This document shows, in pieces, positions 1 to 64,000 of a stretch of 64,000 bases of DNA. The notes under the pieces were generated by a model. It was not told the origin of the DNA. It did no database searches and was given only the letters and a program-made list of their open reading frames with translations. The position numbers and the translations under genes were made by a program. Source of the DNA: Zasmidium citrigriseum (Eukaryota > Ascomycota > Dothideomycetes > Mycosphaerellales > Mycosphaerellaceae); NCBI GenBank assembly GCA_002786025.1, contig NHNW01000038.1:186001-250000 (forward strand), written 5' to 3'. Every line of letters begins with the position of its first letter. The first letter of the stretch is position 1.

Positions 1-1
1 G

Positions 2-388
2 AGTCTTCACTTCGGCTACAGTCTTCTCATTGGCCTCACAATCGCCTCGATCCCTCTCGCTTCTACCCAGGAACAAAGTCGCAGCTTCAGAGTAGGACGC
101 TTTAGGTCCTTGAGCGCACGGAGATTGATGTGCATTGTTCTCGGATTTGGATACCCAGCCACGATCTTGCTAGCCATCATCGCCACGGCGAACCATTTCA
201 TCCTGGATGCTGTAGCTGGCGCGATCGTTTGCGGTGTTGCTTGGAATGCGGAGAGGTTCTTGTTGAACTTGCTTCCGTTGGAGGATTGGTTCTTGTGGTG
301 TTTGCGAATGCACAAGCCTGAAGTCGGTGTTGAGGTTGTCGCTGAGTGGGATGAGAAGTCTGGCAGGATGGATAGTCTCCCTAGGTGA
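2..388 (+). CDS. PAP2-superfamily membrane phosphatase, 3' end only
   Basis: The reading frame is open from base 2 and stops at 386-388, so only the last ~128 residues are in the window. Two pieces of the PAP2 phosphatase signature are visible: SLHFGYS at the very start (the PSxH histidine region) and TANHFILDAVAG near residue 57, which would carry the second catalytic His and the Asp. Hydrophobic stretches around both fit a polytopic membrane enzyme of the PAP2_3/inositol-phosphorylceramide-synthase-like kind. Which lipid phosphate it uses cannot be told from this fragment. It ends 97 bp from the convergent gene at 485-1150. Confidence 0.7.
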   Translation, partial: SLHFGYSLLIGLTIASIPLASTQEQSRSFRVGRFRSLSARRLMCIVLGFGYPATILLAIIATANHFILDAVAGAIVCGVAWNAERFLLNLLPLEDWFLWCLRMHKPEVGVEVVAEWDEKSGRMDSLPR

Positions 389-484
389 CCTGTCCTTCGA
401 TAGAGACCTTCATAATACCAGTGTAGTACCAGCGTCTTGAGAGATCGATCCATTCGTGGCGACCTCTTAAACTCATCCCTATCC

Positions 485-1150
485 CTAACGATTCCCATTC
501 GTCCACGCATCCCATCCCTTATCCCCACCCACATACCTCTCCTCATACTTCGGAATCTCCATGCCCACCGGACTCATCATACACCTCGCCAACCACTCCG
601 CATACTTCCCATCCCCGACACTTCCCCAAACAACAACCTTTCCCACACCCCTCACCTCCTCAAACAACTTCAGCACAGAGAAATCGCAACTCCCGTACAT
701 CGCCTGAAAGACCTCCAGCTCTAATTCATCTACTCCCGTGAAAGCTTCTGTAGCTTGGTTCGCTGAGAAGCGAGGGTCCGTATCGAGACGCACGTGGATA
801 TAGAACTTGCGGATGTACGGTAGGAGTCGTGGGTGTGTGACTGGTGGGAGGGTAGCGCGGTTGGGTCGCGTGGAGAGGAGGAACGAGGGGAGGGATGTCA
901 AGAGGGAATGGTGCGCCAGAAAGGTGTTCTCGCCGTAGAGGATGGGAAGCGTTTCCGTGTGAACTTGCTTGCAGGTGCGGAGTACGTTGGCGCAGAAGCG
1001 CGAGCTCTCCTCATTGTTCTGAATGAGGACCTCTTCCCAAATCGAGTTGCGTAGTTCGGCGGGGAGGGAGAGGAGACGAGAGTCTGGTTGGAGGGACATG
1101 GTGGAGAGCTCGATAGGATCTTGGTGTTGTTTGCGGAGGAGGAGCAGCAT
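485..1150 (-). CDS. 2EXR/F-box-like protein
   Basis: A 221-residue protein with the motif LLSLPAELRNSIWEEVL at about residues 26-42, typical of the fungal 2EXR/F-box-like family (LPxELRNxIYE). It is followed by CANVLRTCKQVHTETLPILYGEN, also characteristic of that family. Such proteins are numerous in filamentous ascomycetes; their partners are mostly unknown. ATG 1150 gives the longest form; ATG 1099 (Met18) lies closer to the domain and is equally possible. A GTAAGT donor near 1212 in another frame hints at a 5' exon, but no convincing acceptor in the right phase was found. Confidence 0.65.
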   Translation of the reverse strand: MLLLLRKQHQDPIELSTMSLQPDSRLLSLPAELRNSIWEEVLIQNNEESSRFCANVLRTCKQVHTETLPILYGENTFLAHHSLLTSLPSFLLSTRPNRATLPPVTHPRLLPYIRKFYIHVRLDTDPRFSANQATEAFTGVDELELEVFQAMYGSCDFSVLKLFEEVRGVGKVVVWGSVGDGKYAEWLARCMMSPVGMEIPKYEERYVGGDKGWDAWTNGNR

Positions 1151-1832
1151 TGTGAGAAAGAGGTAGAGAGAAAAGGCAGACCTACGGGGTGATGTAGAAG
1201 GACGATGGTTTCACTTACTCCGGCCGTCCAGTGCTTCTGAGTCGCCTGATAAGCTCCGAGCAATGGGGAGTGGTGATGCGAAGCCATTGAGGACGTACCG
1301 CCCTAGCTCCTGCCGCTAGTGGGTGGAGATATGGTCCGCCGTAGAAGTGTCGTGATCCAACCTCACCTCAACGCCTGCTCTGTGGCAGAATGTACTGGGA
1401 TGCCGGTGACCGATTTGAAGGCTATTCGATGCTCGATAGGGCATTGTTACCGCTTGGATGTACATCGTATAGCTGGTTCGACAGTCAAACGAGGTCGGTG
1501 ACAAGTCCGCACTTCGCCGAATGACATCGTGGATCCTTCAAGCATCGTCAGCCGCTTCTTCTCCGTTTCCAGCTCCCTTTCGTAAAGTCATAGCAGCCAG
1601 GACGAGGAATATCCGCCAGTACAGTCAGAGATATCAACCGATAGGAGCCGTATCAGTCGATTTGTACCAGAGACACCGCAAAGACGCCGCACCCGCATCA
1701 ACATCGGCATTCGGCGGGCAGAGCCCGCGTGCTGTTCGTATCATCTTTACTCCTCGGTCTATCCCATGTGCATGGTGGTCCCGATCGAGACGAGGCTGGT
1801 GAGAAAACAGGACATCAAGATAGGGAGGAGAA
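1151..1832. other. intergenic, shared divergent upstream region
   Basis: This 682-bp stretch lies between two genes reading outward. Open frames here have no family resemblance and no convincing splice structure. I see no tRNA, repeat or mobile element. Confidence 0.5.
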
Positions 1833-2402
1833 ATGCCGGTCCCTCACACAACATCGAAACGCTTCAAAGCTATAGGAACAATAGCCATAGAACCGCCGGA
1901 ATGCAGGGGCAAATGCACACACGAGTCGCTGTCTTTCTTGACACCCAACAGCCTGGTCGATCCGCCGTCGACTCAAGTCTCCGGCATCGACGCCACAGCC
2001 TTGTACATCGCCAACCTCTCTGACGAAATCCTCAAGATCATCTACAACGAACGCGACTTCTCCAACCCAATCTTAAAGAAACACATCTGTCCCAGTCTGG
2101 CCTCAAACCATGATCCAGATCCAGACTTCCCTGACAAGGCGTACTCGGACTTGGACACGCACTTCTCGGAATGGATGCAGACGCTGAGAGCCAATCCTGA
2201 TTTCAATGTCCACGTCCTCGATACTGTGGCCGAGGTCCATGAGAACGGAAGGAGAGCCAGAACATGGTCGGTGAAACGAGTGGTAGGCCTGCCTGGTGGT
2301 CTCTGTAAAGAATCTGTATCTTGTGGGAAGTGGGAGCGGAGGGGCGGGACTTGGGTCATCACAAGCGTCAGTATGCTGAGGGGAGTGACGGAGTTTGCAT
2401 GA
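1833..2402 (+). CDS. small protein of unknown function
   Basis: A 189-residue single-exon frame from ATG 1833. I do not recognise a family. The stretch from about residue 55 has the look of a small alpha+beta fold: helix LYIANLSDEILKIIYNERD, a second helix LDTHFSEWMQTLRANPD, then strands ending in GKWERRGGTWVITSVSM, as in NTF2/SnoaL-like proteins. That resemblance is only by pattern. There is no signal peptide or membrane segment. It converges on the gene at 2431-4068 with a 28-bp gap. Confidence 0.5.
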   Translation: MPVPHTTSKRFKAIGTIAIEPPECRGKCTHESLSFLTPNSLVDPPSTQVSGIDATALYIANLSDEILKIIYNERDFSNPILKKHICPSLASNHDPDPDFPDKAYSDLDTHFSEWMQTLRANPDFNVHVLDTVAEVHENGRRARTWSVKRVVGLPGGLCKESVSCGKWERRGGTWVITSVSMLRGVTEFA

Positions 2403-2430
2403 TGTGCCGGGTCCATTTCCCATGGAACTC

Positions 2431-4068
2431 TCAAAATACCCATGGCCCAGTGGAAGGCATTGGTATGTCTTCTTGCGACAGATCGCCAATTTCCGACGTT
2501 GCCATGACTGCCTCGACTGGGTTGCTGACGGCCTTCTGCGGTCCCCAGTCTTCTCCAGATGGCTTCACGATTCCTCGCAAAGGCTCGAGTTCATCCACAC
2601 GCGCTTGTGTTGATTGCATCGTCTCGTCGACCCCTTTCTGCTTAGCCATATCAGAGGCACTACGAGACATTCCAGAGACCAAGTGACCCTGTTTCTCATA
2701 TTCGGACAAGAAGTCGACCAAGGGCCCACTCAAGTGACATTTGGGTTGCAGTGTTGCCTCCATCTCTTTCATCGCTTTGATCAGAGATGACATCGTCTCG
2801 CAGACGCTGAGGTGCTCTTGTGGAGATGTTGGTGGCTGCGTCTCCGCGGCTTGCCTCAAAGTAATCCCCGTTTGCGCGAGATGATGCAGAACAGGCACTG
2901 ACATGTTTCTTCGCTTGGCGATATCCATTTTGCCGAAGACGTTCAGAGCATGCTGCGCGATTGTGCACCATCGGTCCACTTTTTGCGTGGGACTTGTTTC
3001 AAGGAACGCAATTATCAAAAGCTGCATAGCTTTCTGAATGTTGGCGGCTTGGTAGAAAGTGCGGTCATGGGAGCTCTTGAGAGCCGCGTTCAGATGTTCA
3101 GGAAGGCGCAGAGCTAGGCCTCTGACATGAGCCAACACCCTGGTCTCGTAAGTTTCGTCCAAGGGCGAGAAGTCGACAACTGTGAGGGGATTGAGCTTTT
3201 GTTCTCGTCTTTTCCGCGAACGATCAACGAAATGCTCCAGATAGCGGTACAAGTACGTTTCAAAATTCCAACCTCGTATCCAGTCTTTCGCCGCCCGCGT
3301 CGTTGCTGGTCCACTGCGACGATCATGAGGGAATTTCACGTTGGTCTCAACTTCTCGAGATCTCCAAGCAGTGTTGAAGTGTATGGCGGCAAAGATATCC
3401 AGTTTGTACATGGACCAGAACAGCTTCCGGCGAGAATCCTTTTCGACCTCGTCAAGGTCCTTCGGCCAGGTCATCTCGTTGTGGAACTCGGAAATGCAGC
3501 TGAGGGTCTGATATAGACACATGTATTGGAGCATATTCGTCCTGTCTCCGTTCTGCAGCCCTAATATGGCCAGCAAGGCGCAAGCACGGATATACTCAAC
3601 ACCATGCGCAGTCCCAGAATCATCGTGCAACGCTTTCTGGACGAGGAAGCGGAACATGTTGGAGTCCTCTGCAGCGTGTCCATGCATCTCAAATTTCTTG
3701 TATGTCGCACCATCCCTCATTCTTGCGGCCGCGAGAGCACATGCTGCCATGACGGAGATCAAAAAGCCGCGATCGACAAGGTGAAGATCTTCGGCAACAT
3801 TCGTCCGCAGAGTTGGTGCGTCGAAAACTGGGAACAGTGGATAGACGACGCCGATGTACACGTCCACATAGTCGATTATTACCTCCCGGTTGCCGCTGGC
3901 GAAGAATTGGTACTCATCTGGTGGGTTGGGAAATCCAGACCAGGTATCATTGTGTTGTCCTTCGGGAGTGAATTGGGCTTGAGGAAGTGGTACATCTGGA
4001 TGTGCTGCTTCGATGCCATTTACTGTCACCCGTGGAAGTTCTTGCGAGACGTGAGATCCGCTGGCCAT
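2431..4068 (-). CDS. Fungal_trans-domain regulator without visible zinc cluster
   Basis: A 545-residue protein. Residues ~60-260 resemble the Fungal_trans middle homology domain of Zn2Cys6 regulators: VDVYIGVVYPLFPVFDAPTL, FLISVMAACALAAARM and RRKLFWSMYKLDIFAA. No Cys6 cluster (CxxCRxRKxKC) is present in the ORF. The ATG at 4068 has a good context (TCACCATGG). The frame stays open about 67 codons further upstream, to roughly 4275, but this also lacks cysteines, and ELP2 ends at 4464, leaving little room for a DNA-binding exon. It may be a DNA-binding-deficient regulator or an incomplete gene model. Target genes are unknown. Confidence 0.7.
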   Translation of the reverse strand: MASGSHVSQELPRVTVNGIEAAHPDVPLPQAQFTPEGQHNDTWSGFPNPPDEYQFFASGNREVIIDYVDVYIGVVYPLFPVFDAPTLRTNVAEDLHLVDRGFLISVMAACALAAARMRDGATYKKFEMHGHAAEDSNMFRFLVQKALHDDSGTAHGVEYIRACALLAILGLQNGDRTNMLQYMCLYQTLSCISEFHNEMTWPKDLDEVEKDSRRKLFWSMYKLDIFAAIHFNTAWRSREVETNVKFPHDRRSGPATTRAAKDWIRGWNFETYLYRYLEHFVDRSRKRREQKLNPLTVVDFSPLDETYETRVLAHVRGLALRLPEHLNAALKSSHDRTFYQAANIQKAMQLLIIAFLETSPTQKVDRWCTIAQHALNVFGKMDIAKRRNMSVPVLHHLAQTGITLRQAAETQPPTSPQEHLSVCETMSSLIKAMKEMEATLQPKCHLSGPLVDFLSEYEKQGHLVSGMSRSASDMAKQKGVDETMQSTQARVDELEPLRGIVKPSGEDWGPQKAVSNPVEAVMATSEIGDLSQEDIPMPSTGPWVF

Positions 4069-4463
4069 GGTGAGTGCGCGGAGTAAGACCCTGTCGTGGA
4101 CGCTCTTGCTGCTCTGTCTTGCTGAGGTATCTTGAAGTGACTCGCCTTCTTGGTCTGTGGCAAGAAGTTGTTGGAAGTCAGCGTGATCAGTTCGAAGAAG
4201 GATAAAATCGTTTCGATGAGAATGTCGAGCGTGGCGATGTGATAGGAGAACAAATGCGCTGAAGCGCGATCATATTGGAAGCCTCGATTCTTCCGGGTGG
4301 TCCTCCCTTGGCCTGCTCACGCTTGCCCCAGCTCCTAGTACGTGACGCAAAGCCCCTTCTTCTCGTTTTCAAGTGATTGGCAGCGACCGGCCGGTATCGA
4401 GATATCAGATCATGGAAGTTGTTCAGTCGTGGTCGAAGTAGAGTTTCGAAATCATGAGTGATT

Positions 4464-6878
4464 TCAGACGATGTTGTATATTCTGACTGAGAAGTCATCA
4501 CTGGCCGATGCAAGCTGCGCGGCCGTCCTCGACTCGCTTTCCTGGATTGTAGTCTTGGGTCTCCAGCGAAGAGCATTGATTGTCTTACAGTGTGTCATGC
4601 TCGCATCAAGTCCAGTCTTCTCGTGAACCGCAAGCGTGTCAGCGGTAATGGTTGCAATGTGTATCGATCCATCGTCGAGGCCATAGGCAAGCATGAGTGA
4701 AGAAGCTTCCACGTCTGGTCTGAATGCCACAGCAGTGACCGAAGTGCTTGTTGTGATTGTCGAAATATTTTGGAATGCGCTTCCATTGAGTCTCCAAAGC
4801 TTGACTGACTTGTCTCTGCCAGCTGTTGCGAATACATGGCCGGCAGAAGCTGGAGCCCAGCAGCAGTCGAGTATCATCCTTGAGTGCCCTTTGGGATTTG
4901 ACGAGAAGAGATGATATGCATTGCTGTCCTCTGAAGATCTCTCGAAGACGGCCCACTGCCTGTCTCTGCCAACACTCAGGAGAAACCTGTCATCAGGGGA
5001 GAATGCCAAGCTTGTGACAGTCAAGCTATGCGCTGCCAGTGGCGGCTTCACCTCTCGCCATTCTTTTGTCTCATAGAGTCGGATGACTGCATGGTCGATG
5101 GAGCTCGCTTTGCAAGCTGTTGCGACAAGCGGCTTGTCGTTGCTGGTGGCCACTGTAGAGATTTCGTAGCCATGGCCGTACAGCTTCTCATGTTCTGGCC
5201 AAAGCGTATGACGTGCCAGATGGTCTTCGTGCGGTGGATGGTCCAAATCGAGAGTTGACTTGTGGACGACTGATGCTGGGTCCACGGCTTCTCTCTCATC
5301 CGCATCGCCATTAGTAAGACCATTCGCAAGCTCCTCGTCATCTGCCGCTGCCATTGCCTTGTTGGACAAGCCCAGTACTGGAATGTTTGCTGCGTCTGGC
5401 AACTCAGCGGAAGTTGTGCTCGGGGCACCGGACAGCTTTGAGAGCAAATTGTCCACTGCCTTCGGTTTGTTGAACACTCGTAGGAGCTTCTCGTCGGCGC
5501 CAGAGATGAATCGAGTATCTGTTACGGCATCGATGCAATTCAGATCGTACCCATGTATCTGAGGTCGTGCCATTTCGTGCCAGGATGAGGTGTCATTCCT
5601 GTTCCACTGGGCGAGGAGTCTAGTCGTTTGGTCGGAGGCAGTCGAGAGAAGATAGTCACCGCGAGGTGACCAAGCGATACCTTGCACTTCTTGCACATGT
5701 CCGCTGATGCCGACTTGCTGGAGCCACATGTCGCTGCTTCCATCGAACTCCCAGCGACGCCAACTTCCAGTACGACCAAGACTGACGACTGAATGGCCTT
5801 GCGGTTGCCATAAGCCTACCCAGAAACCACCAGCACTCCCCGTCGCGGTGGTCGATCCTTTTTGAGAGCTGATCTCACCCAGTCTGCTGTGGCATATCCA
5901 CAAGCCAGATGCAGCATCAGAATGCCAAACGGCCAACGAATTGTCGGCGGACGCAGAGAGCAATGCAGGTGGTGATCTCTGACCGCCCTTCTGCTCCCAT
6001 CGTGCAGTGTAGATCCAGTCTTCGTGGCCAACGAGCAGTGCTTCGAACGTGACGGCGTATTTCGCTGATGAGCTTCCAACCTGGTGGGCCTTGTTGGAGA
6101 GGGACTTCTTGCCAGCCGCGGAGGAAAGTTCATCAATGGAATCCGGTACCTCAGTCGGTTCGCTAGTAGCCCTTCGAAATCGCCAAAGTCTGATGTACTT
6201 GTCCTGACTTGCCGACGCCAACAAGATATCGCTGTCGGATGATGTCGACTCTGTTGTGAAGTCAAGCGAACGAATCCAGCCCTCATGACCGCTCAATGTC
6301 GCTTGCAATTCGAAATTCTCATTGGACTTCGCTCGCACATAGAGCTGAATGGAGTTGCAGGTCCCAGCGACTGCGAGCACGATGTCGCCATTTGCAAGAG
6401 AAGTGAGTGCAAGTGCAAGAGGAAGATAGCGCGGCTTTAATGAGATAGTCTGAATGAGCTTAGCTGTTGAGTCTTGCAATGACCAGACCTTGACAGATGC
6501 ATCTGCAGATCCGGACACGAATAGACCGTTTTCGGGAAGGATCGCAAGGGTGTTTATGGAGTTGCTGTGTTCCGTCAGACGCTGAGATTCCTTGAAGCCG
6601 GATGGTGACTCGTTTGATGCTGTCCAGAGGCGAATGGTCTTGTCTGCACTTCCGCTAATGATGGTTCGTTTACCATCAGCTTCATAGATCTTGAGGGCAT
6701 TTACAGCATCTTCATGTCCAGCCAAAAGAGCCGATATGCCATTTTGTCGCTCATCTTCGGGGTTCCACAAGGCAATGTTGTTCCCAGCTCCGAACGCCAG
6801 CAGTGAAGGTGCCCAGTCGGCCGCAGAGGAATGTCGATTGCCGCCAGCAGCGATGTATTCCAGGGAAGCGGTCGTCAT
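4464..6878 (-). CDS. ELP2: Elongator complex subunit Elp2
   Basis: An 804-residue WD40 protein. The N-terminus MTTASLEYIAAGGNRH, then SAADWAP and LLAFGAGNNIALW, is the Elp2 signature. Many GH...W(D) repeats follow (LLAGHEDAVNAL, LSGHEGWIRSL, LVGHEDWIYTARW, KGHSRMILDCCWAP), consistent with the two seven-bladed propellers of Elp2. Elp2 is a scaffold subunit of Elongator, which adds the cm5 group to wobble uridine 34 of tRNAs. Start chosen at 6878: the frame runs on to 6941, but the codon there is TTG and the family begins at this Met. It is divergent from URM1 with 185 bp between the ATGs. Confidence 0.92.
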   Translation of the reverse strand: MTTASLEYIAAGGNRHSSAADWAPSLLAFGAGNNIALWNPEDERQNGISALLAGHEDAVNALKIYEADGKRTIISGSADKTIRLWTASNESPSGFKESQRLTEHSNSINTLAILPENGLFVSGSADASVKVWSLQDSTAKLIQTISLKPRYLPLALALTSLANGDIVLAVAGTCNSIQLYVRAKSNENFELQATLSGHEGWIRSLDFTTESTSSDSDILLASASQDKYIRLWRFRRATSEPTEVPDSIDELSSAAGKKSLSNKAHQVGSSSAKYAVTFEALLVGHEDWIYTARWEQKGGQRSPPALLSASADNSLAVWHSDAASGLWICHSRLGEISSQKGSTTATGSAGGFWVGLWQPQGHSVVSLGRTGSWRRWEFDGSSDMWLQQVGISGHVQEVQGIAWSPRGDYLLSTASDQTTRLLAQWNRNDTSSWHEMARPQIHGYDLNCIDAVTDTRFISGADEKLLRVFNKPKAVDNLLSKLSGAPSTTSAELPDAANIPVLGLSNKAMAAADDEELANGLTNGDADEREAVDPASVVHKSTLDLDHPPHEDHLARHTLWPEHEKLYGHGYEISTVATSNDKPLVATACKASSIDHAVIRLYETKEWREVKPPLAAHSLTVTSLAFSPDDRFLLSVGRDRQWAVFERSSEDSNAYHLFSSNPKGHSRMILDCCWAPASAGHVFATAGRDKSVKLWRLNGSAFQNISTITTSTSVTAVAFRPDVEASSLMLAYGLDDGSIHIATITADTLAVHEKTGLDASMTHCKTINALRWRPKTTIQESESRTAAQLASASDDFSVRIYNIV

Positions 6879-7063
6879 CTTCGAAATGGCATTTCTTTGG
6901 AAGGTTGTTGTGACGAAGAAGTCATATGTCGAAGTTGCCAAAAATCTCTAAGCGCAGAGCACGAGCCACAACGCACGGGCCTCACAATTTCTACTCCCTC
7001 ACTTCACGCCTCCCTCCCTCCTTCCTCCAACTTACAACATCAACCGGCATCACATCAATCACC
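6879..7063. promoter_or_regulatory. bidirectional upstream region ELP2/URM1
   Basis: The 185 bp between the ELP2 and URM1 start codons must hold both promoters. On the + strand it contains pyrimidine-rich runs (around 6988-7030), as is common just upstream of fungal start sites. No specific factor site is claimed. Confidence 0.5.
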
Positions 7064-7482
7064 ATGGGAGGCACAGTAGACCTCACGGTAGAGTTCACGT
7101 AGGTACAATCTCACTTTTCCTTTTCAGCTCTTTTCTAAGCCATTCGGCAGCGGAGGCCTGGAGATGCTCTTCTCAGATCAACGCAAGCACAAGATTTCAA
7201 TACCGGCAACCAATTCAAAAGACCAGCCTGCTACAGTCGCATACCTCATCCGATGGCTTTGTGACAACCTCATGAAAGACCCGAGAAAGGACATGTTCGT
7301 GTTAGACGATTCAGTGTGAGTTCGATCGAACGCGTAAAGGACTCTGTACACTGACTTTACCCAGACGGCCTGGCGTATTGGTGCTCATCAATGATGCGGA
7401 CTGGGAGCTAGAAGGCGAAGACAAGTACCAAGTGCAGAATGGCGACAACATCGTCTTCGTGTCTACATTGCATGGAGGTTGA
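7064..7482 (+). CDS. URM1: ubiquitin-related modifier Urm1
   Basis: Three exons, 7064-7098, 7151-7315 and 7365-7482, encode 105 residues. The introns are 7099-7150 (GTAGGT..CAG, 52 nt) and 7316-7364 (GTGAGT..CAG, 49 nt). The spliced protein begins [19 protein letters not shown], has [21 protein letters not shown] and ends STLHGG. These are diagnostic of Urm1, including the C-terminal Gly-Gly that Uba4 activates to a thiocarboxylate. Urm1 is the sulfur carrier for 2-thiolation of wobble uridine in tRNA and also conjugates to proteins. The second-exon acceptor was chosen because it restores the family spacing (VEF-x-GGL) and the frame. It sits head-to-head with ELP2, which acts on the same uridine. 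Confidence 0.93.
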
Positions 7483-7829
7483 AAGTGGAGGATCGTCGCA
7501 GGAAGAGACTCGTTCGCAATACAACATGTAGAACGTTCTCTTGCAACAGGCAATTTCAGCGCCCGAGCATCCCCGACAGCAGCAGAATGCTCTACACGAT
7601 GCTCTGCAGCAGTTTGCTCCCTCTTGCGGCGCCATACAACCTCCTCGCATGTTCAGGCTGGTGCATGTGGCTGCTTCTCAAAGGCAAGAAAGAATAGGCA
7701 GTTCTAGCATGTCTCAAAGTGCGACGGTAGCGCTACCTGTCTGATTGCTCCCTTTCTTGCAAATCGTACTTATTAATCGGACAGCCGACCATCAGCCTCT
7801 CCATATCAGTCCAGAGCAAAACAGCGCCC
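7483..7829. other. intergenic between URM1 and the P450
   Basis: 347 bp holding the URM1 3' end and P450 upstream sequence. Short open frames here have no recognisable content. Confidence 0.45.
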
Positions 7830-9302
7830 ATGCAGATCGAGATGTCCACCAGTCCGACCACACTTCCCATCCTGACAGGCATAGGGTCCTTCACCTTATC
7901 GATCGTCTACGCAGCATCCAGACCATACCTATCACAGGCCCTCAGAGTAACTTCTCTCATCTTGGCGATCGATTTGCTGGCCAAAGAGCTCCGTCTTCAA
8001 GCATCCCATGACTCCCTATTCGGCAACGCCGCGATATCGATCATCATTCCAGCAGCTCTTGGTTTCATGATCGGCAGTTCGCTCGCTCTTCTTATCCTCG
8101 AATACTTCCAGCCAAGTCTCTCTTCGCCCGTCTTCTGGAAGTCGCCGTTGAAGACGAAGTACTCCGATCACACTAGCTGCAAAACCATCATCAATGCGGT
8201 GGTATCGCCTTGCGCATCGAAAAACAAGCTGGAGAAATATGAGGCTCGTGCGAAGCCAAACGAGCGCCTTCGGATCGCTTTCGGCATCAACAATTGCTTC
8301 GTCCTTGACGACGAGAAGGAATGCAAGACGTTCCGGAACAAAGTCGAGACCTTGATCCATGTCGAAGAAGACAAATGGCAAGACTTTGCCGTGACGGCGA
8401 GGGCGATCGTTCAGAAAGAGTTCCAGACCAACGAGACATCCATGAACCTCTTCAGCCTCATCCAACTGGTCACCATGAAGATGACTCGCAAGGTCATGTG
8501 GAACATCGACCCCAAGACCGACGACAATGACGACGCCATTAGACGTCTTGCTCATGAAGTAAACCAACAGTGGCTGCGCTCGAAGGGCGAGTTCAAAGCG
8601 GGTGATCAGCCAGCCTGGGGTTTTGAGCACCAGCACGAGCTTCAGAATGCTCTCAACGAAGCGTTCACAGACTGGCTCGACAATCCTCTGAACCTGATCC
8701 TTCCAGGCTATGAGACGATGTGGCGTGTCGTCTTGCGTTGTTTCGTCGAGCTAACTTCGCGTTCTCATGATGCTGCTCCCAAATGGAAGCGGGCCCTCTT
8801 CGACTTTCTGAACAACCCAATCCGGAAGCAGCTTGACGAGAACAGCTATGGCTTCTCCGCCGCCATCATCTCCAAAGAAGCTCTACGCCTCTACCCGCCC
8901 ACTCGACGAATCTACCGCATGTTCAAAGATGACGCTGGCGAGGAGACCCTACTAGCTGCTGATGTGGAAAAGATGCACCAAGATAAGGACATCTGGGGCG
9001 AGTCTGCAAAGATCTTCGATCCCTCTCGTTGGTTGAAGATGTCGGCGGAGTTCAAGGAAGATGACATGTTCATGCCTTTTGGAGCTTCTCCTTTCAGATG
9101 TCCAGCGAAGCAACACAAGAATGTGGACATGCCGTTTGGCGTTTCGATGATTGCGATGCTGGTGGCGGTGTTGATTGAGGCAACGGATGGAAAGTGGACT
9201 TGTGATGGCGGATTCCCAGGAAAGGACGTCCCCTTGGATACTAATCGCGAGGCGTACAAGGATGCTGTTCTTCGGCGGATCGGGGAAGAGAAGGAGGACT
9301 GA
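7830..9302 (+). CDS. cytochrome P450 with atypical haem loop
   Basis: A 490-residue single-exon P450. A hydrophobic N-terminus, with membrane-like stretches up to ~residue 95, suggests ER anchoring. The I-helix motif is LPGYETMW (about 290). The K-helix ExxR is E350-A-L-R353, and the PERF-like segment is FDPSRWL. The haem loop is PFGASPFRCPAK with the ligand Cys424. Relative to the usual FGxGxRxCxG, the second Gly is Ser, the Arg is shifted by one, and the last Gly is Ala. Substrate unknown; no biosynthetic cluster surrounds it. A second ATG, four codons in, is an alternative start. Confidence 0.85.
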   Translation: MQIEMSTSPTTLPILTGIGSFTLSIVYAASRPYLSQALRVTSLILAIDLLAKELRLQASHDSLFGNAAISIIIPAALGFMIGSSLALLILEYFQPSLSSPVFWKSPLKTKYSDHTSCKTIINAVVSPCASKNKLEKYEARAKPNERLRIAFGINNCFVLDDEKECKTFRNKVETLIHVEEDKWQDFAVTARAIVQKEFQTNETSMNLFSLIQLVTMKMTRKVMWNIDPKTDDNDDAIRRLAHEVNQQWLRSKGEFKAGDQPAWGFEHQHELQNALNEAFTDWLDNPLNLILPGYETMWRVVLRCFVELTSRSHDAAPKWKRALFDFLNNPIRKQLDENSYGFSAAIISKEALRLYPPTRRIYRMFKDDAGEETLLAADVEKMHQDKDIWGESAKIFDPSRWLKMSAEFKEDDMFMPFGASPFRCPAKQHKNVDMPFGVSMIAMLVAVLIEATDGKWTCDGGFPGKDVPLDTNREAYKDAVLRRIGEEKED

Positions 9303-9411
9303 GGAGTCCAGCAGTGTCGGCGGGGGCGGTGGGATAGGTACAATCTTAGATACCCTCAATGTCGTTGATCCCCAACAGCTACACGTTCGCGGTGCAGATA
9401 CACGGACTCGC

Positions 9412-10272
9412 TCATTGCGTCTGCGCTGCATTCGTAGCCGTAGGAGCAGGAGCAGGATCAGGCGTAGAATTGCTCTTACTCGCCGTAGCCGCAGTCCCAG
9501 AACTCTTAATCGGCCTCCCCATCAGCACCATAGTCGCAAAACCCCCCTTCTTCCCTTTAAACCCCTCCAACTCCCTCGCTCCCTCCACACTCCCCACAAC
9601 ATCCTCAATCCTCTCAAGCACACTCTCACACTCCTCCAAACTCGCCTTCCGTCCCCTCTTCTTACTCGCCAACACAATCTCCACCCTCCGTCCCTCCTCC
9701 AAAAAACCCCTCATCTTCTCCAACCGATGCCCCAAATCATTCCTATCAATCGCCCAATTCAACTCCACAGTCTTCATGCCCATCTCACTCGTCCTCGCAG
9801 CAACTTTCTTCGCCTCCTTCGCGGCCTTGACTTTGCGTTTCTCGGCGTCGTAGGATTCTTTTTTGGAGACGATCTTGCAGACGGGGATGAAGTGGGGGTT
9901 GTCGGGCTCGTCGAGGGTGAGTTGGACGAGACGGTGGGTTTTGGGGTCGATGCTGTTGAGGACGTCGAAGCGCGTGCGTGGGCGGGGGAGTTCGCCGGTT
10001 TCGGGGTCACGGATTTGGCCTGTTTCCGCGTTGACGAGGTAGATTTGGCGGGCTGTGATTTCGTTGTCCCATTTTTGGCTTCGTTGTTCGGGGGCACGGG
10101 TTTTGGCGGGGCGTGAGAGGGACTGAGAGAACGTTCGGAGTTGGGGCGCTGGGTTTCGAACGCGGATTGAGGGCGAGGTTAGAAGGCGTTGAGGCTGAGG
10201 TTTCGATAGCGCCGGGGCGACGAAGACGTGGTAGAGAGCCTGAGCTGTACGCGTGGTGTGTCGGGAGTTCAT
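9412..10272 (-). CDS. mitochondrial translation initiation factor IF-3
   Basis: A 286-residue protein. The N-terminus is rich in R/S/T/Q with few acids (MNSRHTTRTAQALYHVF ... RTFSQSLSRPAK), a mitochondrial presequence ending in a typical RxFSxS block. The bacterial IF3 fold follows. It includes NEITARQIYLVNAETG (IF3-N) and, after the linker, a C-domain with KTVELNWAIDRNDLGHRLEKM, FLEEGRRVEIVLASKKRGRK and a final LMGRP. In mitochondria IF3 keeps the small subunit free and monitors start-codon pairing. The C-terminal ~25 residues are low-complexity (STPDPAPAPTATNA). It belongs to a block of four mitochondrial-translation genes. Confidence 0.85.
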   Translation of the reverse strand: MNSRHTTRTAQALYHVFVAPALSKPQPQRLLTSPSIRVRNPAPQLRTFSQSLSRPAKTRAPEQRSQKWDNEITARQIYLVNAETGQIRDPETGELPRPRTRFDVLNSIDPKTHRLVQLTLDEPDNPHFIPVCKIVSKKESYDAEKRKVKAAKEAKKVAARTSEMGMKTVELNWAIDRNDLGHRLEKMRGFLEEGRRVEIVLASKKRGRKASLEECESVLERIEDVVGSVEGARELEGFKGKKGGFATMVLMGRPIKSSGTAATASKSNSTPDPAPAPTATNAAQTQ

Positions 10273-10455
10273 CTTGATCCTGTCGAAATGTGTTGAGGAT
10301 GTGGGAGAGGTGGAGATGTTCCAATGGCATGGCGTGAGGTCGGGGAAGAGATGCGGAGCTTTCCCTTTTGAGAAGCTTCACGTGCTAGGCCAAAATGAAA
10401 AGCATCTGGAGTATTGACGTTTTGATACAATATATGCAGGTGTGTAATAGTACAA

Positions 10456-11823
10456 CTATCTATACCGCTCCTCCTTGAGCCTCTTGTATGGCAGAGGATC
10501 GATCCTCTTGTTCTTGAACTCGACGTCTCCACCAGTGATGCCAGCACGGCGCATCACGCCAGCAGTACCCTCGTCCCAAATAGTTCTGAAGAGATCAACG
10601 CCGACGGGTTGCGTTTTAAAGTACTGCACAAAGCGCCGCAAGTCAAAATCCTCCCTCTTGCCGTAGTACTGGTGGCTCTTGATAGCCTCCACGTCCAGTT
10701 GCTTCGACGGTAGCGCATCGCCAGATCCTGGAGCCAGCTCTCCGTCTGCCGGCTGTTCAAGAACCCATATGCTCATGCGTTGGTAGGGCAAGCCCTTCTG
10801 AGAGTATGCAGGCAGCCATGGCTGGACGACCTGCTCGTTGCCCAATTTGGCCAACTGAACCCGTGTATTCGTCGGCGAGATGGGAATGTTGCAAGCAAGG
10901 AAATGACATCTTCGGTCGAAGGCATCGCTGGCCACGTTGGGAACGTCTGGGTTGATGACTGCGATGGTGTACAATTTCTCGCCTTTCTGGAATGGTTGAA
11001 TGTTGAGATTGGGCGCTTTCTCAGACACACGGCTGTCCACAAGATCACCATGCTGGACCATGCGAGAAGCCTGACTCCTCTCATTCCTCGTCGGACCCGG
11101 GAAGAAAAGCGTCGTCTCTACCGTAGGATCGATCTTTGCCAGTACGTCAGGCGTGACGTTCATCTGCTCGACACGCTGCATGAGGACAGCACGTTTGTAA
11201 GATCTCCACTTCTTGTCCGCCAAATGTCTGTAAATGGGTTTGCTCATGTCGCCTTAATGTCATGTCAGTCCGCATTCTCGCCATATGACTGCATTTAACA
11301 TACCATGGCCATCTTCAAATTTCTTCTTGATCATCGGATCGTTGATATCCGCCAGAATCTTCAACTCTTCGAGAGTCTGTCGCATGCTTCGCAGCCGATG
11401 GTCCTTCTTTCTCTTCTCGCTCTCCTCAACGACTACTTTATCACTCAACCTTTCGATCCTCTCGCGCTGTACCCTGATTTCTTCCAGCTTCTGATTGCGA
11501 TCCTCCTGGAGGAACTTTCGCGCTTCCTGGAAGCATTGGTAGGGCAATTCGACAAAGGGGATGTTGGGAGAAGTGAGCATCGCTGCACGTCTTCTTCGTG
11601 AGCCGATTGGCATCTTATTTTGTTCTCGCTTGAGCTTTCGTTCCAATCGGGGCGTCACCGCTGTGAACGGATCCAATGGAGGTCGAGTCGATTGCGGTTG
11701 GGCTTCTGTTTCCTGGCGGGCTGCTGTCGTCGATGTGAAGGAGCGGATGGGCAGGGCTATTCTCTCGTGTCGCGTACATCGTAGGGACTGTGCCAATGGC
11801 CGGGCACTCCGTTCGAGCGCCAT
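10456..11823 (-). CDS. mitochondrial large-subunit ribosomal protein mL38 (MRPL35)
   Basis: Two exons, 11304-11823 and 10456-11252, encode 438 residues. The intron 11253-11303 (51 nt, GTATGT..AAG) joins FEDGHG to DMSKPIYRHLADKKW in frame. A basic presequence (MALERSARPLAQSLRCTRHE ... RSFTSTTAARQ) is followed by a helical region (RNQKLEEIRVQRERIERL) and then a PEBP-like domain: LYTIAVINPDVPN, RRCHFLACNIPI and QRMSIWVLEQ. This arrangement is that of fungal Mrpl35/mL38. The frame extends upstream to 11898, but ATG 11823 starts a proper presequence. It is head-to-head with uL4m. Confidence 0.88.
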
Positions 11824-11977
11824 TTTGATTGAATGAGTTGAAGAGTAGATGGCAGCGATGATCTCGTGAGAAGGGAGATGTCCAGCGCGCCAAGCCAACT
11901 TTCTGCGGCGAAAGCTTCACTCCCGAGTCTCCCTCCATCTTCCTCTACATCCAGATCTGTCATCGAACATCACGACA
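11824..11977. promoter_or_regulatory. bidirectional upstream region of mL38 and uL4m
   Basis: Only 154 bp separate the start codons of two proteins of the same ribosomal subunit, so a shared promoter is likely. No individual binding site is asserted. Confidence 0.5.
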
Positions 11978-13000
11978 ATGGCCTCCAAACGAGCGGCAGT
12001 GCCCGCCAAACACCTCTTCAACGGCTTCCGCGCCTACGAGAATCCCACGCGACAATGCATCACGCGATCGATGGCCACCGAAGCACCGCTCCCCAATGCC
12101 ACCCTCTCCAAGGCCTACATCGACGCCAACCTCACCTCAGCCGAGACGGAACCCATCCTCGAAGACAAAGTCTCCATACCACCACCAACGCCCTCAAATA
12201 AAGAAGTCTCAAGACCGGGACCCTACCAACCACCACCAAACCCCTTCCTCCAGACCGTCCAATGCACCCTCTACGACTTTCCTTCCTTCGAACCGGTCTC
12301 CTTCGCCCACTACCCATCAACCCACCTAATGCTCCCTCTCCGAAAAGACCTCCTCCACCGCGCCGTAATCTTCGAAGCCGACGCCGCACGACAGGGGACA
12401 GCATCCACAAAATGGCGCTCCGAAGTCCACGGCTCAAATCGCAAAGTGCGACCCCAAAAAGGCACAGGCTCTGCTCGTCTCGGCGATAAAAAATCCCCCA
12501 TGCTGCGTGGCGGAGGTGTGGCTTTTGGACCCAAGCCGAGAGACTTCAGCACAGATCTGCCGAAGAAAGTTTATGATTTGGCGTGGAGGACGGCGTTGAG
12601 TTATCGATGGAAGATGGGGCAGTTGATTGTTACGGATAGTGAGGTGGATATTGAGGGCGTGCATGAGAATTCTTGGGAGAGGTATATGAGGGATGTGCTG
12701 GCGTGGAATCAGATGGGGAAGGCTGGGGGGAGGACGCTTTTTGTTTCGGAGGAGAGGAGAGAGGCTTTGTTTGGGGCTCTTGAGGGGGAGGGGATGGAGA
12801 GGCATGCGCGTGCGAGGACGGTGGAGGAGATGAGTGTGAAGGATCTGTTGTTGGATGGACGGGTTGTGGTGGAGAGGACGGCGTTGGAGAATATGTTGGA
12901 GGGCCACGAGACTGATCTTAGTCCGCGGCAGAAGTTTGGGGCTTGGGAGAGGTTGATGATGCCTGAAATCAGTGAAAGCGAGGTGGAGACGCAGGCATGA
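11978..13000 (+). CDS. mitochondrial large-subunit ribosomal protein uL4m
   Basis: A 340-residue single-exon protein. The presequence-like N-terminus (MASKRAAVPAKHLFNGFR ... CITRSMATEAP) precedes the ribosomal L4/L1e domain. The universal L4 loop is present as KWRSEVHGSNRKVRPQKGTG followed by SARLGDKKSPMLRGGGVAFGPKPRDF. Then come LPKKVYDLAWRTALSYRW and the strand QLIVTDSEVDIEG. Homologues are yeast Yml6 and Neurospora mitochondrial L4. It is divergent from mL38 (154 bp) and converges with the tRNA synthetase downstream. Confidence 0.9.
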   Translation: MASKRAAVPAKHLFNGFRAYENPTRQCITRSMATEAPLPNATLSKAYIDANLTSAETEPILEDKVSIPPPTPSNKEVSRPGPYQPPPNPFLQTVQCTLYDFPSFEPVSFAHYPSTHLMLPLRKDLLHRAVIFEADAARQGTASTKWRSEVHGSNRKVRPQKGTGSARLGDKKSPMLRGGGVAFGPKPRDFSTDLPKKVYDLAWRTALSYRWKMGQLIVTDSEVDIEGVHENSWERYMRDVLAWNQMGKAGGRTLFVSEERREALFGALEGEGMERHARARTVEEMSVKDLLLDGRVVVERTALENMLEGHETDLSPRQKFGAWERLMMPEISESEVETQA

Positions 13001-13072
13001 TGCTGATGATAATTGTGTTCTTTTGTACAGTATTATACAATCTAGCAACTCCGCAAAAAGGAGCATATCAAA

Positions 13073-15265
<2,193 letters not shown>

Positions 15266-15468
15266 TCAGCCACTCGGAAGTGAGGTCCGAGATGGCGAAG
15301 AAGCTTCTCTACCTCAGTACAAACTTCTCTTCCTACATCAACCTCTGTGACTCTTACACCGCTCCTATAAACCGCCGTCGACTACCTTTGCGTGTGCGAC
15401 TGTATATAAGAAAATAACAACAGAAAAGCCAACAAAGAGCAAGAAAAAGACGGCAGAGCAACACAAGG

Positions 15469-16890
15469 ATGAGCGGCGTAGAAGAGCAGGACCTCTACGG
15501 TAAATACATCCATCTTTTGATAAACGCGGAATGTTGGACTAAGAATCATAGAGGTCCTACAGATCTCGCGGACGGCGACCAAGGCTGAAGTGAAGAAGGC
15601 ATATCACAAGGTACATGAATCTGCATCCTCAAACCTCACTCTTCCGGATCTAACACAGCTCCGCAGGCAGCTCTCAGCTCCCACCCAGACAAAGTCCCCG
15701 AAGAAGAGCGCGAAGAAGCCGACGTAAAATTCAAACTCGTATCCCAAGCCTACGAAATCCTCATCGACGACGACAAACGCTCCCTCTACGACCAACATGG
15801 CATGGCCGCCTTCGAGAAAGGCGGCGCAAACGGCTTCTCCGGCGCCGGACCTGACCTCGACGATATCCTGGCGCAGATGTTCGGCGGCGGAATGGGCATG
15901 GGTGGTGATCCCTTCGGTATGGGAGGTGGCATGCCCGGAGCGGGCAGAAAGAGAGGCAAGGGCAGGAATGAGATGCAAGAGTATCAGGTGACGCTGGAGG
16001 AGCTGTACAAGGGCAAGACGACCAAGTTTGCGAGCACCAAGAGTGTGATTTGCACGAACTGTGATGGGTCTGGTGGGAAGAATGAGAAGGTCAAGGCGAA
16101 GACTTGCGATACGTGTAAGGGACGGGGCGTTCAGACGAAGCTGCAACCTGTGGGACCGGGCATGGTGACGCAGGCGACGGTGCCGTGCAGTACGTGTGCT
16201 GGTCGTGGAAGTTTCTATGCGGATAAGGACAAGTGCAAGAAGTGCAAGGGAGAGCGGACGATCAAGCAGAAGAAGATTTTGGAGCTTTATGTTCCGAGAG
16301 GTTCGAGAGAAGGAGAGCATATCGTGCTGGCTGGTGAGGCGGATCAGAGTCCAGATGATGTGGAGCCGGGAGACATCATCTTCGAGTTGGAGGAGGTACC
16401 GCACGATGTCTTCAACCGCGCTGGTGCTGATCTGCACGCCGAGCTTGAGATCAGCTTGGTGGAAGCGCTGACGGGATTCAACCGGGTGGTCTTGACGCAT
16501 CTCGACGGCCGTGGCATCCAACTCAACGTTCAACAGCCAGAAGGCAAGGTTCTCCGACCTGACGAGATCCTCAAGATCGAGGGCGAGGGTATGCCACACA
16601 AGCGTTCAGATGCCAAGGGCGATCTCTACCTGTCCGTCAAGGTCAACTTCCCCGAAGATGGCTGGCTACAAAACCAGAAACAGGTCGACGCTGTCAAGGC
16701 CGTTCTCCCTCCTGCGGAAGAGATCAAGTACAAGCCCGGCGAGACACCAGAGACGATCGACGAGGTGGAGTTTGAAGTCGTGGACAGCCTGGATGGCTTC
16801 GGTGCTGGATCTGATGACCCACGGGCAGCCGGCGCGGAGTGGGAGGATGAAGAGGATGGTCCAGCTGGAGCACAGTGCGCGCAACAGTAG
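15469..16890 (+). CDS. class A DnaJ/Hsp40 co-chaperone, Xdj1/Ydj1 type
   Basis: Three exons (15469-15499, 15552-15610, 15667-16890) encode 437 residues. The introns are 52 and 56 nt. The J domain starts MSGVEEQDLYEVLQISR, with KAYHKAALSSHPDKVPEEE carrying the HPD tripeptide. A G/F-rich linker follows (GGGMGMGGDPFGMGGG). Then comes the zinc region with four CxxCxGxG-type repeats: CTNCDGSG, CDTCKGRG, CSTCAGRG and CKKCKGER. The substrate-binding C-domain ends in CAQQ, a CaaX-like farnesylation box comparable to Ydj1. HGMAAFEKG and DLDDILAQMFG resemble the filamentous-fungal Xdj1 lineage more than Mas5. It stimulates Hsp70 and helps deliver mitochondrial precursors. Confidence 0.88.
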
Positions 16891-17495
16891 ACGAGGAACT
16901 GCAAAAGATACAAGATCAGGGGGTTGCTTTTGATTGTTTGAATGCGTGCATAGCGACGGCGTTCTTACAGGATAGGGGAGGTGATGTGATGACCAGAGGA
17001 CTGGGATGATCCACTCCAGCGATATCAGACAGAAGGAGTGGCGTAGATGGGGATGACGATACAAGCTCTCTGCTTTTCTGGCTTCTGAGAGAAATGAAGT
17101 GTACAGTGTAGTTACCTAACGACTTTGATGACGATCGTTCCATTACCACAACCGTATCATCCACCCCGTTCTGTTGTTGCATATTGTGCTGCTGCTCGGT
17201 CGTATGTAGCATAGAAACCTGGTCAGAGCAACTCAGAGACTAAGACTCGGGCGTCCTGAGAGGAATGTTAGTCTACAGCAGACAGCGGTTTGTGGTAGTA
17301 TTAACCTACCAAACCAGTGCGTCTGTCATTTCATGCTCCTCCATCGTAGCATCCTGTTTCGAGGACGAGCGAATGCATTGCCTTTCATGGCAGCCATTGG
17401 ATCTTTTGTACCCTTGTGCCGCAGCCTATCACATGGAGTCGTGGTCTCTGTATGGTGCACCCATTTGTTCGATTTGGCTGTTGTGTTTGCTGACT
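16891..17495. other. intergenic between convergent genes
   Basis: 605 bp of 3' flanks of the DnaJ gene and the 2EXR-like gene. Only scattered short frames; no RNA gene or repeat recognised. Confidence 0.45.
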
Positions 17496-18278
17496 TCAAG
17501 TGTCCGACTTGACCGTATCAAGCACGTCCATGAACTGGCGCAAAAGCTTTCGACTGCGCTCGAGGTCAGATTTGGCCACGTCCTGCAACTCACTCTCTCG
17601 GTCTGGTGAATCTTCGTCCATCATGTCCATTATGCCAAAAGGAAAGGTTCCATTGATAATTTTCTTGTCATCCTTCATCACCTCCTCCATGTCTTCGCGA
17701 GACTCCGCCAGGTTCGAGGGCAGGATATGAAGAACAAGGCGATCATACATCTCGTCGCACTCGTCGAGGAACGAGCACCACTTCACTGTGACTCGCACCC
17801 CGAGTGAGACCTCTGTCCCTGCGAAGACGCTCTGGAACTCGTGGATCCAGCGCGGAAGCCAATCTACGAGATTGTCATCTCTCTCGTCGTGAGTGAACCA
17901 CGATTCAAAGTCGACCTTGACATCCCTCACATACTTAGAGGAGGTCGACAAGAGTTCCGACCAACGCTTCACAGCGGCGACCGACGCATCGACCTCCGCG
18001 CACGTGAGGGACTTCGCGTAATGGAAAAGCACTGGCGTCTCGAAGTTGAAGCGGTTGCTCGAGTAGAACAAAGGAAGTGCTTCTTGCCGTACTTGCTTGC
18101 AGGTGGCTGTGAGAGCTAGAAGGCGGCTGATGAACTCGGGATCGAAATGTGGAACGCTTTGCTTCTCGTCCGGTAGTTGATTGACATGTATTTCAATGTC
18201 GCCCTCGGAGGTCAAAGCATACTCATAGATTCTGTTCCGCAGCTCAGCGGCGAGGTTGTTGAATGGCGAATTATCCAT
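17496..18278 (-). CDS. 2EXR/F-box-like protein
   Basis: A 260-residue protein starting MDNSPFNNLAAELRNRIYEYAL, the LxAELRNRIYE signature of the 2EXR/F-box-like family. LTATCKQVRQEALPLFYSSNRF is typical of the second half of the domain. The C-terminus is acidic and helical (DMMDEDSPDRESELQDVAKSD). ATG 18278 was chosen because the longer frame begins at a GTG (18287). It is the second member of this family in the window but is not a tandem duplicate of the gene at 485-1150. Function unknown beyond a presumed protein-interaction or ubiquitin-adaptor role. Confidence 0.72.
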   Translation of the reverse strand: MDNSPFNNLAAELRNRIYEYALTSEGDIEIHVNQLPDEKQSVPHFDPEFISRLLALTATCKQVRQEALPLFYSSNRFNFETPVLFHYAKSLTCAEVDASVAAVKRWSELLSTSSKYVRDVKVDFESWFTHDERDDNLVDWLPRWIHEFQSVFAGTEVSLGVRVTVKWCSFLDECDEMYDRLVLHILPSNLAESREDMEEVMKDDKKIINGTFPFGIMDMMDEDSPDRESELQDVAKSDLERSRKLLRQFMDVLDTVKSDT

Positions 18279-19098
18279 AGTGGCCACGGATGCGCCTGCT
18301 TCCTCTCACGCGCGATGATGCCGTCCAAGGCTCTTGGCCAAAGTCAAGTCGTGATCCTCGTGGCTGAGTCTGGAAAGGAGTTGGAAGTCGTCGAAGGGTG
18401 TCAGCATCGGACGCAAGCACTGTGTCGAGAATGCAATGCGCGCGTGTGATCGACGCCGCGGTGTCGGTTGTGATTCAATGCCGGATGTTTGAAGCTGCGA
18501 CGGGTGAAGTGCAGGCAGCCAAGCTTTGGCATGTGATGAACAGCTGCAAGCAGCGACCAACCCCGGAAGGAAGGAACGCAATGCAGGGCAGAGAGGGAAG
18601 GAGCGGCGCTTGCCAACGCGAACCGTCCCGAAGAAATGACGTCGGCGCAATGTGAATGAGGAGGAGGTCCTGGCGAGAATGCAACATCCCATGTTCCAAG
18701 ACCAGGGCAGCTCACGAATAAGAAAACGAGGCGTAATCTTCGAGGGGCTGTGTCCAAGTCCGTACTCTGCCGGGTGTTGGAACAAGCTATGCAGCAGGGA
18801 AATTACATAGCAGAGAACTGGAATCATACGTACTCTATATCTACGCTCATCTGCTTCTGCACATAAGACGCTCTGTTAGTGCACCGCTCTTCTTCTGTAG
18901 CACAAAGCTTATCCAGTCGTCGCTCGTCTATCGCAATGCCGTCCGTGAGATGCGCCGCTATGGCCGTCGTCAATGGCCTGCCCATCGGAAGGTCGACCAA
19001 AGATCGCTGTAGTAAGAAACTCGGGTATCAAACGCCTTCCCATGCAGAACTCCGGTGCTGTATGCCCACTTCTGTATTCGTTACTGACGCATGATGCC
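18279..19098. other. intergenic
   Basis: 820 bp upstream of the 2EXR-like gene. Frames up to 173 codons exist on the minus strand (18306-18827) but have no family resemblance and look like compositional noise. Nothing else seen. Confidence 0.4.
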
Positions 19099-20061
19099 TT
19101 AGATCCCCAGACGATGGCGAGATTCTTGCAGAAGAGATAAAAGCCTGGCAAGCAGGCCAGCGAAGCCATCAAACCAGCCGAGAACGAGCAACATCGTCAT
19201 CGGAACCAAGACCGCGAAAAGAATCTTCGGCAGCCAGCTCCAAATCTTCTGTCGATATACCATCCGATCCAGCTCGTGGACGAGCAGGATACACCGATCG
19301 AACAACTGCAGCGACACATTGATGACGTCCTGCTTCTCTTCCACAGTCAAAAGCCACTCAGCATCCGCAAGCCTCGTCTTGAACAGCGCCTTCAACTCTT
19401 CGCCATCCTGTTCGCTGTCGAAGGAAAGAAAGGAGAAGCCGGGGACGTCAAGATCGCTCTTGGGCCGAAGAGCACCAGGTTGCCTCAGCCAGAAGTCAAC
19501 GCCACTGTTCGAAAGCTGTTGCCGGATCCACCTGCCGCCGGAGAAAACTGCCATGTAGAAGACCCAGGCAAAGGCCACGAAGACATGCGGCTTCGTGCGC
19601 ATAAGACGCCGCATGTCCTGAACCCATTTATCGCCAAGAGGAGGTGTATCGTATATGCTCGATCCTGCAACCATACGAAGATGTCTGAGGTCCGCGCCCA
19701 GACGATGCGATCTTGAGAGACCAGTGGGTCGGAGGTTGGATAGCCATTTACGAAGTTCGTATTCATGACCAGAGTATTTGAAGCCTTTGTTTTGAAAGTG
19801 TCTAGCCAAAAGCTCCCATTCAATCTCGAATAGTATGAAGATCCTCGCGAATGGTACGATGCCCTTGCTGTAGAGAAGTGGTGTATCTGCGTGCGGAGGA
19901 AGGGCCAACGGCAGGCGGTCGATCAAAAGGCGATTGAGCTGTGTATGTTGCTTTCTTGTCGCGGCATTGATGCGACCCGGTAGTGACGAGTTCGGTGGTA
20001 TCGTCATGGCAGGAGGTAGTGGCGGGTCGGGAGGAGGAGTTGGAAGAAGTGTCGGCGCCAT
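19099..20061 (-). CDS. haem-oxygenase-like protein, tail-anchored
   Basis: A 320-residue protein. After a proline-rich start, residues ~30-60 read LPGRINAATRKQHTQLNRLL, the entry helix of the haem-oxygenase fold, with His39 in the place of the proximal haem ligand. Further helices contain YSKGIVPFARIFILFEIEWE and HVFVAFAWVFYMAVFSGGRW, corresponding to the distal helix (a Gly-Gly pair is kept). A single hydrophobic segment close to the C-terminus (LFAVLVPMTMLLVLGWF) suggests anchoring in the ER or outer mitochondrial membrane. It could degrade haem, or merely share the fold with a different role; fungi have several divergent members. Confidence 0.75.
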   Translation of the reverse strand: MAPTLLPTPPPDPPLPPAMTIPPNSSLPGRINAATRKQHTQLNRLLIDRLPLALPPHADTPLLYSKGIVPFARIFILFEIEWELLARHFQNKGFKYSGHEYELRKWLSNLRPTGLSRSHRLGADLRHLRMVAGSSIYDTPPLGDKWVQDMRRLMRTKPHVFVAFAWVFYMAVFSGGRWIRQQLSNSGVDFWLRQPGALRPKSDLDVPGFSFLSFDSEQDGEELKALFKTRLADAEWLLTVEEKQDVINVSLQLFDRCILLVHELDRMVYRQKIWSWLPKILFAVLVPMTMLLVLGWFDGFAGLLARLLSLLQESRHRLGI

Positions 20062-20659
20062 CTTTTCAGTCGATGCAAGTGGATATAGGCAATAATGAGA
20101 GGCCGCCGAGTGACAGCCGAGTGGTCGCCTTGAATATCATGTTCTCCGTCCGCTTGACCTCGTTGTGGTGGTACGCCGTAGCTGTGCCGGTGAAGAGTGT
20201 GTCCACGCGATGCATGTTGAATCGTCACAAGACAGCAGACGGGAAAGTTGATTGAAAGACTGCACGCATCACGGATCACGGCTCCAGTGAAACCTTAACG
20301 CCACACGTGCAGGGATGGAGCGGGTCGCGGTTGCCCTGGAGACGCCCGCCCAGCTCCTCTGTCAACTCCAGGTGCGGCCCGAGTGTTTAGACGCTTGGTT
20401 CTCCAACCGTCCGAGCCAGCGACTTCAGCTTCAATCGCAACCACACACGCTCGTTATCCACCAGTACACTCTCCAAGCACCTTCTATACGGCCTGGGTGT
20501 GGCGGCCGCACCTACCGCAGTCGCAGTCGCAAACGAAAGCACCGCCGCGCTCGCCATCGCAGCTCCCGCCGGAGCGCCGCATTCCTCGCCTGAACACCCC
20601 ACATTATTGATGGTCTTCCGATTCGCATAACTCGCTGCTGGCAGCCGGACACGACCACC
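20062..20659. other. divergent upstream region
   Basis: 598 bp between the haem-oxygenase-like gene and ASE1. It is GC-rich, with no recognised RNA gene or repeat. Confidence 0.45.
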
Positions 20660-23081
20660 ATGGACACCTCATACCTGTCGCAGCAGGTCACCACTATCAT
20701 TGAGCGCCTGCATGGCTTCTTCGACGAGATTGGCGTCCCCAGCCATGAGCGCGACTCTCGGGAGTCAGAGGTACGCCCTTGACATGCTCCAGACGGTACA
20801 GCGCTAATCGCAGCAACAGCTCTTCTCCGCCCTCTCAGAAACTCTCCACAATCAACTCAACCTCGTCGCCAAGGAGAAACATGACCTTACCGAGGAAGCG
20901 AAGCGCCTCATCAAGACCATCCGCCAGATGGAGCGATCATTAGACGATACCCGCCCAAAGGACGAGTACGAAGCCGAGAAGGATGGCCTGAAGATTACGT
21001 TTCCGCTCATGAACTGCATACAACGCCTGAAGGAGAAACACCATACCATCTCGAAGCTGCATCGCGAACGCTATGAACAGGTCAAGAAGCTAGTCGAGGC
21101 GCTGGAATCCTATGCATCCCACCTCGAGCCTTCCTTCCTGAAGATTAAGCTTCCACCCACAAATGGAGAAATCTCTCCGACTTTCGACCTGTCACCCACA
21201 TATGTCAACAAACTCGACAGCGAGTTCACGAGAATATACGACGAATACAACAAGCGCGTCGCGACCGTCGCACAATGCGCCGAAGACATCATCAACCTCT
21301 GGTCCGAGCTTGGTACTCCGCAGGCACAGATTGATAGCCAGATCGTGCAATTCGCGCGCGACGCCCCAGAACAATTGGGTTTGCATCAGGAGGATCTCAA
21401 GCGGCTGGCTTCCCGACGCGATAAGCTCGTGAACGAGAAGCAACAGCGCGAGAGAAGACTGAAGGAGTTGCGCGCGACTGTCGAGGGACTCTGGGACCGC
21501 TTGGGTGTTGATGAGAGTGAGCGCAAGCAGTTCCTGGCCCAGAACCGTGGCTGTGGCGTCAAGCAGATCAACGAATTCGAGGATGAACTGGCGCGACTGA
21601 ACGAGCTGAAGCGGCAGAACCTACACGTCTTCGTTGAGGACTGTAGATTCAAGCTTCAAGAACTATGGGACAGCCTCTACTTCTCAGAAGAGGAGATGCT
21701 CGACTTCACCCCAGCCTTTTCGGACACCTACTCAGACGCCCTTTTGTCAGCACATGAGCGAGAGATTGAGCGTCTGGAAGCTCTCAAGGAACAGCGTGCT
21801 CCCATCCTGGCCGTCGTTGATAGACACCGAAGCCTCATCAAGGACCGGGAGGATCTAGAGAAGAGCAGCCAAGATGCATCTCGACTGATGTCCAAAGGCG
21901 CCAAAGGCGAGAAGCGCGACCCTGGCAAACTGCTTCGTGAAGAGAAGATGCGTAAGCGAATCACCAAGGAGCTACCAAAGATCGAGGCAGATTTACGCAA
22001 GACGCTTGAGAACTGGGAAGAGGAGTATGGGCGCCCATTCCTCGTCCATGGCCAGCGCTACCTGGACGAGCTGGAATCTATCCAAGCTAGAGCACCGCCA
22101 CCACGAAGCAAGACACCCAACGCACTGTCTGGTACGAGAGATGCGCCAAAGAGTGCAGGCCGTTCGACAGGAGCACCGCAATCACAAAGCAGAGCCGGCA
22201 CCATGCGCGGTGCACCACCACCTCGGAGTAAGACGCCGACCGCTACACTCGGACGCAGCCAAATGGGCATGTCGACTTCAGCCTTGGGTGCATCCACTCT
22301 CGGCTCTTCCATGGCTGCAAGCACATCCGCAGCAAAGACCAGCCCGTCGAAGATTCCAGGAGCGTCAAGACTGCCTATGAGCGCTCTACGCGATGGAAAC
22401 AACTCGCCAGAGCGACGAGCAAGAAGCAAGACCGCACCGAGCCAGGAAGATCTCAACGCCACCGTTCGAGGCAACATGGGCCCTCCACGAGCGCCGCCAC
22501 CAAAGATGAAGGACATCTTCATCCCTCCAACTCCAACTCCTACTGGCAACAAAGAGAACAGCTTCGAGCTGGAGCGTCCTGGTAGTGTGCTTCGACATGT
22601 CGAGCCTGAGGATCCATACCAGGATGACAACAGCCGGTACCGTAACAATCAGTACTCCAGCATGCACTCCTCGACGAGCCATTCCTCCACGATGTCACGC
22701 CACCAACACACTCGATCCGTCGATTCCTTTGCATCAAACTCAACACGACCGATGAGCCGATCAGAGTACCCAGTGGCTCCCCCGTTCTCACGACAGACGA
22801 GCAACACTTCTTCCGTTATGAGTGGTTCAGCTGCTAGCGGTAGTGAGAATTGGGAAACCTACACCGATGCCTCTGACGTGGAAGACGTAGACGCGACTGA
22901 CGCCTACTACGCCAAGGTCAAGGCTCAACAAATGCGCTTTGCTCAGAAGCGACCGGCCACAGCAGGCGTCCAGATGGGTGCCGTGAAGCGTGTGCGTGAG
23001 CAGCCAATTGTCGAGGAAGGCATCGTGGACGGCAGCGAGGCCGGCTGGACTGATGATGGCGAAGTGGGAGAGACGTATTGA
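20660..23081 (+). CDS. ASE1: microtubule bundler Ase1 (MAP65/PRC1 family)
   Basis: Two exons. Exon 1 (20660-20770) begins MDTSYLSQQVTTIIERLHGF; exon 2 starts at 20814 or 20820 because two CAG acceptors lie 6 nt apart, giving 792 or 790 residues. The product is a long coiled coil and spectrin-like rod (NQLNLVAKEKHDLTEEAKRL, DRLGVDESERKQF, VEDCRFKLQELWDSLYFS), the MAP65/Ase1/PRC1 architecture. The C-terminal third is disordered and basic. It has repeated PPPRSKTP motifs that could be Cdk sites; Ase1 orthologues are Cdk-regulated. It cross-links antiparallel microtubules in the anaphase midzone. MIS12 lies 1.1 kb downstream. Confidence 0.9.
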
Positions 23082-23483
23082 TGAGCCCAAAAATCTTTCG
23101 ATTCTGAAAAAGAGACCCCCTTGGATAAACGGCACCAGCACGACATGATGATGGTGCCTTTTTGAGCTGAAAGCGTGTTCTAGCATGCGAGGAGTTTCGG
23201 GAAAGCAGACACGGTAAGAACGGCACGGGGACTGGTTTGGAGTTTTGTTTCGGGTTTGACGGGTTGTCTGATGAATTGAGATCTGTTCGACGAGGGTGCT
23301 TGGATTGGTGACTTGATGTTGCTGTTCAGCCTCCTCTGACTACTGCTAGACGATGCCTGTCTCTGAAGGCATGAAAGACGAACACTTGTATAATACTTTA
23401 CGACTTCGGACGGTTGAATGGGATTCGAATGGGTCTGTCATATCCCTCGCTCTGTCATTTCTTCTTTGCTCTAACTCATTCTT
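23082..23483. other. intergenic between convergent genes
   Basis: 402 bp of ASE1 3' flank and the 3' flank of the small ABM gene. Nothing recognised. Confidence 0.4.
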
Positions 23484-23925
23484 TCATCGATCGAAGTGTC
23501 CGCCCACAGCTTTTCCAACGAACACGATCGGTGTCTCTCCCAGTATGCCTTCCTTCTCGAATGTCTTGAAGATCTCTAGGTGCATAGGATCGCTGCGGTG
23601 GGAGTCTAGATCCGCTCGTGTCTTGTATCTATGTCCACGGTCGAGTCAGTCCTCTGCACTGGACGTTGTTGGGTGGGTTGAGGTGGACCTTTCGACAAGA
23701 CAATACCGTCCGCCGGCTCCATCTTCCTCTTTGTGGAGTTGGAATTGCAGCGTGTTTGGTTCCTGATTGAAGATTTTGGCGTGATATTCTTGAGTCAATT
23801 GTTGGAACTGCATCTCCTGTTAGACAGAGAAGGGGCTGGTGATGGGGTTGTCGTACCCGCTCTTCTTTGCCTTCGACGGGCTTTATGATGGCGATCAGGG
23901 CGACTTGGTCTTCGGAGGAGGGCAT
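23484..23925 (-). CDS. antibiotic-biosynthesis-monooxygenase (ABM) domain protein
   Basis: A 113-residue protein assembled from three exons: 23857-23925, 23689-23816 and 23484-23628. It begins MPSSEDQVALIAIIKPVEGK, continues with EYHAKIFNQEPNTLQFQLHK and RYCLVERYKTRADLDSHRSD, and ends IVFVGKAVGGHFDR. This is the ferredoxin-like ABM/quinol-monooxygenase fold (YgiN/LsrG type), with the usual length. Intron 1 is only 40 nt. Intron 2 (60 nt) has an unusual GTCCAC donor but a good CTGAC branch and TAG acceptor. Without removing it the ERYK motif is broken and a stop follows. Likely a small cofactor-free oxygenase or quinone-handling enzyme; substrate unknown. Confidence 0.75.
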
Positions 23926-24209
23926 CTTGTCGGCTTTTGGACCAGAATGAGAATCGCAGTCTAGAAGTTGTGGAGCTTTATGTGTCAATGGCCCTTGTTT
24001 GATCTCTCGCCTAAAGGCTGCATGATGATCGAATCTCAGCCGCACCTCGCACCACATGAGGCAACTCCCATCTGAATTAAATGAAGCAATTGGGTATCTC
24101 TCTTTCCTGTTGCGATCACCGCCAAACCGGTCGTAGACCAAGTTGTAAGTCCGCGTGGCGGCATGTGGTTGACGCCCTAACTCCTCAAAACGCCGTTGGT
24201 TGTCCTCAA

Positions 24210-25206
24210 TCATTGCCGCGATTTCGACTCGGCACCCCCAAGCGCCTGTGCAACACTCTCAATGCCTTCCAATTCCTCTCGTCCCATCCTTCGCCCGCCA
24301 GCAAGCGCCGCTCCTGCAGAGGACTCCGGATCAATGCCTTTCCTCTCGAGCGCCCTTTGAGTCTGCTTCTCCAAATATCGCCTCCGTCTCGCCGCCGCTG
24401 AATCCTCATCCTCATACCTCGCATTCCGAGCATTCGGTATCGTCTGCATCGCATCCTTCAACTTCGCCAAAAGCTCCTGGAGCGCCGGTATCTGCCTCAG
24501 CGCCTCCTCTGTATCCTGCGTCAAATTCTTCCCCTGTGCCGCTTGATGCAAAAACGCAAAAGGCGCCTGTTCATCCTCTCCCTCCTTCTTCGGCTCCGCT
24601 CCAATCAATCCACTCAATTGCGACAGAATCGCCGCATTCTTCGCCTCCTCCGCCTTGAGCATCGTATTCAACTTCGCCGTCTCATACAATTTCCTCCTCT
24701 GAATCTGCACCTCCTCCGGCATGGGCACCTCATCCGCCTTGACCATCTCCACGCCCTTGTAATGGTCCAGCCTCACCCAATTCGCCAGATCATCTTCCTC
24801 ATGTCCGACGGCTAGAATGTTTCTCAACGTGTAAATCTCGAATTTGTCAAAGTCTTTGTCGACGGTCGCGTTTAGTAGGCTCTCGAGCTTGACGGTTCCA
24901 TTGTCGATTTCGTCCGATTTGAGCTTTTCGAGGGCTTCGCGGCGGGCTTCTTCGGTTCGGAGGAAGGCGTGGGTTTCTGGGTCGAGAGTGAAGCCGAGTT
25001 CTTCGGGAGCGCGGGCGTTGAGGCCTTCTTCGACGGCGTTGACGGCGCGGAAGACGAGTTCGTTTACGATGTTGATTATGTCGTCGAGGAGGGTCTGGAG
25101 GAGGTGTTAGGAGGATTTGAAGGGAAGTAAAGACGAGACTTACCAGAGGTGTATATCGGAAGTGTTCTGTCAGTAGCGCAGTCGTATTCTGTTTAGTCGA
25201 GGCCAT
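24210..25206 (-). CDS. MIS12: kinetochore protein Mis12/Mtw1
   Basis: Two exons, 25144-25206 and 24210-25094, with a 49-nt intron (GTAAGT..CAG), encode 315 residues. Spliced, the N-terminus reads ALLTEHFRYTPLTLLDDIIN followed by IVNELVFRAVNAVEEGL. This is the Mis12/Mtw1 signature (LTEHxxYxPxxLIDDIIN). A coiled region follows (EEARREALEKLKSDEIDNG, RRKLYETAKLNTMLKAEE). Mis12 is the central subunit of the MIND complex linking inner centromere proteins to Ndc80/Knl1. The C-terminal region is Ala/Arg/Glu-rich. Together with ASE1 it makes a chromosome-segregation pair within 5 kb. Confidence 0.9.
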
Positions 25207-25453
25207 TGTGTAGGTGGTTGTCTTTTCGATGTTCGTCGCAAGTTGGGAGACGCGACGTAAACACGGAAGTCGCGGGGTGGAATGCCTTAGAATTCAGGCA
25301 CGTCGCATGTGAAGATTAGGTAAGTATCTAGGTAAAGCGAATGCGCATACCAAGGCTCGCTGAGCAAGCCATTTCCCATCACGAGACTCAAATTCGAAGA
25401 ATATATCAGTAGGTCACAGTCGATTGATCACACGCTCCAAACCAAGTTCAATC

Positions 25454-25915
25454 ATGCCCACCAATACATCACTCTACACCATCCCCCTGGCCTGGTGCAT
25501 CGCCATTGCCCCTCGAGCCTACTCCATTGTAACCTACAAGAAACACACCAAGACAGGACAGGAGCCCGAGCACAGAAACCCACGCGGCTTCCCGACACAA
25601 GTTTCCAAAGACCCTACCCTCTCGCCACTGATCAGAGACCGCATCATTCGAGCAGAGAGCGCCCAGTTGAACGGATTCGAAAACCTTGGATTCTTCGCCG
25701 CGGCTGTTGCTGTTGGGAATGCGGCAGGATTGGATGTGTCTCTGTTGAATGGTCTTGCCTGGTGCTATGTGGCAAGTCGAGTGGTGTACAATATGATCTT
25801 CATCCATAACGATACGGAGAAGCATGTCTTCGTTCGAACGGTAGTTTTCATGGTTGGAACTTGTATCAACTGTGCGCTCTTCGTAATGGCTGGGAACAAG
25901 TGGCAGAAAGATTGA
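25454..25915 (+). CDS. MAPEG-family membrane protein
   Basis: A 153-residue protein from ATG 25454 (the longer frame starts at TTG 25424). It has about four hydrophobic helices: YTIPLAWCIAIAPRAYSIV, FENLGFFAAAVAVGNAAG, GLAWCYVASRVVYNMIFIH and VFMVGTCINCALFVMAG. RAESAQLNGFENLGFF is the conserved family segment of MAPEG (microsomal glutathione transferase-like) proteins. Fungal members of this short type are uncharacterised; the glutathione-transferase role is by family only. Confidence 0.8.
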   Translation: MPTNTSLYTIPLAWCIAIAPRAYSIVTYKKHTKTGQEPEHRNPRGFPTQVSKDPTLSPLIRDRIIRAESAQLNGFENLGFFAAAVAVGNAAGLDVSLLNGLAWCYVASRVVYNMIFIHNDTEKHVFVRTVVFMVGTCINCALFVMAGNKWQKD

Positions 25916-26092
25916 TTGATCGAATTGAGAATTTTGTTGAGCTGTTTCCTGCTGATGTGATCAGAATGTATTGGATCTATCTTTACCATTACTGTCAATG
26001 AATATCTTTGCTGGTTCGGCTAACGCCATCGCTGAAACGCAGGAACATCGCTGGTCGGTCTTATCTGTGACCATGAGAGAAAGATGCTTCTT

Positions 26093-26870
26093 CTACTGGG
26101 CCTTCTTGCCAGCGTTCAACTTCTGAACAGTCTCGATCGCTGATGCAACATGCGTGGTACTTTGGTAGATGAGGACTGCAAAACATCGTTAGCTCGTGTT
26201 TCAATCATGTGGAGATAATGCTAGACTCACTGCCCGGAATCAATATCCAGAAGAAGTTCATCAGCACGAAGTAAAAGTAAAAGTAAAACGCCTCCGGTCT
26301 CGAATAGCTGATGCCCGCAACGTAGTGATCGAACAGGCTGGTGGCATAGTACAGCGCATCACCGTAGAGCTGTCCGAACGAGACCAGCATCTGCAGAGGG
26401 TGCCTTAATGGGTGTCGATTGATGATCATGGCGGCCACGAGAAAACATCCAGGACCCCAACAAACCACCGTCGCCGTCTCAACGCTCAGAACGAACGAAT
26501 TCTTCGTCAAGTACCTCGAATCCGAAAACGCATATTCTTTCCACATCTGCCCAATGAGCGTCTGCTTGGATCCCAGCGTGTCGTAGTTGTAGGCATAGTA
26601 GCCCTCGAAAAAGATGTGAATGCTTCCGGAAAGAACGAACCAGAGGATAGTGATGAGCTCCGTCTTGCTAAGTGAAGGTTGGATGTTCTTGGCCAAGATG
26701 TAAGTCGTCGGCAGGAGTAAAGTGCAGGCGCCGAAGAAGACGCCTAGCAATGCTGGCACACTCCATTCGTTCGCGGCGTAGCCCTCGATGTACGAGCCGA
26801 TGGGATAGTAAGGATTGTAAACCAGCTGGGTTGCATTGTTGGCGATGATGTCAATCGCTGGTGCCGCCAT
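26093..26870 (-). CDS. emopamil-binding-protein-type sterol delta8-delta7 isomerase
   Basis: Exons 26231-26870 and 26176-flanking 26093-26175 (intron 26176-26230, GTGAGT..CAG, 55 nt) encode 240 residues. Splicing restores NFFWILIPG to ILIYQSTTHVASAIET. Catalytic features of EBP are visible: H85xxxE89 in SGSIHIFFEGYYAYNYD, and E131 in KNSFVLSVETATVVCWGP, after WKEYAFSDSRY. Four to five membrane helices; the lysine-rich end (KLNAGKKAQ) suits ER retention. EBP converts delta8 to delta7 sterols in animals and plants, whereas ergosterol synthesis in fungi uses the unrelated Erg2. The role here may therefore be redundant or differ. Confidence 0.85.
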
Positions 26871-27299
26871 GCTTGTCGATGATCACTCCACGGAATCTCG
26901 AGCTCGGCAAATGGACAGTGAGATTTTGGTAATCGCGGCGCCTCGCAGCGGTAGGAACGAAGACAAAAAATCCGGGGTACTTGTAGTGTTTGTTTACTGA
27001 CAGCTTCAATGGGGCGGAAGAAAATGGATGATGTACCTGAGAAGGATGGCCCGGAATCCTGGTTTGTGGCAGGGCCTGCTACCACAATGAGGTGAGATTG
27101 GCGAGGAGCGATCCGGCGCTCCCGGAAGATCGTGGAAGGACAAAGCTTGATTACTGCGCGTTTAAAACCGGCTTGCGGCCGGCTTGCTTTCAAGTTACTT
27201 GAGGTATTGGTGACTAAGAGTATCTTCTAAATGCTCCATGTAGCCATGCTTGCGAGGCGTTTATGTTGGCATTCATCACCACTTCCTGATTTTTGACAC
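26871..27299. other. intergenic
   Basis: 429 bp upstream of the EBP gene and downstream of the DUF4267 gene. Open frames show no family content; nothing else seen. Confidence 0.4.
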
Positions 27300-27716
27300 T
27301 CACCACCGATCGAACCAACCCAACAGACCGCCTCCGATGGCGAAACAAACAGGCAGGAGCGGCAGATGCTTGAATCTTCCCTCGCCAGGCGTCTGCCTCT
27401 CCTGAATCACAAAATCATACAGCACGACAACGCATCCGAGAAGCATCAAATGGCCCAGCGTCTTCCTCTCCCTATTGTTCCATGCCGCAAGGATCGATAG
27501 ACCAGTAAGCACATCTCGAGAAGCCAGATAGAGAATCAGGTTTTTGCCCAGCTTCAACTCGTTGTTGGTCATCATGGGCACGCCTTTAGAGTCCCAGAGT
27601 TTGAGAGCCGTGAGGGGACTTGCGGTGCCGATGGCTCCCAGTGCGAGCATTGGAAGGGCAATGAGGGCAGCAGCGTTTGCGAGCCATGGTGATTGAGAGA
27701 GGAGGCGAGATGCCAT
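27300..27716 (-). CDS. DUF4267-type small membrane protein
   Basis: A 138-residue protein with four predicted membrane helices: WLANAAALIALPMLALGAIG, LILYLASRDVLTGLSILAAW, LGHLMLLGCVVVLYDFVIQE and LPVCFAIGGGLLGWF. The arrangement, with SRDVxxGLS between helices 1 and 3, is that of the fungal/bacterial DUF4267 family. No enzymatic motif is known. Function unassigned. Confidence 0.72.
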   Translation of the reverse strand: MASRLLSQSPWLANAAALIALPMLALGAIGTASPLTALKLWDSKGVPMMTNNELKLGKNLILYLASRDVLTGLSILAAWNNRERKTLGHLMLLGCVVVLYDFVIQERQTPGEGRFKHLPLLPVCFAIGGGLLGWFDRW

Positions 27717-28533
27717 TGGGTAGGTTCGATATCCGACTTGAGTATGACTCTGATCGTTGACTGGCGGTTGACCTTGTGGTCGATCTTGCCTTGATGGTGG
27801 GTTCGAGAGGCGGGTATCGGTGTTCTCGATTAATCACTTGGCGTGAGATGCCGATGGTATGAGAGGACCTGCCAGCGCGACCATGCTGCTTGTTATTATA
27901 GTAGCTGAAGAGAAGTGCGTTGTGTCTCTCGGTTCGATGTCGCGCGCAATGCCTCCTCCTCAAATCGAGGGCCCATTGAGCCCGGAGGAACTTCATACCA
28001 AAGGATGCCTGGACCGGCGAGGGATTGCAAATTGTAAGACCGGACATAGACAATTACTGCTTCGGGGTCAACGTAGCCGTGTTCTATCCCAGTTAGCGCA
28101 TCTCGGTTATGGAGCTGAATAATGCTCGGAGGTGGTTGTTAAGGCAGTCAGCTTCTTCCTCCGTCGGCCGCGGCGGAGCATATGCAGACATCAAGCGCCG
28201 CTGAAACGCCACAGTCGTAAAGCACAAGAATTGCGTTGCCTGGCTTGATGTCGCAGTGTCTGTGTAGCAATCGTAAAGACGACCCTCTCTGATTCCGACC
28301 CTTCGTTCGTAGGAATGCTCGCAGAACGGTTTTCCTTTCTGAGTTAATGGGCTCTGTGAGATCACTGTCTCCTCACGTAAAAGCGCGCTGCTGTGCTTGA
28401 CAACCTTTGGCAAAAGCGATAAGATATACAAGAAGTCTATCATGTTTACTAGACAAGTCAGTTCTCAGCCCATTCATTCGTCGAAAATCGCACATACCAC
28501 TATAGTCACATTTTTAACCGTATTCTATTGCAA
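27717..28533. other. intergenic
   Basis: 817 bp. A 116-codon ATG frame on the minus strand (28093-28443) has no family resemblance and no flanking exons. I see nothing else that can be supported. Confidence 0.4.
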
Positions 28534-29529
28534 TCATACAGCACTGTATCCTCCTCTAGAGCCCCCGCCTTTCATTTTGTCCATCATGCTGCTGCTGAGA
28601 TCTTTGACAATGTATGGCAGATCTCTGATGGTATCGCCGTGAGGAATAAGATCCCAACCTCTGGCTCCATATCGGTTGTAGTTCAGCCAGCTTCCAAAGA
28701 TGATGTATGCTGCAGCCAGTAGAAAGACAATGATCAGGAACCAGGTGAAGAAGCCCCAGCCGCCGCTCTTCTTGCCTTCTGATGGTTCCTTGTCCGCAGC
28801 ATCCTCGCAGGCGTATTTCGTCTTCCACTCTAGTCGAACGACCCCTATTTCGCCGTCTTTCTCGTCCTTGTAGCCCATGAACTGCAGAGCTTTGCCCTTG
28901 TCCAGGTCAGGCAGCTCTCGGTGATCATCGCCATCATCGCCATCTTCAGGCTCCTCTCTCCTGCCCATACTTTCATACGCCGCCATGTCCAACGCTTTTG
29001 AATCTTCAAAGCCTTCGGTTCCCTCCCAGTCGGGCTCGCACATGAATTGAATGATCGCCTTTTGGGGCTTCTTCTCGTACAAACCTCCATGGAACTCTGC
29101 TCTTACGCCTTCCTGCTTCGAGTCGGAGTTGCTCTCGCTGTCTTTTAATCTCGTAACCTTTGCATCCAGGTGACGCCCGTTGGACGCGCCGTACTCTCCT
29201 GCGATGGCGATGACCTCGCTCAAGAATGGCTTCTCGTCATCGTCGCTGTAGATGCGTTCCACACCGCATACCCTCGTCCCTGTCGGACAGTCCTCCTTCG
29301 CCTTCTCTTTGTCCTTACTCCTCGGCAGTGGTTTGCAGACATCGATTGTGAATGTGGTGTTGGTAATCGTAGGGGCTGTAAGTCGCTGGTAATTTACCTC
29401 CTTCGGCCCACCCAGCTTCTCGAAGTTGAAGTCTTTCCCGCCGGCCCGTACATGCTTACAGTCGAAGGTTACGGCTGATATCGTCGCGGGGAGGAGGAGC
29501 AGGGCAGAGAGGTAAGAAAAGGATGGCAT
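28534..29529 (-). CDS. ATG27: autophagy-related protein 27
   Basis: A 331-residue type I membrane protein. The signal peptide is MPSFSYLSALLLLPATISAV. A luminal mannose-6-phosphate-receptor-like domain carries paired cysteines (FDCKHVRAGGKDFNFEKLGG, CPTGTRVCGVERI, FMCEPDWEGTEGF, KTKYACED). One transmembrane helix lies at about 255-277 (WGFFTWFLIIVFLLAAAYII). A short cytosolic tail has the family block NYNRYGARGWDLIPHGD. It ends in GGYSAV, a YxxPhi sorting signal like that of yeast Atg27, which cycles among Golgi, vacuole and Atg9 vesicles. Single exon; the length matches the family. Confidence 0.9.
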   Translation of the reverse strand: MPSFSYLSALLLLPATISAVTFDCKHVRAGGKDFNFEKLGGPKEVNYQRLTAPTITNTTFTIDVCKPLPRSKDKEKAKEDCPTGTRVCGVERIYSDDDEKPFLSEVIAIAGEYGASNGRHLDAKVTRLKDSESNSDSKQEGVRAEFHGGLYEKKPQKAIIQFMCEPDWEGTEGFEDSKALDMAAYESMGRREEPEDGDDGDDHRELPDLDKGKALQFMGYKDEKDGEIGVVRLEWKTKYACEDAADKEPSEGKKSGGWGFFTWFLIIVFLLAAAYIIFGSWLNYNRYGARGWDLIPHGDTIRDLPYIVKDLSSSMMDKMKGGGSRGGYSAV

Positions 29530-30774
29530 GGTTGATGCCTGCTGAGTCGGCTGCAGAGAATCGGGTGGTCGCAGTGGAGCAGGGGTATTAAAGAGCGGAA
29601 GAAGAAGAAACGCGCCTGGAAAGCAGCAGGCAAACAGCGCCTGGTGACGGTTGCGGTCAAGTGTGGTCGAGTGTGTGTGATGCGATCAGATGTTCACGCA
29701 ATCCAAGAGCTGATGCCATGCTTCCGCGGCTCGGGGCGCAGCCGAGTGAGCGAGCTCTTCTCCTTGCTCCTTGCAACGACGACACTCCCTGCCACCAACG
29801 CGTCACGACAACACCAGAACTATCCGCCTAATCGACGAGATGGCGACTGTCCAAGCCTCACTTCCTGGCACATCTCCGAGGCGACGACTGGAGCAGCTCC
29901 TCTCCAATTCGAACATGTCGCAAGGCATCGCCCCAATTTCGGCCGCCATTGGGCCAAACCGCCAGTGCTTCAACACCAAACTGTCACTAGCACGAGGCTG
30001 AAGACTGGATCATGCCTGTTCTCTGATCTATCCACTCCACCTCTTGGACCGCACGCTGCCATGGCATTGGGCTTCGATTCCGAGCTTGTGATCTGGTGTT
30101 CCTTGCGCATATCATCGATCGCGTCCATCGCGAACAAGACACTCTCTGGCAACAGCCGATGTTTGTTTACGCGAAGAGACGTCCCATCTACGTACTTCTG
30201 GCTATGCGTGAAGACGCGCCCGAGATTCGGCATCGACACGGCACCTCAGCTGTACCCGTTACAGATTGCGAGTCAGGACGTGTCCTCCTGAAAGCCGAAA
30301 CCTTCAACAATTTCGGTAGTGGCAAAGCTGAACGTGAGGCGCATTCGAAGAATCTCTCAGATGTCGCGACGATTTCGAGGCGTTGTCTGAGCACGGGGCT
30401 GTCGTCATCCGTACGACTGTTTCCACGATGCGAACGTTTGCAATCATGGATTCCCTTCCTCGCATGCCTGTCCACAGCTCCCCTCTCCATCGGCCTATGC
30501 TCTTCGAGGAATAGCTACGTCCGTGTTGCTCTCGACGACGGATGCCAAAGCTCTGCAATCAATGCTTCCAGGAACAGGCCGTCACGTTTCACAGCAACGC
30601 CATTTTAGAACGTCGAGGTAGGTACGCAGCAGAGCAGTATATAAGGCAGAAGGTGCTCTGACCCCGAGCGAACGCTCAATCTCGTTGCATCTGTCCTTCC
30701 TGTCAACCTTTCCTTTCTGCTGTGCTTTTTCCGCAGCCTCTCTCGCATTGTATAGCTTGGCATAGCACCCACTC
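29530..30774. other. intergenic with unresolved open frames
   Basis: 1245 bp between ATG27 and the aquaporin gene. The last ~170 bp are probably aquaporin 5' leader. Overlapping + frames of up to 215 codons (29644-30291, 30096-30608) have a biased, repetitive composition and no recognisable domain. An ATG at 29840 opens 54 codons (MATVQASLPGTSPRRRLEQL...) that look coding, but no clear donor continues them. I cannot decide whether a spliced gene is here. Confidence 0.35.
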
Positions 30775-32385
30775 ATGATGACGACGCCCACGGCCCTGCC
30801 AACCATGCCAGAACGAAGCCTTCGCTCAAGCGAAGACAACCCTCGCACATCTCAAGAGAGCGAACGACGGAGGATGATACGGAACTCCTATCAATCAGCA
30901 AAGTCGGTGCATACTGGGGGCACGGAGCCAACGATCGAAGAAGAGAACCCGACCCCAGCGCCTCTCAGACCCTCTTCCCTCACACCGTCTGCCAAACAAG
31001 CCTCCCAATGGCTACCACCGCCACAAGCTCATCAACTTGACACGAATCATACAGCTGAGCCAATCTCGGCAGACCACTCCCCAAACCACAGCACCATGAC
31101 GGTCGACCAGCAACTTCGTCCTATGTACGATCGGCACACATCAGGCGAGTACCCAGGCCTCGCGAACGACGCACCAACGCCCACCCCTCAGAAAGATACA
31201 GACTCAGCATACTTCGGAGGACGACCAAGGCAACGCGCTTCTGCCCTGTCACAAGACAACTCGTCGATGCGAGGCACCCTGCCCCGATACGCTCCTCTTG
31301 GCAATGGCAACACACCTCGTCGGCCACAGTCAATTCTCTCGACTCGCCAAAACCCATGGGAAGTCTACGACCCCGACGAGCGCCCCATCAGCAACCAAGG
31401 CTCCTCAGGAACGCCCTCCAAATCCAAGCCCAAACGACGAGGCACATCTTTCTACATCGTCCGCGAAAACGGCAGCGACGCCGGGCCACCCGACGAACTC
31501 CTCCGCTTGCCTTTCACTCACTGGATCCAAGGCTCCCTCCGCAACCACTTCGTCGCCTTCCTAGGCGAATTCATCGGCACGACAATGTTTCTCTGGCTGG
31601 CCTTCGCAGGCACCATCGTCGCCAATGTAGGAGCCAAGAAGAGCGCCGACAGTACCACGACCAACGCCACGGTCGGCTTCAGCCCCATTGTGAACCTCTA
31701 CGTCGCCATCTCCTTCGGCTTCTCCCTTCTGGTCAACGTCTGGATCTTCTTCCGTGTTTCAGGAGGACTCTTCAACCCAGCTGTCACTTTGGGTATGGTA
31801 ATGACCAAAACAATCAACTACGTTCGAGGCTTCCTGCTCTTCGCCGCACAAATCACTGGCGCCATTTTCGCTTCTTTCCTCGTGCAGGTTATGTTCCCGA
31901 CGGATTTCAACGTTCGAACTACGCTCGCTGACGACACCTCCTTGACCCAAGGCGTTTTCATCGAGGTCGTGCTTACAGCGCAGCTTGTCTTCACGGTCTT
32001 CATGCTGGCGAAGGAGAAGCACAAGGCGACGCATCTGGCGCCGATCGGGATTGGAATGTGTCTGTTTATTGCGGAGATTGTGGGGGTGTTTTTCACTGGC
32101 GGAAGTTTGAACCCGGCGAGGTCGTTTGGGCCTTGTGTCGTGGCGGGGAATTTCGATACGGAGCATTGGATTTACTGTGAGTTGAGTTGGTAACGGGGTG
32201 CTTGGGATTGAGCTAATGTATGTGCCTGTCTAGGGGTCGGACCTTGCTGCGGTACGCTTGTGGCGTATGCTTTCTACCGCTTTATCAAGATTCTTGAGTA
32301 TGAGATGGCCAACCCGGGCCAGGATCACTCGGCCGAGGAGGCGGAAGCTGCTGCGTCGATGAAGAGGGCCGAGTCCTTTGTGTAG
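30775..32385 (+). CDS. aquaporin with long N-terminal extension
   Basis: Exons 30775-32176 and 32234-32385 (intron 57 nt, GTGAGT..TAG) encode 517 residues. A hydrophilic, Ser/Thr/Pro-rich N-terminal tail of ~240 residues precedes a six-helix MIP core. The first NPA box is N334-P-A (GGLFNPAVTLGMV). The second is N446-P-A-R449 (GGSLNPARSFGP), with the filter arginine. Helix 2 contains ISFGFSLLVNVWIFFRVSGG. Both NPA boxes are canonical, so an orthodox water channel (Aqy1-like) is more likely than a glycerol facilitator. Exon 2 supplies the last helix and the tail ending AESFV. Long phosphorylatable N-tails gate yeast aquaporins; the same could hold here. Confidence 0.9.
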
Positions 32386-32585
32386 GGCGAGCTCTGGGGA
32401 TCCCGAAGCCGAACAGACGTTCCCGTTGGCATGTACGTTTACATGTGATTGTATTCTTGGAGGAGCCGATGTTGGGGCCGTCGATTGTACAGCGTATAGG
32501 TAGCGTTTCTAGTCAATCGATTGACGACTTTCAAGTACGATTCATTTCTCGCCGCAGAGTTCCATCTCTCATCCTCTTCACGATC

Positions 32586-33392
32586 TCACTTCTTTGCAAA
32601 TCCAGTCTTCCCTTTCTTCTTACCAAAAGTCACGCTCCTGGGTACGAATTGTAGCGAGGACATCGAATTGGTCACGTCGTCCATCGTTGCTGCCTTGGTC
32701 TTCGGGGACATCAGGTTCTTCGTCTGCTTCGTCTTGACTGGCGTAGTCTTGGCCTTCGAAGACGCTCCATCGTTGACCTTCGTTTCGCCTTCCTGCTCGA
32801 CCACAGAATCAGTGGCCAAGCTCATCGACGTAGCATCAGTAGTCTGCGTAGCCACCGTCGCACTCGAGCCCCTCCTCCCCCTCTCCCTACTACTCTTCCT
32901 ATGACCATTCTCATCCACACCAGGCCGTAGCATACTCCGCCTCCCATCGATGCCATCATTGACGATGAAAAAGTCGTAATTCCTCGGAAAGCCGTGCTTG
33001 TCGATGAGATGACTTCTCCGCTTCTTCCATTCCAGGCAGACTTTATCACAGCCGTCGACGAAGCAAGCAAGAGTCTTCTCGCCTTTATCCCGCTTGGTGG
33101 CGACTATCGGGTCATGGTTCTCGGTCAAATGGAGGTCCAGAAAGTGACTGCTGGGGAAGTTCTTGCCACATTCTCTGCAGCGGTTGGTATGGGTTTGGTT
33201 GTAGTGAGTTTCGAATGCGGCATAGGATAAGAATGTCTGCGGTTGGTGTGGTGGTAGCAGGCAGTAGAAAGTCTTGCGATCGTCTTCGTCTGTGTCTAAT
33301 TCGGTGTACTTGGGTGTGTGGGCCATGTCTTCGGACTGTGATGGTCCCTCGTCATCGACGGTGGCAGCATCTTCTCGCAGGCGCTTCGCCAT
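32586..33392 (-). CDS. C2H2 zinc-finger protein, ZNF511-like
   Basis: A 268-residue protein with three C2H2-like fingers. The first is atypical (FYCLLP...FETHYNQTHTNRC). The second is CRECGKNFPSSHFLDLHLTENH, and the third CFVDGCDKVCLEWKKRRSHLIDKH. This order and the ExH spacing are those of the ZNF511 family (animals to fungi). The C-terminal third is basic and ends in TFGKKKGKTGFAKK, likely nuclear. Function poorly known. It is divergent from the EST1/SMG7-like gene. Confidence 0.82.
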   Translation of the reverse strand: MAKRLREDAATVDDEGPSQSEDMAHTPKYTELDTDEDDRKTFYCLLPPHQPQTFLSYAAFETHYNQTHTNRCRECGKNFPSSHFLDLHLTENHDPIVATKRDKGEKTLACFVDGCDKVCLEWKKRRSHLIDKHGFPRNYDFFIVNDGIDGRRSMLRPGVDENGHRKSSRERGRRGSSATVATQTTDATSMSLATDSVVEQEGETKVNDGASSKAKTTPVKTKQTKNLMSPKTKAATMDDVTNSMSSLQFVPRSVTFGKKKGKTGFAKK

Positions 33393-33977
33393 GGTCAGAT
33401 GGGTGCGGTGTGGATTAGCCGCTGAACGTGCATGCGTCGGCTCCTGCGTGCTCCTTCCTAGTTCGGCGAGGGTGTGAAGGTCTTGGTCGCTTCACATGCT
33501 CTAGTATTCACTTGAACATCAGCTGACAGTTTTTGTTTGTTCAGGGTCTTGTTCGTTGACTATTTCTTTCTGCTTCTTTGCTCTCCACAACTTGCCACCA
33601 CCAACTTGTCGGTGTCAGGTTGATTGGATTGTTTGTGATTTGTTCGTTGTTGACGGTGACTCGGAAGCGGAGTGGAAGCAGCCGACGGCCAGACTCCACC
33701 TGCCAACCACCACCTCGTCAACTTGCGACTGAGACATATTTGCCCACACACCACCGCGCCTGTCGACGCCGACTACCACCACCGACTCATCGATACCTGG
33801 CGACACCCTCGTGTTGCTGCGCCTGCACCGACTCCGCCCCACACCCGACAGATGGACTGCACCGCCGCCCTGTCCTCGACCTCGATCACGCACACCTAGC
33901 CGCCGCACAGTCGACCGACCGCCCCTCGGTCACTTCGCGGACGCAGCGCCTATGCGTCGCACATCCAACCCAAAAGC
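33393..33977. promoter_or_regulatory. divergent upstream region, C/A-rich
   Basis: 585 bp between the ZNF511-like and EST1/SMG7-like start codons. The half nearest the latter is rich in CCACCACC/CGACC runs (33690-33900), giving spurious long frames on both strands; most is probably 5' leader. Nothing further supported. Confidence 0.4.
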
Positions 33978-36470
33978 ATGGCAGATCTGCTCGCGCAAGA
34001 GCGGGCGACCGAACACCAAGTCCTGACCCTGCTGAAGAATCCCGATGTCTCTGCCCAAGATGTCCAGGCCGCACTCAGCCATTACCGCGCCCTAGCACAG
34101 GCCGCCACTGTCGCCGACTTTCAGAATGCCGAGTCCCATGAGACGCGCCTGTGGGTTGTCCACACGGAAGGCAAGAGGTGGTTTTCCAAGAGGCTGAGGG
34201 AAGTCCGCAAGAAGGCCCCCAACAACCCTGTCGAGGAACGAGTTACGGTCAAGCAGTACCTCGATTTCCTCAAGAAGGCCTCGATCTTCTATCGCCTTTA
34301 CATCAAGGAAGTCAACGATGCCTGTGGTGGAATCCCCGAGCTTGATGGCATCGTACAGCGAGACCGCTCCGGCGAAAGCCAGCTAGTCCCTGCTCCCCCA
34401 ATGTCGAAGGAAACCGCCAGACACTCTGCCCACCGTTCTTTGATCTATCTTGGTGATCTTGCACGTTACCGCGCCGCTGAAAAGTTGGACGAAAAGCCAA
34501 ACCCTGGCCCAGCAGTTGGTTACTACGATCTGGCCATCGCACTGTTGCCTTCTTCTGGTATTGGCCACAACCAGCGCGCTGTAGTCGCACTTGGAGAGCG
34601 CAACCACTCACGCGTTATCTACCATCTTTACCGATCGATCTCTGTCCCGAATCCATATCCACTGGGCTCCCACAACCTTGGCCTCGAATTTGACAAGATC
34701 AACGCCGCATGGGACAGAGGTGACCTGATCCAGAAAGGTCCACCAAATGATCCGGATGCTTCGAAGAACGCTCTCATTGGCTGGTTCAACCGTTTTCACA
34801 GCATGTGCTACAAGGGAGAAGTCTTCCGTGGACACGATGAGCTGGAGCGCGAGGTGCTCAGCCAGCTGTCCAACGTTGTTAAGCAACGTCCGATTGATGA
34901 CTTACTCCAACGTATGGTTCTCACGAATATGGCTGCTCAAGACGTCGCCGGTGACAAATTACAAGGTAAGAAGGAAATCATCGTCGAAAGAACTGATCAA
35001 CTAACGTGTGCTGTAGCGGATCCTGGCAATCAGACGCAGCAATCATTCCTTTACTATTTGCGCTTCAACTTGCGAACATTCACTGCTTTGTTGCAAGTCT
35101 TCTATGACGATCTCCGTACCCTTCTTCTGAACATGGACGACCAGGAAGCCGAACTTGCATCGAAACTTACACCTCTTGGCCGCAGAATTATACCTTCTCT
35201 TCGCGTATATACCAACTGGCTCTTGCTTTTGACTCGAATGGTACAGGGAGTCTCACGCGGATTCGATGTCGTCGGCGACTCTGTCGACAAGTTCTGGCCG
35301 ATCTACGCCAAGGTCATTGATCTCATTGCGCAGGCCTTCCCAATCTGGGACCTTGAGGATGTAGACGAGGTCGCGTACATGCTCGAGGAGGACATCGACA
35401 CAATCGCGTTCAAGCCCGTTACTCACGAGGGAGCAGGCGAGGATAAGACGCGCAAGACTTGGTACAACAAGAAGACCGGCGAGCTCAAGCCGAAATGCAC
35501 GTCCACCTCCGTTGTTCGAGTTTCGCCAGATGAAGAAATGCTGCAACGGGTGAAGGACTTGCTTGCAGACGGTCTCTATCTGGCGAACGATGACGACTTT
35601 GCACCAATCCACCTGCGCGGTACTCGCATCTTCTTCGGCGATGAAAACAACATTGACGCGCTTACCGTACGCCCCGTCGAATACCAGCCTGCGCCAATCG
35701 CACCACCGAAGGCTCAAGGGAAGCCAAAGCCCGTTAGCTATGCCGCAGCTGCTGCCAATGGCCATGCTCAGCGGCCTCGCCCACCACCTGCACAAAGAAA
35801 GGCCAGTGCTAACAAGACCCAGTCGCGCGATGCTCAACTTAGCAGGATGGTCGATGATCTGGTGGATGACGATGATGGCAACAATCCAGTCACTCCTCCG
35901 CAGCAGCACGCATCGAATCCAGCGGTGGTCACGAACGGCGACGTACCACAACTTCTTCAGGATACTTCAGTCCAAGACTTTCAACAGTCGAAGACGAATG
36001 CCATGAAGAATGTCGCGGCGCGTCCCAACGTCACGGTAACTCCTCCTCCCGCTCGTCCGGCTGGCAATGTCTCCAGACCCAAGGCTGGCCAGCACGAGCG
36101 CCTGCAGTCTGTTTCTAGACTGTGGGACAACGGCCAGGGACCGGTCTCTTCTTTTCCAAATGGGTTGCCGGCTGGTACGCCACTTGCATCGCCCATGATG
36201 AGCGTCCGTGGCCATTCACGCGGCAACTCTGCAAGTAGCATTCGCAGCAGGGGCTCGCTGAACGCTACCGCTGATCCGTGGGCGTCTGACTCTGCCCCTC
36301 GCACGCTGCCGGATTCTGTTGTTCCTCAGACTGTCTATGGCAACTACTCCAGCCTTGATCAGTCTGGTATGGGCAGTCCGTTGCTCTTTGGTGCTGGTGG
36401 AGGTCCATGGAGTACTGGTGTCAGGCGAGGATACCGCAACACCAGCCCACCGAATGGACAAGGCGGCTGA
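33978..36470 (+). CDS. EST1/SMG7-family protein (telomerase- or NMD-associated)
   Basis: The frame is 830 codons. The N-terminal 14-3-3-like/TPR region has TRLWVVHTEGKRWFSKRLRE. The EST1 domain has HSAHRSLIYLGDLARYRAAE, PAVGYYDLAIALLPSSGIGH and NQRAVVALGERNHSRVIYHL. The C-terminus is disordered (Pro, Asn, Ser). The family includes Est1, Ebs1 and SMG5/6/7; with no PIN nuclease domain, this is closest to Ebs1/SMG7. Inside the frame, 34966-35016 has a perfect intron profile (GTAAGA donor, CTAAC branch, TAG acceptor, 51 nt, no stop). The spliced product would be 813 residues, joining GDKLQ to ADPGNQ. Confidence 0.85.
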   Translation: MADLLAQERATEHQVLTLLKNPDVSAQDVQAALSHYRALAQAATVADFQNAESHETRLWVVHTEGKRWFSKRLREVRKKAPNNPVEERVTVKQYLDFLKKASIFYRLYIKEVNDACGGIPELDGIVQRDRSGESQLVPAPPMSKETARHSAHRSLIYLGDLARYRAAEKLDEKPNPGPAVGYYDLAIALLPSSGIGHNQRAVVALGERNHSRVIYHLYRSISVPNPYPLGSHNLGLEFDKINAAWDRGDLIQKGPPNDPDASKNALIGWFNRFHSMCYKGEVFRGHDELEREVLSQLSNVVKQRPIDDLLQRMVLTNMAAQDVAGDKLQGKKEIIVERTDQLTCAVADPGNQTQQSFLYYLRFNLRTFTALLQVFYDDLRTLLLNMDDQEAELASKLTPLGRRIIPSLRVYTNWLLLLTRMVQGVSRGFDVVGDSVDKFWPIYAKVIDLIAQAFPIWDLEDVDEVAYMLEEDIDTIAFKPVTHEGAGEDKTRKTWYNKKTGELKPKCTSTSVVRVSPDEEMLQRVKDLLADGLYLANDDDFAPIHLRGTRIFFGDENNIDALTVRPVEYQPAPIAPPKAQGKPKPVSYAAAAANGHAQRPRPPPAQRKASANKTQSRDAQLSRMVDDLVDDDDGNNPVTPPQQHASNPAVVTNGDVPQLLQDTSVQDFQQSKTNAMKNVAARPNVTVTPPPARPAGNVSRPKAGQHERLQSVSRLWDNGQGPVSSFPNGLPAGTPLASPMMSVRGHSRGNSASSIRSRGSLNATADPWASDSAPRTLPDSVVPQTVYGNYSSLDQSGMGSPLLFGAGGGPWSTGVRRGYRNTSPPNGQGG
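34966..35016 (+). other. probable in-frame (3n) intron in the EST1/SMG7-like gene
   Basis: The segment begins GTAAGA, has CTAAC at 35001-35005 and ends GTAG. Its length, 51 nt, is a multiple of three and it has no stop, so it passes unnoticed in a conceptual translation. Removing it rejoins codon phase 1 exactly (G + CG = Ala). Retention would insert 17 charged residues in the EST1 domain. Confidence 0.7.
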
Positions 36471-36943
36471 TCGTCACGAACGGAGGCTCTTCGAGCTCTC
36501 ACTTCAGACTTGCTTCTCACACTCATGAATGAGTTCTACCATCCAGATGACGGATGCATCTCCAATGTGCAGATTCGTCAACTTGCGACATACCAGCCAT
36601 GGGCGCAGCTTCTAGCGACACGCGCAAAGACTCAGGTCAACACGACATCTCTTTGGAGACGGGTGCACTGCTGATCAGGCGATCTACTACAGACGGAAGA
36701 GGTCAGGGGAGAAAGGCGGCAGCGGATGATCCAGACTGTTGCGAAGGACGGTTGACTTTTGGTTGTTTGATGTGCTTTTTGATGCGTTCTGTCACTCACT
36801 TTGGGCACAAGGCCAGGACTATGCTTGGACATGACTTCCTTGCACTTCACGACACTCTTTATGCAGACGGGAAAGTAAGTTTAGGAGAACATGCAATGAA
36901 TGTTGGTTTGATTAAAGATGCACTGGGTCACATGAGTCTGTCG
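36471..36943. other. intergenic between convergent genes
   Basis: 473 bp of 3' flanks. A + frame (36554-37138) overlaps the antisense of the glucanase-like gene and is considered a shadow. Confidence 0.4.
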
Positions 36944-38598
36944 CTATCTGACCTTGCAGTTGCTGTAGTCTCGAAGACCAGTGTCCGGGACACGAGCGTT
37001 GGGAAGGCACATGTCGATGTTCTCGCCTTTGAGGTTCTTGAATACGCGGCTATACTCTCGCTGCAAAAGGTCAGTTCATCATCCACCCATATCAAAACCA
37101 CATTCGAACTCACATTCGTCACATCCAGAAACTCCTGATAAATCCCCTCCCTTTTCATTGCGCCTCTCACAAGATCCGTGATCCCACCCAAAAGCGCCAC
37201 GACAGTCGTAATTTTCGAATCCCAACTAACAAAACTCGAAACCGCAGTCCCATCCTTCCTCTCACTCTCCGTCGTGCCGTAAGGATTCTGCATTTTCTTT
37301 CCGACTATCATGTTCCATGACCACGCCATGCCTACACTCCGACCTTTCCTCCCCTGAGCGAGGAGGGTAGGGAAGACGGAGTATGGAGTGATGACGTCGA
37401 GTTCCTGCTCAGGCATGAAAGAGATACTCGGGATGCCCGCGTTAGAGATATACCCAATGATCTCCCCTGTGGAGTCGGTAACGTTGTTGACGCTGGCGTA
37501 CATCCCAGGAACTTTCAGGATATTGGAATTACAAGTTCGAGCTCGTTCGCCATTATCAAAAACCCTTCTCACAATCTCGACGTTGTAGTACGGCATCTCG
37601 AGGATCTTCCACTGTTCGTGCGCGGAGAACCAGTAGCCTTTCTGCACGGTAATGGGGCCTTTTCCGGCCATGTTGTAGTCTATGGATTGCAGCATGGGGC
37701 GTTTGACGGTCCAGAGGGCTGTTTTGTCGGCAGGGGAGAGGGAGCCGAAGAAGTAGAGATACCAGGTGAAGAGCTCGCCTTCGTAGGGGTCGTTTAGTAG
37801 CATCGTTCCTTCGCAGGTATAATTCTGCTTTGGATCGTTGGGAGGGAGGCTTTGTTCGAGATCGATGACGGCGCAGACGCGGCCGTTGCCCTGGTAGAAG
37901 ATCTTTGCGTGTTGCTGGTTGTAATTCAGCCAGGATTGCCATTGGGATGCCAGATGACGGTATTTGGGATTGTGGTTTGAGGAGAGGGCTTGAACGGCTG
38001 CGTAGACGGCCCAGACGAGTTCACCGTTGTCGAGAGCAGGTAGCCGGTTAACCCAGTCGTTTGTTGGGGAGATTTTGGCGAAGGTGTTGTTGTACCATGG
38101 GAGGTAGCCGCCGAAACCTGGATATGTCCGGTTGAATTCGAGGTAGGTCTGTAGTTTCTGCTCCATTACTTTGAAGGCTGCTTCTGAAGCTTCGTGTGGA
38201 TTCTGAGGTGAGATGACTCTTGCGGCGTCTTTGTTTCCTGCCAGGGCTTGGGCGAGCAGCATTACGTGGAGAGATTCTTTGCTCGCTGCGCTGAAGTTGT
38301 GTCGGCCTGATGCGTCGGCTGGGGCGAGGCCTGTGGTTTGATCGAGGAGTGTTCCGTCGTAGGTCATGCCATTTGCGCCGTTGTAGCCGATGCCCGGTTG
38401 GACGAATTTGCCTTCCCAGTAGAGGACATCTTGGATAAATGGTTCGGGGTTTCGAGTGATTTGGTCAAGGCTGTAGCCTGGTGCAAAGCGGCATTGCGGA
38501 CTGTTGTCATGGCCAGGCTGGGGGTGATGCCATGGTGGTCTTTTGTCTGCGAGGGTTGGAATGATGGAAAGAGAGAGGAGTAGTGATTTTCGTGACAT
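36944..38598 (-). CDS. secreted glycoside hydrolase, beta-1,2-glucanase-like (GH162/GH144 type)
   Basis: Exons 37114-38598 and 36944-37060 (intron 53 nt, GTGAGT..CAG) encode 533 residues. A signal peptide (MSRKSLLLSLSIIPTLA) precedes CRFAPGYSLDQITRNPEPF, YWEGKFVQPGIGYNGANGMT, FGGYLPWYNN, ALDNGELVWAVYAAVQAL and WFSAHEQWKILEMPYY. This (alpha/alpha)6-barrel-like pattern with aromatic/acidic clusters matches, as I recall it, the fungal endo-beta-1,2-glucanase family GH162, related to GH144. The second exon restores NREYSRVFKNLKGENIDMCL and ends YSNCKVR; reading through the intron instead gives an unrelated tail. It would act outside the cell on beta-1,2-glucans. The family call is from memory of motifs only. 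Confidence 0.65.
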
Positions 38599-39198
38599 CT
38601 TGAGAGTCTTAATGACAGGAGCAATGGGCTGGAGAAGTCAGAGAATACCTATACTTACGTTGCGGCCACCTGCAGACCAACTCAGATGTAGCGATGCAGT
38701 GAATGCACCAAGCTGCGGGGTCTGATGGCATTGTGGCTTGATGATGCACCGAGAAGGTTTACGGTCCTGCAGGTGGTGGAGGAGTCGGTTCGGGAGACGG
38801 CCTTGGCTTCGAAAGGGTCTGATCAACATTTTGAGGCAACGATCGATTCCTGAGCAAAGAGAAATGCAAAGACATCAATATTCTTTCTTTACATGCTTGA
38901 ATCACTGTCGCTTCCAATCCCATATCGTTGGGCAACTTGGAGGTCGTCGTCTGAAGCTTACTTCCCCACCCGGCTCTGCATTTATGTCAAAGGTTTCTTC
39001 CAGTATGACTCGACTGCCCTACGGCTTTTGTTGAGAGTTGTTTGATCTGTCAAGCTGTTGGATTTCTGCTGCTGCAAAGCTTGGGGATCCAGAGGTGGAG
39101 TCGAACTAGCAAGGGAGCCTGGCAAGTCTAGATCGTTCCAAACGCAAAGCTATAGTAATGCAATGCACCACTGCCCTCTCATCCAATCAGAGGACACA
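38599..39198. other. intergenic, upstream of tRNA-Gly
   Basis: 600 bp shared by the glucanase-like gene promoter (minus strand) and the tRNA 5' flank. A CCAAT motif (ATCCAATCAG, 39181-39190) sits 9-18 bp before the tRNA. No protein gene supported. Confidence 0.45.
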
Positions 39199-39222
39199 GC
39201 ATTGGTGGTTTAGTGGTAAAAT

Positions 39223-39272
39223 GTCCGTTAAACGCTTCCTGAGTCTTCAAACATCGACTAACATCCGTACAG
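39223..39272 (+). other. insert A in tRNA-Gly: spliceosomal-like intron at position 25/26
   Basis: 50 nt between the D stem and base 26. It begins GTCCGT, has CGACTAAC with CTAAC at 39258-39262, and ends CCGTACAG, ten nt after the branch motif. Size and motifs equal those of the protein-gene introns in this window. The GTCC donor is weak but also occurs in the ABM gene intron (23629-23688). Confidence 0.7.
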
Positions 39273-39284
39273 TCGTCGTTGCCA

Positions 39285-39303
39285 TCCAATCACCTTGGAA
39301 AAC
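39285..39303 (+). other. canonical tRNA intron after position 37
   Basis: 19 nt located one base 3' of the GCC anticodon, the universal position of introns removed by the tRNA splicing endonuclease. It contains CCAA and TTGG, which can pair into a small hairpin. Confidence 0.75.
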
Positions 39304-39324
39304 TCGACGAGCCCCGGGTTCGAT

Positions 39325-39376
39325 GTGAGTAGCATTACAACGCCTCTCCAACGAGCTTCACACTGACATCAATCAG
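39325..39376 (+). other. insert B in tRNA-Gly: spliceosomal-like intron in the T-loop
   Basis: 52 nt between bases 59 and 60 of the T-loop. It begins with the consensus donor GTGAGT, carries CACTGAC (CTGAC at 39363-39367) and ends ATCAATCAG. Removing it restores GGTTCGAT + TCC, the Pol III B-box sequence, and a perfect 5-bp T stem. Confidence 0.78.
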
Positions 39377-39390
39377 TCCCGGCCGATGCA

Positions 39391-40119
39391 ATTGCAAGCC
39401 GCAACGTCTAAGACGTTTGAACATTTTTTTTGCCTTTTTCTCCCAGGCCAGGTCAACCTGTCTTTTTGGCCCAAGAACGATGTTCGTATCGTTTTAAATC
39501 AATCTCGGCCTTTCAACTCAAAGACTGAGAACTCAATTGAACTTTTGCAGGAGCCCCATTTGACGTCGTGCTAAAGTGCCCTTGGAGTTGGCATTCACTC
39601 ACCAGCCCACAAGGCTTCACAAGGCTTGGCACCTGCCTCTGTTGGACTTTTTGCAGTAAATCACTAACTTGTCGCAGTTCTTTGAGTAATAAGAGATTGC
39701 TATCATTGGACGTACACATTCGAGCTCGATCGCAAAGACCAAAAACTTCTAGTCCGTGCGAAAAACCTCTCTACAGCCGAAGTCAACTTTTACCATGTTG
39801 CTGAAGGTAGGCACTGGAATTCAGCACTGAACCCTGTTTCTGAATAGCATACCGAGCCAAGAGATGCTGCAATGTCTATCTTATCATTCATACTACGCCC
39901 ACCCCTTGCTACTAAGGTGTGTCGTGACGGCTCTCGGAAGCAACTGCATTGATCAAGGTCTCATAGCATTTCGCCGCCTGTCTATTTCAAACTCGACCCA
40001 TGCGAATTGTTCAGGCCTATCATCGGCCTTGCCATGGCTTCACGCGATTCGTTGTCCACATTTCCACCTATCGAGATACCGAGTCCAAATGCCTCCAACA
40101 TCACTGACCTTTAATCAGT
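39391..40119. other. intergenic downstream of tRNA-Gly
   Basis: 729 bp. A T8 run at 39424-39431 could terminate Pol III about 34 nt past the tRNA. The rest has short frames beginning at non-ATG codons and no recognised gene. Intron-like motifs occur (for example CACTAACTTGTCGCAG near 39663), but no exon structure could be built. Confidence 0.4.
39424..39431 (+). terminator. T8 run, possible Pol III terminator
   Basis: Eight consecutive T residues lie 34 nt after the tRNA discriminator base; a second run of five T follows at 39435-39439. This is suitable for RNA polymerase III termination, though somewhat distant. Confidence 0.45.
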
Positions 40120-40662
40120 TCAGTCCTCCTTCCTCTTCTCGCCCATCTCAATGCCCAGCTCCTCCAGAAATTCCTGAACAGCTTGCACAATGATGCCATG
40201 ATCTTGCTCTTGCTTCAACCCGGAAACCACGATAACAGCCACCACGCCTTCCACACCCTGCACTCTCACGGGGAAACCACCACCATGAATCGCATATTCT
40301 CCAGCCTTGGTACCCAGTGCGAACTTTGCAGCGAAAGCAGCTTCATCACCCTTGAACTTGTTGTGCATATACCATGTCGAGCTTCCGAATCTCAATACTG
40401 TATTCCTCTTGCGAGCCACCCATGAATCGTTATCAGGCGCTGTACCAGAATGCGTCGTAGCATGGAACAAGCAGTGATTGTTATTCGCCAAGCTGATATC
40501 AATGACGACGGGTTTCGAGAAGGCGAGGAGTTTCGTTCGTAGAAGTGAGCCCAGCGTCCACGCGGTGTCAGAGGTGAAGGTCGGGAACGATAGCGAGTTG
40601 TCGATGATTTGGATCTCCTCGAGCTCACGAGGAGGCATGGGAATGATCGGTTCTGTGGCCAT
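40120..40662 (-). CDS. UPF0303 / haem-degrading-domain (GlcG-HbpS-like) protein
   Basis: A 180-residue protein with the UPF0303 arrangement found in fungi and bacteria. A helix LGSLLRTKLLAFSKPVVIDI is followed by NNHCLFHATTHSGTAPDND and WVARKRNTVLRFGSSTWYM. Then come EYAIHGGGFPVRVQGVEGVV and AVIVVSGLKQEQDHGIIVQA. The GGGFP/GVxGVVAVIVVSGL block is the signature of the GlcG/HbpS fold. Yeast Ybr137w is a member. Biochemical role not established. Confidence 0.8.
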   Translation of the reverse strand: MATEPIIPMPPRELEEIQIIDNSLSFPTFTSDTAWTLGSLLRTKLLAFSKPVVIDISLANNNHCLFHATTHSGTAPDNDSWVARKRNTVLRFGSSTWYMHNKFKGDEAAFAAKFALGTKAGEYAIHGGGFPVRVQGVEGVVAVIVVSGLKQEQDHGIIVQAVQEFLEELGIEMGEKRKED

Positions 40663-41411
40663 GGCGATTGACTGTATCGTTATTCGTTATCGGCAGAGTC
40701 TTCGTTCGTTGAAGAGTGGATGTTTGAGGTCTCCACTGCAGCGTCGAGCTAGTCAATGCGGCTTCGGCCTCGATAGATGATACGAGAATTCTGGTCACAA
40801 GACTTACGGCCAACGATGAGGACTACGAGTTGTTCGAGAGATCTGGCCTGAACAATGACAATGACTGTATTGCGTGCCGGACAGGACAGAAGCAGACCGC
40901 AACGCCTGCTTTCGACCAAGGTTTGCGCTAAAGACGCCCCGCCCCCGCTTTCCGGGCCAAGCATTCCAACTTCACCTCTTCCTTTCTTTTCCACTCATCT
41001 GTCTCTTCGCGTGACCTGGAAACATACGACATGATGAGAACTTCGAGATCAAGACGACCGCAATTCGTTCGACTTGCAATATTATAGCTATACGAGGCTC
41101 CTAGGCCTCGAGGCAACGATGAGACCATTCACAGCTGCGGATTTGCATTCCAGAATGGAGAACTGCTCAGAGTGAGTTAACCTTCGAACTTCTTCTCTAC
41201 TCATTGCTCGCTCCAGACATCCAATATTTGGCGATAGAGAGATGTGCAGAGATGCTTTACGCTCAGTGCAAGGCTCTCGGGTCTCCTGCTTTCCGGGTAA
41301 ATGTTATACCGGATGCCCGGGTTTGCCATCCGTCTCAGAGATGAGAGTGTAAGCGTACCCCATAAGTTCTATCTGTGAAGACTGCCACATTGTTCCGAGT
41401 CGAGGACCATC
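40663..41411. other. divergent upstream region
   Basis: 749 bp between the UPF0303-like gene and the quinate/shikimate dehydrogenase-like gene. It would contain the regulatory sites of the latter. No gene or repeat recognised. Confidence 0.4.
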
Positions 41412-42320
41412 ATGTCGACTGGAAAGCAATTGCACCTTGCGGGAGTGGGCGTTGGCCATTCGATTGCGGCCCCGATGCACAATGCCATTGCGAAGTCACT
41501 GGGCTTACCATGGACATTCCACTTGACCGAGTGCCCGACTCTCGATAGTGTGATATCGCTCGCGCACGATCCTAATACCGTTGGACTTGTGGTCACGATG
41601 CCGTACAAGTCATTGGTGATGCAGCATGTCGATATTATCGACAAGCAAGCCGCTACCATTGGGGCCTGCAACCTTGTCTACCGCGACCCTGGCCAACCTC
41701 AACAACTTCGAGCATCAAACACGGACTGGTTTGGTGTGAGAGGCTGTCTCCTCCAAAAGAGTCCCCATGGAGAACCGGTTCTTGACAGACCAGCTTTGAT
41801 TGTTGGGGCGGGTGGTGCCAGCAGAGCTGCTCTCTACGCACTTGTGGTATTCTTCGAGAGCAAGAAGATATATGTTCTGAACCGGGATAGTTCAGAAGTT
41901 GAGACTCTTGTCAATGACGCCAAACGACTGCCAAGCGAAGTCGACATCGTTCACATCCAGCCGGGACAGAGCAAAGATCTGCCCACGCCATATTACGTTG
42001 TCGGAACAGTGCCAGATCTCGAACCTCGTACACCGGAAGAGAAAGCCTTGAAGGCATCTCTCGAAGACTTCCTTTCTCGGCCGGACAAGGGTGTGGTACT
42101 GGACATGTGCTACAAACCTCGACGGACGCGAACAATCAAGCTTGCCGAACAACATGGGTGGTCCACGGTTGAAGGCACGCATGTCATTGGCTATCAGATA
42201 GAGGAGCAGTGGCGGTGCTGGGCAGGCAGAGACAAAGTCGAAGACCTCGATCAGCAGCAGGCTTGGGAGATTCTTCTGCAAGGCGCTGAATCGAGCTCAG
42301 CTATCAATGGCTGGTCCTAA
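41412..42320 (+). CDS. quinate/shikimate dehydrogenase-like protein
   Basis: A 302-residue protein. The substrate domain has GVGVGHSIAAPMHNAIAKSL (the shikimate-dehydrogenase SxSxxxHN-like motif) and VGLVVTMPYKSLVMQHVD, where the Lys of MPYK is catalytic. Then TIGACNLVYRD and ASNTDWFGVRGCL supply the catalytic Asp region. The Rossmann nucleotide site is ALIVGAGGASRAALYAL. The C-terminus has VLDMCYKPRRTRTIKLAEQ. In filamentous fungi this short type is the stand-alone catabolic dehydrogenase or a QutB/Qa-3 relative, distinct from the AROM pentafunctional enzyme. The dehydratase gene downstream supports a quinate/shikimate catabolic role. Confidence 0.85.
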   Translation: MSTGKQLHLAGVGVGHSIAAPMHNAIAKSLGLPWTFHLTECPTLDSVISLAHDPNTVGLVVTMPYKSLVMQHVDIIDKQAATIGACNLVYRDPGQPQQLRASNTDWFGVRGCLLQKSPHGEPVLDRPALIVGAGGASRAALYALVVFFESKKIYVLNRDSSEVETLVNDAKRLPSEVDIVHIQPGQSKDLPTPYYVVGTVPDLEPRTPEEKALKASLEDFLSRPDKGVVLDMCYKPRRTRTIKLAEQHGWSTVEGTHVIGYQIEEQWRCWAGRDKVEDLDQQQAWEILLQGAESSSAINGWS

Positions 42321-43512
42321 TACATGGGTTGGAGACGTCTCGTACTTCTCAATGATAGCACAGTCTTGTTCAGTCGCTCATCCGTGTAGTGGTTTGGGCT
42401 GATTCAGTGGCACGTCAAAATGCCCCATCCACTACAGCCTGCAGGTATGGCAAGACGTGTGCCACACCGCCAGATTTCTGAGATCAGGCGACCGAGCCTC
42501 TTCAGCGGATTTCAGGATCAGCCTTGAAGCTTAGCTCTTGTCAAAACAATTTGTCATTCTATTGCAACCGGCGGTGCCAGGCTATCGCACAGTGAATTGC
42601 TGTCATCAGAATTTCAAGTTGTGGCAGGCGTTCTTAAAGTCAGTCAATCGAATTGTGTACCGGCAGTGACATTGAGCTCATTAGTGACAACAGCATCAGC
42701 ATCTGATGACCCAACTTCAGCCAGCTGCGTTCGACAGTCGATTGCTAACGCCCAGTGACATTTGGTCCTGCATCTCAGTCCATCTTCATGGTCTGCTGGT
42801 GTATCTTAAGTGAAAATGGCAATCGTGTGAAGCCATTGGCCCGAATGAGACGATCTAGTCATGGCAACAGCTGCCTTCAGATCCAGAAGCTGCGGGGAAA
42901 TTACTCGGGACAAGGCCATTTTGTGATGTTGAGTGATTTGAGCTTTCCACACTCGAAATCGTGTGTCTAGGTCTCGGAAGTGAGTGTGTACCGCCACAGA
43001 ACCGCATTTCTTGAACTCGACTTCATTGAGCAAGCCAAGAACATGCGTGAAGGGGTTGAAGATGCTTGGGACATGACAGTATGCTGGCCAGATACATCGG
43101 AGAATTTCGCATCCAGGCCGACTGTCCCATATTCCCACGGTTTCACCGTGTGCTTAAAGCATGATGAGACGCATTGTTGATGACATGGAATTTAGTCTTC
43201 AACGAGAGGGTGAGGTCGCAGTCGGGTACCTCGGGTACCTCGGGTACTTTGCGGTAAGCGCTATTCTTCTTCGAGACCAACATAGCCGGTCCACTCTCCG
43301 AGCAATCGGCAGAGTTCTTTTCCGCCTCTTCATCAGGGAAGTCTTCATCAGCTACACAATGATCAATCACAATTGCCATCGCCGATGGTACCCCTCAGGA
43401 CGGACATATCTTTCTCCGGGCTAAGCGTAAGTGAATGAATGTGACGAAGGGTTCCACTCTCAGGAAACATACACTGCAACTACTCTTTCGGCCGGAAATC
43501 AAGCCATCAAAC
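42321..43512. other. intergenic between the two quinate-pathway genes
   Basis: 1192 bp. It contains a 9-bp tandem repeat (TCGGGTACC) at 43222-43248. Small frames on both strands have no recognisable product. It presumably includes the promoter of the dehydratase gene. Confidence 0.45.
43222..43248 (+). repeat. 9-bp tandem repeat, three copies
   Basis: TCGGGTACC is repeated three times head-to-tail (the last copy ends in T). No function claimed; it lies ~265 bp upstream of the dehydratase start. Confidence 0.8.
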
Positions 43513-44535
43513 ATGAAGAACTTCCATCCAGCGATTCTGTCCGCCTCTCTAGGCCGCGCTTCCGTCCATCAGTTCGATCAAAAGGTCCAGGAAGCGGCGC
43601 GAGCTGGCTTCGAAGGCATTGAGGTTTTCTACGAGGATCTTGAGCAACTGGCCAAAACATTGTACAGTACCGAGACCCCCGAGTCACAGCATCTTCTCTA
43701 TGCGGCGAGACGAATGCGTGTGACCTTGGACAATGTTGGTTTGACAGTGATAGGCCTGCAGCCATTCCTATTCTACGAAGGTCTAAAAGATCGACAGAAG
43801 CATCAGGAATTGATCAAGAAGCTCCATGTCTGGTTCGACTTGGCGAAGATCTTGGGAACGAATACGATCCAAATCCCTGGTAACTTTCTCCCTGCTGAAG
43901 AAATCACAGGTGATCTCGATATCATTGTTGAAGACATGCGCGAGGTGGCCGACTTGGGTCTTCAACAGGATCCGCCAGTCCGATTCGCATACGAAAGCCT
44001 TTGCTGGAGCACATATATCGACACGTGGGAGAAATCCTGGGAGATCTGTCAGAAAGTCGATCGGCCTAACTTTGGTCTGTGCCTGGATACATTCAACATC
44101 GCCGGCCGCGTGTGGGCGGATCCATCCTCACCTACCGGCAAGACTCCAAACGCAGATGTCGATTTGGCGGAATCCCTTCGTCGAATAGTGAAAGACGTAG
44201 ATCTCGACAAGGTATTCTACATACAGGTTGTGGATGCTGAGCGAATGGATCCACCGTTGGTCGCTGGCCATCCTTTTCACTCGGAAGATCGACCAGCGCG
44301 AATGAGCTGGTCTCGTAACGCAAGGACTTTTCTATACGAGGAAGACCGTGGGGCCTACCTTCCCGTTGAAGACGTCGCCAGGACGTTGATACACGAGCTT
44401 GGCTACAAAGGATATGTGTCGATGGAGCTATTCTCCAGGACTATGTCTGATCCTTCAGCCAATGTCCCGAAGACGCACGCACAAAGAGGAATTCAAGCCT
44501 GGAGAAGATTCGTTGAGCGATTGAATCTGGAATGA
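43513..44535 (+). CDS. 3-dehydroshikimate dehydratase (Qa-4/QutC type)
   Basis: A 340-residue TIM-barrel protein of the AP-endonuclease-2/xylose-isomerase-like fold. It starts MKNFHPAILSASLGRASVHQ and continues with EAARAGFEGIEVFYEDLEQL, FDLAKILGTNTIQIPGNFLP, VRFAYESLCWSTYIDTWEKS, NFGLCLDTFNIAGRVWADPS, VFYIQVVDAERMDPPL and YVSMELFSRTMSDPS. These are the blocks of fungal 3-dehydroshikimate dehydratase, with metal-ligand Glu, Asp, Gln and Glu visible. It converts 3-dehydroshikimate to protocatechuate. ATG 43513 is chosen over ATG 43435 because family members begin a few residues before SxSLGR. Confidence 0.9.
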   Translation: MKNFHPAILSASLGRASVHQFDQKVQEAARAGFEGIEVFYEDLEQLAKTLYSTETPESQHLLYAARRMRVTLDNVGLTVIGLQPFLFYEGLKDRQKHQELIKKLHVWFDLAKILGTNTIQIPGNFLPAEEITGDLDIIVEDMREVADLGLQQDPPVRFAYESLCWSTYIDTWEKSWEICQKVDRPNFGLCLDTFNIAGRVWADPSSPTGKTPNADVDLAESLRRIVKDVDLDKVFYIQVVDAERMDPPLVAGHPFHSEDRPARMSWSRNARTFLYEEDRGAYLPVEDVARTLIHELGYKGYVSMELFSRTMSDPSANVPKTHAQRGIQAWRRFVERLNLE

Positions 44536-44602
44536 AATGTACGACAGAGATGTACCTCAAACGTAGACTGCACAGCATTGTTCGCTCCGACTCAACCACC
44601 GA

Positions 44603-45520
44603 TCAGACTTCATCGACCTTCAACCAATACAGGCGTTCCTTCTCTACTCTGCCGCTCTCCACCGCCTCCAATACCTTCTCCAAATCCTGCTCAGCATCGA
44701 TATACCTCCCGTTCAGCGCCTTGCACCTCTCCTCCACACACAACGCGACCAAGGTATTCGCCGGCAGCTCCGGGCTCTGCCATTTGAACTCCATGCCACT
44801 GGAAATATCGGGCAGCTCACTAGCATACCACTTCATCGCCGCCTCAAACCCCTGCGCCACCATATCCGTCATAATCTGCCCCGGATGCACATTGAAAACC
44901 GTGATCCCGGAGCCGCCAACCTCAAGAGAAAGGTTCTGATACATCTTCATCAGAGCAATCTTCGAAGCAGCATATCCCGTGCTCCAGGGTGTCTCATGCG
45001 CCCCGGACGCGCTACCGATGTTGATCAGGATGCCTGTCTTCCTGGAAAGCATAGATGGCAGGACGGCATGGGTGAGTGCCGCTGGAGCCTGGAGATTGAT
45101 TCGCATGAGTTTCCACCACTCCTCTTCGAAGTTTTGGATGTCCTGGAATTTGCGGATTATTTGCAAACCGGCGTTGTTAATTAAGATGTCGACGGGTCCA
45201 AGGGCTGACTCCGTCGCCTTGATGACTGTCGTTGCTGCACTTGGGTCGGAGAGATCAGCCGGGATCGCCATGGCCTCCACGCCGTATTTCTGTTTGATTT
45301 CATCGACCAGGGTATCGAGCAGGTCTTTGCGGCGGGCTACACAAGCGACACTGGCGCCAGCTGAGGCAAAGGCGAGAGCAGTGGTTCGACCGACTCCAGC
45401 GCTGGCTCCTGTGAGACAGACGACTTTGCCCTTGAGCTTGCCGGTGAACTTGGCAGGCTCGATGAATGGGTAGACGTCATATTGCTTGGGCAGATCTGTA
45501 TGGAGAGGAATATTGTCCAT
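44603..45520 (-). CDS. short-chain dehydrogenase/reductase
   Basis: A 305-residue classical SDR. The cofactor motif is TGASAGVG with VCLTGASAGVGRTTALAFA. Asp of DLSD and NNAG follow. The catalytic Ser is in INIGSASGAHETPW, and Tyr/Lys are in GYAASK. After the active site, FNVHPGQIMTDM is the PG motif. Residues GASVACVARRKD suggest NADP(H) preference (Arg after the second strand), as inference. It faces the dehydratase gene (convergent, 67 bp). A role in the same aromatic catabolic pathway is only suggested by position. Confidence 0.85.
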   Translation of the reverse strand: MDNIPLHTDLPKQYDVYPFIEPAKFTGKLKGKVVCLTGASAGVGRTTALAFASAGASVACVARRKDLLDTLVDEIKQKYGVEAMAIPADLSDPSAATTVIKATESALGPVDILINNAGLQIIRKFQDIQNFEEEWWKLMRINLQAPAALTHAVLPSMLSRKTGILINIGSASGAHETPWSTGYAASKIALMKMYQNLSLEVGGSGITVFNVHPGQIMTDMVAQGFEAAMKWYASELPDISSGMEFKWQSPELPANTLVALCVEERCKALNGRYIDAEQDLEKVLEAVESGRVEKERLYWLKVDEV

Positions 45521-46163
45521 TGCTGATGAACAGAACGAGGTCCCAGAGTCGAGTTGGAAGCGGTTGCTTTATGGAGAGATGGTCTGAGTGGCGAGCTTGG
45601 GGGTACTCGGAAGAGGTCACCGCAAACGTCAAGCGTTCCATGGCGGTCCCTCTTATAGGCATGACTACCAAGCACCTAGCATCGTTCTGCGAGATATCAG
45701 AGTGCTGACCTTGGCGCGAGAGTACGCGAAGCTCAGCGGACTGACAAGGCCCACCTGCTAATGCGTCTTCTCCTCTGTAAAGGATCACAAAGACAACAGA
45801 GGGCATCGTGCCACTCCAGAACACTTCGGCGATGGTACCATCTCAATTATTGAGTCATGTGGGCCAAGAAGGGAATTGTCCCTCATCTGGAACAAATGTA
45901 CTAGGGCTATACCTCCGTCTTCCAAGCTAGGAAGCTAGGAGTGCAGGGCTGGACTAGGGCTATTACAGCATACGACCGACGACCGACGACAGTACGACCG
46001 CACAACCGACTAGAATGCGACCGATTACGAGAACAAGAAGGTGAGACTGGAGGGCTACAGGCAACGGCGGAAGATGATCCTTTTGTGAATTTTGTGAATT
46101 GTGGCCTCCAGGTCCTTATCAGATCGCAACGGTTATTTGCATGCATGTGAATGGTCCTCCCGC
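45521..46163. other. intergenic
   Basis: 643 bp upstream of the SDR and downstream of the Sac gene. It includes a CGACCG-rich degenerate repeat (45971-46024) and a doubled AGCTAGGA at about 45926-45941. No gene seen. Confidence 0.45.
45971..46024 (+). repeat. degenerate ACGACCG microsatellite-like repeat
   Basis: Repeated ACGACCG units with decayed copies (ACGACAGT, CACAACCG, GCGACCG). Likely slippage-derived. Confidence 0.6.
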
Positions 46164-49082
46164 TCACGACCACACCAGACGCTTGAAGCTGTAGCCTATA
46201 CTCTCCAGGTATCCCGTCGCCTTCTTCGCCTCTGCAACGCTAATAACGTCGTGTTCCTGTATAGCTGGTGGCTTGTCCACTTCGATATGCTGGAAACCGC
46301 GATCCTTGGCGAATGCATCACCCATAGCCTTATGAATCGTATCCGTGATCCGTTCTATCGTCTTATGCTCGTCGATGCTCGACGTGTCTTGATAATCATG
46401 TTTCGAGGCGGCAGCTTTCGGCGGCAGAGCCTTGAAGGCCAAGATCCTCGTTTCGGTAGCCTCGTCATCCTTATCCTGTTGGTTCTCTTTGTGGTCGTTG
46501 CCTTCCACTTCAGGTTCCTCGCCCTCTTCTGTCGCGCCCTCATCAACAACGCTCAGACTTCTCGTATTCCTTCGTACCATGCCCTCTCCTTCAGCCTTGA
46601 ATCGAACAACAAACCCCACATTCTTCTTCTCGTCCAAGTGTGTCTGTCCAAGGGCACTCGTGATATATGCACCTCGCCACATCTCTTTAATGTCAAGCAG
46701 ATCAACCTTCTCAAAGCTGCCCACCTTCTCGGTATCCCAGTCAAACCGGCAAAAGTACAAAGCCTTTCCAGTCAGCAGCAGAACACATTCCTCGAACGGC
46801 AGAGTGCGAAGCGTATTGCTCTGACTCGGGCAACTCAACGTCCAGCCCGCAAGAAGCTCCTCTGCATCGTCCTCAAGCACGATCTTGACACAGGTATCGA
46901 TGGCGTTCTGTCGAATCTGTCGCATATCTAGAGCGTAGTCTTGGGACATCATGTCCGTTTCGAAGTCCTCGAAGACGTTTGGATCAGCGTTGCCGAGCCA
47001 GTAGTCGATGTTCGTCTGTAGGAAATAGTCGCCGAAGATGTTGTTGTAGTAACGAGTGAGAGTCAGGCTGAAGTCAGATAGAGCGCCAGTCCAGTTGCGT
47101 TTCCGGGTGCGGGTGAAGTCACCCTTCAGGGCAGACGTGCCAGCGTACTGTCTGCTGATGGCATCGCCATTGTCCGCCCACAAGGTATTGAACCATTGAG
47201 TCTTTGGATCTGCCTTCAGGTCTATCTTCAGTCCCAGCTCCTCCAGTTGTTTCTGCAAGGCCCAGCCGGCCACAGCTGACTGCACCACGTTGGTTCGATC
47301 CAAGCAATCCATGCAGTTGGTCCTGAGTACACCCGTCTGCTGTCGAATGATTCTGTCGTTCTGCTTCACGAGCCAGCCAAAGCTGTTCAGCTGTCCCTGC
47401 AAGGTGTCCATTAAGATTTGTACGTTTTCGAACTTCATTCCTTTGCATTGAGCGTGGAAATCGAACCACTCCCAGCCAACTTGTTTCCCATCTATGCCGC
47501 CACCTTCGTTGAGGATCTGCGTGTGCTTTTCGAAAGCTTGTCCGATTGCTACTTCTGTAGCGTGCTTGTCCACAAGACATGCGACTTGTACGTCGCCGTA
47601 CCGATTGATTACGGAGGTGAAATGTTTCTTGAACGCGGCTTGGTTCGTTGATTCGGATCCAAACATGACTGGCAGAGGTTTGAAGCTGTAAGGGCTTTGA
47701 GAGAAGAAGACGGGTATTGATCCTCTAACTTGCAAAAGCGAAAAAGCCTTGTCGGAGTCGTCCCATGATTGCGACGAGAGGATCTGTTCGGTCTCTACAT
47801 TGTTTGCAACCGAGCCCTCATCATCTATGCCCCGGCGTAGATATCGAAGACCAGCTCGTTTGATCGATCGCCGCGAGATCAGGGTGAGAAGGAAGTCATT
47901 GGTGACAGCCCCTTTCTCAGCCTCTTCTGACTTGGGCTCTTCTTGAGCCTTGATAACTTCCTCTGGATCTTGGGCTGCGCTCGTAACAACATCGCTCTCA
48001 GTGCCTTTAGTCCTTTCGATTGAGAAAGCTCGTTGTCCGACAAATCCTTGCATGAGCGGTAGTATCAGGCTATCCTGTCCAGCATCGATGAAGGGCTTCA
48101 GTAAGTGGTGATTCCAGAAGAATAGTGGATCGAATCGTTTCCACAGCGGCAGCGAAGATGTGATATGGCTCTTTTGTGCCAGCGTCCCTGAAATGTCGTG
48201 GTCGTATGAGAAGTAGAAGCCACTACTCGAGAAGTACAGCCTCGCACTTCTCAAGATCCTTGGTGTTAGATACTCAATGGCACTTTGTTGCTTCTTCGTC
48301 TTGGAATCCGCCTTCTCCTCGACATCTTCCTCGTTCCTCGCCTCGCCTTGGCTCCCCTGCGCCTCTGCGTTGATATCTTCGCCCTCAGGCAAAGCCTCCT
48401 GCACCTGCTTCTCTTGCTCCTTCGTGAGTTCTTGCCCAGCATCTCCGGCAGTATCCCCTCCCTCCTGCCTCTTGACCGCATCCTTACTTCCATTCCGACT
48501 GAGCCACCTGCCTGCCATACGTCCAAACACTCCTTTCTCCTGCACAACATTTCTCACAAACGTCGTACTCTTCTTCAAAACCCCATCTTTCGGTGGCTCC
48601 AACGCAGCAGCCTCATCTTCAGGCTCCTGTTTATGATCCGGCCCTTGCTCATCCGCGTCTATGTCCACGCTCGAAGTGTCGTTTCCTACATCCTCCTCCT
48701 CTTCAACTTTCACAGCATTCTGCTTCCCCACCTTCCTCGCCGCAGCAATAGCCCTCTCAGCCTCCTCCCTGCTCTTCAACGGAATCAAATAAACATCCGT
48801 AACTCGATAAACAGGCTTCTCCCGTATCCTCGCGACTTCCTCGCGGCGTGTAATCGAGATCAGGTAACTCGACGTAACGAGGTTCAACAACCCGACAATC
48901 CCATGCGTTTCGAGGCCATTCTCTGCACCTTCGTCTTTCTTGCTTACGGTCGTGATCTCATTCGTGCCATACTCGATGCGAATGCCTCCACTGTCGAGAG
49001 AAGAACCTCGCAAGCCTGTGGGTTGGAGGAAGAGACCGTCGACCGATGCGAAGATCATTAGTTTCTTGGTGAGGCCTGGCAT
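46164..49082 (-). CDS. Sac-domain phosphoinositide phosphatase, Sac2/INPP5F-like
   Basis: A 972-residue protein. The N-terminal Sac domain (GIVGLLNLVTSSYLISITRR, KPVYRVTDVYLIPL) is split by a ~150-residue acidic, low-complexity insert. It resumes with YFSSSGFYFSYDHDISGTLA, DPLFFWNHHLLKPFIDAG and LMQGFVGQRAFSI. The catalytic P-loop NCMDCLDRTNVVQSA has CX5R with nucleophile Cys590. Beyond it lies an hSac2-like region (EELLAGWTLSCPSQSN, LTGKALYFCRFDWDTEKVGS). There are no transmembrane helices, unlike yeast Sac1, and no 5-phosphatase domain, unlike synaptojanins, so Sac2/INPP5F is the closest plan. Likely PI4P is hydrolysed on Golgi/endosomal membranes. The Osh1-type gene is immediately upstream. 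Confidence 0.85.
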   Translation of the reverse strand: MPGLTKKLMIFASVDGLFLQPTGLRGSSLDSGGIRIEYGTNEITTVSKKDEGAENGLETHGIVGLLNLVTSSYLISITRREEVARIREKPVYRVTDVYLIPLKSREEAERAIAAARKVGKQNAVKVEEEEDVGNDTSSVDIDADEQGPDHKQEPEDEAAALEPPKDGVLKKSTTFVRNVVQEKGVFGRMAGRWLSRNGSKDAVKRQEGGDTAGDAGQELTKEQEKQVQEALPEGEDINAEAQGSQGEARNEEDVEEKADSKTKKQQSAIEYLTPRILRSARLYFSSSGFYFSYDHDISGTLAQKSHITSSLPLWKRFDPLFFWNHHLLKPFIDAGQDSLILPLMQGFVGQRAFSIERTKGTESDVVTSAAQDPEEVIKAQEEPKSEEAEKGAVTNDFLLTLISRRSIKRAGLRYLRRGIDDEGSVANNVETEQILSSQSWDDSDKAFSLLQVRGSIPVFFSQSPYSFKPLPVMFGSESTNQAAFKKHFTSVINRYGDVQVACLVDKHATEVAIGQAFEKHTQILNEGGGIDGKQVGWEWFDFHAQCKGMKFENVQILMDTLQGQLNSFGWLVKQNDRIIRQQTGVLRTNCMDCLDRTNVVQSAVAGWALQKQLEELGLKIDLKADPKTQWFNTLWADNGDAISRQYAGTSALKGDFTRTRKRNWTGALSDFSLTLTRYYNNIFGDYFLQTNIDYWLGNADPNVFEDFETDMMSQDYALDMRQIRQNAIDTCVKIVLEDDAEELLAGWTLSCPSQSNTLRTLPFEECVLLLTGKALYFCRFDWDTEKVGSFEKVDLLDIKEMWRGAYITSALGQTHLDEKKNVGFVVRFKAEGEGMVRRNTRSLSVVDEGATEEGEEPEVEGNDHKENQQDKDDEATETRILAFKALPPKAAASKHDYQDTSSIDEHKTIERITDTIHKAMGDAFAKDRGFQHIEVDKPPAIQEHDVISVAEAKKATGYLESIGYSFKRLVWS

Positions 49083-49371
49083 TGTGGGCCTTCACAGCTC
49101 TTTCCTCACTACTGGAGTGCCATGTCTGTTGTCAACAAAATTGGATGTCGTGACCAGGTTCTTGGAGCTTCGAGATCGTTTGATCATGCATGACGTAGAG
49201 CTGCATGTGACAACCCGCCAAGCTGGTCATTCTTCTCAACCTTGAGACATCTATGAACCTGGTCAAATCAATCGTGTACACTTATTATCTCATACTATTC
49301 AAGATTCCAATCCATCATCGTACAGTCTGTGCCTGGATCACTGCTGAAGCTCAAAAATCGCTAGAACGCAT

Positions 49372-52300
49372 CTAGAAGATCTCCTCCAATCTCTCGTCCT
49401 GCCATGATCTTTCACCATTCGCAACTTGCTCACGAATCTTCCAGTACTCATGGTTGAACTTCCAATAATCCTCGCCTGTGATCGGATGCTTGTCTTTCGT
49501 GAACCATCGAGGCGTGAAGTCCTCTCCCTTGGCCTCACGGATACGACGGCGAGCTCGTTGCCCTTCCTCGACCCTGTTCTTCTCGGTGGCAGCAAAGTCG
49601 TACTCGCCCTCTTCCATTGCCCTCTGATCAGGCCGAAGACGAGAGTCGGTGGGAGCGACGATAGGCTTGAGGCGGTCGGGCAAGTCATTCAATGTCACAA
49701 CGAACGGTGTAATATTGAATGGAATCTCGCCGGGTGGTGGGCGGTAGTGTGCTTCCCACACAAGGAACGCTTGGTTGGACTTGTCCTTGCCGTCTTCTGG
49801 TGGTCCGACAGCTGCTTCATAACCAGGTGTCAGCCGAGCGTAAATTTTGTCGTTCCAGCGTCCGCCCATGCTCCACCGTGTCCTTCCATTCGCGTCGACA
49901 ACCTTGCCGGTGACTTGGAAGGCGGACGAAGCTTTCCAACCCTTGGCCTTGAAATCAAGGTAACAGACCTCTCCTGTTGTCCAGTTCTTGACTTCCATTG
50001 GTCCATAGTTGTCGACCGTTGGGTTACCGGTGATGATGCCGACGACACTGGATGTCACCTTCTTCCAGGTGTACAGCTCTTCAGGCGCACCATTGGCAGG
50101 GCGAATATGCAAGAACCATGTGCCCAGTGGGTTGAACTCAAACGACTTGCCATAGAACTTCGACTTGACAGCACTTTCTCCGTAGTATGTCCACTTTGGA
50201 GACTCTGCGTACGCAGCACCAACAGGTGGATGATGCGTGACTTGCTCGATGAAGAAGCGGTAGCCAAGATCCGGGCGTACGTATTCGTACGTCTCTCCCA
50301 GGAGAGGATTGAAAGGCTTGGCGACACGTCCAATGGTACTAGCGTATTCGGATGCCGCGAAACCTGCGACGTACACCAGACGTTCGGTAGAGTCGTGACG
50401 GTCGGCAGCGATGTCGAGAAGGTCGGTGTATTCCATGTCTTCGACGACACGGTACAGCAGAGAAGTAGGCTCATTGAAGGAGACTGGCAGCGTCATCTTG
50501 GTCATGTCTTTGCCAATCATGGACTTCAGAATGCCCTGAAACAACGTCAGCTTTTGCAAACCCCTGCGTTGCAACGAGTACTTACCCATAGTGACACCTT
50601 CGGACGGTTGTCGGCATCGAGCTTCAACTTCTTTCGAAGCCCGTCTTCGTAGCCCTTGTAACTCTTGGAGATCTCCATTTCCTTCTGCTTTCTCTCCGAC
50701 TCGACTGTCTCGTTGACACCATCTAGGTCAGCTTCCATGACAGGTTGAGCTTCAACTTCTGGTGACTTGACAGGCGGGCTGGGCATTTCTTCCAATACCT
50801 CAACCTCGCCGGCATCCACGGCATCGAAGAACTCCTCTTCTTCCTCACTCTCATCGTCCGACACTTCATTGTTCGTCAGCTCGGCGATCGTGGCACGTCT
50901 CTTGACCTTGGTAGTCTCGGGCGGAACCTCGAGCAATGGCTTCGAGACACTTTCTTCGCCATTGGGTTGCGGTGTCGATGCCTGAGCAGAAGCGGTGTAC
51001 TGGCCGTCGAGAGCCTCCTTAAGCGCCCTCTTGGTGCGTTTCCGCTTGTCCTCAGACTCGCCAATGCGGGTCTCAAGTTCTTCCTGTTCTCGCGCGACCT
51101 TGGCCATGCTGTCCTCCCACAATCGTCGAATGTTCTGCTCCCGCTCCACCCGGTACTGCCAGTAAGCTTCGTGATCGCGAGAAATCCTTAGGAGGTCCAT
51201 GAGAAGACCTTTCAGGTTACCAACTGCTGTTTCGTAGGAAGCAAGAGCCTTGTCGACCGTCGCATGTCCGAGCGGCATTTGCGGGTTCTTCTCCCTCTCA
51301 GCTTGCAAGGCTGCAGAAACCTGCTCCAGAAGGTCGAGCTGCAGCTTGGCGGATTGTGCGGTGATACTGAAAGCATCTTTGTTTGCTGGTCGAACTTCAT
51401 GGCTGCTAGCGTCATCGCCGTATTCCTCATCGTCGTCCAGATCGCCGTCGATATTGGTAGCTGTGTTAGTACGACTGATCATTCTCAGGTTACCAGACGC
51501 TGCGTCTGCTTCGCTGTGAGCGTAGCCGCTAACATGATCGCCACCAATAGACGTGCCGGCAGGTGTCGATGCTCCGGGAGTGCTCAGTGCGACCGTTGTG
51601 GCAGGCTTCAGAGATTCCCCACTCGATGCAATGTCTGCCTCCCTGGTCCTCAGCCTCTCGAGCTGGTTGTGTCGAACATGCTGTTCTTCCTGCTCCCTCT
51701 TCTGCTCCTCCTTGGCCTCGTCCTTCGCCCATTGAATCGCGTTGTTCAATGCCCAATACCATCGTTTGGCCTCGACCTGATGATTGGCCTTCAAGTCATA
51801 CTTGACAGAACTTTTACCGTGGATCTCGAAGTGCAGTTTATCCTTTGGATCCATGTGAAGTTTCGCAATGCGCATGTTGATAGCACCTCTGCAAGCGCTT
51901 CCGGCATCATCCTGATGCTTGTAGTATGACAGCACGCCATCTTCCAGAACGAACCATCTCAACTTGTATCCGGATGTGTAGTTCGTCCATTTCTTAAGGT
52001 ATCCCTTGATCTCTCGGCTTTCTTTGCTTCCTGGCCCTCCATCTGCGGTTGGTATCCCTCCAGTCTGAGCGCCTTCGCCGAGTATTGTCTTCTCTTGGAT
52101 CTGCCTTTGCGCCGCAGCCGCCGCAGGAGACTTCTTGAGGATCGCTCGCGTACGCTCGTCCTTGGTGTATTCTTGTGGCAGCTTCCCTTTCCGGTCACGG
52201 CGAAATGGGTCGGCCCCGCTGAGGAGCAGCAGTTGGGCGAGCTTGAGATCCTTCTTGCGAGCGGCTTCATGCAGCAAGCTGCCGCCATCTGCCGACGTTG

Positions 52301-53000
52301 CCGGTTCTGTGGCGAGCTCGGGTCCGTTGATGTCAAGGGTAGACTTGACACGAGTATCGTTCAGCAATTGCTCCAGAGTCTCGTAGTCCCCATTTGAGAC
52401 CAGTTGATGGATCTGGCGCACGGTGCCATCGATGAAAACAGATCTGGCGAGCTGCAACAGCTGGAAGATTTCCGGGTTCCTAGCCACGTCCAGTGCAGTC
52501 TTGCCTTGATAGTTTGCGATGGAGTCATTGATGCCCTTTTGCTCGAGTAGCAGCTTGACCACTGGTGCGCGCCCCAGAGATGCAGCCACAATGAGAGGCG
52601 TATTGCCCTCCTTGTCTTTCGCATTGACGTCTGCGTCGCTCTGCGATAGGACGTACTCGATGACGGGTATCTCTGCGCATTGGATCGCCAAGTGTAAGAT
52701 TGTTGTACCCTCCAGCTGACCATCAGCCTTGCTCGCCCTGGCTATTGCCGCCGTATCTCCATTCCGCAAGGCTTCAAAGACCTTGAACAATCGCACGCTC
52801 TGCTCGATCGAGGCTCCCTGAGTCGCACTGCTGGGTGTAATCGGCGTTGTTGTGTCTTTGGTCGGCGAGTTCGGGACTTGGGTGTTGGACATTGTCGTCG
52901 ATAGATGCGGCCGATGGCTTGACTGAACGGAGGTCCTGGTCGGCGACAGGTAGGCACTGCTGCCGTTGCCATTGGCGCCGCCATCGGATGGGCTCGACAT
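49372..53000 (-). CDS. oxysterol-binding protein, Osh1/Swh1 type (ankyrin-PH-FFAT-ORD)
   Basis: Exons 50586-53000 and 49372-50535 (50-nt intron GTAAGT..CAG, joining VSLW to [10 protein letters not shown]) encode 1192 residues. Ankyrin repeats at ~95-250 ([40 protein letters not shown]). PH domain at ~300-390 ([20 protein letters not shown]). A FFAT-like motif [12 protein letters not shown] would bind VAP/Scs2. The C-terminal sterol/PI4P-binding domain has the signature [13 protein letters not shown]. It exchanges sterol for PI4P at ER-Golgi or nucleus-vacuole contacts. The start is the first in-frame ATG (53000); the frame stays open to ~53145, and a candidate 5' intron (GTAACA..CTAAC..CAG) ends at about 53125. 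Confidence 0.9.
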
Positions 53001-54072
53001 GTCGGCGTTGCTGGGGGACTCTGGGTCCTGCGTGGTGGACAAGGATTTGAGAGTAGGAGTGTCCTGGCGACTGGAAATGCGCTGCAACGCGCGAGTCACG
53101 GCCGACTTGGACCTCTTGTGCAGCCTGGTCGAGCAAGCTCTCCGTTAGCAGTGGTTCAGTGCTATGTTACCTCGACAATCTTGTGCGCAGGTCAGGCGGA
53201 CACCTCCCCGCCGCCGTCGTTGCGGTGTTTTGGTGGCACAACCGCTTGACTGCCCCTCGCACAAAGGAGGAACACGTGGTTGGCGCAGTTGATGGTTGCA
53301 CCCAAGACGTCAAGGAACGAGGATTGGGACTTACGGCGGCTGCTCGTTGGCTGATGATGACATGGCGCAGGATTTCGCGGGCGCGCTCGTACAGACCGCG
53401 GTGCCCCTTTTCGCTCACTGTCCAGAGTTCGCATTCACCTGGGACCGCAATATACAATATAACCGCAGAAGGTGTTGGATTCTCCGAGGCGCGACTGGGA
53501 TGTCACTCGCGCGGCGAGAGGTGTATGAAGAACGGCCAAGGGAGGCGCCCGTCCACCTATCAAACCCCTCGCTGCCGCCACCGCTGCGCGGTGACATCTA
53601 TCCCTCAGGCAATAGCCGGCGACGAAGCGACTCTAGCATCACAGGCTAAACATACTGGTTCAAGTCTATCTGGGGAGCTCCAATCTGCCAATCTCCTTCC
53701 TGCATGTGTCTGCAAGTGTCTCTACGCCACCGAACGACACATTCATGTGAAAACGTGCATCGACGACAGGCCGCGAGGATGATCTTGAGAACTTCTTTTT
53801 GCGATATCGAATTTGATGATATGCGGGCCTGCCCGGCATGTGCTTGTTCTTCACTCCTGCAGATGTTCGCTGGGATTCAAGGACTGGGTTCTCCTCGTCT
53901 CCAATTTAATCCACATCCTGGTGGCCATCTGAACCCTCGTGGCCAGGGACATCATCGTGCAGCTTTTGATGAACTTCATCTCCTGGGAAGTTCACTCATC
54001 AGACAGCGAGCCAGGAGCGGTTCATTAAAGAGTCGATGTGAACGTCGAACTCGACCATCTCTCGAAGACACC
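53001..54072. other. upstream region of the Osh gene
   Basis: 1072 bp. 53001-53145 stays open in the Osh frame and may be coding or leader. A 5' leader intron is possible at ~53126-53170 (GTAACA, TGCTAACG, CGACCAG). Long + frames here are shadows without family content. Confidence 0.4.
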
Positions 54073-54995
54073 TCAGCTCTTGATGAACCCACCACCAGGG
54101 CTCTCTTCCACGCCCTCCATCTCCCCTCCGCCCATATCATCCACTTCATCGTCCTTGTCGGCCTCCAGCATCTCCTCATCCTCCACCTCATCTTCAGATC
54201 CCGCTTCCCTCTTCATGTCTTCCTGATCGAGCGCAGAATCCCTCCTATCCTCGCCCCCGATCACTCCAATGCCAGGCACTACGTCCCTCTCTGCCCTTGG
54301 GAGTGGCCGGTATCGAAACGACTCCCTCAATCTCTCCTGCTTCTGCACCCTTGCGATATCACAATGCACTTCCAGTCGTCTGATCTCCTGCTTCTCCCAT
54401 TGGATCTCGTCCCGGCACATCTCCAGCAATTGCACTACCTGTCATATCCTCGTTAGCAGCAGATCAGCGGGCCACATCGCATCCCCATCTGCCAGCCCTT
54501 GCGCCCGACAAGACCTCCACTCTGTCCGAGCACACATGCACTTACCCTTTCCCGATTGAGATTCAGAACTCTCTCCCCCATATCCACCAACTCCTCCACC
54601 GCAAGCACCCGTCCCTCAAGAAATTCGTTCTCGTCCAGGATAATGCAATGCTCCTCATCACGCGCGGCGGCGAACATGCACTCAAGTTGTGGATCCTACG
54701 CAAGCAAAACCATCAGTCTCCGAATCCCCAGTCAATCGTTCAGACCGACGCATCCCGAAAAATGCAGTATGTCACATGTTATCCCCTCGCTCTTCCATTG
54801 CTGACTTACCCACTTCAGGGCAATCTCCTTCACGGCCCCCTTAAGCGCCACTTGAAGATCCCTAAGCGAAAATGGAGGCGAGCGGGTGAAGAAGGTGAAA
54901 GATGGAGTCGGGTCGTTGCCATGTAGCCAGGAGTGCAGTTCGCGGATTGCTTTTGGGGGCTGGTTTTCGTCGTCGCTCTCGTCGTCGGAAGGCAT
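54073..54995 (-). CDS. acidic coiled-coil protein of unknown function (three exons)
   Basis: Exons 54810-54995, 54546-54695 and 54073-54438 encode 233 residues. Both introns are phase 0 with GTAAGT donors and TAG/CAG acceptors (114 and 107 nt). The protein opens with an acidic stretch, MPSDDESDDENQPPKAIREL. A helical domain follows (FSLRDLQVALKGAVKEIALK W, EFLEGRVLAVEELVDMGERV), then a coiled coil (VVQLLEMCRDEIQWEKQEIR). It ends in a very acidic tail (SEDEVEDEEMLEADKDDEVD). I do not recognise a family. The small helical plus coiled-coil design resembles subunits of chromosomal or kinetochore assemblies, but this is only an impression. Confidence 0.7.
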
Positions 54996-55370
54996 GTTGA
55001 AGTTGATGATGTTTGCGAGTTATTCGAGGAGGCGTTGCGAAGATGATCGCTGTTGGCGAGGATTGAAGTGTTGGACTGGTGAGGTGGTTGCCGAGTGGAA
55101 AGCGCTTGTTTTGGCAAGAGTCAGAAAGTAGGAAGGTGCAACTTCAGATGATTGACGCTAGCTTCCATTTTCACATGCTCAGCTTCGTGCCTTCCACACT
55201 CATCATTCACTCGTGATGTGCGCTAATGGATCTCCACATGCGCCGATGCCAATATTACACACTCAATTCACCTGTATTCATACGGTACTGAGTCCCGCAC
55301 ACTCGAAGACGTCGCTCCTTCCCATCCCGCTATGCATCGCAACCGACCAACTCCTTAATGGCAAGAACGC
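54996..55370. other. intergenic
   Basis: 375 bp upstream of the coiled-coil gene and downstream of the GPI-protein gene. Nothing recognised. Confidence 0.4.
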
Positions 55371-57070
55371 TCAAATCAACATTAGCAGCGCGGCCAACAA
55401 TGCTGCAATCATTCCACAAGAGATATCCGTATTGCGGCTCGCTCGGCTGTTGGCAGTGTCTGTCTGCGAAGTCGACGGTCCTGCACCCGAACCGCCAGAA
55501 CCGCTGGAGCCACCAGAACTGCCAGAGTCCGTGGAGGTTGTCGGACTCGACCCAGTCTCAGTTCCAACAACCAAAGACGAGCCTCCCGATGCTATGCTAA
55601 TAGTCGTTCCTGACACCACAATAGCGGAGCCCGGAGCAAGTGTTTGCCCGCCGACAACATACTCGGAGGCGGAATTGGCGGTCACAGCAGAGCCTCCGTA
55701 TGTAAGTGTAGGCATAGAGTCAGGCGGCGACCCAGGAGCCCCTGTCGTTCCCGGCGTGAGATCTGATGTTTGCGTTCCAACGACGAGCTGCGAACCTCCT
55801 GTCGGCAGGCTGTAGGTGGTACTTGATACTTCAATGGCAGAGCCTGGAGCCAGAGTCTGGTCGCCGACCACGTATTGAGAAGCTGAGTTGGCAGTCACCA
55901 CTGACGACCCTATTGTCATCACAGGTGCCACATTCGGGGGCATCTGCTGTCCACCAGGTCCCCCATTGCCTGGCTGCCCATTACCAGGCTGGCCATTGCT
56001 AGGCTCTCCATTACCTGGCCCCTGAGAAGGATTGTCATTTCCAGGATTGGGCGCAGGCGTGGTATCAGGCGGCGGGCTGCCACCGTGCGAGTTCTGATCA
56101 GGCGGAGGTGGATTATTCGAAGGCCCAGGCCCTTGATTATCAGGCTCAGGCAAAGTAACAGGCGGAGTAGACGTAGGACCCGGTCCTTGATTATCAGGCT
56201 CAGGAGTCGTAGGAGGAGTAGACGTCGGACCGTCACCACCTCCATTCAATCCAATACTCGAAAGCGTCGTCGTCGACGTAGCCAACAGATAGGCCTGTGG
56301 TTTCTGGTACGTGGCACTGGGGTATGCTGTGATACTCGGAGATGTACTAATCCGGCACATCGTGTACGGACATCCATCATAGGTAAGACCATAAGTTTGC
56401 GGGCCCCAGAAGTCGGAAACTTGTGTGTCGATACCACCGGCGAGGTATAACTCGTACAGCAAACCCTTTGGATCGTCTGATAGCGTAGATGCCGTAGTGA
56501 CCGGGACTGGACTGTGGCTAGGCGTGGGAGAAAACGTCTTCGTGGGCAGACAGCAAGACGCATTCGATAGGAAGGTCGGTAGAATAGCATCCCAAGTAAA
56601 GCTGCTGGGCAAATCGACGTAATTTGTAGGATACGTCCTGTGCTGCGTTAGTCTTGTATCGTTCGTTGCCATTCCGAACGTTCAACTTACACTGCAACGC
56701 TCGAGCCGCCATGATAGACGTTGCCTGTGACAGTTCCCGCCGCATCGGTATCCGTCCTGGTAAAGATGCCATTGCTGAAACTACCGGTCGTAGCGAAGTG
56801 TTGGTGCTCGGTGTGAAACGATGTCGAGGTGACCGTCTGGTTGGAAGCCTCATCGACGGTCACAAAGACAGTCCCGACTGTAGTCAGGGTATATCGCAGT
56901 TGCCATTCCCAAGTGTTCGCAGATATCGTAGGTCCTTGAATCGAAGAAAAGAAAGAAACATTGCTCCCCGTAGGATAAGGCGGCGGCGCGGAGATTGAAT
57001 TCATGCCAGTCTCACCAGAAAAACGAAGGTAGCGAACCCGATTCCAAACGACTGTGGTAGTATTGCAGGT
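55371..57070 (-). CDS. GPI-anchored, repeat-rich cell-wall protein, 5' end unresolved
   Basis: Exons 56691-57070 and 55371-56637 (53-nt intron GTAAGT..CAG with CTAAC) give at least 548 residues. The 57070 boundary follows a CAG acceptor, so a signal-peptide exon lies further upstream but could not be placed. The N-terminal part (TCNTTTVVWNRVRYLRFSGE, QTVTSTSFHTEHQHFATTGS) is extracellular-looking, with many N-glycosylation sites. A Pro/Gly/Asn-rich linker with PEPDNQGPGP repeats follows. Then come two ~55-residue repeats (VTANSASQYVVGDQTLAPGS and VTANSASEYVVGGQTLAPGS), a Ser/Gly tail and a hydrophobic C-terminus (MIAALLAALLMLI) as a GPI signal. Confidence 0.75.
55566..55925 (-). repeat. two tandem ~55-residue repeats in the GPI protein
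   Basis: Each unit reads SxVTANSASxYVVGxQTLAPGSAI followed by VS(S/G)TT(Y/I)S and SLVVGT. The second copy has diverged slightly. This unit is common in fungal surface proteins. Confidence 0.75.
55940..56240 (-). repeat. Pro/Gly/Asn-rich minisatellite coding region
   Basis: Repeated DNA units, for example CTTGATTATCAGGCTCAGG at about 56131 and 56187 on the + strand, encode PEPDNQGPG. Shorter units encode QPGNG/EPSNG. A length-variable linker is expected between strains. Confidence 0.65.
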
Positions 57071-57809
57071 CTGCAGCAGCGAAGGAAGGAGGAAAGACTT
57101 GCGCAAGAGATGCGAGAGACAGAATCCTACCGCCACGCTGCTCGGGGTTCTCCGTGGTACAATCAAAGACGGCAGGCAAGTTTCAGCATATCTTCCGAGT
57201 AGGATTCGTAGGACCAGGCTCCATGTGCTGCGCTACTCTTCTAGTGACTCCTTCCAAGATCGCATAATAGAGTACACGCAGCCCTATGTCAAAAATGCGA
57301 GGTTGGTGGAGGGCCCGCGGAGCTCCAAGCGAAGAGAGTTCACTGCGCCATCACGTTCCTTCCCAATTTGGAGTGCGGCTGAAGGATGGACAGCAATTAC
57401 TCAGCACTGTGATTCGACCATAGGCACTCCAGGGTGGATCTTGCGAGTATCGGAGATGATGGTCTTCTATCTTTGCGGTCTGTGACGTCCATGGTCTTAA
57501 GTTGGCGTCTCATCGGCATGTTTTCGCGCTTTGGAAGGCATTCCGGCGTTGACGTCGCTCAAATTCGCAAAGGATCAAGAGGGTTGCCAAGCTGGAAACA
57601 CTGTTAGCAATTGCATGTGAACTCACGCCCTATTGGTCGATTCTTGGCAGGAGGATGCGAGAGCCGGGCTAACACGAGCTGCACCGCGTCGATCGTCTCG
57701 CAACTCTGGAAGATAATGACATGGGTCTGGCTTTTGTTCGATGCCTTGCACTCCTTGATGTTTTCGTGAGAAGTCTTCATCTCTGGACGCGTTCGGTCGA
57801 CGATTCGAT
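57071..57809. other. divergent upstream region of two surface-protein genes
   Basis: 739 bp. It should include the missing first exon of the GPI protein (minus strand) and both promoters. A signal-peptide-like stretch LSLASLAQVFPPSFAAA is readable on the minus strand near 57075-57125 in another frame. I could not connect it with a start codon. Confidence 0.4.
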
Positions 57810-59432
57810 ATGGGGCTTCGCAACTCTGCGATAGTTGCTCCATTCCTGGTGGGTGCCGCGTTCGCGGCTTTGAATGCCTCAGCACCGGCTATCAGTCTTC
57901 CACCAAGTCAGACCTGGGACGGAGACGATGGGCAGTGGTCGTCGTTCGCGATCCAAGTGGGAACACCTCCTCAAACGGTCCGAGTCTTTCCAGGCACATC
58001 GGCAGCTGCTGGCACCGCGATCTGGGTCGTCATTCCAGTAGGCTGCTCCGCCGTGAATCCAAACCTCGAGAATTGCTCAGGCGAACGAGGAGAGCTGTTC
58101 CAACCCAACCTATCAACGACCTGGACAACGCAGGGACTGGTCAACAACCAAGACGGCGCAATATACGACCTGAACACCGTCGAGGAATCTGGCCTGGGGT
58201 TGAGTGGTAATGGATCGTACGGATATGATACCGTAACCTTTGGGGTTCCTGGTTCGAACCTGCCAACTCTGGACCATCAGCTCGTCATTGGCATGTGGAC
58301 GGACGACTTCTTCCTTGGCAGCCTGGGACTCAGTCCATATTCACTGAACTTGAGCAGTCTCAACGGACCACAGCAGAGCATGATGGGCTCTCTCGTCAAC
58401 CAATCTCTTTTACCAAGCAATTCGTGGGCCTATACAGCTGGAGCCGCCTATCGTGATCCTCCAGTATGGGGAAGCTTGACTCTGGGCGGCTACGACACCA
58501 CCAGATTCACACCGAATGGCCCAAGTTTCGCCTTTGCCGACGACGAGTTTCGAGACCTGCTTGTGAGTTTGCAATCAATCACTTACGATACTGCTGGAAG
58601 CTCGCCATTGTTGAGCCGCGAAATCAACGTTTTTATCGACTCGATGGCCAGCGAGATCTGGTTGCCTGAAGAAGTCTGCAATGCGTTCGAACAGGCCTTC
58701 AACTTGACGTTTGATTCGCAAGGCCAATTGTACCTCATTTCCGAAGAGGCTCATCGAGCCTTGAAAGCTCAGAACCCGAGCTTCACTTTCACCATCGGCC
58801 AGTCTGGTGGGATTGACAATGGCACCTCGGCGATAGTCTTGCCATACGCAGCGTTCGATTTGAACCTGACTGCTCCCATCGTCGGAAACGACACACGGTA
58901 CTTTCCAATCAAACGAGCGTCGAATGATACGACGTACACGCTTGGCCGAGTCTTCCTTCAGGAGGCCTATGTGATCGCGGACTACGATCGGAGGAACTTC
59001 ACGGTATCGCAAGCCTTATTTCCGCCTTCGTCGATATCGGAGAACATCGAGTCCATTATCGCACCGGGTTTGCACAAAAGTAACGGCGGCGGTGGTCTCA
59101 GTGGAGGTGCTATCGCGGGAATCGTCGTCGGTGTAGTTGTCGGTGTAGTCATCCTTCTGGGCGGCTTAGTGTGGTGGTGGCGAAGGTCCCGACATACGAA
59201 GTCCTCACAGCAGAAGTTCGAAAAGAGCCCGGAGAAGCCTCAAGAAGTTGACAGCGATACACCCGAAGTGCGTGAGATGGGCCCTGGAGTCCAAAGGGTC
59301 GAATTGAGCGGCCAGCAGAACTTTGCGGGTCGGCATGAGATGGAGCACCAGTTCAAATTCCACGAGCTCGATGGTCCAGAAGTGCCGGCCGCCGAACTCG
59401 AGGGTACAGTCCCGCAACGGGATCAGAAGTAG
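57810..59432 (+). CDS. membrane-anchored aspartyl-protease-like protein, probably inactive
   Basis: A 540-residue protein. The signal peptide (SAIVAPFLVGAAFAALNA) is followed by a pepsin-like body: WSSFAIQVGTPPQTVRVF, YDLNTVEESGLGLSGNGSYG, WGSLTLGGYDTTRF and YTLGRVFLQEAYVIADYDRR. The first active-site motif, normally DTGSSxxWV, reads PGTSAAAGTAIWVV with no Asp. The second, normally D(S/T)GT, reads IDSMASEIWLP. Catalysis is therefore unlikely. A transmembrane helix (AGIVVGVVVGVVILLGGLVW) with a WWWRR stop-transfer precedes a ~90-residue cytosolic tail. The many NxS/T sites fit a glycosylated cell-surface receptor or adhesin-like role. Confidence 0.82.
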   Translation: MGLRNSAIVAPFLVGAAFAALNASAPAISLPPSQTWDGDDGQWSSFAIQVGTPPQTVRVFPGTSAAAGTAIWVVIPVGCSAVNPNLENCSGERGELFQPNLSTTWTTQGLVNNQDGAIYDLNTVEESGLGLSGNGSYGYDTVTFGVPGSNLPTLDHQLVIGMWTDDFFLGSLGLSPYSLNLSSLNGPQQSMMGSLVNQSLLPSNSWAYTAGAAYRDPPVWGSLTLGGYDTTRFTPNGPSFAFADDEFRDLLVSLQSITYDTAGSSPLLSREINVFIDSMASEIWLPEEVCNAFEQAFNLTFDSQGQLYLISEEAHRALKAQNPSFTFTIGQSGGIDNGTSAIVLPYAAFDLNLTAPIVGNDTRYFPIKRASNDTTYTLGRVFLQEAYVIADYDRRNFTVSQALFPPSSISENIESIIAPGLHKSNGGGGLSGGAIAGIVVGVVVGVVILLGGLVWWWRRSRHTKSSQQKFEKSPEKPQEVDSDTPEVREMGPGVQRVELSGQQNFAGRHEMEHQFKFHELDGPEVPAAELEGTVPQRDQK

Positions 59433-59731
59433 TTTCCTGCTTCTGCTCAAGCTGGCACGTCAGCTCTCTCCGGGTGGCTTATGACTATAAGCTCTTGAAG
59501 GGTTTGTTACAATCTTGGTCCTTTGCCACAAAGTTGGGTATAGCTATCTCTTCCAATCCGACCGGAGCACCGAGCTATGATGAGGAAATGCACTGTCGCA
59601 CCATGGGAGCAGAATGCAATTTCGATGCACTTTGGCGTCATTGAGTGCTCCCGAACGCCGGTCTCCGAAATGCGTTCTTGAATGCCCACGATTGAGAAAG
59701 ACTCTTCTTCTGGCGTTCAACAAAGCACAAG

Positions 59732-60131
59732 ATGTCTTTGATCAGAAACGAGCCTCTTCGTCGCATGGCGATGTCGAGCCTGCATGGGCCTACACGGAGT
59801 GAGTTGAGATTCCCGGCGTGTGATTCTCACAGCGCTGAGTACAGGCGAAGCTGTAGTTGTCAGCAGTTTCCACACCAGCAAGCTCTCCCATGGTCCAACG
59901 ACCGACATTCGCAGCGAGACGAGTGAAGCGTACGTCACAAGGATACTGGAAGGACCGCGAAGTGGAAGCATCGCTCCTCGAATTGTCTCGACATCAGCGC
60001 CAGAAAGTTTTCAGATGCCACGAAAGGAGCCACATCAGACCAAGAGAAGTTATGAAGAGAGGAAGGGACAGAGACCGATAGATCCAGCGGATGATGGCTT
60101 CGGGGCGGCGAGGGATTCTGAGAGTCGCTGA
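59732..60131 (+). CDS. small spliced protein of unknown function
   Basis: A tentative gene. Exon 1 is 59732-59798 (MSLIRNEPLRRMAMSSLHGP) and exon 2 is 59845-60131, with a 46-nt intron (GTGAGT..TACAG). The 117-residue product has no stop at the junction. It is basic and hydrophilic, with a KEPHQTKRSYEERKGQRPID segment near the end. No family is recognised. Exon 2 has coding-like amino-acid composition over ~95 codons; that and the clean donor are the only support. It might instead be a non-coding transcript. Confidence 0.4.
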
Positions 60132-61367
60132 TAGTGGGAACATAGCGGATGCCAGTAGCTGAAACCCACATGCCCGAATTGACGCTTGCTATAGCAAGTC
60201 ATCAGTTTCCATAGGAGAGCAATTCTGCGATCGCCGCTGGCAGAGCTTGAAAAGGGGTGTTGATGCCAGCGTTGACCCGCCAGCGTTCGCGGTGCATGCT
60301 CGTCTTCCATCGTGAAGGAGGCCACCCTCGTGTTTGCGCTGTGGAACCAATATCGCCCCGTCAATGATGATGTGGTACAAGATGACGACGTCGAGGTCTG
60401 CGGTGATGTTTGCGATGAATTTTCCAGCCCAACGGTAGACATGGTCGTGGTGCCACTAGGCCGGGATACAGCTTCCCAAGGAAGCAATGTGATAGAAGCG
60501 CCGTAGAAGACGCGAAGACTCGAGCAAACGACGATCGTGCGTCATCCTGGCCATTGCTGTGGGAAATCCTCCGGCAACGTGCATCAGGAGGTGGAGCAAG
60601 AGACGCTGCACTGGAGAGAGTGGAAGTCGACGAGTTTGCCACGAATTCGGCGAGGAATGAATTGCGGTGGTGATAGGAGGCTGATAGGATGCATACAGGG
60701 CTAGCATTGGGTTTGCGTAATTGAGATTGCCTTTTGCAAGGTTCAGGGCGCGTGTTGGGGGTGAAGGAAGCAGTTGATTCCTCTCGGCCCAACTCTGCCA
60801 CACTTCTGCCAATTCACTCGCAGAATAAATTCGTCGCGTCGTCCCTCTGCGCTCGTTCTGCTGCGACGTCGTATTCCTCTGCTGGTCCTCAGGCCGCCCG
60901 TCGCTTGCCCATCGCTGACACACTGACTCGACGCGCAGCTACGCCCTTAGCTTCTTCAGCCGTCCACGCTGCCTCGAGTTCTAGACTCTCTGCCTGCCGC
61001 CGGGTACTACACCCCATCGTTACTGTGCCTGGCCACCGCGCTGGACATCCGCCCAATAAATACAAGAAGGCGCCGCCTCTGAAACACACCTTCCATCGCA
61101 CAGTCCCGGCACTGCCATACCCTGGTACCGCATCCGTGGAACCGGTCCCAGCACAAAGGAGGGCACGTGGTCAACTCTCGACAATTCCCCTCCCTTCGCC
61201 AGCCGGCCGAAGTCCTTCGATTCGACCTCTGGGCATTCTCCGACCCTCTGCGCAGTCGAAGGACTCTCTTCAGAAAGCGTAGAGAGGAGGACGATCGATC
61301 ACTGCATGGTCACAGCATTCCCGGCGGCTGAGACATTCGCTCCACCTCCACGGCTACATGCGCCTCC
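60132..61367. other. intergenic, probable long PDE1 leader
   Basis: 1236 bp. Overlapping frames on both strands (for example minus 60456-60923, plus 60734-61282 starting at TTG) have no family content. The last several hundred bases are pyrimidine-rich and probably 5' leader/promoter of the PDE gene. Confidence 0.4.
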
Positions 61368-63197
61368 ATGAAAGACACCGGAGATGACACGGCGGGCTCA
61401 GACATAGGGCTGCATGGCCAGAAGCCTGCCTTGCAGGTCATCTGTCTTGGCCACAGTGGAGGTCCCAGTGAAGAGAATGTTACAAGTTTCCTCGTGCGGT
61501 CGGTGGGGAGCGAGTGGGCAAGAGGGTCGCTGCTGGCAGTGGACGCTGGCTCACATCTTGCGCCCATAACACGGATACTTGAGCAGAGCTTCCCTAGCGT
61601 TAGTCGCGACAGGAGCAGGACAGACTCAAATGGGAGCCATGCGTCAAACGGGCATGGCAGGAGAATATCTCAAGATGCCTCGCCAATTTCGCCAGACGAA
61701 GAACCCCCAAAGCCGGAACCCAAGGTCTTGACAGAGGGTCCATTTGCTGGATTGAAGTTCCCCAACGAGTCGGCACGAGCGAATGCGCTTCACGTCCTAC
61801 GAACCTATGTTTCAACGTATCTCATAACACATCCACACCTGGACCATCTTTCGGGGTTTGCGATCAATACAGCAGCTTTTCATGCTACGTCTCGGCCCAA
61901 GACCTTGGCTGCGTTACCCAGCACGGTCAATGCAATCAAGGAGCACATCTTCAACGACATCATCTGGCCCAATCTTACGGACGAAGATGGAGGGGTCGGA
62001 TTTGTGACTTTCCAGCGCCTGAAAGAAGGAGGCGATGTAATGGTTGGCGAAGGTGAAGGAAGAGGCTACATCGATGTGTGCGACGGCTTGGGCGTGAGAG
62101 CGTTCAAAGTCTCGCATGGGACCTGCACCAAGGGACCGCCAACGCATCACCACAGGGGTAGTATCGCTGGGATCTCGGACTCGCAACCGCCGTATAATGG
62201 CTCCATCCAGGGGACTTCCCAAGATCTGGGACCGACCAGCATGAACCGCTCGCTGTCTATATCCCACCAACTGCATTCCACTCCAGGGACACCAGGTGGC
62301 ACTACACGGCAGAGCTTCCACTCTAGCCATCCTTCTCCGCTGGTTCATCCGAACGAACCCTGTGTTGTGGACAGCACCGCCTTCTTCCTCCGCGATGAAT
62401 TCACGCAGCGGGAAGTGGTCATCTTTGGGGACGTCGAGCCCGATTCTATCTCGTTAACACCGAGGAATAAAATCATCTGGCAGGAAGCTGCGCGGAAGAT
62501 TGCCCACGGCATGCTCGGGGGTATCTTCATTGAGTGCAGCTACGACGACAGTCAAGCGGATGCGCTACTGTTTGGCCATCTCAACCCCAGGCATCTGATT
62601 GCTGAATTGCAAGAACTTGCTCGACAAGTGGTAGATGCCAAGGCCATGCGAGAAGCTGAAAAGGCGACGAAGAAGAGGAAACGATCCGGTCCTAACGGCC
62701 TTGATAATTTCGCACGGAATGCTGTCGCCCTGCCAGAAAGCGAGCGCAAACGGAGTAGAAGTCTGGCAAACAGGAGCGTCCTTGACGACGACAGACGGCG
62801 CAGTAGCGTTCCTGAGCACAGCACGCCTGATCTTGGCGCCGCACCAACGTCCACGCCACCTCCAGGAGACTCAATGAACCATTACGAGTTCCACGCGGAT
62901 TCGCTCGGCCTTCACGACATCGCGGCCTCGCCACGATCTGTCACATTCCCTCGCGATGGATCCAGCAACCTGACAACCATTCATCACCAGCAAAATCACC
63001 ACAGCACCAGCGAGTTGCCTCTCAGCGGCATTCGCGTAATCATAATACACATCAAAGATACCCTGAAGGACGGACCGCATGTGAGCGAGAACATCCTAGC
63101 ACAGCTGAACGACTACGAAGCGAGACTTCAAGAGGAAGGAGCAGGGCTAGGATGCGAATTTGTGATATCCCAGAGTGGTGAAAGCTATTGGTTCTAA
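61368..63197 (+). CDS. PDE1: low-affinity (class II) cAMP phosphodiesterase
   Basis: A 609-residue protein of the PDE1 (class II) family. The N-terminus has QVICLGHSGGPSEENVTSFL and LLAVDAGSHL. The metallo-beta-lactamase-like metal motif H155-P-H-L-D-H160 lies in TYLITHPHLDHLSGFAIN. FKVSHGTC and VDSTAFFLRDEFTQREVVIF then GDVEPDSIS follow, and IFIECSYDDSQADALLFGHL with NPRHL completes the site. Insertions of low complexity (81-120, 260-330, 440-550) lengthen it compared with yeast Pde1 (~370). It hydrolyses cAMP and so damps PKA signalling. Single exon; start at the first ATG. Confidence 0.9.
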   Translation: MKDTGDDTAGSDIGLHGQKPALQVICLGHSGGPSEENVTSFLVRSVGSEWARGSLLAVDAGSHLAPITRILEQSFPSVSRDRSRTDSNGSHASNGHGRRISQDASPISPDEEPPKPEPKVLTEGPFAGLKFPNESARANALHVLRTYVSTYLITHPHLDHLSGFAINTAAFHATSRPKTLAALPSTVNAIKEHIFNDIIWPNLTDEDGGVGFVTFQRLKEGGDVMVGEGEGRGYIDVCDGLGVRAFKVSHGTCTKGPPTHHHRGSIAGISDSQPPYNGSIQGTSQDLGPTSMNRSLSISHQLHSTPGTPGGTTRQSFHSSHPSPLVHPNEPCVVDSTAFFLRDEFTQREVVIFGDVEPDSISLTPRNKIIWQEAARKIAHGMLGGIFIECSYDDSQADALLFGHLNPRHLIAELQELARQVVDAKAMREAEKATKKRKRSGPNGLDNFARNAVALPESERKRSRSLANRSVLDDDRRRSSVPEHSTPDLGAAPTSTPPPGDSMNHYEFHADSLGLHDIAASPRSVTFPRDGSSNLTTIHHQQNHHSTSELPLSGIRVIIIHIKDTLKDGPHVSENILAQLNDYEARLQEEGAGLGCEFVISQSGESYWF

Positions 63198-64000
63198 TCG
63201 GGATGAGGGAGGGCTGAAACATACCCTAATTGATGTGACGATTGACGATGATACCCAGGATATTCTTATCGGGGAGTATTGATCACTGGGATGGGAGAAT
63301 TTCAGCAAAGAGGCTGCTCTGGCCCATTCTGACCGTGATTGACTATTGAGCATATGCATTATTGACCCTCCGTTGAGGGCGTGTGTGAAAATGGGGAAAA
63401 GCACACTCTGGGACATTGGCGTTTGGATTGTCGATATTGATGAGCATGGGAATGATATCCGCGCAAAGGCAGGGCGCAAAGGGGGATTACGGTGCTATGG
63501 AGCTTGATGTGTATACGAACATGAATTTGATAAGATTGAACACACCTGATAACGGGTGGATGGCAAATGGCGCCTTCTGCTCCAGTGTTATTCGTGTCAA
63601 GAGCACATGAAGTCCCGTTGTGCAAGGTACCTTTGCTCTCGTGCCTCCAGTCTTCTTCTCTGACCGCCATCTCACAAAACGTCAGTCGTGTCAACTAGAC
63701 AGACTTCTCGTGCGGCACCTCGCACAATAGCACGAAAGGTAAATGCCACTTCACCTCACCACAGAGTCACCATCCCTCCTCACCGTCTCCTCTCACTTCC
63801 ATTCTCGGACAACCCAGCCACTTCTTCCGTCGTTCCTTCGTCTCTTGCGACCGTCGACTTGGAGACCCGTACCTATGGATACTCGCGACGTTGCAGATTC
63901 TTTCGCCCGCGACCCGTTCTGATGGTGTCGACTAATCGTCCAAAAACAACAGGAAAGATGGACCTGACCCGCTCATTCCAAATCCTTCTCCAAAATCCCT
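63198..64000. other. terminal intergenic region, possible gene start
   Basis: Mostly non-coding. Pyrimidine-rich sequence at 63770-63850 looks like a promoter/leader on the + strand. An ATG at 63958 (MDLTRSFQILLQNP, open to the window end) after a CAACAG acceptor-like site may begin or continue a gene cut by the window edge. Confidence 0.3.

Follow-up and report, generated by a model that had tools for sequence, protein, structure and literature searches.

Here we report a nuclear tRNA-Gly(GCC) gene, at 39199-39390 (+) in the window (the whole 64-kb stretch of fungal DNA that was analysed), which yields a 71-nt cloverleaf once two GT-AG inserts and one intron at position 37/38 are removed. 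It belongs to a curated set of 19 interrupted tRNA genes from the same genome, which together hold 32 GT-AG inserts in 13 isoacceptors, with one to three such introns per gene and, in most genes, a 37/38 intron as well. Judged from the sequence, the inserts are very probably spliceosomal introns in functional tRNA genes transcribed by RNA polymerase III (Pol III), with the spliceosome removing them and the tRNA endonuclease removing the 37/38 intron. In the relevant passages of two reviews, nuclear tRNA introns are placed exclusively at 37/38 (PMC3978253) and tRNA splicing is described as independent of the spliceosome (PMC13149111); the genes described here seem to depart from both statements. 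The source assembly comprises 44.4 Mb in 148 contigs, and all paralogue searches were made within this one genome.

From 5' to 3' the gene consists of an exon of 24 nt, an insert of 50 nt, an exon of 12 nt, the 19-nt intron at 37/38, an exon of 21 nt, an insert of 52 nt and an exon of 14 nt (Table 1). By eye, the first insert (intron A) was placed between tRNA positions 25 and 26 and the second (intron B) in the T loop between positions 59 and 60. The A box is intact, and the B box is interrupted by intron B after GGTTCGAT. The joined 71 nt were called by ARAGORN as tRNA-Gly(gcc) with a score of 121.9 and with paired stems; an earlier sequence-only reading of this DNA had proposed this cloverleaf by removing introns A and B together with the ordinary intron, and its cut points proved exact to the base. 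In keeping with that reading, ARAGORN gave no call for the unexcised locus when a 37/38 intron of up to 120 nt was allowed, and the unspliced 64-kb window contained no tRNA according to ARAGORN without introns or Rfam at gathering scores. A group I or group II intron core was not supported, since the inserts measure 48-78 nt and a catalytic core requires hundreds of nucleotides; Rfam at gathering scores also matched nothing in the window. On the minus strand at 39097-39109, about 90 nt upstream of the tRNA gene, lies an isolated B-box-like stretch, CTAGTTCGACTCC. The window also encodes an Atg27 homologue with 81% identity over 81% of the query to a Zasmidium cellare protein, which suggests a Zasmidium-like member of the Mycosphaerellaceae as the host.

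Table 1 Features of the interrupted tRNA-Gly(GCC) gene and its flanks (positions in the window)
Feature	Position	Strand	Remarks
TATA-like motif TATAG	39151..39155	+	upstream of tRNA-Gly(GCC)
CCAATCA motif	39183..39189	+	possible start-site region of the putative Pol III transcript
Exon 1, 5' acceptor strand and D arm	39199..39222	+	same sequence in all four paralogues
Intron A, spliceosomal-type, 50 nt	39223..39272	+	GTCCGT...CTAAC...CAG; CTAAC at 39258-39262; common site in four paralogues
Exon 2, 5' half of anticodon arm	39273..39284	+	anticodon GCC
Ordinary tRNA intron, 19 nt	39285..39303	+	at 37/38
Exon 3, 3' anticodon strand, variable region, 5' T arm	39304..39324	+	B box up to GGTTCGAT
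Intron B, spliceosomal-type, 52 nt	39325..39376	+	GTGAGT...CTGAC...CAG; CTGAC at 39363-39367
Exon 4, 3' T stem and 3' acceptor strand	39377..39390	+	discriminator A
T8 run, Pol III-type terminator	39424..39431	+	33 nt past the tRNA

Excision was searched by brute force for GT..AG stretches of 40-125 nt with CTRAY near the 3' end (at most 45 nt from it), and at most two stretches were removed at a time. When 592 segments of 430 nt from both strands of the 64 kb were treated in this manner (21,007 variants), a tRNA call was obtained in one of the 592, which was the tRNA-Gly(GCC) locus itself. Among 94 B-box regions, GT-AG/CTRAY excision (7,085 variants) gained a call or raised the score by more than 4 points in 15, representing 14 loci, compared with one of 94 for excision with a reversed motif (4,762 control variants). 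A later test of 11 loci, run with up to three excisions, a laxer branch motif and no control, solved two by GT-AG excision, while two needed none and seven gave no call. In another test of 17 new loci, with up to three real and up to two control excisions, six were solved, three needed no excision and eight remained without a call; one new call came from the control, at the Lys locus L130, with a score of 102.8 against 104.4 for the real excision. Three older loci that were re-tested by excision (L013, L114 and L119) stayed unsolved.

The curated set was assembled from B-box and A-box pattern scans with excision tests and represents the matches listed rather than a census. The first B-box scan marked 145 places, with loci taken among the matches listed, and the genome Rfam tRNA scan likewise gives no census because it scored 63 of 1309 candidates. 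The interrupted genes are those for Gly(GCC) (four copies), Gln(CTG) (two), Gln(TTG), Pro(CGG), Pro(AGG), Asp(GTC), Val(CAC), Ser(TGA), Ser(GCT), His(GTG), Leu(CAG), Leu(CAA) and Lys(CTT) (three). Their inserts, located by eye in the 19 genes, fall in the acceptor stem, D arm, anticodon stem, variable region, T stem and T loop. The first exon of Pro(AGG) is 4 nt long, His(GTG) has an 11-nt exon in the T arm flanked by two inserts, and the last exon of two Lys(CTT) genes is 3 nt. Val(CAC) and Leu(CAG) scored above the Rfam cut-off even with their inserts in place. Lys(CTT) was retained because its three loci yield one common 72-nt product (ARAGORN 107.3, no amino acid named). These three genes (L130, L131 and L132) also have about 45 conserved nt in common downstream of the last exon of 3-4 nt. 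A less certain twentieth gene, Arg(CCT) at L146, with three inserts and many acceptor G-U pairs, was kept apart. Two candidates were dropped despite an excision gain: the Gly(CCC)-like L035, with one acceptor mismatch, and L078, with a poor T stem. No GT-AG excision was needed for Gly(TCC), Ala(AGC), Thr(AGT), Tyr(GTA), Phe(GAA) and one Pro(AGG), among others.

Further loci with tRNA-like or B-box elements were seen in the genome. L084 (C78:194100-196400, five copies), L016, L076, L077, L083, L089 and L090 form a tRNA-like family with an A box, a B box, pairable ends and a T-run, the middle of which is variable and without a clear anticodon arm. L080, L095, L100, L101 and L102 have partly Ser/Leu-like 5' parts; behind these come a block that is similar among the loci, made up of AGGTAACTAT or AGGTGACTAT and a T/C-rich stretch, and then a B box and a T-run. 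They may be degenerate forms of interrupted tRNAs, or else a Pol III repeat. L075 and L096 are tRNA-like and carry in the anticodon loop a partly conserved stretch, about 60 nt long, without a clear match to either intron type. Isolated B boxes with T-runs were found behind unrelated-looking transcripts at L017, L079, L085, L103, L105 and L106; by eye, the first three contain a box-C-like RTGATGA, which gives them the look of C/D snoRNA genes that Pol III transcribes from a B box lying downstream.

A genome search with the 24-nt 5' exon of tRNA-Gly(GCC), allowing up to three mismatches, gave four matches, all of them exact, and none for the reversed control. Both inserts occur at identical sites in all four genes, and at this threshold no uninterrupted Gly(GCC) copy was found in the whole assembly; many intact copies would have counted against the sequence-only reading. 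The exons are identical at 71/71 positions among the four genes, while intron A is 60-76% and intron B 41-89% identical between copies. In the aligned inserts the donor and branch columns are invariant in both introns, and the acceptor AG is invariant in intron B; one copy of intron A ends in AAG, which is displaced in the alignment. The 37/38 intron measures 19, 12 and 18 nt in three of the copies and is absent from the C64 paralogue. Identical exons combined with diverged inserts that have kept their splice signals are the pattern expected of selection for both the mature tRNA and the splice signals. The mature part of tRNA-Gly(GCC) thus appears to be under purifying selection, with concerted evolution of the exons alone as the formal alternative.

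The strongest single item of the sequence evidence is a pair of Ser(GCT) genes. Without its 54-nt GT-AG insert, L138 equals the uninterrupted gene L008 at 81/81 positions, and this natural intron-minus paralogue sets the cut points independently of the cloverleaf search. For Asp(GTC), the 3' exon had one genome match within three mismatches, and so did most of the 5' exon of His(GTG), in each case in the interrupted gene. We know of no substitute for the Gly(GCC), Asp(GTC) and His(GTG) anticodons in eukaryotes, and the isoacceptors are, to our knowledge, indispensable. Since only interrupted copies were found and no such substitute is known, the joined tRNAs must be made, unless intact genes have diverged or are absent from the assembly.

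All 32 inserts are GT-AG with CTRAY (CTAAC in 20, CTGAC in 10 and CTAAT in two), and in every one the branch A lies 9-13 nt from the 3' end. They end in CAG (23), TAG (7) or AAG (2), have G at +5 in 30 of 32, and are 48-78 nt long with a median of 54 nt. The narrow branch distance, the +5 G, the CAG end and the length peak all lie outside the search criteria. At ORF junctions in the window, six coding introns were read by eye; they measure 48-57 nt and contain a CTRAY whose branch A lies 9-17 nt before the end. They were used in place of a codon-usage search for coding introns, which gave one and five candidates. We take the genes that hold them to resemble GluRS, Mrpl35, Osh, Ase1, DnaJ and aquaporin. 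In GT/AG ends, branch motif and distance, and length, the tRNA inserts appear to match the U2-type spliceosomal introns of filamentous ascomycetes. The GT and AG ends, themselves part of the search pattern, are backed independently by the Ser(GCT) pair and by the common insert sites of the four Gly(GCC) genes. The donors of Gly intron A (GTCCGT, and GTCCGG in one copy) are poor. A genome count of the GTCCGT-donor pattern gave 206 matches against 607 for a reversed control of unequal composition, and is uninformative because the control is the commoner of the two, probably by composition.

The same inserts could in principle be ectopic BHB or relaxed-BHB tRNA introns of the sort known from red algae and archaea, with the tRNA splicing endonuclease as the cutting enzyme and the GT-AG look incidental. 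An endonuclease-type 37/38 intron does sit in the same tRNA-Gly(GCC) gene, and introns at many tRNA positions are described for Cyanidioschyzon and the Guillardia nucleomorph, many of those in Guillardia without a defined BHB (PMC3978253, in the part considered here). We nevertheless regard this origin as very unlikely. The strict BHB form (4-bp central helix, 3-nt bulges) was present in one of 25 inserts, taken from the final 32, with 1.8 expected from shuffles, which for this strict form agrees with the distinction from BHB introns drawn in the sequence-only reading. GT, AG and a CTRAY at a short distance from the end in all 32 inserts are no BHB signature, and the Gly paralogue inserts diverge with their donor and branch columns kept. 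A further alternative is that the genes are decayed or unspliced pseudogenes, killed by insertions, and that other genes supply the tRNAs. Pseudogenes of tRNAs are common, and some tRNA-like loci in this genome are unsolved by excision. Decay is nonetheless extremely improbable for the genes described here, as the sequence-only reading had also argued: the four Gly(GCC) copies combine identical exons with diverged inserts, and, within three mismatches, the searches with Gly(GCC), Asp(GTC) and His(GTG) exons found interrupted genes exclusively.

The inserts might also be spliceosomal but belong to transcripts of Pol II, so that the tRNA is carried inside a longer capped RNA and Pol III is uninvolved. 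Spliceosomes usually act on Pol II transcripts, the B box of the Gly(GCC) gene is split, and TATA-like motifs lie within 110 nt upstream of 11 of 14 interrupted versus 3 of 10 uninterrupted tRNA genes (the upstream sequence being short for some), perhaps as compensation for split internal promoters. In the 60 nt upstream, CAATY or GAATY occurs in 9 of 14 interrupted and 5 of 10 uninterrupted genes. Against a Pol II origin, which we consider unlikely, a T5 run starts at most 51 nt downstream of 13 of the 14 interrupted genes, and a T4 run of all 14, where the background in 56-nt stretches of the window is 1.6% for T5 or longer and 9.4% for T4; the uninterrupted genes compared have a downstream T5 in ten cases out of ten. 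The A box of the Gly(GCC) gene is intact, and T runs inside the 32 inserts do not exceed T4, a result of little weight with a T5 background of 1.5% per 54 nt. Splicing of a Pol III RNA also has a precedent in fission-yeast U6, which carries an mRNA-type intron (PMC10484740, in the passage concerned), and the sequence-only reading was wrong in holding that Pol III transcripts are not known substrates. In the present genome the U6 genes L125 (C117:112082+) and L126 (C72:164981-) are interrupted at one site, read by eye as lying between ...ATGGCC and CCTGCACTAAGG..., by introns of 58 and 56 nt with a GTAAGT donor, a CTAAT or CTAAC branch and a TAG end. A third, weaker U6 match lies at C59:490950; none of the three matches is above the Rfam cut-off, and introns were read in two of them. 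Another Pol III RNA of the same fungus is thus broken up in the same manner, with the same combination of a Pol III RNA and a GT-AG intron.

For spliceosomal introns in a functional nuclear tRNA-Gly(GCC) gene, as the sequence-only reading had suggested, stand the anatomy of the locus and its presence in four copies, the grammar of the splice signals, the Ser(GCT) paralogue that lacks the intron, the lack of an excess of strict BHB borders, the spread over many tRNA genes (15 interrupted ones besides those for Gly(GCC)) and the terminators. Other observations count against it. The exons are very short (14 nt for the last exon here, and terminal exons of 3-4 nt in Lys and Pro), which is unusual for spliceosomal exon recognition, and the split B box should weaken TFIIIC binding. 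The intron A donor is weak, and control excision also gave the L130 call.

Tani and Ohshima (1989) and Canzler et al. (2016) reportedly described mRNA-type introns in fungal U6 snRNA genes. Like those, which are present in this genome also, the tRNA introns have GT-AG ends and a fungal branch site and interrupt a Pol III RNA that is short and structured. U6 is, however, a single RNA family, whereas the introns reported here are spread over many isoacceptors, mostly beside a 37/38 intron. In fungi, ordinary spliceosomal introns are likewise found in genes for U3 snoRNA, which is small and structured but no tRNA; a passage of the 2017 paper in question states that frequent interruption is known for no small structured RNAs other than U3 and U6 (PMC5832005). 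Several introns per gene, at cloverleaf sites besides 37/38, also occur in Cyanidioschyzon merolae, archaea and the Guillardia nucleomorph; those introns are credited, in the sections of the review used here, to the tRNA endonuclease and are mostly of BHB type (PMC3978253), in contrast to the GT-AG/CTRAY grammar found here, in which strict BHB is not enriched. The introner-like elements of Dothideomycetes, described in part of PMC4457414, are mobile spliceosomal introns in related fungi and a possible source of intron gain, but the tRNA introns here are dissimilar by eye, paralogues apart. Among the matches listed from the open-licence PMC literature (preprints being outside its scope), there was no report of spliceosomal introns in tRNA genes, and the tRNA passages of PMC11782384 and PMC12730881 do not mention them. 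The new part is the apparent presence of spliceosomal introns in an RNA class where they were thought not to exist, and the known part is the same general kind of intron in U6. Because spliceosomal introns are known in that other Pol III RNA, the finding is not categorically new.

We propose that Pol III transcribes tRNA-Gly(GCC) from its split internal promoter and upstream elements. Besides an ordinary 37/38 intron, the primary transcript would contain two spliceosomal introns of the U2 type, 50 and 52 nt long, both lying outside the anticodon loop. These two would be excised by the spliceosome, probably early, and the 37/38 intron afterwards by the tRNA endonuclease and ligase. Early removal of the GT-AG introns is probable because the end-processing enzymes RNase P and RNase Z, like the tRNA endonuclease, recognise and need a folded tRNA body, which could not form with the inserts in place.

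Nuclear tRNA maturation in this fungal lineage is likely, although somewhat less surely than the intron type itself, to depend on the spliceosome, with translation requiring spliceosomal processing of Pol III pre-tRNAs and two unrelated splicing machines acting in turn on one small RNA. As every Gly(GCC), Asp(GTC) and His(GTG) gene found is interrupted, translation itself would need such processing. If this is true, spliceosomal introns constitute a new class of tRNA intron, and splicing possibly controls tRNA supply. Confirmation would mean that the spliceosome copes with exons as short as 3-4 nt in Pol III RNAs that lack a cap, and that essential genes of such genomes escape standard tRNA finders. 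It would also open to direct tests how non-coding RNAs gain introns and in which order splicing, trimming of the ends and export take place.
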